The position numbers were made by a program, and so were the translations under genes. DNA of 43,651 nucleotides from contig JAICZH010000016.1 of the NCBI GenBank assembly GCA_025933775.1, positions 1 to 43,651 of the forward strand. Direction: 5' to 3'. Below, piece by piece: positions 1 to 43,651 of this stretch (positions are counted from its first letter, which is position 1; each line of letters begins with the position of its first letter). This stretch comes from Chitinophagaceae bacterium (GTDB lineage Bacteria; Bacteroidota; Bacteroidia; Chitinophagales; Chitinophagaceae). The notes beneath the pieces were generated by a model that worked only from the letters and a program-made list of their open reading frames with translations, did not search any database and was not told the origin of the DNA.

Positions 1-357
1 AATGCGTGAAATATTAACCTGTACATTTTGCTGATTGGTTACATCTTTTTGCGGCGTTTTTATTTGCAAAAAACTTTTTTTATTTTTTTTACTTAATAAA
101 AAAAATATCCAGGGAATAAAAGCGCTTAACAAAGAAAAAATAAGAATGGCAACAGCAAACCAAAAAGTAACCACAATGAAAACATTAATAATGGCAGTGC
201 GGGAAGTTTCAGGAAGGGCATTATTTTTTTTTAGCCAAACGGCTGCCAACACAAGTGCAACGATTACCAAAATAAAATGCACACGAAAAGGAATAAAAAA
301 ACCCGTGTGCCTTAATTTTTCTCTGATAGCTGCCCAATTCATTTTTGTAAAATTCAT
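1..357 (-). CDS. Membrane protein of unknown function, truncated by window edge
   Basis: The reverse strand is open for 119 codons from an ATG at 357 to the window edge, so only the N-terminus is present. The protein starts MNFTKMNWAAIREKLRH and has two clear hydrophobic helices, at about residues 20-42 and 60-95. A basic, polar stretch (KKNKKS) follows, and then a segment that looks like the start of a soluble domain. A second ATG at 342 could also be the start. It is transcribed away from the methyltransferase at 457. The overlapping plus-strand ORF is its antisense shadow, because the hydrophobic pattern makes sense only in this direction. I do not recognise the family. Confidence 0.65.
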   Translation of the reverse strand, partial: MNFTKMNWAAIREKLRHTGFFIPFRVHFILVIVALVLAAVWLKKNNALPETSRTAIINVFIVVTFWFAVAILIFSLLSAFIPWIFFLLSKKNKKSFLQIKTPQKDVTNQQNVQVNISRI

Positions 358-456
358 TCAAATTAAATATAAAGAAAAACAAAATCTTTTTATGAAGTCA
401 TATATAAAATGGAGTATTAAGGATTTTATATTTTCTTTGTAAGAAGCGATAAAAAA

Positions 457-1347
457 ATGATTTACTACGATGCGTGCCTCTGTTGCGGGCAAAAAAATAT
501 AGTTCCGGTTTTTTTTGCAAAAGACTTTACCGTTTCGCAAGAGCAGTTTGAAATTTTACAATGCAATAATTGCACGCTCCGGTTTACGCAAAATGTTCCG
601 GGCGAAGAAAATATTGGTCGTTATTACCAATCAAAAAATTATATTTCGCACAGCGATACCAGCGAAGGATTGATTAATAAATTGTATCATAAAGTAAGAA
701 ACCGAACTCTTATTCAAAAGAAAAAAATAATACAAAAACAAACGGGCAAAACCACAGGAGCTATACTGGATATAGGTTGCGGTACTGGAGCATTTTTAAA
801 CATTATGCAAAAATCCGGATGGAATATTACAGGACTTGAACCTGATAATGCTGCAAGAAAAAAAGCAAAGGAATTGTATCAATTGAATATTGAAAATTCT
901 GAAAAATTATTTTCATTGCCTGCTCAAAGCTTTGATGCTATCACGATGTGGCATGTGCTTGAGCATGTGCATGAGCTTCATAATTATATTGAGCAATTAA
1001 AAAAATTATTAAAACCAGATGGAAAACTTTTTATTGCTGTGCCAAATTACACATCTTATGATGCAAAAATTTATAAAGAATTTTGGGCGGCTTATGATGT
1101 GCCGCGGCACTTGTATCATTTTTCGCCAATGGCAATGAAAATTTTATTAGAGAACCATAGATTGAAAATTGATTTAATAAAACCAATGTGGTACGATAGT
1201 TTTTATGTAAGCATGTTGAGCGAGCAATATAAAACGGGAAAGTCGCATCCTGCGAAAGCATTTATCAATGGAGGCGTTTCAAATATAAAAGCTGTAATTG
1301 ATATAAAAAAATGCAGTTCGGTAATTTACGTTGCAAGCTATTTATGA
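457..1347 (+). CDS. SAM-dependent class I methyltransferase with N-terminal zinc ribbon
   Basis: This is a 296-residue methyltransferase of the Methyltransf_23 type. Residues 7-43 carry two CxxC pairs (CLCCG and CNNC), typical of the small zinc-binding domain that precedes this family in Bacteroidota. The SAM-binding motif I is ILDIGCGTGAF near residue 105, followed by an acidic motif II (GLEPDN) and a post-motif region MWHVLEHV. The family acts on unknown small molecules or sugars, often in surface polysaccharide or secondary pathways, so the substrate is not known. It stands alone, divergent from the gene at 357. The C-terminus (CSSVIYVASYL) matches the usual end of the family, so it looks complete. 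Confidence 0.85.
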   Translation: MIYYDACLCCGQKNIVPVFFAKDFTVSQEQFEILQCNNCTLRFTQNVPGEENIGRYYQSKNYISHSDTSEGLINKLYHKVRNRTLIQKKKIIQKQTGKTTGAILDIGCGTGAFLNIMQKSGWNITGLEPDNAARKKAKELYQLNIENSEKLFSLPAQSFDAITMWHVLEHVHELHNYIEQLKKLLKPDGKLFIAVPNYTSYDAKIYKEFWAAYDVPRHLYHFSPMAMKILLENHRLKIDLIKPMWYDSFYVSMLSEQYKTGKSHPAKAFINGGVSNIKAVIDIKKCSSVIYVASYL

Positions 1348-1453
1348 GAAAGTAATGCACTTCGCTTTTCTGATAATTTATTTCACACTCATTTCCTTTT
1401 TTTCAGTTTCTGCATTATATTTATAGACAGTCGAAAATTAAATTATAAACGAC

Positions 1454-2269
1454 ATGCAGCCAAAGAATACAAAGGTATCATCTCTTACATGGGCGCTCAT
1501 TTCTGCAGCGGGCTTTATTGTTTTTATTGGCGCAGCGCTTTTTTTTATTTTTTTTAATGACACACTCAAAAATATTTCCACTCCGGTTTATTTTTTTCTT
1601 TTAGTAATTGTAGGCTTTATTGCTGCTGCATTTTTATCGGGTGCGCTAAAATCTCATGCAAAATATTCGGGTAAAGTATATGGCGGAACCCTTGAATTAG
1701 GCGGCCCTGTAGTGATTTTCGCACTCATCATTTATATGGGATATATTTTTCGTCCGGTAGCAGGATATACGAATTTAAAAATTACTGTTTTTGGCGATAC
1801 AACAAAAAATGAATTAATAAATTCCGGTGTTATAAAAATTTTATTGAATAAACCCGACAGCCAGATAATACAAAACGGCCTGGCAGAATTTACAGATATA
1901 CCAAACGATTTTGAAGGGAAAGAAATTACGATAATTCCGCAGGTGGATGGATATTACAGCAATGCACAACAAATAAAAATTAATGGTGATAATATTCCGG
2001 TGGAGTTGCATCTTAGTAAAAAACCTGATTCCATTTTAATAAAAGGAATGGTAATTGATCATATAGGCCACACCGTTAGTAATGCCATCATAATTTTTGA
2101 AGACGGCTTTGCAAGAGATACAACAGATGCTTTTGGAAATTTTAGAATAAACTTGCCTTTTAAAGAAGGGCACGAAAGCAGGATTCGGGTTTATACAAAA
2201 AATATTTTGCGCTACAATAATGAGCAAACGCTTTCTTCTTATGCTTCAATGACGCTTCAAATTCATTAG
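1454..2269 (+). CDS. Membrane protein with C-terminal carboxypeptidase-regulatory-like domain
   Basis: This 271-residue protein has three hydrophobic helices in its first 105 residues (about 12-34, 43-65 and 82-100), then a soluble part. Residues about 190-265 read as a carboxypeptidase D regulatory-like beta sandwich: a VSNAIIIFEDG strand, then TTDAFGNFRINLP, a common form of the turn in these Ig-like domains. The topology suggests that the domain lies outside the inner membrane, but this is inferred. It is first in a tight cluster with the genes at 2272 and 3237, and only two bases separate its stop from the next start, so translation is probably coupled. The function is unknown. Confidence 0.7.
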   Translation: MQPKNTKVSSLTWALISAAGFIVFIGAALFFIFFNDTLKNISTPVYFFLLVIVGFIAAAFLSGALKSHAKYSGKVYGGTLELGGPVVIFALIIYMGYIFRPVAGYTNLKITVFGDTTKNELINSGVIKILLNKPDSQIIQNGLAEFTDIPNDFEGKEITIIPQVDGYYSNAQQIKINGDNIPVELHLSKKPDSILIKGMVIDHIGHTVSNAIIIFEDGFARDTTDAFGNFRINLPFKEGHESRIRVYTKNILRYNNEQTLSSYASMTLQIH

Positions 2270-2271
2270 CC

Positions 2272-3225
2272 ATGATTCCTAAAATTTTTATAATAATAAT
2301 TTGGCTCATGGCAAATAATTTTTTGTATTGCCAAACGATTCAATTTAAAGGACAACTTTTACAGAATACGAAAGTTATCAAAAATTATACGGTGCTTGTT
2401 GACGGTCAAGCCACCACCACCGACGATGCAGGCATTTTTTATGCAGTAATCAATTCTTCGGCAAGGCAAATAAAAATTCAGCCATCGGATCAAAAATATA
2501 TAATTGTGTATCCGCAAGGCGGGCGGGCATTGGTTCCTAAAGATGCTTCTTTAGTTACAGAAATTATTTTAGCAAGTTTTAAATCGAATGATTACCTGAA
2601 AGAATATTTAACTGTATCAAAACAAATAAAAGATTCAATAGGTAAAAGCGGCAACCAAATGAAATCATTAAACACACAACTTGATTCCATTACTGTGATG
2701 CTTCATAAATTAAATTATACTGATACAGATTTGCGTTCTGCAAAAGAAATACAGGAAGGAAAAGACCGCAACATTTTCGACATTACAAAAGACCTTGAAG
2801 ATTATTACAGAAATGCGCAAAATCTTTTAAGCGCTTTCAAATATCTTTCGGATTATGCATTTAGCAATTCGCGTGGGCTGGAGCAGCTTTCAGAGGCCAT
2901 TAGCAATTACAATGATGTATATAACCGGCTTGATGGAAAAAAAATATTTTATCAAAAAACAATTGCAGATTATTGGAGCAAAGAACAGGCAGATTCATTT
3001 CAAAATATTATTTCGTTTGCCATGGATACCATTCACGCAAATAATATTTATCCTTTGCGCGATTTGCTGCAGCAGATAAGAGATTATTTTAATGCCAACA
3101 ATAAAAGCGCTCAACTTAAACTTTCTATTCAGAAAAAAATTGCTGATGCCATTGCAGTTGACAGTGATCTTATAGAAAAATTAAAAAATAAAATAACACA
3201 ATTCTCACAATCATTAACAACTTAA
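2272..3225 (+). CDS. Secreted protein of unknown function, helical C-terminal region
   Basis: This 317-residue protein begins with a signal peptide (MIPKIFIIIIWLMANNFLYCQ), so it is exported. Residues 21-105 are beta-rich and resemble a regulatory or Ig-like domain (KNYTVLVDGQATTTDDAGIF). The remainder, about 120-317, is strongly helical and polar, with many Q, K, D and L residues, and probably forms a helical bundle or coiled coil. It follows the three-helix membrane protein with a two-base gap and precedes a small lipoprotein by 11 bases. The three together suggest an envelope assembly, but I recognise no family. Confidence 0.65.
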   Translation: MIPKIFIIIIWLMANNFLYCQTIQFKGQLLQNTKVIKNYTVLVDGQATTTDDAGIFYAVINSSARQIKIQPSDQKYIIVYPQGGRALVPKDASLVTEIILASFKSNDYLKEYLTVSKQIKDSIGKSGNQMKSLNTQLDSITVMLHKLNYTDTDLRSAKEIQEGKDRNIFDITKDLEDYYRNAQNLLSAFKYLSDYAFSNSRGLEQLSEAISNYNDVYNRLDGKKIFYQKTIADYWSKEQADSFQNIISFAMDTIHANNIYPLRDLLQQIRDYFNANNKSAQLKLSIQKKIADAIAVDSDLIEKLKNKITQFSQSLTT

Positions 3226-3236
3226 AAATTACGATT

Positions 3237-3620
3237 ATGAAAACACAATATTTTTTAAAAACAGCTTTCGTATTTTTTATTGCGTTATCTTTTTCATGTA
3301 GTAAAAGCGGCGGAGATGTAGCAGATACTTTGATACCGGATTTATCAGCAACATGGACAAATACAGCCGATGCTACCGATCAATATTTCTTTTTTAATAA
3401 TACTGCCGGAGCAGCAAACAGTAATTTCGATGGTAATGAAGTGATTAATGGAACGCCAACAAATTCTTTTTCGGGAAGTTATCAAAATTCAAAAATTAAT
3501 TTCACATTTAATAGCGGACCAAAAAACGGAACAAAATATACCGGAAAAATTAATGGAAATTCCGCTAACGCAACAATGACTTTAAATACACCATCTGGCA
3601 CAATTACTTTGCAGAAATAA
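3237..3620 (+). CDS. Small lipoprotein of unknown function
   Basis: This 127-residue protein has a type II signal peptide: MKTQYFLKTAFVFFIALSFSC with the lipidated cysteine at residue 21, followed by SKSGGD, which is a usual start for a Bacteroidota surface lipoprotein. The mature part is rich in N, T, G and S and has alternating polar and hydrophobic strands (SGSYQNSKINFTF, KINGNSANATMTL). That fits a small lipocalin-like or META-like beta barrel, but there is no diagnostic motif. It closes the cluster 1454-3620 and probably shares its transcript. The start follows the previous stop by 11 bases. Confidence 0.7.
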   Translation: MKTQYFLKTAFVFFIALSFSCSKSGGDVADTLIPDLSATWTNTADATDQYFFFNNTAGAANSNFDGNEVINGTPTNSFSGSYQNSKINFTFNSGPKNGTKYTGKINGNSANATMTLNTPSGTITLQK

Positions 3621-3723
3621 TAATATTTATTAAAACTGTAATTAACAAAGAAAAACTTTCATTGAATGGATTAATTCAAAATCCATTATAATTCTTTATT
3701 TTCAACCTTATTAAATTTACCAA

Positions 3724-5436
3724 ATGCCTCACCCGCTTTTTCGCAAAAAAAGTATCACTGCAATTTTAGCCGATGCCAAAGAAGGATTATCAGATGCTAC
3801 ACATTCTTCATCGGGATTAAAAAAAGTTTTAAAAGTAAAAGACCTTGTTGCATTGGGAATTGCAGCTATAGTGGGCGCCGGCATATTTTCCACCATAGGC
3901 AATGCATCGTATCAAGGAGGGCCGGGTGTAATTTTATTATTTATTCTCACTGCTATTTGTTGTGGTTTTTCGGCATTATGTTATGCAGAGTTTGCTTCGC
4001 GAATACCAGTGAGTGGCAGTGCATACACTTATGCTTATGCAGCATTTGGCGAGTTGATCGCATGGATAATCGGTTGGGATCTTTTAATGGAATATGCCAT
4101 CGGAAATATTGCGGTTGCTATTTCATGGAGCCAATATTTTGTAAACCTGCTCGAAGGTTTGCGCATTCATGTTCCCACTTTTTTAACCACAGATTATTTA
4201 AGCGCATCACGAGCATTTGATGCAGCAAATATTGAAATGGCAAAAGGTATTTCATTAACGAGCCTTCCGGAAAATATACAACACGGTTATACTGCATGGT
4301 TGCATGCGCCGCACATGGGCAGTATAAAATTTATTGCAGATTTACCAGCGCTTGCAATTGTATTTTTAATTACATGGTTAGTGTATGTTGGAATTAAAGA
4401 AACAAGAAAAGCAACCAATCTTATGGTTGGCTTAAAGATAATTATCATCATTGCCGTGATAGCAATTGGATTTTTTTATGTAGCGCCTGCCAACTGGAAT
4501 CCTTTTTTGCCAAATGGTTTCAGCGGAATGATGAAAGGCGTGTCGGCTGTTTTTTTTGCCTACATTGGTTTTGACGCCATTTCTACCACCGCCGAAGAAT
4601 GTGAAAATCCTCAAAGAGATTTGCCAAAAGGAATGATTTATTCACTCATCATTTGTACCGTATTGTATATTTTAGTTGCTATTGTTTTAACCGGAATGGT
4701 TTCTTATAAACAATTAATGGTAGGCGATCCGCTGGCTTATGTTTTTAAACAAGTTGGATTGAATAAAATAAGTTATATCATTTCATTCAGCGCTATTATT
4801 GCCACGGCAAGTGTGCTATTGGTTTTTCAACTCGGACAACCGCGAATATGGATGAGCATGAGCCGCGATGGCTTGCTGCCAAAGGTTTTCAGCCGTATTC
4901 ATCCAAAATATAAAACGCCTTCGTTCTCCACAATTGTAACCGGATTGGTGGTAGCCATACCGGCGCTTTTTTTAAACCTCACAGAAGTAACAGACCTCAC
5001 AAGCATCGGAACTTTATTTGCATTTGTATTGGTTTGCGGCGGTGTGTTGTTGCTTCCTCCAAGAGAAAAAGGCGAAGAGCAACCCAAGTTTAAAATTCCT
5101 TACATCAGTTCACAATTTATTGTTCCGGTTCTTTTTATAATTGGCGTAATTATTTTCTGGAAAAATTTTCTCGGGCTTTTTGATTTCAGTGAAGGATGGG
5201 AAGTGTTCAGAGATAAATTGCCATTCTTTCTTTTTGTAATACTTGCTGTGTTATTAACCATTGCATCGTTTATCAAAAAATTATCGCTCATTCCCACGCT
5301 TGGCCTTGCAAGTTGTTTTTATTTAATGACAGAGTTGGGATATACCAACTGGCTGCGATTTTTAATCTGGCTTATAATCGGTCTGGTGATATTTTTCATG
5401 TACAGCCGCCATCACAGCAAGTTGAACAAGCAGTAA
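3724..5436 (+). CDS. APC-family amino acid permease (cationic amino acid transporter type)
   Basis: This 570-residue inner-membrane transporter is mostly hydrophobic, with about 12-14 helices. The first helix carries the APC signature GIAAIVGAGIFSTIG (residues about 45-59), which binds the substrate carboxylate. YAEFASRIPVSGSAYTYAY and the loop FDAISTTAEECENPQRDLP are characteristic of the CAT/YfnA group (TC 2.A.3.3). The likely role is proton-coupled uptake of an amino acid. Which amino acid cannot be read from sequence. A 349-base non-coding stretch follows. The gene appears to be transcribed alone, 103 bases after the lipoprotein gene. Confidence 0.9.
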   Translation: MPHPLFRKKSITAILADAKEGLSDATHSSSGLKKVLKVKDLVALGIAAIVGAGIFSTIGNASYQGGPGVILLFILTAICCGFSALCYAEFASRIPVSGSAYTYAYAAFGELIAWIIGWDLLMEYAIGNIAVAISWSQYFVNLLEGLRIHVPTFLTTDYLSASRAFDAANIEMAKGISLTSLPENIQHGYTAWLHAPHMGSIKFIADLPALAIVFLITWLVYVGIKETRKATNLMVGLKIIIIIAVIAIGFFYVAPANWNPFLPNGFSGMMKGVSAVFFAYIGFDAISTTAEECENPQRDLPKGMIYSLIICTVLYILVAIVLTGMVSYKQLMVGDPLAYVFKQVGLNKISYIISFSAIIATASVLLVFQLGQPRIWMSMSRDGLLPKVFSRIHPKYKTPSFSTIVTGLVVAIPALFLNLTEVTDLTSIGTLFAFVLVCGGVLLLPPREKGEEQPKFKIPYISSQFIVPVLFIIGVIIFWKNFLGLFDFSEGWEVFRDKLPFFLFVILAVLLTIASFIKKLSLIPTLGLASCFYLMTELGYTNWLRFLIWLIIGLVIFFMYSRHHSKLNKQ

Positions 5437-5785
5437 GTGATAGAATAAAAAGATGAATAAAAATAAATGCTTATAAATTTTTAGGATTAGGTATAATGAG
5501 CTCAAAGTATCGCTTAGTAACGCGAAGAAGTATCGCAAAGACTGCTGAGAAACGTTTAAATAAAACATGAATAAACTCCTTCGTTTTCTTTACATTTTCA
5601 TTTGCGCCTTTTTTTGCGATATGTTAAGCCCAACAAACATTGAAACTATATCTTAAAAATTGCGTTTATGCATGACCGTTAGTTAACCCCGGTTTTCAAT
5701 TTTTTAAAAAAATCTTTATCATGCTTCTGATGAAGGGTGTTGCAAATATTTATTTTAATTTTTTATTAATTTTATAAAAAAAATT
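5437..5785. other. Non-coding stretch between permease and SnoaL-like gene
   Basis: No gene was found here. The octamer AGTATCGC occurs twice about 20 bases apart (near 5507 and 5528), within a stretch of GCGAAG/GCAAAG type that resembles a degraded dispersed repeat. The last 60 bases are almost pure A and T and probably hold the promoter of the gene at 5786, but no clean TAnnTTTG box is visible. Confidence 0.5.
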
Positions 5786-6145
5786 ATGACAACAAAAGAA
5801 ATTGCAAGCCGTCTCGTTGAGCTTTGCCGGAAAGGCAATTTTGAAGCTGCCCAAAAAGAATTATTTTCTGACGATGCTATAAGCGTAGAACCTCATGCTA
5901 CGCCTGGCTTTGAAAAAGAAACCAAAGGATTACAAGCCATCTTTGAAAAGGGACAAAAATTTAATGACATGGTAAAAGAAGTACATGAGATAAATGTCTC
6001 CGAACCTGTTGTGGCTGATAATTCATTTGCATGTTGCCTGCGTATGCATGTAACTATGAAGGATGGAAAAACCAACAATATGAATGAGCTTTGCGTTTAT
6101 AAAATAAAAGACGGGAAAATTATTTCCGAAGCATTTTCGATGTAG
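5786..6145 (+). CDS. SnoaL-like / NTF2-fold protein
   Basis: This 119-residue cytoplasmic protein begins with a helix typical of the NTF2 fold (KEIASRLVELCRKGNFEAAQKELF), followed by DDAISVEPHATPGFEKETKG, two beta strands (FACCLRMHVTM and NNMNELCVYKIKDGKII) and the closing EAFSM. The length and order match the SnoaL-like family of ketosteroid-isomerase-fold proteins. The members have varied roles and many are not known to be enzymes, so no reaction is assigned. It stands alone between two long AT-rich gaps. Confidence 0.8.
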   Translation: MTTKEIASRLVELCRKGNFEAAQKELFSDDAISVEPHATPGFEKETKGLQAIFEKGQKFNDMVKEVHEINVSEPVVADNSFACCLRMHVTMKDGKTNNMNELCVYKIKDGKIISEAFSM

Positions 6146-6360
6146 GAGAATTGATTCGTATTGTGAATGTTTTTGAGCGATAAATACAAATTGTGATTGA
6201 TTGATTTTTTCTTTCACATTGGGTTTCATTAAAGTTTCATATCTGCGCTTATTGTTTTTATTCTTCACTTATCAAAAAAAAAATAAGTTACTTTTTTTCT
6301 CACTTTCTTTTAACAACCTTGTTTGTGTTTTATTCGTAAATTTCATAAAACAATTCATCA

Positions 6361-7023
6361 ATGAAACCGGTAACTTTTTTATTTATTATAGCAACATTAA
6401 TGGCAGCGTTTACTTCATGCGCTCAAAAAAAACAAAATAGTTTAATACAAGCCGCCGATAAAAATCAAGACCTTTCGAAATACAGCAAGGCTTACTTTGC
6501 CGCTGGTTGTTTCTGGCACGAAGAAGCATTGTTTGAAAGCGTGAAGGGTGTGAAAGAAGCGGTATCGGGCTATGCCGGCGGCACTACACAAAATCCAACT
6601 TACGAATCTGTGGAAACCGGCAATACCGGCCATGCCGAAAGTGTGGAAGTATTTTATGATCCTTTACAAATTTCTTATGAAACTTTATTGAAAGTTTATT
6701 TTGGCGGACAAAATCCTACCCAGGTAAACGGGCAAGGCCCCGATGAAGGAACCCAATATCGTTCCATTGCTTTTTATACAAATGACACAGAAAAAAAAGA
6801 TATTGAAAATTATATTAAGCAGATGCAAGCATCGGGAAAATATAATGCTCCTATTGCCGCACAGGTCATGCCGCTAAAAAAATTCTGGGTTGCTGAAATT
6901 TATCATCAGGATTATATTGCAAAAAATCCTGACGGAGGTTATGTACAAACAGTTTCTATTCCGGAAATTAAAAAATTTCAAAAAGAATATCCGCAATTGA
7001 TAAAGCCAGATCATAGGTTTTAG
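6361..7023 (+). CDS. msrA: Peptide methionine (S)-S-oxide reductase, lipoprotein form
   Basis: MsrA repairs oxidised methionine by reducing methionine-S-sulfoxide. The catalytic cysteine is Cys50 in YFAAGCFWHEEALFE. The family usually has G or C after GCFW, and here it is H. Further hallmarks are SGYAGGTTQNPTYE, TGHAESVEVFYDP, the FGGQNPTQVNGQGPDEGTQY block and AEIYHQDYI. An N-terminal lipobox (MAAFTSC, lipidated Cys20) places the enzyme on the periplasmic side of a membrane, so it would protect envelope proteins. At 220 residues it is full length. It converges on the GH127-type gene, with a short heptamer repeat between them. Confidence 0.95.
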   Translation: MKPVTFLFIIATLMAAFTSCAQKKQNSLIQAADKNQDLSKYSKAYFAAGCFWHEEALFESVKGVKEAVSGYAGGTTQNPTYESVETGNTGHAESVEVFYDPLQISYETLLKVYFGGQNPTQVNGQGPDEGTQYRSIAFYTNDTEKKDIENYIKQMQASGKYNAPIAAQVMPLKKFWVAEIYHQDYIAKNPDGGYVQTVSIPEIKKFQKEYPQLIKPDHRF

Positions 7024-7032
7024 TAATAAACA

Positions 7033-7056
7033 ATAGGCGATAGGCGATAGAATAGA
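7033..7056. repeat. Heptamer tandem repeat, unit ATAGGCG
   Basis: Two exact units of ATAGGCG are followed by ATAG and then AATAGAC, giving a 7-bp period. The repeat fills the gap between two convergent genes. Other heptamer arrays of unrelated sequence occur in the window at 9574, 19437 and 26851. Confidence 0.7.
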
Positions 7057-7062
7057 CAAATG

Positions 7063-9087
7063 TCAATTATCCACCACAGGAAATGCTACAATTCTCAATT
7101 TTGCACAACCATACGGAATGAGCGTTAAGGTATCAATTGTATTATCTACTTTTCCCTGATACACATCTTCTCTTGTGGTAACAGGCAGTACTGGAGCATT
7201 TCTAACCAATTTCCAATCAGGAATTTTTTTCCCTTTTGCAATAATTTCAACCGGCACATCATCTTCATTCCAGATAAAATTATTTTGGTTAAATGGTATT
7301 TCAATCACTTTTAATTCTTTTGCCGGATCATCAATTATTTTTTTCAGCAAACCATAATTCCAATCGCTCTTGGGTTTTACTTCGTAATACGGTTGGCTTT
7401 TTCCATTGCTTTGAAACAACGTATCTCTTTGCCAATCCTGTTTTATTTTTAGCGCATAAACCAGTGGGCCTCTTTCTATTGCCCGTGAATTATGCGCCCA
7501 GTTAGTGGTTCTAACGGTCATGGGTAAACGCAGTTTCACAATGTCATTATTTTTCCATGTACGATTTAATGTAACTATTTCGGCTCCCTTTGCAGTTGTA
7601 TATTTTTTACCATTAATAAAAACGGTTGCTTCTTTACACCAAACAGGAATTCTGAAATTCAATTGAAAATTTACTGGCTTTTTCGTTGAAAGAATACAAT
7701 TTATTTCATCACCAAAAGGATACGTTGTTTCTTCATTAATGGAAACTTCATCATTATTTCCACCAACTTTTGCAGTAACTGTATTGGGCGAATATAACAT
7801 AGCCATTAGCCCGTTCGCAGGCGTTTTATACCAAAGATGTTCTGTGAATTTTGTCCAGCCCTGGTGCATGTTTGCAGTGCAACAAGTATAGCCGGCATAA
7901 GGCCCGAAAACATTATTCATTCCCTGGCTGAATGGAAGACTGAAATTATAAACGCCTCTTTGTATGTCCACCTGGTTGGCCATTTGAAAGTATTGCCTTC
8001 CAAAGTAATCATCGGTTGATTGGCCGGGCAACATATTGAAAGTAATACGCTCCACTGCATCAGCATAATTTAATTCGCCGGTAATAGCAATAATTTCTTC
8101 TAAAGAAAACATGGTTTCAACAACCGCACAAAATTCAGTTCCCTGCGAAGGTTCATTGCCATGCAAATCTTCATCTGCCGAAAACATTCCATTGGGCAAT
8201 CCATGCAACATCATAATATCGTTCCACCCCGTTCGTAATGAATCGAGATAAGATAATTTTTTTTTAGACTGATAATAAATTGCGGGAAGCTTAATTCCCA
8301 TGGCAACATTTACGCCGTGCCTGTCCATCCAGTTGTTACTGTTTTGCTGCGCCGCCGCTTCCATTACCCAGTTTCTTGCACCAAGAAAATTTGTCCACGG
8401 TGTTGTTTGTTTATATAATTCATCTCCGAGTTGTAATAAAAAAGAATCATGCGTAATTCTATAAAGCCAATAAACACTTAATATATTATCGCCGCCTCTT
8501 GCCTGCGCCCAGCCCGACCACATATCCAATTTACATTTTGGCAAATTGTGATATTGATATTTAAAATATTTCGTCATAAAATCAATCACTCTTTTATCTT
8601 TTGTTGCGGTGTAATATTGTTCCAACACTTTCAGCATAATCATTCGCGGCCACCAGTCATCGCCATTGGCGCAATCATCCAAAGTTTTTTTTCCCTCTCT
8701 TTCATTTTTAGAATAAGGCCCGAAAAAACCTGAAGGCCGTTGATGATCCAACGTCCAGTTTACATATTTTAAAACTTTATTTTTTAAAACAGTATCATCA
8801 AGCAGGAAAGCCAATGGCAGTGCGCCATCCAGCCAGTAAGGAGTTTCTTCCCATCCATCTCCTTTACCGCCGAGCCATCCGTTATCGTTTTTTAATTTCC
8901 AGTAATATTCATCGAGATGGCCCGTAGAGCCATTGCTCATAATTTGTAATTGATGCAATAACCAGCCTTTGGGTTGTATTGCGCCCAGCGAAAGCTCGCT
9001 GTATTTTAAAGGAGCAAGATTTTTGTTTTGAGAATAAATATTTGTAATAAGGAAAAAGAAAATGATTATAAGAGGTAATTTTTTCAT
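7063..9087 (-). CDS. GH127-type (DUF1680) beta-L-arabinofuranosidase, secreted
   Basis: This 674-residue glycoside hydrolase has a signal peptide (MKKLPLIIIFFFLITNIYSQ). In characterised GH127 enzymes a zinc-bound cysteine acts as nucleophile, with one E-x-C pair and a C-C pair about 77 residues later. The same pattern is present: E318-F-C320, then C402-C403 in GYTCCTANMHQGW. The first two thirds form the (alpha/alpha) barrel (DDWWPRMIMLKVLEQYY, GTEFCAVVETMFSLEEI) and the rest is the beta-sandwich region. It should release L-arabinofuranose or a related sugar from plant or microbial glycans in the periplasm or outside. The related GH146 family shares DUF1680, so the exact specificity is open. 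It is monocistronic and divergent from the gene at 9213. Confidence 0.85.
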   Translation of the reverse strand: MKKLPLIIIFFFLITNIYSQNKNLAPLKYSELSLGAIQPKGWLLHQLQIMSNGSTGHLDEYYWKLKNDNGWLGGKGDGWEETPYWLDGALPLAFLLDDTVLKNKVLKYVNWTLDHQRPSGFFGPYSKNEREGKKTLDDCANGDDWWPRMIMLKVLEQYYTATKDKRVIDFMTKYFKYQYHNLPKCKLDMWSGWAQARGGDNILSVYWLYRITHDSFLLQLGDELYKQTTPWTNFLGARNWVMEAAAQQNSNNWMDRHGVNVAMGIKLPAIYYQSKKKLSYLDSLRTGWNDIMMLHGLPNGMFSADEDLHGNEPSQGTEFCAVVETMFSLEEIIAITGELNYADAVERITFNMLPGQSTDDYFGRQYFQMANQVDIQRGVYNFSLPFSQGMNNVFGPYAGYTCCTANMHQGWTKFTEHLWYKTPANGLMAMLYSPNTVTAKVGGNNDEVSINEETTYPFGDEINCILSTKKPVNFQLNFRIPVWCKEATVFINGKKYTTAKGAEIVTLNRTWKNNDIVKLRLPMTVRTTNWAHNSRAIERGPLVYALKIKQDWQRDTLFQSNGKSQPYYEVKPKSDWNYGLLKKIIDDPAKELKVIEIPFNQNNFIWNEDDVPVEIIAKGKKIPDWKLVRNAPVLPVTTREDVYQGKVDNTIDTLTLIPYGCAKLRIVAFPVVDN

Positions 9088-9212
9088 TATTTTTTTAATA
9101 ACAAAGTATTATTTTTTTTAAATATAAAAATGAAAACTATAAATGAACTTTTTTTTTATAAAAAAAATCGTTTTAAAAAATTTAGTAACTTAACAGAACA
9201 AATTTTTTAATT

Positions 9213-9554
9213 ATGAGAAAGCCAATTCAATTGCTGATAATTTTTATATTAATTTTTCCGGCATTGTATGCTCAACAAAATCTGCAGCAAAAAAATAATT
9301 TGGACCAGATGAAAAAATTACTCAACCAAAATCTTTTGTTTCAAAAAAATTTAAAAGGTTTGGGAAATGCTAATGATCTTCTTGCTTTTAATACATTGCA
9401 AGAGCCAAAATTTCTTTTTGAAAATGAAAAAGGAAAAGTTTATGTTCAACCTTTAGATAACATGCGTTTTCTCTCTTCCACTTTTCATTCAAATATGCCT
9501 GTAAAGAAAGATGCTCCGCGTATTTACATTCCAAATGCGATTCGAAGAAGATAA
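9213..9554 (+). CDS. Small secreted protein of unknown function
   Basis: This 113-residue protein begins with a clear signal peptide, MRKPIQLLIIFILIFPALYAQ, and so is exported. The mature part is about 92 residues, rich in N, L, Q and K. It has a helical start (NNLDQMKKLLNQNLLFQKNLKGLG) and a basic tail ending AIRRR. There is no cysteine and no recognised domain. It diverges from the GH127-type gene across 125 AT-rich bases and converges on citrate synthase. No partner is evident. Confidence 0.6.
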   Translation: MRKPIQLLIIFILIFPALYAQQNLQQKNNLDQMKKLLNQNLLFQKNLKGLGNANDLLAFNTLQEPKFLFENEKGKVYVQPLDNMRFLSSTFHSNMPVKKDAPRIYIPNAIRRR

Positions 9555-9573
9555 GTAAAAAATTAAAAAAATA

Positions 9574-9604
9574 CTGAAACCTGATACCTGAAATCTGAAA
9601 CTGA
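9574..9604. repeat. Heptamer tandem repeat, unit CTGAAAC
   Basis: Four consecutive 7-bp units (CTGAAAC, CTGATAC, CTGAAAT, CTGAAAC) and then TGAA lie between two convergent genes and end three bases before the citrate synthase stop codon. The unit differs from the other heptamer arrays in the window but has the same period. Confidence 0.75.
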
Positions 9605-9606
9605 AT

Positions 9607-10932
9607 TCAATCTCCCCAAATTTCTTCTTTGCCTTCCAGCCAAAGTTTTACAAGCCGCGTGGAAACTGACTTTGGCCTTTCTAACGGAAAGCCTAAAGCC
9701 CTGTCCCAGCAAAGGCTTGCAAGTACACCTAAAGAACGGGATACGCCAAACAACACAGTATAAAATTCATATTCTACCATTCCGTAATGCACTAATAAAG
9801 CGCCACTGTGTGCATCTACATTCGGCCACGGATTTTTTATTTTAGCGATAGATTGCAATATGGGCGGCACTGCTTCATAAATATTCCAAACAGTTTGCAC
9901 TAATGGATCATCGGGCATGTGTTTTTTCCCAAAATCCATTTGGGCTTCAAAACGCGGATCAGTTCTTCTTAATACAGCATGTCCATACCCAGGAACTACT
10001 TTTCCTTCGGCAATTGTTTTCTTTACATATTCACCAATTTGTTCTTTTGAAGGCAAATCAGTTTTTAATTCATCACGCATTTCAAAAATCCATTTTATTA
10101 CTTCCTGGTTAGCGAGGCCATGCAAGGGTCCTGCAAGCCCATTCATTCCTGCAGCAAATGCAAGGTAAGGATCGCTTAGTGCAGAACCCACCAAATGAGT
10201 AGCATGTGCCGAAACATTTCCGCCTTCGTGATCGCAATGTATCGTCATATACAATCGCATCAGCTCGCGAAAACTTTCATCTTCAAAACCCATCATGTGC
10301 GCAAAATTTCCTGCCCAATCCAATAAACCATTCGGTTGAATATGATTGCCCTCTTTATATTTCCTACGATAAATGTATGCTGCTATGCGGGGCAATCTGG
10401 CAATAAGGTCCATTGCATCATCAAATACTGCAGCCCAATAATCTTTTTTGCTCATGCCTTGCGCATATTTTTTTGCAAACTGGCTTTCTGTTTGCAAAGC
10501 CATGATGGCTACCACAAATTGTGTCATTGGATGTGCAGTGAGTGGCAATGCATCTATTGTATCAAACACATGGCTGGGCACATGACTGCGGCGTTGCCAT
10601 ACATTGCTTACCTGTTGTACATCTTCTTCGGTAGGCAACTCTCCTACCAGCATCAGATAAAATAAACCTTCGGGCAAAGGTTCGCTTCCGCCTTCGGCTT
10701 TGGGCAATTGTTCTCTCAACTCTGGAATTGAATAGCCGCGAAACCTAATACCATCCTGCGAATCGAGCAATGAAGTTTCTGTTACTAATCCTGTAATTCC
10801 GCGCATGCCCTGGTAAATTTGAGAAAGCTTTACTTCACCAATTGGTTTATCTCCATGTTCTTTCAATATATCTTTTACTTCTGCAGATAAATTATCGGCC
10901 TTTGCCTTAAACCTGTCTTTAATAGAAATCAT
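9607..10932 (-). CDS. gltA: Citrate synthase, eukaryotic (mitochondrial) type
   Basis: This enzyme condenses acetyl-CoA with oxaloacetate at the entry of the TCA cycle. The catalytic triad is visible: His271 in AGPLHGLANQEV, His318 in VPGYGHAVLR and Asp373 in NVDAHSGALL. These numbers lie two to three residues from the mitochondrial positions 274, 320 and 375. The stretches DHEGGNVSAHATHLVGSALS and DPYLAFAAGMNGLAGPLHG are far closer to the animal and plant mitochondrial enzyme than to the NADH-regulated hexameric type of E. coli. The start is the ATG at 10932; a TTG six bases upstream would add two residues. The 441-residue length fits the mature mitochondrial type. The promoter is annotated at 10982-11013. 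Confidence 0.95.
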   Translation of the reverse strand: MISIKDRFKAKADNLSAEVKDILKEHGDKPIGEVKLSQIYQGMRGITGLVTETSLLDSQDGIRFRGYSIPELREQLPKAEGGSEPLPEGLFYLMLVGELPTEEDVQQVSNVWQRRSHVPSHVFDTIDALPLTAHPMTQFVVAIMALQTESQFAKKYAQGMSKKDYWAAVFDDAMDLIARLPRIAAYIYRRKYKEGNHIQPNGLLDWAGNFAHMMGFEDESFRELMRLYMTIHCDHEGGNVSAHATHLVGSALSDPYLAFAAGMNGLAGPLHGLANQEVIKWIFEMRDELKTDLPSKEQIGEYVKKTIAEGKVVPGYGHAVLRRTDPRFEAQMDFGKKHMPDDPLVQTVWNIYEAVPPILQSIAKIKNPWPNVDAHSGALLVHYGMVEYEFYTVLFGVSRSLGVLASLCWDRALGFPLERPKSVSTRLVKLWLEGKEEIWGD

Positions 10933-10981
10933 ATCCAAAAAAATTTAAAAATTATTATTGCTTACTCAAAAAAAGAGGAGA

Positions 10982-11013
10982 TAAAGTTAACATTGAACCA
11001 AATGGTAAACAAA
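10982..11013 (-). promoter_or_regulatory. Candidate promoter of citrate synthase
   Basis: Reading leftward, a TTTG (11010-11013) is followed after 20 bases by TAACTTTA (10982-10989). This matches the Bacteroidota pattern TTTG-N19-21-TAnnTTTG except for the final base. It lies 50 bases before the ATG. Confidence 0.45.
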
Positions 11014-11056
11014 TGAAATATTTAAATAAAAAAATAAAAATCGGATTAATAAAAAA

Positions 11057-12148
11057 TTATTTTGAATAACGCCGATATAAATACCAAGCTAATGCACCAA
11101 AAATAATATTGGGCAACCATGCAGCCAGAAATGGATTAAAATTTCCTTTCATTGAAAATACTGATGAAAAACGGCTCACCAAAATATATACAAAACATAT
11201 TACTACGCCCACAGCAAGATGAAAGCCGCTTCCACCGCGTATTTTGCGCGATGCAATGGTTGCTCCGATTATCGTTAAAATAAAAACGGAAACAGGGTTG
11301 GCATTACGCGTATGTTTTTCGAGCAGTAAAGTATTTACATCTTCTGCGCCGCGTAATTTTTCAAGTTGTATAAATTCATTCAGCTCAGGAGTAGAAAGTT
11401 TATCTTTCATGTATTCATCAATTTGCAAATCGCGTGGCTTAAAATTAAAATTCATTTTCAGTTCAGCAATTTGTTTTATCTGCTGATGTAAGCCATTTAT
11501 TTTTCGTTCAATAATATTATTTAACCTCCATTTTTTGGTTGCAGTATCCCATGCGATTGATTGCGCTCTTAAATTATAAACAAGCTGTGTGTTATTAAAT
11601 CGTTGAATAAAAAAGTTACTGCCCGTGCGGTTTATAGTATCATAATATCGTACGCCTGCATAAGAAAATGAATCGAGTTTAAAATATTTATTACTGATGG
11701 TGGTAGTGTTTTCATAACCGCCGTAATTAAAATCAATATACTTTGAGTTGAAGGTTGCCCATTTTTGATTGGCTTTTGGAAGAACGTATTGATTGCACCA
11801 CCATAAAAAAATCGTAAATATTAACCCACCAAAAATATAAGGCTTTAAAAAACGCGCAAAGCTAATGCCACTGCTAAGTATGGCAATAATCTCTGAACGA
11901 TTGGCCATGATGGAAGTAAAAAAAATTACTGAAAGAAAAATGAATAACGGAAAAAGCATCGCATCAATGTGCGGAATAAATCCAAAATAATATTGTTCGA
12001 TAATTGCGCTGTAAGAAAGGTGCGTTTTAGCAAAGTCATCCGTTTTTTCACTCAGATCAATAATTACAACGAGCACCGTTGCTCCAAGCAAAAAAAATAG
12101 AAATGTGAAGAAAAATTTTTTGAGTATGTACCCGTCTATAATTTTCAT
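11057..12148 (-). CDS. lptG: LptF/LptG-family lipopolysaccharide export permease
   Basis: This 363-residue inner-membrane permease belongs to the YjgP/YjgQ family. The first 100 residues hold three helices and begin with MKIIDGYILKKFFFTFLFFL, where IxDrYIlk..l is the family's usual start. SIMANRSEIIAILSSGISFARFLKPYI is the hallmark cytoplasmic loop and third helix. A periplasmic beta-jellyroll of about 150 residues follows, and three C-terminal helices end AWYLYRRY. With an LptF paralogue and the ATPase LptB (neither in this window), it lifts lipopolysaccharide from the inner membrane. LptG rather than LptF is a guess from length and the start. It follows the M16 gene in the same direction, with about 180 repeat-filled bases between. 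Confidence 0.85.
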   Translation of the reverse strand: MKIIDGYILKKFFFTFLFFLLGATVLVVIIDLSEKTDDFAKTHLSYSAIIEQYYFGFIPHIDAMLFPLFIFLSVIFFTSIMANRSEIIAILSSGISFARFLKPYIFGGLIFTIFLWWCNQYVLPKANQKWATFNSKYIDFNYGGYENTTTISNKYFKLDSFSYAGVRYYDTINRTGSNFFIQRFNNTQLVYNLRAQSIAWDTATKKWRLNNIIERKINGLHQQIKQIAELKMNFNFKPRDLQIDEYMKDKLSTPELNEFIQLEKLRGAEDVNTLLLEKHTRNANPVSVFILTIIGATIASRKIRGGSGFHLAVGVVICFVYILVSRFSSVFSMKGNFNPFLAAWLPNIIFGALAWYLYRRYSK

Positions 12149-12166
12149 ACACGGCTAATGTAAGGG

Positions 12167-12230
12167 AAAAGTTGATTGGTTGGATGGCTAAAAAGTTAAT
12201 TGGTTGAAAAGTTAATTGGTTGAAAAGTTG
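12167..12230. repeat. 16-bp tandem repeat upstream of lptG
   Basis: The unit AAAAGTTAATTGGTTG occurs exactly twice in tandem (12191-12206 and 12207-12222). A one-mismatch copy lies at 12167-12182 and a half copy at 12223-12230. It lies in the gap between lptG and the M16 gene, close enough to the lptG start to sit in its leader. Confidence 0.8.
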
Positions 12231-12246
12231 TTAAGCATTATTAATA

Positions 12247-12345
12247 ACCTCACTCCAACCCCTCTCCGGCGGAGAAGGGGTTATTTTCCCTTTTTTCCCT
12301 TCAGGGTTAGGGCTAATTTTTTCTCCTTCGGTTTAGGGGCTTTTC
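12247..12345. repeat. REP-like dispersed repeat at the 3' end of the M16 gene
   Basis: The core reads CCTCACTCCAACCCCTCTCC, then GGCGGAGAAGGGG, in which CTCC-GGC-GGAG can form a hairpin. CTTCAGGGTTAGGG and GGTTTAGGGGC follow. Related CCTCACCCTAACC / GGAGAGG elements lie at 22924, 38121 and 39062. The right end runs into the last codons of the M16 gene (PEKKSP), so the repeat may supply its C-terminus. Confidence 0.65.
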
Positions 12346-15145
12346 TTCTCCGGCATTAAAATTCCTGTAACAACATTATTTGTTGAGAGCAATAATTTTG
12401 CAGCATCCTGAATATCTTTTTGCGTTAATGCCTTTACATATTTTTCATAGTTTATAAAATAATCAGGATTGTTGCCGGGGAAATAAAAGCTTTGCAATTC
12501 ATTAAGCCAGGTACCGTTTTCTTTGATGTTTACTTTATATTGCTCAATCCATTGCTGCTGCACCTTCTCCAGATTTTCTTTTGAAGGACCATCTTTAATC
12601 AGGTTTCAATTTCTTTATGAGCAGCATATAAAAGCGTATCTACTTTTTGAGGGCCGCAGGGCAAATACAAAGAAAATGTATAATGCGAATAAGGAAATTT
12701 TTCAAACTGCGATTGAGTGCCGCCGCCATAAATACCTTGTATTTTTTCTCTCAATTCTTCAATAATCCGGATGTTTAATATTTCACTTACGGCATCTGCT
12801 TTCATATCGAGTGCATCGCTGTACGGCGCTTGCCCGCTGTAAAGCCCTACTATCAAGCTTTTTTGCTCTTTGCCTTTATTTATGGTAAAAGTAATAGTGC
12901 CTTTTTTTGGCCTTAATTTATTATCAACATAACTAAACTTTTTTGGAGATGATGGAAGACTGGCAATATATTTTTCTATTAAAGGTTTTATATTATTTTC
13001 TTTGAAACTTCCTACAAAAGTAAAGTGCATGCCATTTGCATTGCCAAATCTTTCTTTATAAATCTGCATTAAACGTTTCAGATTTATTTGATCAAAATAT
13101 TGAGGCCTGGGAACGGCAACCGGCGCAAGCGGATCATTATGATAAAGTGTTTTATATAAAGTATCAATAAAAACAACCTGCGGATTGGCGCTTAAAAAAG
13201 CAAGCTGCGCTTTATTTTTTTGAACAAAAGAATGAAACAAAGTAGTATCGAACCTGGGAGCCGTAAAATATAAATACATTAATTGCATCATAGATTGCAA
13301 ATCCTTTACAGAACTGCTTCCACTCATGCCTTCCGAAATATTGGTAAATACAGGATTTACTTTTACCGTTTTTCCTGAAAGCGCTTTTTGCAAATCAACC
13401 GGCGTAAAATTTCCTACGCCCATACTGGTTACAACAGATGTTGCATACTCTGCATTGTATTTATCTTTTAATCCATAATTATTTTTTCCGCCCTGCCTTA
13501 CAGCACTCATCAGTATTTGATCATTTTTAAAATCTGTTGGTTTTATGGTAACTGTTGTTCCATTGCTTAATGTAAATTCTGTAGTGCCTAATGCAGCATT
13601 CTTTTTAGTACTAATAATTTTGCCGGGCTTCGGCAATGTGGTTAATAATGATGAAGCAATCGCTTTTTCTTCATAAGGTTTTACATCCATCTTTTCTGCG
13701 GAAGCAACTACTGCAAGCAAATCATCACTTGTTGGCAATTCCTTTCCTGATGCAGCTTCCGGGCCAAGGAGCGCAATAAATTGTTTTGAATTTTGTTGTA
13801 ATTTTTTACTGATTTCATTTACATCATCAATAGAAATTTGCGGAAGCAATTCTTTGTAATATTTATATTCATTTTCAATTCCCGGTATGGCTTCTTTGGT
13901 TAAAAAATTTTCCTGGTATTCGGAAACATAATCTGCCGATTCGGTTTTATTTTTTTCATTGTACATTTTTTCCATCTGGTTCAGCAAATTACTTTTTGCT
14001 CTTTCTAACTCGGGTTTTGTAAAGCCATATTTTTTTACGCGTTCCAATTCTTCTTCAAATGCTTTAAGCCCGGTGGTAGTGCTGTTGCTACCGCTTCCAA
14101 TGTTGGCGCTGAAAGATTCGTAACCGCGTGCAAACGATTCAAAGTTTGTAAATGCATACACGAAAGGCGGATTTTCTTTTTGTGTAAGCTCTCGTAAACG
14201 TTGATTGAAAAGTGTTGTAAAAATATCTTTGGTAAGATCTTTTTTATAATCTCCAAGCGTTACGATTGGTTTCAAAGGCTCGGCCGAATAATTTACGATA
14301 GTAGTATAATTGGTAGCTTCTTTATCGGTAACCACTTTGGCTTCATCTTTTTGATAAGGCGGTACCGAAGGATGAATTCTTGTTCTTTCATTTGCAGGAT
14401 TGGTAAGCCTTTCAAAATGTTCTTTTACCAGGCTCATCGCTTTATCAGGACTAATATCGCCCACTACAATTACCGCCATAAGATCGGGGCGGTACCAATC
14501 TTTATAAAATTTTCTGATGGTGGCATAGCTTGCATTTTTTACAATGCTGTCCAGGCCAATTGGTAAACGATTTGCATATAATGAACCTGCAAAAACATCG
14601 GGATAAATTTTTCGATACATCCTGTCGTTAGCGCCTTTGCCGAGCCGGCTTTCTTCAAGCACCACAGGCCTTTCGCCATCAATATCATCACTATCATAAG
14701 TAACATTATGCGCCCAATCTTCCAATATCTGGAAACCTTTTTCAATGTTTCCGGGCTTATCGGTTGGTATGGGCAAAATGTAAACCGTTTGGTCGAAACT
14801 GGTGTAGGCGTTCAAGTCATTTCCAAAACCAACGCCGATAGACTGCAGAAAAGAAATGATGTCATTTTTTTTAAAATGGGTAGTGCCATTGAAAGCCATG
14901 TGCTCGCTTAAATGCGCAAGCCCCTGCTGGTTTTCATCTTCGAGAATGGAGCCTGCATTTACAACGAGGCGCAGCTCTACTTTTTGTTCAGGCTTTTTAT
15001 TTTGCCTGATGTAATAAGTAAGTCCGTTGCTGAGTTTTCCAATTCTTACATTGGGATCAATGGGCAACGTATCATTAAGATTTTGTTGGGCAAAAGAAGA
15101 AGCTGAAATAAACAAAAAGAAAAAAAGCAATCGAAAAAGTTTCAT
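12333..15145 (-). pseudogene. M16-family zinc peptidase, broken by a one-base frameshift
   Basis: This is a large periplasmic or outer-membrane-associated insulinase-type protease with signal peptide MKLFRLLFFFLFISASSFAQ. The inverted zinc motif HxxEH is His78-Leu-Ser-Glu81-His82, in GLAHLSEHMAFNGTTHF. Two M16 halves follow, as in other Bacteroidota members of about 930-940 residues. The first reading frame stops after 848 residues at 12599 (..AAHKEIET). The expected continuation IKDGPSKENLEKVQQQWIEQ, then the C-terminal end, lies in another frame down to 12333. Adding one base near 12602-12605 would give EIETLIKDGPS, a normal family sequence. The lost part is about 90 residues of the last M16 domain. 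This is either a real recent mutation or a sequencing error. The two M16 active-site halves stay intact. Confidence 0.85.
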
Positions 15146-15180
15146 GGTATGTGTATTGGTTTTAAAATATATTGAAGCAA

Positions 15181-15188
15181 CAAATATA
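15181..15188 (-). promoter_or_regulatory. -7 promoter box of the M16 peptidase gene
   Basis: Read leftward, this is TATATTTG, a perfect match to the Bacteroidota -7 consensus TAnnTTTG. It lies 36 bases before the ATG at 15145, so the leader would be about 30 bases. A clear -33 TTTG at normal spacing was not found. Confidence 0.5.
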
Positions 15189-15273
15189 ATAGAATGAGAA
15201 GCAATAATTGTTTAAAAAGTATAGAAGGGAAAAATTATTATTCGGTTAATGATATGTGGATTGTTCTAACAAC

Positions 15274-15297
15274 AACTTGCCTGCCGGCAGGCAGGTT
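15274..15297. repeat. GC-rich palindrome, REP-like
   Basis: Two 12-base arms (AACTTGCCTGCC and GGCAGGCAGGTT) are complementary except for one pair that becomes G-U in RNA. The inner 16 bases, TGCCTGCCGGCAGGCA, are a perfect palindrome. It stands out in an AT-rich gap and marks the left side of the accessory island. It may be a dispersed repeat or act as a terminator or cruciform. Confidence 0.75.
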
Positions 15298-15420
15298 GAA
15301 AATGTATAATAGTAAGCATTTGATTTTTAATTGGTGAAAAAATTATGTTATTGAGTATTATATTATATCATATATTTACGAGTTGCCTGCTACACAAAAC
15401 GACACACTAAAATTTTCATA

Positions 15421-16197
15421 ATGGAAAAATGTTTTGTAATTCAACCTTTTGACAACGATAAATTTGATAAAAGATTTGTAGATATTTTTGAGCCTGCAAT
15501 AATTAAATCAGGTTTTGACGCTTATCGAATTGACAAGGATTTAAGTGTCCGCATTCCTATAGACGAAATTGAAAAGGGAATTTCTGAAAGCGCTATTTGT
15601 TTTGCAGAAATTACCACTGATAATCCAAATGTTTGGTATGAGTTGGGCTTCGCTTTTGCATGTAACAAAGACGTTGTAATGGTTTGTTCAGACGAAAGAC
15701 AAGGTAAATTTCCATTCGACATTCAGCACAGACACGTTATCACTTATAAGACAAGTTCAACAAGTGACTTTACGTTTTTGGAAGACACTATTACGAGAAA
15801 GATAAAAGCCTTTCAGCAAAAAACTAAAACAGTAAAGCAACTGAACATAACGCCGGTAATTGAGACAGAAGGGCTTAACGGTTATCAAATTGCACTTTTG
15901 ATTTTGATGATGGAAAATCAGATATCATCTGAAGATTGTATTTCAATCTATAGTTTAAAAGATGAAATGAATAAAGCGGGTTATACAGACATTGCGACAA
16001 GCGTTGGAATTCGCACACTTGTAAAAAATGGAATGATTGAAACATTTAAACAAAGCGATGAGTACAATAATCAAGAATATATAGCCTGCAGGCTTACGGA
16101 AATAGGCGAGAATTGGATTTTATCAAATCAAGAATTGCTTCAATTTCGTAAGACAAAACCAGACCATGTAAATTCAGTTGATGACCTGCCATTTTGA
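15421..16197 (+). CDS. TIR/nucleoside-deoxyribosyltransferase-like protein with C-terminal winged helix
   Basis: Residues 1-115 form a Rossmann-like domain of the TIR / nucleoside 2-deoxyribosyltransferase-like group: strand CFVIQPF, helix FDKRFVDIFEPAIIKSGF, strand AYRIDKD, then CFAEITTDNPNVWYELGFA with the likely catalytic Glu74. NPNV-Y-ELG-A is typical of this superfamily, whose members cleave N-glycosidic bonds (nucleosides or NAD). It is a common effector fold in phage-defence and nucleotide-signalling systems. Residues about 150-235 look like a winged helix (GYQIALLILMM, then SVGIRTLVKNGMIETF, then CRLTEIGENWIL). The role is inferred from fold similarity only. A TATATTTA box near 15372 could serve as promoter. 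The protein is soluble, with no signal peptide. Confidence 0.7.
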   Translation: MEKCFVIQPFDNDKFDKRFVDIFEPAIIKSGFDAYRIDKDLSVRIPIDEIEKGISESAICFAEITTDNPNVWYELGFAFACNKDVVMVCSDERQGKFPFDIQHRHVITYKTSSTSDFTFLEDTITRKIKAFQQKTKTVKQLNITPVIETEGLNGYQIALLILMMENQISSEDCISIYSLKDEMNKAGYTDIATSVGIRTLVKNGMIETFKQSDEYNNQEYIACRLTEIGENWILSNQELLQFRKTKPDHVNSVDDLPF

Positions 16198-16210
16198 GTG
16201 GCAATGGAAA

Positions 16211-16418
16211 GGCAGCATGCAACAAGCGCATTGGCAATAGCAGGGCTGACGTGCATTTCATCAGCTTTTTGTTCGCTGTTCATCAGTAGTTCCGGGCTAA
16301 AAATTCTCTATTGAGCTATGAATCAAAATCTCAACTATTTGTTCGTTTACTGTACTTTTGTTCCGGCTGAAAATTCATTGAATTCCCTGCCATCGCCAAT
16401 GCGTAAACGTTAGCAGCC
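16211..16418. repeat. Long imperfect inverted repeat between accessory genes (attC-like layout)
   Basis: The arms GCATTGGCAATAGCAGGG (16228-16245) and CCCTGCCATCGCCAATGC (16385-16402) pair at 16 of 18 positions. Weaker pairing continues outward between GGCAGCATGCAAC and AACGTTAGCAGCC, and the spacer is about 140 bases. It lies between two accessory transcription units and is more GC-rich than its surroundings. The layout resembles an integron attC site, but the terminal boxes do not match GTTRRRY exactly, so this is structural resemblance only. Confidence 0.5.
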
Positions 16419-16441
16419 ATTTTATAAACAACCAAACAAAT

Positions 16442-17110
16442 ATGAGACAATTTGACGACGACTATGAAGTTGATGCAATTGATAAATGTTCACGGGCATT
16501 ATCAAAACTTGACGACCGAACTAAAATTCGAGTCATCCGTTTTTTGCTTGATAAGTTCAATCTTCTTGCACAGACCGAACAGGCCGAGAAAAAGGACGTT
16601 GTTAATCAAAACATTCATTACCAACAAAACAATTTGGTTTTAGTTGAACCTGAAAAACTACCAGGAATTGCAAATGCAAGTCAAGTGCTTCCAAACGGAA
16701 GTACAATTGCGATAAAGGATGTTTTAATAAAAGGTCTTACAAAGACAGAACCAGAGTTGATTTTAATTATTTCTTTTTACAACTCTTCATCTGGGAAAGA
16801 TACATTTAGCCGTCAGTCTATATTAGACAGCTATCGTGATAATAGCATCATCACTGAGCTAAGAAGAAAAAATCTTTCAAGCAATTTGAACAGTTTAATT
16901 AAAAAATCTTATCTCTCAACAATTACTGAAGAAGAACTTACAATTACTCCAGAAGGTATTGAACATGCAAGAAACATACTGAGCGGCAACTCTACTACCA
17001 AAAAAAGAAAACCAAGAACGAAGAAAGCAAAAACTGCAAAAGCAAGTGAAAACGGCGATGCAGTGGATGCAGAACAAGTACAAGAAGAAATGAATGATGA
17101 AACAGCTTAA
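16442..17110 (+). CDS. Unknown protein with winged-helix-like middle and lysine-rich tail
   Basis: This 222-residue soluble protein belongs to no family I can name. Residues 1-50 are helical (DKCSRALSKLDDRTKIRVIRF). Residues about 95-185 look like a winged helix: ELILIISFYN, then DTFSRQSILDSYRD, a helix NLSSNLNSLIKKSYLST and a wing-like EEELTITPEGIEHARNIL. The end is a low-complexity basic tail (TTKKRKPRTKKAKTAKA) and then an acidic end (DAEQVQEEMNDE). The basic tail suggests nucleic-acid binding. The next gene overlaps its 3' end by 17 bases in another frame, so the two proteins are almost surely made together. Confidence 0.6.
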   Translation: MRQFDDDYEVDAIDKCSRALSKLDDRTKIRVIRFLLDKFNLLAQTEQAEKKDVVNQNIHYQQNNLVLVEPEKLPGIANASQVLPNGSTIAIKDVLIKGLTKTEPELILIISFYNSSSGKDTFSRQSILDSYRDNSIITELRRKNLSSNLNSLIKKSYLSTITEEELTITPEGIEHARNILSGNSTTKKRKPRTKKAKTAKASENGDAVDAEQVQEEMNDETA

Positions 17111-17825
17111 AAGATTTACCACTGAATTACTAAAACAAAATCCTCAGAAAATAGATTTGGCTTCAGCGTTTCTTTGGTTTCATTACGTAACCAAAAATGA
17201 AGAGCCGACTGTTAATCAAATAAACGACTATTTTACAGCGAGCAATCTTCCAAAATTTAACCCCACATATTTGAAAGAAGGTCTTCGCAAATCATCCAAA
17301 GCCTGTAAAGGGAACGTACCAAATTCCTATAAACCTCAAAGGAAATTTCTGGATGAAATGGCTGTTGCATTTCCCTTTGTAGTAGAACGTGATGAAGAAA
17401 TAGTCGCCGATGACATTATCTTGCCTAATTCACTAACCGAGAATACAAGAGGATATATTGTTCATATTGGAAAGCAGATTAACGGTTGTTATGAATACAA
17501 TATTTTTGATGGTTGTGCTATCTTAATGCGCAGACTCTTGGAAATACTTCTAATCCACTCTTATGAACATGTTGGAAAAACTGCATTAATCACTGATGGC
17601 GATGGTTTTAAAAATTTAAGCTTCATCATTAATTACACTATCAGCAACAAGCCTTTTCCTTTATCTAAAGAGGTTAATGAGACCTTGGACAATTTTCGGG
17701 TCGTAGGAAATTTTTCAGCCCATAAAATACATTATAACGCCAAGCGGAAAGACATTGACAATATTCGTTTTCCTTACAGGATGACAGTCGAAGAACTACT
17801 TTATAGAAGCGGGCTGAAAAAATAA
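17094..17825 (+). CDS. Unknown protein, helical C-terminal domain, partner of the 222-residue protein
   Basis: The 243-residue product has an N-terminal region (about 1-90) that looks like a small helical or winged-helix domain (IDLASAFLWFHYVTKN, PTVNQINDYFTASNLP). The C-terminal region (about 125-240) is helical: IFDGCAILMRRLLEILLIHSYE, then ETLDNFRVVGNFSAHKIHYNA. The last block resembles DUF4145-like or HEPN-like helical domains in style, but no RxxxxH motif is present, so ribonuclease activity is not claimed. The ATG at 17094 and another at 17097 overlap the preceding gene, a sign of translational coupling. It converges on rfbD. Confidence 0.6.
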   Translation: MMKQLKRFTTELLKQNPQKIDLASAFLWFHYVTKNEEPTVNQINDYFTASNLPKFNPTYLKEGLRKSSKACKGNVPNSYKPQRKFLDEMAVAFPFVVERDEEIVADDIILPNSLTENTRGYIVHIGKQINGCYEYNIFDGCAILMRRLLEILLIHSYEHVGKTALITDGDGFKNLSFIINYTISNKPFPLSKEVNETLDNFRVVGNFSAHKIHYNAKRKDIDNIRFPYRMTVEELLYRSGLKK

Positions 17826-17841
17826 AATAGCCCTTTAATTA

Positions 17842-17970
17842 GCGCAGGCGACCCGCTTGTGCTTGATTGAAAGAAGTTTAAATATTTTAAATTGATAAAG
17901 AACTCTTATCATAAATGTTTTTGCAAAAAGTTATTGAATTAAAAACTTAGGCACAAGCGGACGCTTGCGC
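17842..17970. repeat. Pair of palindromic repeats at the right end of the accessory island
   Basis: GCGCAGGCGACCCGCTTGTGC (17842-17862; the first 20 bases carry the match) and GCACAAGCGGACGCTTGCGC (17951-17970) are inverted copies. Each is also nearly its own reverse complement (CAAGCG-GA-CGCTTG). They stand 88 bases apart between two convergent genes. They could serve as a two-way terminator or be a short non-autonomous element. Confidence 0.75.
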
Positions 17971-17985
17971 CAAAGCTTCGTTTTT

Positions 17986-18864
17986 TTATTGCAACCGCTC
18001 AATACATTTATGCAAACAATCTTCCCACGAAGGAATATCAATGCAAAGCATTTCTTTAATTTTAGAAGTGTCTAAAACCGAATACTGTGGTCGCTTTGCA
18101 GGGGTTGGGTATTGCGATGTAGGAACCGGAAAAATATTGCAATTGCTGTTTACAAAATTTTTTATTGCCATTGCAAAATCAAACCATGTGGTAACACCGG
18201 CATTGCAATAATTTACAATGCCATTGTATTCATTAATATTTTTTTCATCAATACATTTCATAATTATTGCGGCAAGGTCTGCTGCGTAGGTTGGGCAACC
18301 ATGCTGGTCATTTACCACGTTGATACTTTCTTTTTCTTTAAATAAACGAAGCATGGTTTTTACAAAATTATTTCCATAAGAAGAATACACCCAAGAAGTT
18401 CTTATAATACACGCATCCCGATTTGTGTTTAAAATAATTTCTTCGCCTTTAAGTTTAGAAGCGCCATAAACATTTATGGGATCAGTTTCGGCATCTTCTT
18501 TTAATGGTGTTTTAGAATTGCCATTAAAAACATAATCGGTAGAAATGTGAATGAATTTTGTTTTATGTTTTTTGCACGCATCTGCCAGAAAGCCCGCTGC
18601 ATCAGCGTTTATAGCAAATGCTTTTTCTTTTTCTGTTTCGGCTTTATCCACTGCAGTATATGCTGCACAATTGATACAATATTGAATGGATTGTTTATTT
18701 AAAAAATTATTTACTGCATTTGCATTTTCAATCGGCAAATCATTTTTTGTTGTAAATAAAAATTTATAAGAAGAATAATTTTTTGAAAGTTGTTTTATTT
18801 CACTTCCCAATTGCCCGTTGGCTCCTGTTACAAGAATGTTTTTTTTATGGTCAGCAGTAATCAT
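17986..18864 (-). CDS. rfbD: dTDP-4-dehydrorhamnose reductase
   Basis: This enzyme reduces dTDP-4-keto-L-rhamnose to dTDP-L-rhamnose, the last step of the pathway. The NAD(P)-binding motif is ILVTGANGQLGSEI near the N-terminus. The SDR catalytic YxxxK is in NVYGASKLKGE, and HISTDYVFNGNSKTPLKE and IIRTSWVYSSYGNNFVKTML are RmlD hallmarks. At 292 residues it is full length. It is the last gene of the leftward nucleotide-sugar operon, five bases after rfbC. RmlA and RmlB are not in the window. Confidence 0.93.
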   Translation of the reverse strand: MITADHKKNILVTGANGQLGSEIKQLSKNYSSYKFLFTTKNDLPIENANAVNNFLNKQSIQYCINCAAYTAVDKAETEKEKAFAINADAAGFLADACKKHKTKFIHISTDYVFNGNSKTPLKEDAETDPINVYGASKLKGEEIILNTNRDACIIRTSWVYSSYGNNFVKTMLRLFKEKESINVVNDQHGCPTYAADLAAIIMKCIDEKNINEYNGIVNYCNAGVTTWFDFAMAIKNFVNSNCNIFPVPTSQYPTPAKRPQYSVLDTSKIKEMLCIDIPSWEDCLHKCIERLQ

Positions 18865-18869
18865 ATTTT

Positions 18870-19427
18870 TTATTCAAAAATAAAATTATGATTACAATTT
18901 TTTAAAGAAGGAAGTACTGCATCTTTATCGGAAATGATTGCGCTGTGCAAAGGTATTTGCCAGTCAATATTCAAATCGAAATCATTCCATGCAATGCCTC
19001 CTTCACTTTCTTTATTATAAAATGCATCACACTTATAAAAAATTTCTGCCGTTTCACTGATTACAGAATAGCCGTGTGCAAAGCCTTTGGGAACTAAAAG
19101 TTGTTTTTTATTTTCGGCAGATAACTCAATCGTATATGCCTTACCATAAGTTGGCGAATTTTTTCTGAGGTCAACCACTGCATCAATAATTGTTCCGCTC
19201 AAGGCTCTTATTAATTTCGTTTGAGCATACGGCGCCAGTTGGTAATGCAATCCACGGATCACACCAAATACAGAGCTGGCCTGGTTATCCTGAACAAAAT
19301 TAATTTCAAGATTTTCTGCTGAGAAAATTTTTTGATTATAACTTTCAAAAAAATATCCACGATTATCTCCAAAAACTTTTGGTTCAAAAATTAATAAACC
19401 GGGAAATTGAGTTTTAGTAAATGGCAT
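18870..19427 (-). CDS. rfbC: dTDP-4-dehydrorhamnose 3,5-epimerase
   Basis: This 185-residue cupin enzyme converts dTDP-4-keto-6-deoxyglucose to the L-rhamno form. Motifs seen are FEPKVFGDNRGYFFESYN, the catalytic-base block VIRGLHYQL (its His is the base), DAVVDLRKNSPTYGK, VPKGFAHGYSVIS and the tail GGIAWNDFDLNIDWQ. It sits between wbpP and rfbD, with a heptamer repeat upstream. Its length and motifs are normal. Confidence 0.95.
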   Translation of the reverse strand: MPFTKTQFPGLLIFEPKVFGDNRGYFFESYNQKIFSAENLEINFVQDNQASSVFGVIRGLHYQLAPYAQTKLIRALSGTIIDAVVDLRKNSPTYGKAYTIELSAENKKQLLVPKGFAHGYSVISETAEIFYKCDAFYNKESEGGIAWNDFDLNIDWQIPLHSAIISDKDAVLPSLKNCNHNFIFE

Positions 19428-19436
19428 ATATTATAA

Positions 19437-19459
19437 ATGTACGATGTACGATGTACAAT
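19437..19459. repeat. Heptamer tandem repeat, unit ATGTACG
   Basis: Three units (ATGTACG, ATGTACG, ATGTACA) and then ATG fill the 37-base gap between wbpP and rfbC. The array is inside the operon and so is presumably transcribed. Confidence 0.75.
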
Positions 19460-19464
19460 GTTTG

Positions 19465-20463
19465 TTAGATCACTTTTTCAGAATAAATTGTTTTAAAATA
19501 TTCAATAGTTTCTTTTAAACCTTTTTCAAATTTTGTTGCGGGAGTATAATTCAACAATTTTTTTGCCAAAGAAATATCGGCAAGCGAATTGCGAATGTCT
19601 CCTTCCCTTGGTTCGCGGTGTATTGCATTCGCATCACTTTTCAAATAATTTTTTATAAAGTTGTATAAAAAATTAATGGAATAATTTTCGCCAACAGCTA
19701 CATTATACACTTTATTTTTTGCATCATTATTTTTAGTGAGCATTCCTTTTATATTTACCTGCACTGCATTTTCTACAAAAGTAAAATCTCGTGTTTGTTC
19801 GCCATCGCCATTAATAAATGCAGGTGTATTATTCATAATTGCTTTTACAAAAAGCGGAATCACGGCGGCGTAAGGCCCATCAGGGTCCTGACGCGGGCCA
19901 AAAATATTAAAATACCTAAACCCCAAAACAGAAATGCCATATACTTTTGAAAAAACATCTGCATACAATTCATCTGCTTTTTTACTTACTGCATAAGGCG
20001 AGAGGCAATTGCCGGTTCTATTTTCTTTTTTCGGTAAGGTAGGTTCATCGCCATATACCGATGAAGAAGAAGCATACACAAACTGTGCAACATTATTTTC
20101 AACAGCAGCTTTTAATATATTTACAAAACCGCCAACATTTACATCATTTGTATTGAATGGTTCTTTTATAGAACGAGGCACAGAGCCTAATGCAGCCTGG
20201 TGGCTCACATATTGAATTCCATTGCACACTTTCCTGCATGTATCAATATTTCTTATATCGCCTTCAATAAATTCAAATGATCTATATTGTTTTAAAATGG
20301 AAAGATTGCTTTCAAAACCATTAGCCATATTGTCTAACACTCTTACTTTTTTTGCATTATTTTTTAATAAATATTCTGCAATGTGACTGCCGATAAAACC
20401 AGCGCCGCCGGTAATGAGAAAAGATAGATTACTTAAATCTTCTTTATGAAAAATATTTTCCAA
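19465..20463 (-). CDS. wbpP: UDP-GlcNAc/GlcNAcA 4-epimerase (WbpP/TviC type)
   Basis: This extended SDR epimerase has 332 residues. The NAD motif is LITGGAGFIGSHIAEYLL, the catalytic Ser and YxxxK are in VYASSSSVYGDEPTLP and SPYAVSKKADELYA, and QAALGSVPRSIKEPFNTNDV and FNIFGPRQDPDGPYAAVIP are signatures of the WbpP/TviC/WbgU group. These enzymes interconvert UDP-GlcNAc and UDP-GalNAc or their uronic acids. The next enzyme upstream is a WbpO-type dehydrogenase, so the pair should make UDP-GalNAcA. No ATG is available: the frame opens with TTG at 20463, and ATT or ATA just before are less likely. Confidence 0.85.
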   Translation of the reverse strand: MENIFHKEDLSNLSFLITGGAGFIGSHIAEYLLKNNAKKVRVLDNMANGFESNLSILKQYRSFEFIEGDIRNIDTCRKVCNGIQYVSHQAALGSVPRSIKEPFNTNDVNVGGFVNILKAAVENNVAQFVYASSSSVYGDEPTLPKKENRTGNCLSPYAVSKKADELYADVFSKVYGISVLGFRYFNIFGPRQDPDGPYAAVIPLFVKAIMNNTPAFINGDGEQTRDFTFVENAVQVNIKGMLTKNNDAKNKVYNVAVGENYSINFLYNFIKNYLKSDANAIHREPREGDIRNSLADISLAKKLLNYTPATKFEKGLKETIEYFKTIYSEKVI

Positions 20464-20476
20464 AATTATTTTTTAT

Positions 20477-21766
20477 TTAAAGACTCCAATATTTTCTACT
20501 TGCAATTTTGCCGCGATACACTCCTTTTACATCTGCAATGATTCCATTTGGTTTGGTAATAGAAGCAAAATCATTATCATTCATATCGAGATAAGCTATG
20601 TGAGGAACGGTTATAATTACTGCGTCATAATTATCAGTGAGATTTTGTGTAAGCTTAAAACCATATTCATGATGCAGTTCATCGCTGTTGGCATGTGGGT
20701 CTGTAACATGAACCTGCAAAGAATAAGATTGTAATTCTTTAATTACATCGGCCACTTTTGAATTGCGTATATCACTTACATTTTCTTTGAACGTAGCGCC
20801 CATCACCAAAACTTTTGCATTTTTTACATCGCCGTTATTTTGAATAATATGTTGTAAAACTTTTTTTGCAACATGCGCTGCCATTCCATCATTAATGAAA
20901 CGACCGGCAAGAATTACCTGCGCATCGTAACCAAGCTTATTTGATTTATAAGTAAGGTAATACGGATCAACGCCAATGCAGTGGCCGCCTACAAGGCCGG
21001 GTTGAAATTTTAAAAAATTCCATTTGGTTCCTGCAGCTTCCAACACTTCAAAAGTATTGATGTTCATCTTATCAAAAATAATTGAAAGTTCATTCATTAA
21101 AGCAATGTTCAAATCTCTTTGCGTGTTCTCAATAATTTTTGCAGCTTCTGCCACTTTAATGCTGGAAGCCTTATGAACACCGGCTTTTACCACAAGCTCA
21201 TAAACTTTAGCAACTGTTTCTAAACTTTCTTCATCGCAACTGCTTACTACTTTTACAATGCTTGAAAGCGTGTGCGCTTTATCTCCCGGATTTATTCTTT
21301 CGGGAGAATAACCCAATTTAAAATCGTCACCCATTTTTAATCCAGATAATGTTTCAATTATGGGAAGACAATCTTCTTCTGTACAGCCCGGATACACCGT
21401 GCTTTCATACACGACATAATCGCCTTTCTTAATTACCTTTCCAATTGTTTCGCTTGCTTTTTGCACCGGAATCAAATCAGGAACATTGTGTTTATCAACC
21501 GGAGTAGGAACGGCAACAATAAAAAAATTGGCTTCGCGTAATGTATCCAAACTGTTGGTAAATTCTATATCACAATTATTAAAAGATTCTTTTTCTAATT
21601 CTTTACTTGGATCAATACAATTTTTCATCAACTCAATTCTTTGCGCATTGATATCAAAACCAATTACAGATATTTTTTTTGCAAACTCAAGCGCAATGGG
21701 TAATCCCACATAACCTAAACCAATTACAGCAAGCTTCTTTTTTTTATTGATTAATTCCTGGTACAT
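20477..21766 (-). CDS. wbpO: UDP-N-acetylhexosamine 6-dehydrogenase (WbpO/TviB type)
   Basis: This 429-residue nucleotide-sugar dehydrogenase oxidises C6 of UDP-HexNAc to the uronic acid in two NAD-dependent steps. The Rossmann motif is LAVIGLGYVGLPIALEFA. VAVPTPVDKHNVPDL, YESTVYPGCTEEDCLP, LGYSPERINPGDKAHTL and the catalytic-cysteine motif GLVGGHCIGVDPYYL all point to the TviB/WbpO branch rather than to UDP-glucose dehydrogenase. It is followed after 13 bases by wbpP, matching the Vi-antigen and Pseudomonas gene pair. The start is the ATG at 21766. Confidence 0.9.
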   Translation of the reverse strand: MYQELINKKKKLAVIGLGYVGLPIALEFAKKISVIGFDINAQRIELMKNCIDPSKELEKESFNNCDIEFTNSLDTLREANFFIVAVPTPVDKHNVPDLIPVQKASETIGKVIKKGDYVVYESTVYPGCTEEDCLPIIETLSGLKMGDDFKLGYSPERINPGDKAHTLSSIVKVVSSCDEESLETVAKVYELVVKAGVHKASSIKVAEAAKIIENTQRDLNIALMNELSIIFDKMNINTFEVLEAAGTKWNFLKFQPGLVGGHCIGVDPYYLTYKSNKLGYDAQVILAGRFINDGMAAHVAKKVLQHIIQNNGDVKNAKVLVMGATFKENVSDIRNSKVADVIKELQSYSLQVHVTDPHANSDELHHEYGFKLTQNLTDNYDAVIITVPHIAYLDMNDNDFASITKPNGIIADVKGVYRGKIASRKYWSL

Positions 21767-21813
21767 TTTATTTTATTTCATCATTAAAAAACTATAAATA
21801 AATTTTTATAACA

Positions 21814-21862
21814 CTAAACTTTCTAAACTTTTCTAAACCCATCCAAACTTTTCTAAACGTTT
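21814..21862. repeat. Roughly 10-bp tandem repeat, unit CTAAACTTTT
   Basis: Five imperfect units of CTAAACTTTT lie between uxs and wbpO, ending just after the uxs stop (21870) in transcription order. Copies vary at one to three positions. Confidence 0.7.
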
Positions 21863-21869
21863 AAATTTC

Positions 21870-22907
21870 TCAACTCATTTTTCCAAACTCTTTCGGTAAT
21901 TTATACAAATCTTCTTTTGGCAACGATTTAAAATATTCATAAGTAATTTTCAATCCTTCCGCTCTTTTTACTTTTGGTTCCCAGCCTAACAATTCTTTTG
22001 CTTTAGTAATATCCGGTTGCCTTTGTTTGGGATCATCCTGCGGCAAAGGTTTATAAACAATTTTTTGTTTGGTTCCGGTTAATGCAATTATTTCTTCTGC
22101 AAATTCTTTTAAAGTTATTTCATTGGGATTACCAATATTTACGGGCATTGCGTAATCGCTGAATAAAAGACGGTAAATACCTTCCACCAAATCATCCACA
22201 TAACAAAAACTTCTTGTTTGGCTGCCATCACCAAACACCGTTAAATCTTCGCCACGCAAAGCCTGACCGATAAAAGCCGGCAAAGCCCTGCCATCATTGA
22301 GTCTCATGCGTGGGCCATAAGTATTAAATATTCTTACAATTCTTGTTTCCAATCCATGAAAAGTATGATAGGCTGTTGTGATTGCTTCCTGAAAACGTTT
22401 TGCTTCATCATAAACACCGCGCGGGCCAACGGGATTTACATTTCCCCAATAATCTTCTTTTTGCGGATGCACCAACGGATCGCCATACACTTCGCTTGTG
22501 GATGCAACTAAAATTCTTGCTTTTTTTGATAAGGCTAATCCCAAGCAATTATGCGTACCGAGCGAACCAACCTTTAAAGTCTGAATAGGAATTTTTAAAT
22601 AATCAATCGGGCTGGCGGGAGAAGCGAAATGTAAAATATAATCAAGCTTTCCCGGCACATGAATAAATTTTGAAACATCACAATGATAAAATTCAAAATT
22701 TTTTAATTTAAAAAGATGCTGAATATTTTTTAAATCGCCGGTGATAAGATTATCCATTCCTATTACATGCATGTCTTCTTTAATAAATCTATCACAAAGA
22801 TGAGAGCCTAAAAAACCTGCAGCGCCCGTGATGAGAATTCTGGCCCCCGGCCCCGAAGGGGAGGAAGAAGAAATATTTTTTTTTGAATTTAATTTTTTTG
22901 TTTTCAC
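21870..22907 (-). CDS. uxs: UDP-glucuronate decarboxylase (UDP-xylose synthase)
   Basis: This SDR enzyme converts UDP-glucuronate to UDP-xylose with internal NAD+. Motifs are [28 protein letters not shown], the Uxs-specific [15 protein letters not shown] with the YxxxK pair, and [16 protein letters not shown]. It sits directly after ugd, which makes its substrate. The frame has no ATG before the core: translation appears to begin at GTG 22907, adding about 22 residues (TKKLNSKKN, then [10 protein letters not shown]) that the family does not need. Residues 13-22 are encoded by a GC-rich repeat (see 22842-22866). The C-terminal half is normal for the family. Confidence 0.9.
22842..22866. repeat. 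GC-rich repeat translated in the N-terminus of Uxs
   Basis: On the coding strand it reads TCCTCCCCTTCGGGGCCGGG and then GGCC, with a CCCC-TTC-GGGG hairpin core. It is almost free of A and T in a strongly AT-rich gene. It encodes SSPSGPGA directly before the first Rossmann strand (RILITG). Confidence 0.7.
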
Positions 22908-22923
22908 TTTATTTTTAATAAGA

Positions 22924-22952
22924 ACCTCACCCTAACTCTCCGATGGAGAGGG
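22924..22952. repeat. REP-like repeat upstream of uxs
   Basis: The sequence CCTCACCCTAACTCTCC is followed by GATGGAGAGGG, so CTCTCC-GAT-GGAGAG forms a six-pair hairpin. It belongs to the same family as the copies at 12247 and 39062. Confidence 0.75.
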
Positions 22953-22978
22953 ACAGTATCTGTTTACATTATCAAATT

Positions 22979-23050
22979 AGCATATCAGCATATTTTCACA
23001 TTTTCATATTAGATTAGCACATCAGCACATTGGCATATTAGCATATTAGC
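22979..23050. repeat. Octamer tandem repeat between ugd and uxs
   Basis: About nine 8-bp units (AGCATATC, AGCATATT, TTCACATT, TTCATATT, a 5-base break, AGCACATC, AGCACATT, GGCATATT, AGCATATT) end exactly at the ugd stop codon. Units vary mostly at positions 1-2, 5 and 8. Confidence 0.75.
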
Positions 23051-24390
23051 TAATTAACCACTTTTCTTCCTACACTTTCATAATGAAAACCTATTTCTTC
23101 CATTTGGTATAAATCAAAGAGATTTCTTCCATCGAAAATAACGGGGTTTTTTAACAGTGATTTTATTTTATTAAAATCCGGTGTGCGAAATTCACTCCAT
23201 TCTGTTGCGATGATTAAAGCATCAGCATCTTTCAAAGCATCATATTGATTTTCGGCATAAACAATTTTATCACCTATTTCTTTTTTTACATTGCTCATCG
23301 CTTCCTGGTCGTAAGCCGTTACAGAAGCGCCTTTGCTGATTAATTCATGTATTATTTTTAATGACGGCGCTTCGCGTATGTCATCAGTATTTGGCTTAAA
23401 TGCCAAACCCCATAAAGCAATTTTTTTTCCTTTAATATCATTATTAAAATAAGAAAGTAATTTAGGCAAAAGATGCACTTTTTGATTTTCATTTACGGCC
23501 ATTACTGCTTCTAATATTTTAAAATTATAATCAGCTTGTTGTGCAGATTTTGATAATGCCTGTACATCTTTCGGAAAACAACTTCCGCCATAACCAATGC
23601 CGCTGAATAAAAATCTTTTGCCAATTCTATCATCACTGCCCATTCCTTTTCGCACCATATCCACATCTGCTCCAAACCTTTCGCAGAGTTGCGCAATTTC
23701 ATTCATAAAAGAAATTTTTGTAGCAAGAAACGCATTGGCAGCGTATTTGGTAAGCTCTGCAGATTTTTCATCCATGTAAATAACAGGATTGCCCTGACGT
23801 ACAAACGGAGCATACAACTGGTTCAATAATTTTTTAGCTCTTTCAGATGAGGTGCCGATAACTACACGATTGGGTTTGAGAAAATCTTCCACCGCCATAC
23901 CTTCCCGAAGAAATTCGGGATTGCTTACTACATCAAATAATTCTTCTGCATTTTTAATTTTTCTTTTTTTCAAATTTTGTAAAACGGCATCATGCACTTT
24001 TTGTGCAGTGCCTACCGGCACGGTGCTTTTATCAATGATGGCTTTATAATCTCCGGGTTGCAATAACAGGCCGATATTATTCGCAACATCTAATACATAT
24101 CTTAAATCGGCGCTTCCATCTTCGCCGGGGGGAGTGGGCAATGCAAGAATAATAATGCTTGCATTTTTTATTCCTTCATGCAAAGAAGTGGTAAATTTTA
24201 ATCGCCCTTCTTTTTCATTTCTTTCAAAAATTTTTTCAAGTCCTGGCTCATAAATGGTAACTTTTCCTGAAGATAATTTTTTTACTTTTTCTTTATCAAT
24301 ATCTACACACGTTACTATGTTTCCTGTTTCGGCAAAGCATGTTCCGCTAACCAATCCTACATAGCCGGTTCCTATTACTGCAATATTCAT
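23050..24390 (-). CDS. ugd: UDP-glucose 6-dehydrogenase
   Basis: This 446-residue enzyme oxidises UDP-glucose to UDP-glucuronate. It starts MNIAVIGTGYVGLVSGTCFA, the classic Ugd opening. Other motifs are ALPTPPGEDGSADLRYV, DKSTVPVGTAQKV, SNPEFLREGMAVEDFLKPNR, GIGYGGSCFPKDVQAL with the catalytic cysteine, and LWGLAFKPNTDDIREAPSL. It lies three bases after the DegT gene in the operon and feeds Uxs downstream. Length and motifs are complete. Confidence 0.97.
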   Translation of the reverse strand: MNIAVIGTGYVGLVSGTCFAETGNIVTCVDIDKEKVKKLSSGKVTIYEPGLEKIFERNEKEGRLKFTTSLHEGIKNASIIILALPTPPGEDGSADLRYVLDVANNIGLLLQPGDYKAIIDKSTVPVGTAQKVHDAVLQNLKKRKIKNAEELFDVVSNPEFLREGMAVEDFLKPNRVVIGTSSERAKKLLNQLYAPFVRQGNPVIYMDEKSAELTKYAANAFLATKISFMNEIAQLCERFGADVDMVRKGMGSDDRIGKRFLFSGIGYGGSCFPKDVQALSKSAQQADYNFKILEAVMAVNENQKVHLLPKLLSYFNNDIKGKKIALWGLAFKPNTDDIREAPSLKIIHELISKGASVTAYDQEAMSNVKKEIGDKIVYAENQYDALKDADALIIATEWSEFRTPDFNKIKSLLKNPVIFDGRNLFDLYQMEEIGFHYESVGRKVVN

Positions 24391-24393
24391 TTT

Positions 24394-25524
24394 TTATTTA
24401 TTTATAAATTCTAAAACTTTTTGTATTATAAAATTTTGTTGCTCTTCATCAAGCTCAGTATGTATCGGCAACGATATAACTCTCTGTGTAAGCCAGTCTG
24501 TTTTTTCAAGATGATAATTGCCGCCGCCAAATGATGCAAACATTTTTTGCTTATGCGCAGGTACAGGATAATACAACATAGACGGAATATTATTTTGTGC
24601 TAAATAATTTACAAGCCCTTCCCTGTCTGTATTTTCAAGTATTAATGTGTATTGATGAAAAACGTGTTTGCAATAACCGGCACGATAAGGCGTAGTGATT
24701 TTTTCATTACCGGCAAATGCTTTATCATAAAAGTCAGCAGCTTTTATTCTCGCATCAATATATTTATCTAATAAAGGCAATTTAATATTTAATATGGCAG
24801 CCTGCACTCCATCTAATCGCGAATTGCAACCAACCATATCGTGATAATATCTTTTGCTCTGCCCGTGATTAGCAATCATTTTTAATTTTAGAGCAAGTTC
24901 ATCATCGTTGGTAAACATGGCGCCGCCATCTCCATAACATCCCAAATTTTTACTCGGGAAAAAAGAAGTACAACCGATATGCCCGATCACTCCGGTTTTT
25001 TTTACGGTTCCATTTTTAAAATAATAATCTCCGCCAATGGCTTGCGCATTGTCTTCAATCACAAATAAATTATGTTCTTCAGCAATGGCCATTATTTCTT
25101 CCATCTTTGCTGCATGGCCATATAAATGAACCGGTACAATTGCTTTGGTTTTGGAAGTGATGGCTTTTTTTATTGCATCAGGCTCTGCACAAAAAGTTTT
25201 AGTATCTACTTCTACAAAAACGGGTTTCAATTTTAATAATGCAATTACTTCGGTAGTGGCAACGTAAGTAAAAGATGGTGTTATTACTTCATCGCCGGGT
25301 TGCAGTCCCAAAGCCATCATCGCAATTTGCAATGCATCGGTACCGTTAGCACAGGGAATTACATGTTTTACACCAAGGTATTCGGAAAGATTTTTTGCAA
25401 ATATATTTACCTGCGGGCCACCGATAAAGGCGGCGCTTTCCATAACATTTAAAACAGCATCGTCCACTTCTTTTTTTATTTTCTGATACTGCTGTTTCAG
25501 GTCAACCATTTCAATAGGTCTCAT
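24394..25524 (-). CDS. DegT/DnrJ/EryC1/StrS sugar aminotransferase, WbpE-like
   Basis: This PLP enzyme of 376 residues transfers an amino group to a keto-sugar nucleotide. The PLP lysine is in CTSFFPSKNLGCYGDGGAMF. CANGTDALQIAMMALGL, VITPSFTYVATTEVI and the helix NSRLDGVQAAIL are family hallmarks. The sequence around the lysine is close to Pseudomonas WbpE, which aminates UDP-2-acetamido-2-deoxy-3-keto-glucuronate, but the dehydrogenase and acetyltransferase partners of that route are not here, so the substrate is not proved. It is the first gene of the leftward operon and has a -7 box just upstream. Confidence 0.9.
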   Translation of the reverse strand: MRPIEMVDLKQQYQKIKKEVDDAVLNVMESAAFIGGPQVNIFAKNLSEYLGVKHVIPCANGTDALQIAMMALGLQPGDEVITPSFTYVATTEVIALLKLKPVFVEVDTKTFCAEPDAIKKAITSKTKAIVPVHLYGHAAKMEEIMAIAEEHNLFVIEDNAQAIGGDYYFKNGTVKKTGVIGHIGCTSFFPSKNLGCYGDGGAMFTNDDELALKLKMIANHGQSKRYYHDMVGCNSRLDGVQAAILNIKLPLLDKYIDARIKAADFYDKAFAGNEKITTPYRAGYCKHVFHQYTLILENTDREGLVNYLAQNNIPSMLYYPVPAHKQKMFASFGGGNYHLEKTDWLTQRVISLPIHTELDEEQQNFIIQKVLEFINK

Positions 25525-25543
25525 ATATGTTTTTTAATGGGCG

Positions 25544-25551
25544 CAAAGATA
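25544..25551 (-). promoter_or_regulatory. -7 promoter box of the nucleotide-sugar operon
   Basis: Read leftward it is TATCTTTG, a perfect TAnnTTTG. It is 20 bases from the ATG at 25524, implying a very short leader. A -33 element is not obvious. Confidence 0.5.
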
Positions 25552-25790
25552 ATAATAGATATATGAAATGGAAATGGAGAATTATGATTTGTATGAATGG
25601 GCTGTTCTTTTTTATAAAATTAAATGTAACGGATAATCCCCATAAATGCGTTGTAAATTATAAATCATCATGCCAATTAAGATCTATCCCGATACTTTAA
25701 TTCCGGTAAGTATTCGATTAAAAAAATTATAAATAATTTAATTTTTTATCATTTTTGCCCTACCATACTTTTTAAAAACTATTTATTAAA

Positions 25791-25815
25791 AAGGCGAAGA
25801 ATAAATCTCCGCCTT
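25791..25815. other. Hairpin, ten-pair stem
   Basis: AAGGCGAAGA, loop ATAAA, then TCTCCGCCTT. Nine of ten positions pair, the exception being one A opposite C. No T-run follows directly, so it is not a simple terminator. Confidence 0.5.
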
Positions 25816-25865
25816 ACCCCAATAAGACCTTTAAAAGCAAAAAACTTTTTTTGATTATTCAATCA

Positions 25866-25957
25866 CTATACAATAAGATTCTTAGCCTTTAGAATTATCA
25901 GGGGTTTTTCTGTAGCAACGGCCGTATCCTCTTAAAAGAATAGATCATTGTGTATAG
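25866..25957 (+). ncRNA. Candidate structured RNA or small element remnant
   Basis: Three nested helices can form: CTATACA-AT with AT-TGTGTATAG at the ends (one two-base bulge), ATTCTT with AAGAAT inside, and AGGGG with CCTCT (one G-U) further in. The tip contains the palindrome ACGGCCGT. The 92-base extended hairpin lies in a 681-base region without genes. It could be a small RNA or a degenerate miniature inverted-repeat element. I could not match it to 6S, tmRNA, SRP or RNase P RNA. The strand is arbitrary. Confidence 0.3.
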
Positions 25958-26176
25958 CAAAACCCATTAGACTAATATTGTGCCAAAGAAAAAAGAGAAT
26001 ATAGTTTCTTAATTTCTCTGTTATAAAAAAACGCGAAAAAACTTTTATTCAGAAAGTTTTTCTTTAAAATATCATTTTGTGAATTGTATTTTAAAAATAA
26101 GCACTTCATCCTTTTGTGGATTGAGGTACACAAATTTTATTAATGCATTTGCAATTAATATGGCTTAGTAATTTCT

Positions 26177-26184
26177 TACCTTTG
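26177..26184 (+). promoter_or_regulatory. -7 promoter box of ileS
   Basis: TACCTTTG is a perfect match to TAnnTTTG and lies 21 bases before the ileS ATG. A TTTG at 26148-26151 is about five bases too far upstream for the best -33 spacing. Confidence 0.5.
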
Positions 26185-26205
26185 CCATCTTTTTTATAGT
26201 GAATA

Positions 26206-29200
26206 ATGAAAAGATATCCTGAATACAAGCAATTAAATTTAACAGGCATTGCAAGTGAAGTATTGGCTGTTTGGGAAAAAGAGAAAACTTTTGAAAAAAG
26301 CATCACCAATCGAAAAGGCCATACACCATTCGTTTTTTATGAAGGGCCGCCAAGCGCCAATGGTATGCCCGGCATTCATCATGTAATTTCAAGAACGTTG
26401 AAAGATCTTGTATGCCGATATAAAACCATGCAGGGTTTCCAGGTAAAGCGCAAAGGTGGATGGGATACGCATGGATTGCCTGTGGAGCTTGGCGTTGAAA
26501 AATTATTAGGAATAACAAAAGAAGATATTGGTAAAAAAATTTCTGTTGAAGAATATAATGCAACTTGCCGCAGAGAAGTTTTAAAGTTTAAAGATAAATG
26601 GGATGAACTCACACAAAAAATGGGTTATTGGGTTGATTTGAAACATCCATATATTACATTTGAAAATAATTATATTGAAACACTCTGGTGGTGCTTAAAA
26701 GAATTATACAATAAAGGCTTGCTTTACGAAAGCGTAAGCATTCAGCCTTATTCGCCAGCCGCAGGAACAGGATTAAGTTCGCATGAATTAAATCAGCCAG
26801 GAACTTACAAAGATGTAAAAGATACCAGTGTGGTAGCGATGTTCAGAGCAGTCAATGAGTCAATAGTCAATAGTCATTGGTATAAACAAATTGATCGTAA
26901 TGACTTAATGACGAATGACTTTTTCTTTCTCGCCTGGACCACCACTCCGTGGACGTTGCCATCAAACCTTGGATTAACTGTTGGGCCAAATATTGATTAT
27001 GTTTTAGTAAAAACTTTTAATCCCTATACTCATTTGCCTATAAACATAATATTGGCAAAGCCACTTATCAATAAATATTTTAAACCCGAAAATGAAAATG
27101 GTGATTTTAATTTGTTTGATGAATCAGCAAAACAAATTCCATGGAAAATTCTATCACAATTTAAAGGCAAAGATCTTGAAGGAATTTTGTATGAACAACT
27201 GCTTCCTTCTGAAGCCAACACTTTAGAAAAAATTCAGGAAATAACTCCCGGCGCAAATCCTTTTAGAATAATCACCGGCGATTTTGTTACAACCGATGAA
27301 GGAACCGGCATTGTGCATACTGCTCCCGCATTTGGGGCAGATGACTTTAAAGCAGGTAAAAAAAATAATCTCGGCATTTTAACGCTTGTTGATAAAGAAG
27401 GAAAATTTGTTGAAGGCGTTGGGGAATTCAGCGGGCGTTTTGTAAAAAATTATAAAGATGACCCGCATTATACTGATGTGAATGTTGATATTTCTGTAAA
27501 ACTAAAAAAAGAAAATCGCGCTTTTAAAGTTGAGAAATATGAACACAATTATCCGCATTGCTGGCGAACCGATAAGCCAATTATTTATTATCCGCTGGAT
27601 GCATGGTTTATAAAAACCACCGCAGTAAAAGAGAGGATGATTGAATTAAATAACACCATTAACTGGAAGCCGCCTTCTACTGGCACAGGAAGATTTGGTA
27701 ATTGGCTTGAAAATATGGTGGACTGGAATCTCAGCCGCAGCCGTTTTTGGGGAACTCCTTTGCCTATTTGGCGTACAGAAGATGTCGAAGAAGAAAAATG
27801 CATTGGTTCGATTGATGAATTAAAAGAAGAAATAACTGCGTCTATCCATGCCCGTTATATGCAGTTACCTTCTGGTAAAAACAGTAAAGAAGACATTAAA
27901 AATTTTATTGAAAAAATTACTTCTGATCTACATAAACCTTTTGTAGATGAAATCATTTTGGTTTCTGAAAAAGGAAAACCAATGAAGAGAGTTCCCGATT
28001 TAATTGATGTGTGGTTCGATAGTGGCGCTATGCCTTATGCGCAATGGCATTTCCCTTTTGAAAATAAAGATGAATTTGAAAAGGCCTTTCCCGCAGATTT
28101 TATTGCCGAAGGTGTTGACCAAACCAGAGGCTGGTTTTATACTTTACATGCTTTGGGGGCTTTATTATTTGACAGCGTTGCCTTCAAAACCGTTGTGAGC
28201 AATGGTTTGGTGCTCGATAAAAATGGAAATAAAATGAGCAAGCGGGTGGGCAACGTTATTGATCCTTTTGAAACTCTTGACATCTTTGGCCCGGATGCCA
28301 CAAGATGGTATCTTATTACCAATGCATCGCCGTGGGATAGTTTGAAATTTGATATTGAAGGAATCAAAGAAGTGCAACGAAAATTTTTCGGAACGCTTTA
28401 TAATACGTATCAGTTTTTTGCTTTGTATGCTAATGTAGATGAATTTGTTTTTCATGAAAAATATATTCCCATAAATGAACGTCCTGAAATTGACCAATGG
28501 ATTATTTCTTCTTTACATACATTGATTGCTGATGTTACAAAAAATTTAAATGATTATGAACCTACAGCGGCGGGTAGAGCTATAGAAAATTTTGTAGATG
28601 AGCATTTGAGCAATTGGTATGTAAGGCTCTCCAGGCGAAGGTTTTGGAAGCCTGCCCGACAGAATGCAAATAAATCTAAAGAAAAAAAATTTGAGCTTGA
28701 TAAAATTTCTGCTTATCAAACGCTTTATGAATGCCTCGAAGTAATAAGCAAATTGATTGCGCCGATTGCTCCATTCTTTGCTGATTGGCTTTTTAATAAT
28801 CTTAATAAGGTAACCCGTAAATCTTCTGCAACTTCCGTTCATCATACTGATTTTCCAAAAGCCGAAACAAGCCTTATTAACAAAGAACTTGAAGAGAGAA
28901 TGCAATTAGCGCAGGATGTTTCATCTTTAATTTTATCGCTACGCAAAAAAGTAAACACAGGTAACGGACAAATTGGAATTAAAGTAAGGCAACCATTACA
29001 AAAAGTAATTATCCCTGCCATGGATTTTTCTTTTTCAAAAAAAATAAAATTGGTAGAAGACATTATAAAATCAGAAACTAATATTAAAGAAATAGAACTA
29101 GTGCCGGCAAATAATAATTTTATTAAAAAGAAAGCCAAGGCCAATTTTAAAACATTAGGAAAAAAACTTGGTACTAAAATGAAATTGGCTGCGGAAAAAA

Positions 29201-29664
29201 TTCAACAATTAGAAGATACCGAAATAGAAGCTGTTCAAAAAGGAAATTATTTATTGAATCCCGATTATGAACAAAAAAACAGTGAACCTGTTTATTTAGA
29301 TGCACAAGATATTGAAGTAATTACCAATGAAATCCCGGGTTTTGAAATAGCAGTAAAAGGCAATATCACCCTTGCTTTGGATGTAGTTTTGACAGAAGAA
29401 CTTAAAAACGAAGGATTTGCCAGAGAGTTTATCAATCGCATACAAAATTTGAGAAAAGAAAAGAATTTTGAAATAACTGACAAAATATTGGTAAATATTA
29501 AAGATAATGATATTGCAAAAGTTCCCATTAATGAATTTAATAACTATATTTGCGCCGAAATTTTGGCAGAAAAAATCGAATTTGTTTCAGAATTGCCCGA
29601 TGGCATCACTATTGATGTAAACAATCACTCTTTAAAAGTATCAATAACAAAAAAAGGAAAGTAA
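26206..29664 (+). CDS. ileS: Isoleucyl-tRNA synthetase
   Basis: This 1152-residue class I synthetase charges tRNA-Ile. The HIGH-like motif is within PPSANGMPGIHH (residues 48-59), and the KMSKR motif is K676-MSKR680 in KNGNKMSKRVGN. FFLAWTTTPWTLPSN, DFVTTDEGTGIVHTAPAFG and WFYTLHALG match the editing and catalytic domains. The C-terminal anticodon-binding region follows. The size and the GxHH form of HIGH fit the long IleRS type common in Bacteroidota. Residues about 216-238 (NESIVNSHW, then DRNDLMTND) are encoded by short tandem repeats (26851-26920) in the linker just before FFFLAW. It is translationally coupled to the DksA-like gene, two bases away. Confidence 0.97.
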   Translation: MKRYPEYKQLNLTGIASEVLAVWEKEKTFEKSITNRKGHTPFVFYEGPPSANGMPGIHHVISRTLKDLVCRYKTMQGFQVKRKGGWDTHGLPVELGVEKLLGITKEDIGKKISVEEYNATCRREVLKFKDKWDELTQKMGYWVDLKHPYITFENNYIETLWWCLKELYNKGLLYESVSIQPYSPAAGTGLSSHELNQPGTYKDVKDTSVVAMFRAVNESIVNSHWYKQIDRNDLMTNDFFFLAWTTTPWTLPSNLGLTVGPNIDYVLVKTFNPYTHLPINIILAKPLINKYFKPENENGDFNLFDESAKQIPWKILSQFKGKDLEGILYEQLLPSEANTLEKIQEITPGANPFRIITGDFVTTDEGTGIVHTAPAFGADDFKAGKKNNLGILTLVDKEGKFVEGVGEFSGRFVKNYKDDPHYTDVNVDISVKLKKENRAFKVEKYEHNYPHCWRTDKPIIYYPLDAWFIKTTAVKERMIELNNTINWKPPSTGTGRFGNWLENMVDWNLSRSRFWGTPLPIWRTEDVEEEKCIGSIDELKEEITASIHARYMQLPSGKNSKEDIKNFIEKITSDLHKPFVDEIILVSEKGKPMKRVPDLIDVWFDSGAMPYAQWHFPFENKDEFEKAFPADFIAEGVDQTRGWFYTLHALGALLFDSVAFKTVVSNGLVLDKNGNKMSKRVGNVIDPFETLDIFGPDATRWYLITNASPWDSLKFDIEGIKEVQRKFFGTLYNTYQFFALYANVDEFVFHEKYIPINERPEIDQWIISSLHTLIADVTKNLNDYEPTAAGRAIENFVDEHLSNWYVRLSRRRFWKPARQNANKSKEKKFELDKISAYQTLYECLEVISKLIAPIAPFFADWLFNNLNKVTRKSSATSVHHTDFPKAETSLINKELEERMQLAQDVSSLILSLRKKVNTGNGQIGIKVRQPLQKVIIPAMDFSFSKKIKLVEDIIKSETNIKEIELVPANNNFIKKKAKANFKTLGKKLGTKMKLAAEKIQQLEDTEIEAVQKGNYLLNPDYEQKNSEPVYLDAQDIEVITNEIPGFEIAVKGNITLALDVVLTEELKNEGFAREFINRIQNLRKEKNFEITDKILVNIKDNDIAKVPINEFNNYICAEILAEKIEFVSELPDGITIDVNNHSLKVSITKKGK
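26851..26920. repeat. Heptamer repeats in both orientations, translated inside ileS
   Basis: On the left are units of AGTCAAT (AGTCAAT-G, AGTCAAT, AGTCAAT, AGTCATT, beginning at 26850). On the right are AATGACT, TAATGACG and AATGACT, which are the reverse complement of the same unit. About 20 bases separate the two. The reading frame stays open through both. Confidence 0.75.
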
Positions 29665-29666
29665 GT

Positions 29667-30560
29667 ATGGCTACTAAAAAAAAGGCAACCCCGGTTGTAA
29701 AAAAATCAGGTAAATCTGCTGTAAAAAAAGCAGGAGCTAAAAAAATTACAGCCTCAAAAAGCGCTTCAAAAAAACAGCTTGCTAAAAAACCCTTAGCTAA
29801 AAAAACTACTAAACCTATTATAAAATCATCTCTGGCTAAAAAATCTGCTAAGCCAGTTGTAAAAAAAGCAGCCTCAAAAAAATTGTCTACTAACAAAAAA
29901 AACGTTGCAAAAAAATTGGCAACGTCACCTAAAAAATCACCGGCGCCAAAGAAAACAACTCTTCAGCAAAAACCAAAAATTGTAAGCGCCAAAGCGCCTG
30001 TAATAAATATCAGCGATCATAAAAAAGAATTGAAAAAAGCATTAAAGAATGCAATAAAAAATGAAACCGCTAAAAAACCGGCAAAGCCTTTTGTAATGCC
30101 CAAAACAAATACAGAAAAATCGCGCAAATATGAGCCACAATTTATAAAGTCAGTGCTTGACCAAGCCCCTGAAGAAGATAATGGCCCAACCATGCGCTAC
30201 AGCGATGCTGAGCTGAATGAATTTAAAGACCTCATTTCAAGAAAGCTGGAAACCGCAAAAAAAGAATTGGGTTATTTACAAGGTCTTATTACACGCAAAG
30301 ATGAAATGGGTGGCGATGATACCGACAATCGTTATATGACGATGGAAGACGGAAGCCTTAGCATGGAAAGAGAACAACTGAGCCAAATGGCCAGCCGGCA
30401 GATAACTTTTATTGACCATCTTGAAAAAGCCATGATGCGAATTGAAAATAAAACCTACGGCATTTGCAGGGTTACAGGTAAGCTTATTGATAAAGCAAGA
30501 CTAAGAGCCGTTCCCCATGCCACTTTATCAATCGAGGCGAAAATGGGAATTGCAAAATAA
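29667..30560 (+). CDS. DksA/TraR-family protein with histone-H1-like N-terminal extension
   Basis: Residues 1-120 are low complexity, dominated by K, A, S, T and P (KKSGKSAVKKAGAKK style), like histone H1 tails, and should bind nucleic acid. Residues about 175-297 are a DksA-like coiled coil (NEFKDLISRKLETAKKELGY, then MASRQITFIDHLEKAMMRI), followed by the globular end YGICRVTGKLIDKARLRAVP. In DksA this end carries four zinc cysteines. Here only one remains, with T, S and A at the others, so no zinc finger is expected. Such proteins follow ileS in many Bacteroidota. In several relatives lspA comes next, and it is absent here. A strong terminator follows at 30581. Confidence 0.85.
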   Translation: MATKKKATPVVKKSGKSAVKKAGAKKITASKSASKKQLAKKPLAKKTTKPIIKSSLAKKSAKPVVKKAASKKLSTNKKNVAKKLATSPKKSPAPKKTTLQQKPKIVSAKAPVINISDHKKELKKALKNAIKNETAKKPAKPFVMPKTNTEKSRKYEPQFIKSVLDQAPEEDNGPTMRYSDAELNEFKDLISRKLETAKKELGYLQGLITRKDEMGGDDTDNRYMTMEDGSLSMEREQLSQMASRQITFIDHLEKAMMRIENKTYGICRVTGKLIDKARLRAVPHATLSIEAKMGIAK

Positions 30561-30580
30561 ATCGTATAAAAAAAATTTAC

Positions 30581-30613
30581 AAAAAGAAACGAAATAAACG
30601 TTTCTTTTTTTTT
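30581..30613 (+). terminator. Rho-independent terminator after the ileS operon
   Basis: AAAAAGAAACG, loop AAATAAA, then CGTTTCTTTTT gives an 11-pair stem that runs into a T-tract. It ends the ileS-dksA transcript. The VOC gene at 30639 lies downstream and would need its own promoter. Confidence 0.8.
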
Positions 30614-30638
30614 GTAAAAAATTTTTTATTTTAAAGCT

Positions 30639-30989
30639 ATGTTTAAAAAATTAAGAACTATAATTTATCGTACCAGTGATTTACAAAAAGCTAAAAAGTG
30701 GTACACAAAAATTACCGGCGTTTCTCCTTATTTTGATGAACCTTTTTATGTTGGTTTTAATATTAACGATTATGAACTTGGGCTCGATCCTGATTTAAAT
30801 AATATAAGTAACGGCGAGCGCTCAGTAGCTTACTGGCTGGTTGATAATATAAAAGAGGCAGTAAACAAATTAATAGCCAATGATGCAAAAATTATAAGTC
30901 CCATCAACAAGGTTGGCGAAGGAATTTGGGTAGCAGTTGTTGAAGATCCATTTGGAAATTATATTGGATTGATTGAAGAAAATCTTTAA
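30639..30989 (+). CDS. VOC-family (glyoxalase/bleomycin resistance-like) protein
   Basis: This 116-residue protein has one VOC module: RTIIYRTSDLQKAKKWYTKITGVSP, then FNINDYELGLDPD, VAYWLVDNIKEAVNKLI and EDPFGNYIGLIEE. The beta-alpha-beta-beta-beta pattern is clear. The family includes metal-dependent enzymes and resistance proteins. Without clearly conserved metal ligands no reaction is assigned. It converges on mlaF. Confidence 0.85.
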   Translation: MFKKLRTIIYRTSDLQKAKKWYTKITGVSPYFDEPFYVGFNINDYELGLDPDLNNISNGERSVAYWLVDNIKEAVNKLIANDAKIISPINKVGEGIWVAVVEDPFGNYIGLIEENL

Positions 30990-31022
30990 GCAGAAAATCA
31001 TTTTATTCCCCCACTCAATAAG

Positions 31023-31886
31023 TTATTCCTCTGGTTTATTGCTATCACCACCTTCCATTACAAGATTGGCGCCGCCTTCGCGAAGAATATCATCCATATT
31101 TCTGTCGTTATCAATAATGCCTTTTTCTTCAAGCATGCGCATATCTTTTGCATCGCGCAAAAACTCTGATGCAAAGATGAACTCATTTAATTTGTCATGT
31201 TTATTAAAAATGATTTCTTTATTGGTTCCTTCCCATTCTTTTTTTCCATGATAGAGATATAAAATGTTTTCACCAATTTCCATCACACTGTTCATATCGT
31301 GTGTATTAATAACAGTGGTAATATTATTTTCTTTGGTTATTTCATGAATGAGTTTATCAATTAAAATAGAAGTTTGCGGATCGAGGCCGGAGTTGGGTTC
31401 ATCGCAAAATAAATATTTAGGCTTTAATACAATGGCGCGTGCAATGCCTACTCTTTTTTTCATACCGCCGCTTATTTCTGCAGGAAATTTTTTATTGGTG
31501 TCTTTTAAATTTACTCTTTCCAATACATCGTTTACTCTTTCCATTTTTTTTGAAAGCGGCCATTTGGTAAACATATCCAAAGGAAATTTTACATTTTGTT
31601 CCACCGTCATACTGTCGAAAAGCGCGGAGCCTTGAAAAAGCATTCCTATTTGCTGGCGCAATTCTTTTCGTTCTTCTTCCTGCATGGCAGTAAGGCTTTT
31701 GCCGTCGAAAATAATTTCGCCTTCATCCACTTCAAACAAAGCAACCATGCATTTTTGCAAAACCGTTTTGCCGCTGCCGCTCGTCCCAATAATGAGATTG
31801 GTTTTACCCGTTTCCATTATGGCGCTTATATCTGTTAAGATTTGTTTATCGCCAAAACTTTTGCTAACGTTTTTTATTTCTATCAT
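31023..31886 (-). CDS. mlaF: MlaF-type ABC transporter ATPase
   Basis: This ATPase of a lipid-transport ABC system (Mla/Ttg2/Mce type) keeps outer-membrane asymmetry. Walker A is GTSGSGKT, the signature is ISGGMKKR and Walker B is KYLFCDEPNSGLDP, where the SGGMxKR form is typical of MlaF. The start is taken as the ATG at 31886 (MIEIKNVSKSFG); the frame extends upstream, but that stretch is not family-like. The C-terminal 50 residues beyond the ATPase core (LRDAKDMRMLEEKGIID) are acidic and of unknown role. It follows mlaE by 116 bases. No MlaD-like (MCE) gene is adjacent. Confidence 0.92.
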   Translation of the reverse strand: MIEIKNVSKSFGDKQILTDISAIMETGKTNLIIGTSGSGKTVLQKCMVALFEVDEGEIIFDGKSLTAMQEEERKELRQQIGMLFQGSALFDSMTVEQNVKFPLDMFTKWPLSKKMERVNDVLERVNLKDTNKKFPAEISGGMKKRVGIARAIVLKPKYLFCDEPNSGLDPQTSILIDKLIHEITKENNITTVINTHDMNSVMEIGENILYLYHGKKEWEGTNKEIIFNKHDKLNEFIFASEFLRDAKDMRMLEEKGIIDNDRNMDDILREGGANLVMEGGDSNKPEE

Positions 31887-32002
31887 TCTAATAAAATTGT
31901 TTAAGATAAATAACTTTATTATCAACAAACTAACGGTAACGCCTACACGAAATTATTATTCTTAAAATTTTAATTAACAGGGTTATTTTTTATAAATTTT
32001 TT

Positions 32003-32740
32003 CTACAATAAAAAAGAAGCCAGTATATAATCAGCAAATAAAATAAGAATACAACTCGTAATAACTGCGGTGGTACTGGCTCTTCCGATTTCAAGCGCTC
32101 CGCCTTTTACATTATAACCATAGTAGGATGATACGCTGCTGATAATAAAAGCAAATGTATATGCCTTCGCAAGTGCAAACCATACATTTTTTGGAATAAA
32201 ATTTTCAATCAATCCTTTATCATAAGTATCAGTAGAAAGTATGCCGCCCAAACTGCCCGCGAGCCTGCCGCCGTAAATGCCCAAAACCATTGCGAGCACT
32301 ACCAACAAAGGAATGGTAATAAGCGCTGCTAAAATTTTCGGCGCTACTAAATATGATTTTGTATTGATGCCCATAATTTCCAACGCATCAATTTGCTCGC
32401 TCACCCGCATGTTGCCTAATTCACCAGCAATTTTACTTCCGATAACTCCTGCCAAAACGATACAAACCAGTGTGGGCGCAAATTCCAGGATAACGGTATC
32501 GCGAACAATTTGTGCAATAGTTTCTTTGGGAAGAATCGGGTTGGTAAGCTGGTAAGCAGTTTGCACGGCGCTCACTGCACCCATAAAAACAGAAATGACA
32601 GCAACAATTCCCAGCGAGCCCATTCCAATTTCAACAGATTGATGCATGAGTTCTTTCCAATACATTTTAATATTCTCAGGCTTGGTAAACATTCCTTTTA
32701 TTAATAAAAGATAACTGCCAATGGTAGAAAATAATGTCAT
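32003..32740 (-). CDS. mlaE: MlaE-family ABC permease
   Basis: This 245-residue inner-membrane permease has five to six helices. The family block is visible: VISVFMGAVSAVQTAYQL, LEFAPTLVCIVLAGVIGSKI, and AGELGNMRVSEQIDALEIMG with the EQxDAL motif that contacts the ATPase. It ends with GRASTTAVITSCILILFADY, the family's last helix. It pairs with mlaF downstream to form a phospholipid transporter core. The start is the ATG at 32740. Confidence 0.93.
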   Translation of the reverse strand: MTLFSTIGSYLLLIKGMFTKPENIKMYWKELMHQSVEIGMGSLGIVAVISVFMGAVSAVQTAYQLTNPILPKETIAQIVRDTVILEFAPTLVCIVLAGVIGSKIAGELGNMRVSEQIDALEIMGINTKSYLVAPKILAALITIPLLVVLAMVLGIYGGRLAGSLGGILSTDTYDKGLIENFIPKNVWFALAKAYTFAFIISSVSSYYGYNVKGGALEIGRASTTAVITSCILILFADYILASFLL

Positions 32741-32789
32741 TTATATTTTATGCATTTAAAAATTATTTTTATAAAATTATTCGCTAACT

Positions 32790-32841
32790 AAGCCTCGCCC
32801 TCCCGATAATTATCAGGATCTTCCAAGGAAGAGAGGGGCTT
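32790..32841. repeat. Dispersed imperfect inverted repeat between maeB and mlaE
   Basis: AAGCCTCGCCCTC at the left and GAGGGGCTT at the right pair with a gap. Inside is CCCGATAATTATCAGG, whose core GATAATTATC is palindromic. A related palindrome, CCGATAGCTATCGG, lies inside the GH9 gene at 40284. Confidence 0.55.
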
Positions 32842-32913
32842 GAATTTTTTTTAAAAAAATTTATATTAATACTTTAAAAATTTAATTTAAAAAAACTTAT
32901 ACAACAATAAAAT

Positions 32914-35268
32914 TTATTCCTGTGTTTCTGAAGTTACTCTTTTAAATTTTTTCCATCTGCGTGAAGGCAATGCATTAGCAATGGCTTTTTTATTTTTACA
33001 TTTCATTTGCGCATCTACTACGGCAATTAAAACCATATTAAAAATACTGCGCACCTGGCTGCCAAGCTGAAGTATGTGAACAGGTTTGCTCAAACCCAAG
33101 AGAATCGGGCCTATCGCATCGAAACCGCCAAGTTCCTGCAAAAGATTATAAGCAACATTGCCTGCAGCAAGGTTTGGAAAGATGAGCACATTTACATCTT
33201 TATTCACCAATTCACTAAACGGATAATTGTCCTTTATGATTTCTTTATTGAATGCAACATTTGCCTGAACCTCTCCATCCACTGCAAGTGATGGTTCTTT
33301 TTGTTTTACAATTTCTCTTGCCTGCGCTACCAATTTTGCTTCCGGTGAATTGCTGCTGCCAAAGTTGGAATAGCTTACCATTGCTACAACAGGGGTGATC
33401 CCAAAATTTTTTACTTCTCGTGTAACCATCACCGTTATATCGGCAAGTTCTTCGGCAGTAGGATTAAAATTAACTGTGGTATCAGCAAGAAATAATGGTC
33501 CTTTTTTCGTCATGATAATATACATGCCGGCAACTTTTTTCGAGCCTTCTTCCATTCCGATTATTTGCAAAGCAGGCCGGATGGTATCAGGATAATTTTT
33601 TGAAAGGCCTGATATCATTGCATCTGCCTCACCTGTTTCTACCATCATGCAACCAAAGTACAAACGATCTTTCATTATTTTTTTTGCTTCGTAATTATTA
33701 AATCCCTTGCGCTGTCGCTTTTGAAAAAATAATTCCGCATATTCAATTCTTTTTTCTTCGGTCTCATCGCTCTTGGGATCTATTATAGGAATTCCTTCGA
33801 GATCAATTCCATTTTGCGCAGCAATCTTTGCAATATTTTTTTCATCACCTAACAGTATCGGGTATGCGAAACCATCATCCTGTACCAATTGTGCTGTTTT
33901 TAATATTTTATGATTTTCAGCTTCGGCAAATACAACACGCATTGGTTTTTTTCTTGCCTTATTTCCTATCACCCTGAAGAGTTGATTATCTATGCCAAGT
34001 CTTTCATTTAATTTATTTGTATAATTATCCCAATCGGTAATTGGTTCTCTTGCAACCCCACTTTCCATTGCGGCTTTTGCAACAGCAGGTGCTACGGTGG
34101 AAAGTAACCGGTTATCCAAAGGCTTTGGAATAATATAATTGGGACCGAACACAATATTTTTTTCATTGTAAGCAAGCACTACAATATCAGGCACAGGAGA
34201 TTTTGCAAGATTCGCCAAAGCCTTTACAGCAGCCAGTTTCATTGCTTCATTAATTTGCGTGGCTCTTACATCAAGCGCTCCCCGAAAAATATATGGAAAG
34301 CCCAAAACATTATTTACCTGGTTAGGATAATCACTTCTTCCCGTTGCCATGATAACATCTTTTCTTGCGGCAATCGCTTTATCATAAGCAATTTCGGGAT
34401 CGGGATTGGCCATGGCAAAAACGATTGGATTTTTCGCCATGCTTTTTATCATATCGGTAGTTATTACATTTCCTACGCTAAGTCCAATAAATACATCTGC
34501 ATCTTCCATTGCTTTTTCAAGTGTGAGATGAGGATTTTTTATTTGGGCAAATCTTTTTTTTGTTTCATCCAATCCTTCTCTTGCCGCATGAATTACTCCT
34601 TTCCTGTCGAACAAAATAAAGTTAGATGCCTTAGCGCCTAATTCTTCATACAATTGTATGCAAGCCAGTGCAGCAGCGCCTGCACCGTTTACAACAAATT
34701 TTGCTTTATCAATTTTTTTGCGCTGAATTTCCAATGCATTTAATAATGCAGCAGAACTTATAATTGCTGTTCCGTGCTGATCATCGTGCATAACGGGGAT
34801 GCGTAAACGCTTTTTTAATTCGGTTTCAATATAAAAACATTCAGGCGCTTTTATATCTTCCAGATTAATGCCGCCAAATGTTGGTTCTAATGCCGCAACG
34901 ATGTCAACAAATTTTTGTGGATCTTTTTCATTTATTTCAATATCGAACACATCAATATCTGCAAATATTTTAAACAATACTCCTTTGCCTTCCATTACAG
35001 GCTTTCCCGCTTCGGGGCCTATATCGCCCAAGCCCAAAACAGCCGTGCCATTGCTGATAACACCAACCAGGTTTCCTTTTGCTGTATATTGATAAACCGT
35101 TTCAGGATTTTCATTTATTTCTATACAAGGTATTGCCACACCCGGCGAATAAGCAAGCGATAAGTCGCGTTGTGTTTTGGTGGCTTTTGTTGGAACTACT
35201 TCAATTTTTCCCGGCCTTCCTTTTTGATGATAATCAATCGCCTCTTGTTTTCGAAGATGTTTTTGCAT
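32914..35268 (-). CDS. maeB: NADP-dependent malic enzyme with phosphotransacetylase-like C-terminus
   Basis: This 784-residue fusion of the MaeB type converts malate to pyruvate and CO2 with reduction of NADP. The N-terminal malic enzyme part shows [36 protein letters not shown] and [16 protein letters not shown]. The C-terminal 330 residues resemble phosphate acetyltransferase ([59 protein letters not shown]) and are regulatory in the E. coli enzyme. It would supply NADPH and pyruvate for biosynthesis. The gene is transcribed alone, with a TATCTTTA box near 35330 that could be its promoter. Confidence 0.96.
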
Positions 35269-35342
35269 ATAAAAATTTAAAATGCCGTACTTACAAAGTG
35301 CTATTTCTTTTTATGAAAGTAAAGATACTTAATGTAGTTTAT

Positions 35343-36524
35343 TTAAATATTGGATGCTGATATAGCCAGCCATGCCATAATCCCAATTCCGTTTTCAATG
35401 GCTCTTTCATCAATATTAAAAGTAGATGTATGCACACCGGATGTAATATTTTTTTCTTTATTGCCAACGCCGAGTCTGAAAAAGCAAGCAGGTATCTGGT
35501 GTGAATAAAATGCAAAATCTTCAGCGCCCATGCGCATTTCGGTTTCTTCTACATTTTCTGCTCCGGCAAATTCAATTGCATTTCGTATAGCCGTTACCGT
35601 TAGTTGTTCGTGATTAATTACAAACGGGTAACCCACATCAATATTTACATCAATTTGTGCGCCTTGCATAGTGGCAGTATTGTTACAAATATTTTTTATA
35701 AGTTCATGCGCTTTAAACCGCCACTCTTCATTCATTGCTCTGAAAGTGCCCATTAGCTTCACTTCCGAAGGAATTACATTGGTGGCATTACCTCCTTGTA
35801 TTGAGGTAATTGATAACACCGATGGATTAAACGGATCATTCATTCGGCTTAACACTTGTTGCAGATTTACTATTAAATGCGAAGCAGTGAGAATCGTATC
35901 GGGGGTGAGATGTGGCGCGGCAGCATGGCCTCCTTTTCCTTTTATGGTTATATAAATTTCATCAGCGCTTGCCATAACCATGCCGCTGCGAAAACTTAAT
36001 TTTCCAACCGGCAACGAAGGATTTACATGCAATGCAAAAATTGACTGCGGCGCAGGATTTTTTAAAACGCCTTCTTTTATAAGAATGCTTGCGCCGCCGG
36101 GATTTTTTTCTTCACCGGGTTGAAAAATTAATTTTATCGTTCCCGTCCATTCATCTTTTAATTCATTTAAAATTTTTGCTGCACCGAGCAAACAGGTGGT
36201 ATGCACATCATGCCCGCATGCATGCATTATTCCATCGTTCTGCGATTTATATTCCACATCATTCAATTCTTTTATCGGCAATGCATCCATATCTGCGCGC
36301 AGCGCAATAATTTTTTCTTCAGGATTTTTTCCTTTAATGATTGCTACCACACCAGTGGTTGCCATTATTGTAAAATCAATGTTCCAGCTTTTTAATTTTT
36401 GCTGAATGTATTCTGATGTTTTAAATTCATGAAAACTCAATTCAGGATGCGCATGCAGGTAATGGCGCACTTCAATAAATTCACTGGCATACTTCGCAGC
36501 TAAGTCTTTTATGATATTTATCAT
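35343..36524 (-). CDS. M20-family amidohydrolase
   Basis: This 393-residue metal-dependent hydrolase resembles N-acyl amino acid or hippurate hydrolases. Metal-binding motifs are HACGHDVHTTCLLGAAK and FQPGEEKNPGGASILI, with the dimerisation domain starting at YITIKGKGGHAAAPHL and the closing MRMGAEDFAFYSHQIP. The start is taken as the ATG at 36524 (MINIIKDLAAKYASEF); a TTG 21 bases upstream is possible. There is no signal peptide, so it acts in the cytoplasm. Its substrate cannot be told from sequence. The duplicated SPOR gene fragment lies just upstream. Confidence 0.92.
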   Translation of the reverse strand: MINIIKDLAAKYASEFIEVRHYLHAHPELSFHEFKTSEYIQQKLKSWNIDFTIMATTGVVAIIKGKNPEEKIIALRADMDALPIKELNDVEYKSQNDGIMHACGHDVHTTCLLGAAKILNELKDEWTGTIKLIFQPGEEKNPGGASILIKEGVLKNPAPQSIFALHVNPSLPVGKLSFRSGMVMASADEIYITIKGKGGHAAAPHLTPDTILTASHLIVNLQQVLSRMNDPFNPSVLSITSIQGGNATNVIPSEVKLMGTFRAMNEEWRFKAHELIKNICNNTATMQGAQIDVNIDVGYPFVINHEQLTVTAIRNAIEFAGAENVEETEMRMGAEDFAFYSHQIPACFFRLGVGNKEKNITSGVHTSTFNIDERAIENGIGIMAWLAISASNI

Positions 36525-36628
36525 GCTTATCTTTTGTGATTGCAAATTATCTCAAAAGTAAACAGCAACAATCATTACGAGATAAATACCTTTTATGGAT
36601 AAATTATATTTTTTAAATAATCCACAAA

Positions 36629-36703
36629 CTAATTTATATCATCAGGATTAAAATCCTTGTCAGGCTTTACTTCTATGGTTTCAGGAAGATAATAAATGGT
36701 AAA
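36629..36703 (-). pseudogene. Duplicated 3' end of the SPOR-domain gene
   Basis: Read leftward this encodes TIYYLPETIEVKPDKDFNPDDIN and a stop, the same last 23 residues as the intact gene at 37578. Over these 24 codons including the stop there are five base differences, all synonymous and all at third positions. The copy has no start and begins a few bases beyond the vapC stop. It forms one of two direct repeats that bracket vapBC. Confidence 0.9.
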
Positions 36704-36713
36704 AGCGGTTACT

Positions 36714-37115
36714 CTATAAGTACTTTATTTTAAACCCGCTTTCATTTTTCAAAGCCTCAAACTCATCGCCGGTTATTAAAGTAGCTTTTTCTTTAATAGT
36801 TAGTGCTGCAGCAAAAGCATCAGCATAGGAAACAGAATACTTCGCTTTTAGTTTGGCAGTGGCTAACGTAAACTCTAAATCAGCATCAATGATATGAATA
36901 GGGAACTGGCACATGGCTTTCCAGACAAGTTCTGCTTTATTTACACCATCTTTCAGGCAACTCATATAATAAACTTCACCGGCATTTACACAAGTAATAT
37001 ATAATTCATGCTTGTCAGCAGCAGCTTCATTAAGCAGTTGCTCAACTTTTTCGCCGCCTTCTTCATTCCTGAAAAACGCAAGCAAGGCATAGCTGTCTAA
37101 TACAAAATGCGCCAT
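36714..37115 (-). CDS. vapC: VapC-type PIN-domain toxin
   Basis: This 133-residue ribonuclease toxin of a type II toxin-antitoxin system has the PIN acidic residues Asp7 (FVLDSYALLAFF), Glu47 (NAGEVYY), Asp99 (SYADAFAAAL) and Asp117 (ITGDEFE). VapC toxins cleave tRNA or rRNA, and the target of this one is unknown. It starts two bases after the vapB stop, so the two are co-translated. Its stop at 36714 lies 11 bases from the duplicated SPOR gene fragment. Confidence 0.93.
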   Translation of the reverse strand: MAHFVLDSYALLAFFRNEEGGEKVEQLLNEAAADKHELYITCVNAGEVYYMSCLKDGVNKAELVWKAMCQFPIHIIDADLEFTLATAKLKAKYSVSYADAFAAALTIKEKATLITGDEFEALKNESGFKIKYL

Positions 37116-37117
37116 TG

Positions 37118-37393
37118 TTATTTCGTTTTTTTGGAATTAACAGGTAAATGCCATTTTCGTTCTTCCAGTTTCTTCTCTTCTGCCTTCATCTTTTTCATTT
37201 CTTCTTTAAAATTTCCTGTTGATTTCAGTATGCCCCTGAAAGATTTAAAATAATTTTCATTCATTGGACGGATAACAACACCTTTTTCTGTTTCTTCAAA
37301 AATTACTTTAACCCCTGATTTTATTCCATACTTATTCCTGATGCGTTTTGGAATTAATAATTGCCCTTTTACCGTTAACACAGATGTTTCCAT
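37118..37393 (-). CDS. vapB: AbrB/MazE-type antitoxin (VapB)
   Basis: This is a 91-residue antitoxin. Residues 1-45 form the swapped-hairpin AbrB DNA-binding domain (METSVLTVKGQLLIPKRIRN, then GIKSGVKVIFEETEKGVVI). The rest is a charged helix (FKEEMKKMKAEEKKLEERKW) that should wrap around the PIN toxin and neutralise it. As is usual, it should repress its own promoter, and paired repeats flank the -7 box upstream (37420-37447). Confidence 0.92.
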   Translation of the reverse strand: METSVLTVKGQLLIPKRIRNKYGIKSGVKVIFEETEKGVVIRPMNENYFKSFRGILKSTGNFKEEMKKMKAEEKKLEERKWHLPVNSKKTK

Positions 37394-37419
37394 ATTTTAT
37401 TTTTTTATGTAAAAATAAT

Positions 37420-37447
37420 AAAGTATTACAAATATAAAAAGTATTAC
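37420..37447 (-). promoter_or_regulatory. vapBC promoter with flanking repeats, candidate operator
   Basis: Read leftward, TATATTTG (37429-37436) is a perfect -7 box. On the plus strand the 10-mer AAAGTATTAC occurs at 37420-37429 and again at 37438-37447, 18 bases apart, on either side of the box. Such an arrangement would let an AbrB-fold antitoxin cover the promoter. Confidence 0.5.
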
Positions 37448-37577
37448 TTCATAAAATTTAGCCCCTTTTTTTTGAAAAAAATTTAGGAGGGGACAAGTAA
37501 AGGCAATGCGCCGCATCGGGCATTTCTTGAAAACGAAAGTCTGCTTCAAAAATATGTACCAGGGAAATAGTTTGTTT

Positions 37578-38033
37578 CTAATTTATGTCGTCAGGATTAA
37601 AATCCTTATCAGGCTTTACTTCTATAGTTTCGGGAAGATAATAAATGGTAGCGCCGTTAAGCAATTTACTAATCTCTTTGCGGTACGGCTCGGCTTCTTC
37701 TTTTGTTTTAAAATTGCCGAATTTTATTTTAATGTAAGGATTGGCATACCACATATATGTTTTTTGTTCAGGATAATTTTGTAACAACTCGCCTCTTACC
37801 TTCATAGCATAAGCGCGGTCATAAGTATTTAAGATCATCAGGCGATAACCCTTTCCAATTCTTGACTCGGCTTTTAAAATGGCTGTATTAATATCGGCCT
37901 CTCTTCTTGCTAAAATTTCCATCCGGTAATCTTGGTGAACCGTAATTTTATTTTGCGATAAACTATCCGTAAGCTGCGCAAATGAAGAAAAACTTATTAA
38001 TAAAATAAAAAATAAAATGAATACGCGTTTCAT
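37578..38033 (-). CDS. SPOR-domain secreted protein
   Basis: The start is taken at the ATG 38033, which gives the signal peptide MKRVFILFFILLISFSSFAQ; an ATG 36 bases upstream would place extra residues before it. The mature part ends in a SPOR-like repeat: GYRLMILNTYDRAYAMKVRG, then TYMWYANPYIKIKFGNFKTK and EEAEPYRKEISKLLNGATIYY. SPOR domains bind peptidoglycan bare of side chains, often at division sites. This is a one-domain periplasmic protein of 151 residues. Its last 24 codons are repeated at 36629 on the far side of vapBC. Confidence 0.85.
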   Translation of the reverse strand: MKRVFILFFILLISFSSFAQLTDSLSQNKITVHQDYRMEILARREADINTAILKAESRIGKGYRLMILNTYDRAYAMKVRGELLQNYPEQKTYMWYANPYIKIKFGNFKTKEEAEPYRKEISKLLNGATIYYLPETIEVKPDKDFNPDDIN

Positions 38034-38120
38034 AAATTGATGCATTGAATAAGTCAAAAACGATACCAATAATTTGCTACATTTTATAGATTAAATTTTG
38101 TATGAAATGGTTGTAAGAAG

Positions 38121-38135
38121 CCTCACCCCTAACCC
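38121..38135. repeat. Half REP-like repeat between SPOR gene and deoC
   Basis: CCTCACCCCTAACCC is the left part of the element found complete at 22924. The hairpin half (GGAGAGG) is missing, so it looks like a degraded copy. Confidence 0.6.
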
Positions 38136-38174
38136 AAAATTTAGCATGTGAATTTTATAATTTTTTAAAAACTT

Positions 38175-38834
38175 TTATTTCATACTTTCTTTTACAATCT
38201 GCACACTGTTGCTGCAACCAAGCCTGTCTGCTCCTGCTTCAATTAATTCTTTGGCAAATTGATAAGTTTTAATTCCGCCACTGGCTTTTATTTTTATTGC
38301 CTCAGCGGCGTGCGCTCTTATTAATTTTACCGCATGAACCGTTGCTCCTTTTTCAGCATAACCTGTTGACGTTTTAATATAATCAACTCCGGCAGCTCCA
38401 TAAATATCGCAGCATTTTATAATTTCATCATCGGTTAAAATACCGCTTTCAATAATCACTTTAATAATTTTGTTTCTATTTTTTATAATCGGTATTATAG
38501 TGTTGATTTCATTGGCAATAAAATTCCAGTCATTATTTTTTATTGCAGAAATATTTATCACCATATCCAGCTCATCAGCTTCATCCACCATTGCTAAAAC
38601 AATCTCTGCAACTTTGGCTTCGATTGCGCTGTAGCCTAAAGGGAAACCAATAACAGCGGCGGTTTTAATGGAAGTATTCAACAAAATTTCTTTTACTTTT
38701 TTTATATATAAAGGAGGAATACAAACTGCCGCAAATTTATATTCTATCGCTTCTTTGCATAGGTTTTCAATCTGCTGCACAGTTGCATCAGGTTTTAAGA
38801 AAGTATGATCTATATAAGAATTTATTGGCAACAT
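38175..38834 (-). CDS. deoC: Deoxyribose-phosphate aldolase
   Basis: This 219-residue TIM-barrel aldolase cleaves 2-deoxyribose-5-phosphate to glyceraldehyde-3-phosphate and acetaldehyde. The Schiff-base lysine is in DYIKTSTGYAEKGATVHAV. IDHTFLKPDATVQQIENLC, VIGFPLGYSAIEAKVAEI and KVIIESGILTDDEI are further hallmarks, and the C-terminal KASGGIKTYQFAKELIEAGA is complete. It serves salvage of deoxynucleosides. It diverges from the GH9-CE4 gene. Confidence 0.96.
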   Translation of the reverse strand: MLPINSYIDHTFLKPDATVQQIENLCKEAIEYKFAAVCIPPLYIKKVKEILLNTSIKTAAVIGFPLGYSAIEAKVAEIVLAMVDEADELDMVINISAIKNNDWNFIANEINTIIPIIKNRNKIIKVIIESGILTDDEIIKCCDIYGAAGVDYIKTSTGYAEKGATVHAVKLIRAHAAEAIKIKASGGIKTYQFAKELIEAGADRLGCSNSVQIVKESMK

Positions 38835-38983
38835 ACAAGGCTGTAAAAATTTAAAAGTAAAATTTAATTTTTATAGTTGAAAAGAATAATTTTTTTGATT
38901 AACATGGCGCATTCATAATTTTTCTTCCTATCATTCATTAGTTTTGAAAATCATAAATGTAAAAAATTGATAAAAAAAAATAT

Positions 38984-41542
38984 TTGATAAAAAATAAAAA
39001 AATATTTTTTCTCGGCTGTGTTTGCTTATTTATTTTTTCTTTTAAAAATATTCCATGTCCTTCTCCCTTGGAGAGAGGCTGGGGTGAGGTCAGTTCATGG
39101 ATAAGAATAAATCAATTGGGCTATACACCTGGTGGTATAAAAGTAGCTGTGTGGGTGAGCAAGGATAATGAATTGCCGAAAGATTTTCAATTGATCAATG
39201 CTGAGAATTCAACGATTGTTTTTACCGCTTCTACCGGAAAATCTTTTGGAAGTTATGGCCCATTCATTCAATCCTTCCGGTTAAATTTTTCATCTTTTAA
39301 AATTCCCGGGAATTATTATCTGCAATGTGGCTCAGCCGTTTCACCAAAATTTAAAATTAATGATAATGTTTATAACGGTGCAGCCGATTTTTCGCTTCGC
39401 TACATGCGGCAGCAGCGCAGTGGTTTCAATCCTTTTTTAAAAGATAGTTGCCATACGTACGATGGTTATACTTTATACGGCCCAATGCCAGACAGTACTT
39501 TTATTAATGTGGTTGGCGGCTGGCATGATGCTTCCGATTATTTGCAATATTCAACCACTTCTGCAAATGCTACATGGCATCTGCTGGCTGCTTATCGCGA
39601 TTTTCCGGATGTATTCACGGATGAAAAACAAGCCAATGGCCTGGACGGGAAAAATGGAATTGCAGATGTATTGGATGAAGCAAAATGGGGATTGGATTGG
39701 TTACTGAAAATGCATCCCAGGCCCAATTGGATGTTTAATCAAATTGCTGATGACCGCGATCATGAAGGATTCCGGATTCCAGGTGAAGATTCTTTTTATG
39801 GCAAAGGATATGAACGACCTGTTTATTTTATAAATGGTTTGCCACAACAACGCGGAAAATTTTTGAATCATACAACGGGTACGAGTTCCACGGCAGCAAA
39901 ATTTGCAAGCGCATTTTCATTGGGAGCAATCTTATTTGATAAAACTAATCCCGCTTATGCAAAAAAATTAATGGAACATGCATATACTGCTATCAATTAT
40001 GCATTGATAAAACCCGGCGTTACCCAAACAGTTTCTGTAAAATCGCCATACATTTATGCTGAAGATAACTGGAGTGATGATATGGAATTGAGCTTTGCAT
40101 CACTATCCGAATTACAGCATTATTTTAAAAATAAAAAAATAAAAAGTCCTAACGATTCTTCTTTTAAATATGCACAAATAGAAAAAATAACACCCTGGTT
40201 TTACAGAGATACTGCCAATCATTATCAATATTATCCTTTTATAAATCTTGGCCATTATGAACTTGCCAAACAATTAAATGGTTCCGATAGCTATCGGGAA
40301 AAAGATTCGATCATCAGCTATTATAAACAAGGTATTGAAGATGTTTGGAGCAGGGCAAAACAAAATGCATTCTATCGCGGCGTGCCATTTATCTGGTGCA
40401 GCAATAATCTTACTACATCTTTTGCCATTCAATGTTTGTGGTATCAGAAACTGAGCGGCGACAATACTTTCAGCGAATTGGCGCAGGCAAATATTGATTG
40501 GCTTTTTGGTTGCAATCCCTGGGGAACGAGCATGGTTTATGGCTTGCCTTCATGGGGCGATACCCCCACCGATCCACATTCGGCATTTACACATTTAAAA
40601 AATTATCCGATTGACGGCGGAATGGTTGATGGCCCGGTTTATACCAATATTTTTAAAAATCTAATTGGCATTACGCTTCATAACGGTGATGCTTACACGC
40701 AGTTTCAAAGTGATCTTGCAGTGTATCATGACGACTTTGGCGATTACAGCACCAATGAACCAACCATGGATGGAACTGCATCACTTATTTATTTAATGGC
40801 GGCAAAAGAACAGGAAGCAAAAAAAAATTCATCAACCAAAAATAAAATCATTTCTCATGGCGGAATTATTCGTGGTGATACTACATTAAAAAAAATTGCC
40901 TTAGTTTTTACAGGAGATTCATTTGCCGATGGCGGAAATTTTATTGCAACCGCTTTACAGCAACAAAATATTCGCGGCTCTTTTTTTCTTACCGGAAATT
41001 TTTACAGGAACCCGAAATTTAAATTGCTTGTAAAAAAATTAAAGGCGAATGGCAATTATCTCGGCTCCCATTCTGATAAACATTTATTGTATTGTGATTG
41101 GGATAAAAGAGATAGTTTGCTTGTAACACATCAGCAATTTAAAAATGATTTGCAGAATGCATACAACGAATTAAAGCAATGGAATATTGATAAAAAAAAT
41201 GCGCATTATTTTTTACCTCCGTACGAATGGTACAACGATTCTATTGCAGCGTGGACGAAAAATATGGGCTTACAATTAGTAAACTTTTCTCCCGGAACCC
41301 GCAGCAATGCTGATTATACTTATCCTGAAATGGGCAATAAATATGTAAACAGCGATGCCATCATGCATTCAATTTTGCAATACGAAAAAACATCAACTAA
41401 TGGCTTGAATGGATTTATATTGTTGGTTCACATTGGCACCGATCCACGCCGTACTGATAAATTTTATGATCATTTGCCCGCATTAATTACAGAACTGAAA
41501 AAACGTGGTTATGGGTTTGTGAGGATAAATGAACTAATGTAA
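38984..41542 (+). CDS. GH9 glycoside hydrolase fused to a CE4-like polysaccharide deacetylase
   Basis: This is an 852-residue secreted enzyme. After a signal peptide and a repeat-derived stretch (residues 24-36), residues about 38-125 are the CelD-type Ig domain (WIRINQLGYTPGGIKVAVW). Residues about 130-610 are the GH9 barrel, with catalytic Asp182 and Asp185 in GGWHDASDYLQY and the acid Glu592 in DYSTNEPTMDG. Residues about 625-852 are NodB-like: VFTGDSFADGG (residues 641-651, in place of TFDDG), SHSDKH (an HSxxH metal site), LPPYEWY and LVHIG. It should cut beta-glucan or a related polymer and perhaps remove acetyl groups. The frame has no ATG upstream; TTG at 38984 is the best start. Confidence 0.9.
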   Translation: MIKNKKIFFLGCVCLFIFSFKNIPCPSPLERGWGEVSSWIRINQLGYTPGGIKVAVWVSKDNELPKDFQLINAENSTIVFTASTGKSFGSYGPFIQSFRLNFSSFKIPGNYYLQCGSAVSPKFKINDNVYNGAADFSLRYMRQQRSGFNPFLKDSCHTYDGYTLYGPMPDSTFINVVGGWHDASDYLQYSTTSANATWHLLAAYRDFPDVFTDEKQANGLDGKNGIADVLDEAKWGLDWLLKMHPRPNWMFNQIADDRDHEGFRIPGEDSFYGKGYERPVYFINGLPQQRGKFLNHTTGTSSTAAKFASAFSLGAILFDKTNPAYAKKLMEHAYTAINYALIKPGVTQTVSVKSPYIYAEDNWSDDMELSFASLSELQHYFKNKKIKSPNDSSFKYAQIEKITPWFYRDTANHYQYYPFINLGHYELAKQLNGSDSYREKDSIISYYKQGIEDVWSRAKQNAFYRGVPFIWCSNNLTTSFAIQCLWYQKLSGDNTFSELAQANIDWLFGCNPWGTSMVYGLPSWGDTPTDPHSAFTHLKNYPIDGGMVDGPVYTNIFKNLIGITLHNGDAYTQFQSDLAVYHDDFGDYSTNEPTMDGTASLIYLMAAKEQEAKKNSSTKNKIISHGGIIRGDTTLKKIALVFTGDSFADGGNFIATALQQQNIRGSFFLTGNFYRNPKFKLLVKKLKANGNYLGSHSDKHLLYCDWDKRDSLLVTHQQFKNDLQNAYNELKQWNIDKKNAHYFLPPYEWYNDSIAAWTKNMGLQLVNFSPGTRSNADYTYPEMGNKYVNSDAIMHSILQYEKTSTNGLNGFILLVHIGTDPRRTDKFYDHLPALITELKKRGYGFVRINELM
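39062..39089. repeat. REP-like repeat translated inside the GH9-CE4 gene
   Basis: TCTCCCTTGGAGAGAGGC and then TGGGGTGAGG is the reverse-orientation form of the element at 22924 and 12247. It encodes SPLERGWGEV between the signal peptide and the first Ig domain of the enzyme. Confidence 0.85.
40284..40297. repeat. Perfect 14-bp palindrome translated in the GH9 domain
   Basis: CCGATAGCTATCGG, with near-palindromic flanks TT and GAA, encodes part of GSDSYREK. It is similar in design to the GATAATTATC palindrome in the intergenic repeat at 32790. Confidence 0.55.
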
Positions 41543-41594
41543 TAGATATATTGCTATAATTTTTTCAATTCATTATTACTATAATTTTTTACCA

Positions 41595-42542
41595 ATGGCA
41601 TTATTAGGAATTGATCTTGGCGGAACCAAACTGGCGACCGGCATATTAAATAAAGATGGAAAGTTGTTAGGTAAGGAATCCATTCCGCTGGGAAACAGGA
41701 AAGGCGAAGAAGTTGGAGAATTAATTACAAATAGTTTTTTACACGTAAAACAAAATGCACAGGGAGAAGAAATAAATTCTGTTGGTATTTCTGTGCCGGG
41801 TATTTATCATATTACCACTGGTAGAGTTTGGGCGCCAAATATTCCCGGATGGGACGATTATCCTTTATTAGATGAAATTAAAAAAGTGAGTGATAAAATT
41901 CCTGTAACAATTGATAGTGACAGGGCATGTTATATTTTGGGAGAAAGCTGGCAGGGCAATGCAAGAGAATGTAAAGATGCAATTTTCTTAGCCGTAGGAA
42001 CGGGTATTGGCGCAGGGATTTTAATTAACGGAACTGTATTACGCGGTGCACATGACATTGCAGGAGCTATTGGATGGATGGCGCTTGCAAAGCCTTTTAA
42101 AAATGAATATATTGATTGCGGTTGTTTTGAACATTATGCTTCCGGTGAAGGAATTGCAAAAACTGCAAAACATTTTCTGAAAGAAATGAAAGAATATTCA
42201 GGAGAATTAAAAAACAAACTCATAAACGCAATTACTTCGCATGATGTCTTTGCCGCTTATGAAAACAATGATGTGCTTGCAAAAAAAGTTATGGAAGTGT
42301 GTATTGAATTTTGGGGAATGGTGGCGGCCAACTTAGTAAGCTTATTCAATCCTGAAAAGATAATTTTTGGTGGCGGCGTTTTTGGTCCTGCCATTCCATT
42401 GATACCAGCTATAAAAGCTGAAGCCTATAAATGGGCGCAGCCTGTAAGCATTAAACAGGTAAGTTTTGAGTCTTCGGCGCTGGGCAATGATGCAGGGGTA
42501 TATGGCGCAGGATATCTTGCTTTGAAAAATATTCATTCTTAA
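41595..42542 (+). CDS. ROK-family sugar kinase
   Basis: This 315-residue kinase of the ROK family probably phosphorylates glucose or an N-acetylhexosamine. The phosphate loop is LLGIDLGGTKLATG. The catalytic Asp sits in TIDSDRACYILGE, where most relatives have NDANAAALGE, so two residues are changed. The nucleotide-binding loop is AVGTGIGAGILINGTVLRG. The zinc motif CxCGxxGCxE is degenerate: only GCFE and one extra Cys remain (IDCGCFEHYASG). Ten bases downstream lies a fragment like the start of the MFS gene, so kinase and transporter were probably adjacent before the toxin-antitoxin insertion. Confidence 0.9.
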   Translation: MALLGIDLGGTKLATGILNKDGKLLGKESIPLGNRKGEEVGELITNSFLHVKQNAQGEEINSVGISVPGIYHITTGRVWAPNIPGWDDYPLLDEIKKVSDKIPVTIDSDRACYILGESWQGNARECKDAIFLAVGTGIGAGILINGTVLRGAHDIAGAIGWMALAKPFKNEYIDCGCFEHYASGEGIAKTAKHFLKEMKEYSGELKNKLINAITSHDVFAAYENNDVLAKKVMEVCIEFWGMVAANLVSLFNPEKIIFGGGVFGPAIPLIPAIKAEAYKWAQPVSIKQVSFESSALGNDAGVYGAGYLALKNIHS

Positions 42543-42552
42543 TTAAAATTAA

Positions 42553-42580
42553 ATGCATAAAAAAATTGCTCTTTTGGGCT
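42553..42580 (+). pseudogene. Fragment resembling the 5' end of the downstream MFS gene
   Basis: ATGCATAAAAAAATTGCTC and then TTTTGGGCTG align with ATGCGTAAAAAAAACCTGCT and then TTTTTTGGGCTG at 43218, needing two lost bases and a few substitutions. It hits a stop after nine codons and then diverges. With the true start at 43218 it brackets the toxin-antitoxin pair. Confidence 0.65.
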
Positions 42581-42665
42581 GAATGGTTATTTATGAAAAT
42601 CAAACGCAATGTCATTCCTTTACGTCCTTGCAGCGTTTATCAGTTTCACCATCAAAAGAATTTAA

Positions 42666-42673
42666 TAAATTTG
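42666..42673 (+). promoter_or_regulatory. -7 promoter box of the ParDE-like module
   Basis: TAAATTTG is a perfect TAnnTTTG, 15 bases before the antitoxin ATG at 42688. This gives the module its own promoter inside the sugar operon. Confidence 0.5.
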
Positions 42674-42687
42674 AGTAAAGAAATTTT

Positions 42688-42921
42688 ATGAATAGCGAAA
42701 TAAAAAATGAGTTGCATAAACTAATTGATAATTGTGATAACGAATTGTTGTTATCAGAAGCCAGGTCTTTACTTGAATCAAAAGAAATAAAAGATTGGTG
42801 GGATGAATTGACTGATGAAGATAAAAACCTTGTTTTGGAATCTGAAGCAGAATATGAAAAAGGAAATTTTATTTCACATGAGAAATTAATGCAGCAATTC
42901 GAAACATGGAAAAAGAAATAG
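42688..42921 (+). CDS. Antitoxin of a ParDE/RelBE-type module
   Basis: This 77-residue, mostly helical and acidic protein (ELHKLIDNCDNELLLSEARSLL, then DWWDELTDEDKNLVLESEAEYE) closes with an amphipathic helix HEKLMQQFETWKKK. The helix pattern and its place directly before a ParE-like toxin identify it as the cognate antitoxin; the sequence itself is not family-diagnostic. Its last 16 bases overlap the toxin gene in another frame. Confidence 0.8.
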   Translation: MNSEIKNELHKLIDNCDNELLLSEARSLLESKEIKDWWDELTDEDKNLVLESEAEYEKGNFISHEKLMQQFETWKKK

Positions 42922-43184
42922 TATGGACTGCGACTGCTCAAAATGAGTTTCGGGATATATTGTTTTATTTAGAAAGCAATTGGACATCAGAAGTTTTAAG
43001 TACATTTCAGCGTAAACTGGAATTAAAAATTAAACTGCTGCAAAAGCAACCCAACGTTGGTTACAAAAGCTCAAAGTATTCCCGTTTTAGGCAAACATTA
43101 ATTGGCCGTCATTATAAATTAATTTACTCAATAAAAAGAAACCACATTGTTATTCTGCGGATTAAGCATACAAGAATGAAGTAG
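42906..43184 (+). CDS. ParE/RelE-superfamily toxin
   Basis: This 92-residue toxin of the RelE/ParE fold has an N-terminal helix pair EIVWTATAQNEFRDILFYLES, KLELKIKLLQKQPNVGYKSS, and the strand pair FRQTLIGRHYKLIYSIKRN followed by HIVILRIKHTR. That RxxLIGRHYKLIYSI core is typical of ParE-like toxins. Relatives poison gyrase or cleave mRNA, and the target of this one is not known. The ATG lies inside the antitoxin gene, so it is translationally coupled. Confidence 0.9.
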   Translation: MEKEIVWTATAQNEFRDILFYLESNWTSEVLSTFQRKLELKIKLLQKQPNVGYKSSKYSRFRQTLIGRHYKLIYSIKRNHIVILRIKHTRMK

Positions 43185-43217
43185 GCATTCAATTCAACAT
43201 TAACCCACAAAAACTAA

Positions 43218-43651
43218 ATGCGTAAAAAAAACCTGCTTTTTTGGGCTGCCTGCTTTGGCATGTTATTCTTTGGAATCAGCTTAATCACGCTGGGCGCTGT
43301 AGTTCCTGGGCTGAAAGAAAAATATCATCTTGATGAAATTTCATCCGGTACATTATTTTCGATCATGCCTTTTGGAATTTTAGTGGGCTCTTTATTATTC
43401 GGGCCTTTCTGTGATAAATATGGATATAAAATATTATTGGCTCTTTCCTGTTTTCTTATATTTGCCGGCTTTGAAGGAATTGCTTATGCTCCTTCACATG
43501 GTGTATTAAAAATTTGTGTTTTTTTATTTGGTGTGGGTGGCGGCGCAGTTAATGGCGCAACTAATGCACTTGTTTCAGACATAAGTGAAAAAGATAAGGG
43601 CGCCAATTTAAGTTTGCTTGGTGTATCTTTTGGATTAGGCGCATTGGGTAT
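43218..43651 (+). CDS. MFS sugar transporter, N-terminal part, cut by window edge
   Basis: 144 codons are visible, starting MRKKNLLFWAACFGMLFFG. The first four helices are present, with the MFS loop GPFCDKYGYKILLALSC (the usual GxxxDrxGrr motif) between helices 2 and 3, and GVGGGAVNGATNALVSDIS in helix 4. The GGGAxNGATNALVSD block fits the FucP/GlcP-like sugar porters. It lies 675 bases after the ROK kinase, with the toxin-antitoxin pair between them, and would import the sugar the kinase phosphorylates. Confidence 0.88.
   Translation, partial: MRKKNLLFWAACFGMLFFGISLITLGAVVPGLKEKYHLDEISSGTLFSIMPFGILVGSLLFGPFCDKYGYKILLALSCFLIFAGFEGIAYAPSHGVLKICVFLFGVGGGAVNGATNALVSDISEKDKGANLSLLGVSFGLGALG

What the first reader, a model, noticed from the sequence alone, without database searches (positions are those of the whole stretch)
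36629..37650. VapBC sits between two copies of the 3' end of a SPOR-domain gene
The last 24 codons of the SPOR gene (37578-37649) recur as a direct repeat at 36629-36700, on the other side of vapBC. The encoded residues are identical and the five base differences are all synonymous third-position changes. A dead copy would gather random changes, so both ends were under selection before they met. That fits an element that carried a replacement gene end, as integrative elements do at attachment sites, or a swap with a related strain. Yet the element is under 1 kb and holds only vapBC, with no integrase.
Basis: partly seen in the sequence, partly recalled or inferred. Interest (0 to 1): 0.78.

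Follow-up and report, generated by a model that had tools for sequence, protein, structure and literature searches.

The report
Toxin-antitoxin modules bracketed by gene-end repeats
A small bacterial toxin-antitoxin gene pair sits between two slightly different copies of the end of a neighbouring gene, and many other toxin-antitoxin pairs show a similar scar, which suggests that such pairs can enter chromosomes attached to a piece of a relative's gene, without any enzyme of their own for moving.

Summary
In detail: 36629-36701 repeats 37578-37650 (73 nt, 93%, E=2e-24), and all five differences are synonymous. Relatives give the empty site: M20 lies downstream of SPOR in 14 of 18 same-genus loci and none of the 18 has vapBC. 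SPOR is single-copy in the 52 relatives where it was found.

The window is one case of a recurrent pattern. Diverged direct repeats bracket 26 of 136 toxin-antitoxin loci (VapC 8/46, ParE 15/69, HigB 3/21) and 2 of 99 control loci (GNAT, glyoxalase); Fisher p=2.5e-5. In 14 of the 26, by my reading, the repeat is the end of an ordinary gene, whole at one place and cut short at the other. Differences between copies lean to synonymous sites (81 of 136 changed codons), so at least some pairs look like two alleles rather than a decayed duplicate; tests of which copy is native were mixed.

Best explanation: homology-facilitated illegitimate recombination with DNA from a relative. My searches found no such report for toxin-antitoxin modules; restriction-modification 'long target duplication' is the nearest known case.

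The parts
37578..38033 (-). Intact SPOR-domain gene (151 codons from the ATG); its 3' end is the second repeat copy
37578..37650 (-). Repeat copy 2: last 24 codons of the intact gene, inferred to be the incoming (donor) gene end
37450..37577 (.). Spacer between the SPOR stop and the vapBC operator; almost all of it has no match at the other vapBC loci
37394..37449 (-). Region upstream of vapB with GTAATACTTT repeats (operator, inferred); similarity to other vapBC loci starts about here
37118..37393 (-). vapB, MazE-type antitoxin
36714..37115 (-). vapC, PIN-domain toxin; D7, D99 and D117 are invariant in a 9-sequence alignment and position 47 is E or D (that these are catalytic is recalled)
36702..36713 (.). 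Inferred illegitimate junction between the vapC stop and the SPOR remnant (a protein alignment carries the remnant to 36712)
36629..36701 (-). Repeat copy 1: truncated SPOR 3' end, inferred to be the displaced native gene end
36546..36628 (.). Intergenic stretch between the remnant and the M20 gene (native flank by position)
35343..36545 (-). M20 peptidase gene, the usual neighbour of SPOR in relatives
38175..38834 (-). deoC, the usual neighbour on the other side

Best explanation
A vapBC pair that lay beside the SPOR gene of a related strain or species entered this genome on a DNA fragment. The gene stayed whole with the donor's 3' end, and the resident 3' end was left as a remnant behind vapC. 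This is homology-facilitated illegitimate recombination (HFIR). The same event at other genes would explain why TA modules of several families are bracketed by diverged gene ends. Because the copies differ, excision by recombination between them should be slow, and loss of the module should be punished by the toxin, so the scars persist. Shown: the repeats, the empty site, recurrence and enrichment at TA modules, gene-end anatomy at 14 loci, excess of synonymous divergence. Inferred: the recombination route, the donor, which copy is native, toxin activity and its role in retention.
For: Empty site in congeners and no second SPOR copy in relatives. Enrichment: 26 of 136 TA loci against 2 of 99 control loci, p=2.5e-5; under the looser first criteria 9 of 49 VapC and 12 of 40 ParE loci against 5.6% and 5.2% of shifted placements in the same regions. 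The cut edge of the remnant faces the module and the gene is whole on the other side at the window, L060, L077, L082, L083, L109, L111, L182 and L192. Over 14 coding pairs (13 loci) differences fall 39/25/94 on codon positions 1/2/3: p=1.5e-11 against equal thirds, 3.4e-4 against 0.457, my estimate for a freely drifting remnant. Remnants of the window and of nadB (remnant 1) are closer than the intact end to most or all congeners tested. Two modules in series at one gene end (L182), each followed by a copy of that end. No termini shared with other vapBC copies; no VapC relative in phage records and only 7 distant ones (under 60%) in 72,556 plasmid records. A ComEC homologue is present.
Against: No donor genome with SPOR next to vapBC was found. 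Of five remnants compared with congeners, three (nadB remnant 2, L182 remnant 1, asparaginase L262) score lower than the intact end against every congener tested, as a decaying copy would. queA, clp, urocanase, asparaginase and nadB remnant 2 show little or no synonymous excess. In L069 the whole gene lies upstream and a decayed 5' copy downstream, which needs a variant of the event. 12 of the 26 bracketed loci have repeats that I could not tie to a gene end (and my reading). One pair, L265, is identical over 55 nt, as target duplication predicts. Junction microhomology was not tested. HFIR is rare in the laboratory (stated in PMC5361080), so frequent scars need selection for the cargo.
Confidence: 0.55

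Rival explanations
1. Insertion with long target duplication, as described for restriction-modification systems: the module inserts and duplicates some 50-200 bp of target; the copies are identical at birth and then drift apart.
For: The same topology is described for R-M systems with duplications of the order of 100 bp (passages of PMC3874152). Some TA copies are near identical: L265 100% over 55 nt, L192 95.5%. Three of five remnants compared are farther from congeners than the intact end.
Against: Identity is 79-100%, median 87.5%, and only 1 of 26 is identical. The third-position excess holds against a neutral-drift null (p=3.4e-4). At the window, L060, L082, L083, L111 and L182 the module-facing edge of the intact copy falls at the stop or start codon, which target duplication does not predict.
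Confidence: 0.23
2. An integrase-free mobile element: a TA module plus a gene end leaves as a circle by RecA recombination between its repeats and enters the same gene in another strain by a single crossover.
For: The end product is the same, and bracketing repeats would allow excision that leaves the gene whole.
Against: No circle and no same-species empty site was seen; modules shared at one gene between species were not searched for.
Confidence: 0.12
3. Tandem duplication of the whole SPOR gene, with vapBC landing between the copies and the second copy eroding.
For: A gene fragment beside a whole gene is what partial loss of a duplicate leaves; at the ASCH locus (L069) the second copy is decayed.
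Against: SPOR is single in the 52 relatives where it was found; the remnant starts by the vapC stop and shows no decay in 24 codons.
Confidence: 0.05
4. Assembly artefact that joins two strains in a metagenome bin.
For: The window genome has 197 contigs and 2.4% contamination, and nearly all genome-contig hits are metagenome bins.
Against: The pattern recurs in independent assemblies, among them a 3.1 Mb contig (L082) and genomes of about 20-60 contigs (G055, G179), and is rare at control genes. The longest exact match between the window copies is 18 nt, short for an assembly overlap.
Confidence: 0.03

Closest known systems
Insertion of restriction-modification systems with long target duplication (Nobusato 2000 and Furuta 2010, not held; seen only as described in passages of PMC3874152)
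   Same: An addictive gene pair without a transposase, flanked by direct repeats of the order of 100 bp
   Different: Here toxin-antitoxin modules; many repeats are gene ends whose differences lean to synonymous sites, so they look more like two alleles than one duplicated target
Homology-facilitated illegitimate recombination (PMC3240628, start of abstract in a search listing; original laboratory papers seen only as references in PMC5361080)
   Same: One end homologous, the other illegitimate; foreign DNA added beside a shared gene
   Different: Laboratory events; here natural footprints at many loci with the displaced gene end preserved
T6SS effector-immunity module displacement in Vibrio cholerae (PMC5361080, passages)
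   Same: A toxin-immunity module inserted beside a conserved anchor by proposed HFIR, leaving remnants of the old state downstream
   Different: There the remnants are old immunity genes in dedicated clusters; here they are ends of ordinary genes at scattered sites
Integrative elements that replace the 3' end of their target gene at att sites (recalled)
   Same: Whole gene with a new end on one side, old end on the other
   Different: No integrase, no fixed target gene, insert under 1 kb, both 5' and 3' ends used
Chromosomal type II VapBC modules
   Same: PIN toxin and MazE-type antitoxin in a tight operon
   Different: Ordinary as a TA module; only its flanks are unusual

Membership tests
VapBC type II toxin-antitoxin | PIN-domain toxin gene directly downstream of a small antitoxin gene | tested here: met
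   PF01850 7.6e-14 and PF04014 6.1e-7; genes 2 bp apart
VapBC type II toxin-antitoxin | Toxicity and neutralisation | not testable with these tools
   needs an experiment
Product of homology-facilitated illegitimate recombination | One junction inside a gene shared by donor and recipient, with donor alleles on one side | tested here: inconclusive
   Copies differ with a synonymous excess, as two alleles would; the crossover is not visible and polarity against congeners is mixed
Product of homology-facilitated illegitimate recombination | Other junction without homology, often with microhomology | tested here: inconclusive
   The ungapped repeat ends 12 nt after the vapC stop; microhomology not tested because donor sequence is lacking
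Product of homology-facilitated illegitimate recombination | A donor with the module beside the same gene | tested here: inconclusive
   None among 18 same-genus SPOR loci; in the five congeners with a VapC relative it is on another contig than SPOR; the five more distant genomes with VapC were not searched for SPOR
Insertion with long target duplication | Flanking copies identical at insertion, later differences neutral in the remnant | tested here: inconclusive
   Pooled third-position excess rejects it (p=3.4e-4 against my estimated null), but L265 is identical and three of five remnants look decayed
Integrase-borne integrative element | Integrase gene | tested here: not met
   Only vapBC lies between the repeats
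Transposon or cassette | Termini shared by independent copies | tested here: not met
   Similarity of the window element to the other vapBC loci ends near the operator and at the vapC stop

The most novel reading that the evidence does not exclude
Small toxin-antitoxin modules form a class of integrase-free mobile genes that travel by borrowing conserved gene ends: they hitch-hike on a stretch of a relative's gene, insert beside it, keep the host gene whole, and use addiction to survive loss. The scar then records who donated them. Perhaps a fifth of chromosomal TA modules in this group carry such a scar, and serial insertions at one gene end build TA arrays (L182, L184).
Probability: 0.3. Interest if true: 0.82.

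Novelty: new variant of a known kind. Interest (0 to 1): 0.63.

Why it matters
How chromosomal toxin-antitoxin modules without transposase or integrase spread is a long-standing open question. If the scar is general, each bracketed module gives the insertion site, the displaced allele and a piece of the donor's gene, so donor, age and route could be read from sequence. It would also be a natural, many-locus record of homology-facilitated illegitimate recombination, otherwise known mostly from the laboratory, and would bring TA modules, restriction-modification systems and T6SS effector-immunity pairs under one mode of spread for addictive gene pairs.

Tried and rejected
Tandem duplication of SPOR: disfavoured, no second copy in 52 relatives. 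Phage or plasmid vehicle: no VapC relative in 50,697 phage records and seven distant haloarchaeal ones among 72,556 plasmid records, at E<=1e-5. Shared element termini: none seen. tRNA at L074: ARAGORN finds none, the contig ends there; I read a T-arm by eye. SPOR 3' end as an insertion hot spot: L014 and L021 have longer SPOR-M20 gaps, but neither VapB nor VapC matched there; ORFs were listed for L014 only. L062, L134 and L194 were bracketed but lie in repeat arrays and were left out of the numerator. Interspersed repeats at L072, L093 and L104 are another thing.

How the count was made: loci were dropped if they had under 400 nt upstream or 300 nt downstream of the target, or a target identical to another (VapC 49 to 46, ParE 70 to 69, HigB 22 to 21, glyoxalase 30 to 29, GNAT 70 kept). 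Pairs had to be at least 40 nt, E<=1e-5, spacing <=2500. These criteria were set after looser scans of the VapC, ParE and GNAT sets had been seen; HigB and glyoxalase were first scanned there. The window is one of the 8 VapC cases. The 15 ParE cases lie in 10 genomes. GNAT positions in the 40 long regions were set at 3501-3800 from how the regions were cut, and targets in the 30-locus sets mostly from the standard 1500-base flank. The three GNAT hits of the looser scans all lie in one genome, G028. GNAT regions had 1.4% bracketed shifted placements.

Full report
The last 24 codons of the SPOR gene (37578-37650, minus strand) recur at 36629-36701 with 68 of 73 identical bases; blastn of the window against itself gives E=2.1e-24 and no other direct repeat at E<=1e-4 with spacing under 6 kb. 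All five differences are synonymous third-position pyrimidine transitions. Between the copies lie vapB and vapC, in the same orientation. The remnant starts within a few bases of the vapC stop.

Relatives show the ancestral order. I searched 59 genomes (G000 and 58 relatives) with the SPOR protein; 53 have a match at E<=0.001, single in each except the window's own genome, whose second match is the remnant. Among the 18 same-genus loci fetched, 14 have M20 downstream of SPOR; L006-L009 do not (L006 shows only 368 nt downstream); none of the 18 has a VapB or VapC match. VapC relatives at E<=1e-8 are in 11 of 246 genomes including G000. In the five congeners among them VapC is on another contig than SPOR; the five more distant genomes were not searched for SPOR. 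The window's genome has one VapC of this kind. So vapBC is private to this genome at this site among those seen, and simple SPOR duplication is not supported.

The same scar occurs elsewhere. The flanks of ten relatives' vapC genes showed two further cases: a 211-nt repeat of the start of vsr (L048 = L077) and a 56-nt non-coding repeat (L047 = L073). A scan of genome contigs with the VapC alignment gave 48 loci. Repeats bracket vapBC at L060 (3' end of a TonB-receptor-like gene), L069 (ASCH gene), L073, L074 (what reads as a tRNA 3' end with a terminator), L077 (vsr), L082 (queA; Chloroflexi by record title) and L083 (clp; Verrucomicrobia by record title), besides the repeat-rich L062. With the window this is 9 of 49, against a mean of 5.6% for shifted placements in the same loci.

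It is not special to VapBC. For ParE toxins 6 of 30 and then 12 of 40 loci were bracketed, against 1 of 30 and 2 of 40 for GNAT acetyltransferases; shifted placements gave 5.2% in the 40 ParE regions and 1.4% in the 40 GNAT regions. One script with fixed criteria over all sets gave VapC 8/46, ParE 15/69 and HigB 3/21, together 26/136, against GNAT 1/70 and glyoxalase 1/29, together 2/99 (Fisher p=2.5e-5; three hits in repeat arrays, one VapC and two ParE, left out). Those criteria were set after the looser scans had been seen.

Gene ends. By my reading 14 of the 26 are ends of a gene: the window, L060, L069, L074, L077, L082, L083, L109 (Aconitase_C), L111 (urocanase), L182 (DUF2279), L184 (FAD_binding_2 with Succ_DH_flav_C; the name nadB is mine), L192 (Fe-S_biosyn; remnant directly behind the parE stop), L262 (asparaginase) and L265 (zinc dehydrogenase). 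L262 and L265 rest on the automatic classification. At L184 both flanking copies are remnants and the whole gene lies further upstream. The other 12 are non-coding or unresolved.

L182 is instructive: the 322-codon gene is whole; then come a ParE toxin gene (I did not identify its antitoxin), a 110-nt copy of the gene's end, a nucleotidyltransferase pair (Polbeta/NTP_transf_2 with NTase_sub_bind), and a second, 60-nt copy of the same end identical to the gene. At L184 two remnants of the nadB end flank a ParE-type module. These look like serial insertions at one gene end.

Alleles or duplicates? Over 14 coding pairs at 13 loci the differences fall 39/25/94 on codon positions 1/2/3, and 81 of 136 changed codons are synonymous. 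That rejects equal thirds (p=1.5e-11) and also 0.457 at position 3, my estimate for a freely drifting remnant beside a constrained gene (p=3.4e-4). The signal is strong in the window (5/5), L060 (11/13), L182 (6/7), L109 (4/5) and nadB remnant 1 (6/8); it is weak or absent in queA (3/7), clp (10/24), urocanase (2/4), asparaginase (9/17) and nadB remnant 2 (7/15). In the window, read by eye against the two closest relatives, three of four polarisable changes are on the intact end and one on the remnant; a remnant drifting since a duplication should have about nine (my arithmetic).

Which copy is native? By alignment score against congeners, the window's remnant beats the intact end in four of six, ties in one and loses in one (closest relative: 63 v 61 of 74); nadB remnant 1 beats it in four of four. 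Against this, nadB remnant 2 loses in four of four, L182 remnant 1 in three of three and asparaginase in three of three. Two of five therefore look like displaced native ends, and three are what an older or decaying copy would give.

Mechanism. The typical product has a whole gene on one side of the module and a cut-short end of the same gene on the other. A fragment carrying a donor's gene and its neighbouring TA module gives this if it recombines homologously inside the gene and is joined without homology at the other end. This is HFIR, reported for competent bacteria and for conjugation in E. coli (PMC3240628, start of abstract in the listing) and proposed for T6SS effector-immunity modules (PMC5361080, passages). 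Similarity of the window element to other vapBC loci runs only from about the operator to the vapC stop, so nothing points to an enzyme that recognises ends. That addiction keeps the scars is an inference. The ComEC homologue in this genome is only permissive, since 10 of 14 control genomes have one.

Comparison with print. Mruk and Kobayashi (PMC3874152, passages) state that some R-M systems insert with long and variable target duplications of the order of 100 bp; Furuta 2010 is not held and Nobusato 2000 was seen only as a reference. Searches for TA with target duplication, homology-facilitated recombination, or flanking direct repeats listed no report of this for TA modules; they cover open-licence papers only, and I read passages of PMC3874152, PMC2654758, PMC3031569 and PMC5361080 and otherwise only listings. 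I call it a new variant of a known kind.

Limits. The control families are partly core genes, and TA modules lie in variable regions; the within-region shifts are the fairer yardstick and leave a three- to sixfold excess. Loci within one genome are not independent (15 ParE cases in 10 genomes). No donor was found. Toxin activity is untested.

Noticed in passing
window 42688-43184: A second toxin-antitoxin-like pair (ParE toxin PF05016 at 42906-43184 with a small upstream gene without a Pfam hit); no bracketing repeat was found around it.
   Followed up: partly
L182 3065-4767: Two different modules (ParE toxin; nucleotidyltransferase pair) in series behind one gene, each followed by its own copy of that gene's end.
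   Followed up: partly
window 36546-36628; same-genus loci L004, L005, L010, L012, L017-L021: These relatives have a hairpin with a T-run (AAGAGTTTC...GAAACTCTTTTT or close) behind SPOR; I do not see it behind either SPOR copy in the window (read by eye).
   Followed up: no
L072, L093, L104: Interspersed repeats flank RelE-like, ATPase and other small genes; a different repeat type that can mimic bracketing.
   Followed up: no
L077 and L193: vsr genes or fragments lie beside toxin-antitoxin modules of two families in two genomes of the genus (L077 by Pfam; L193 read by eye); vsr itself may be mobile.
   Followed up: no
window 36545: The M20 gene is listed from a TTG; most relatives align only from about residue 12 on, so the real start may lie further in.
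   Followed up: no
genome G028 (L146, L208, L223): All three GNAT control hits of the looser scans lie in this one genome, which may hold its own interspersed repeat.
   Followed up: no
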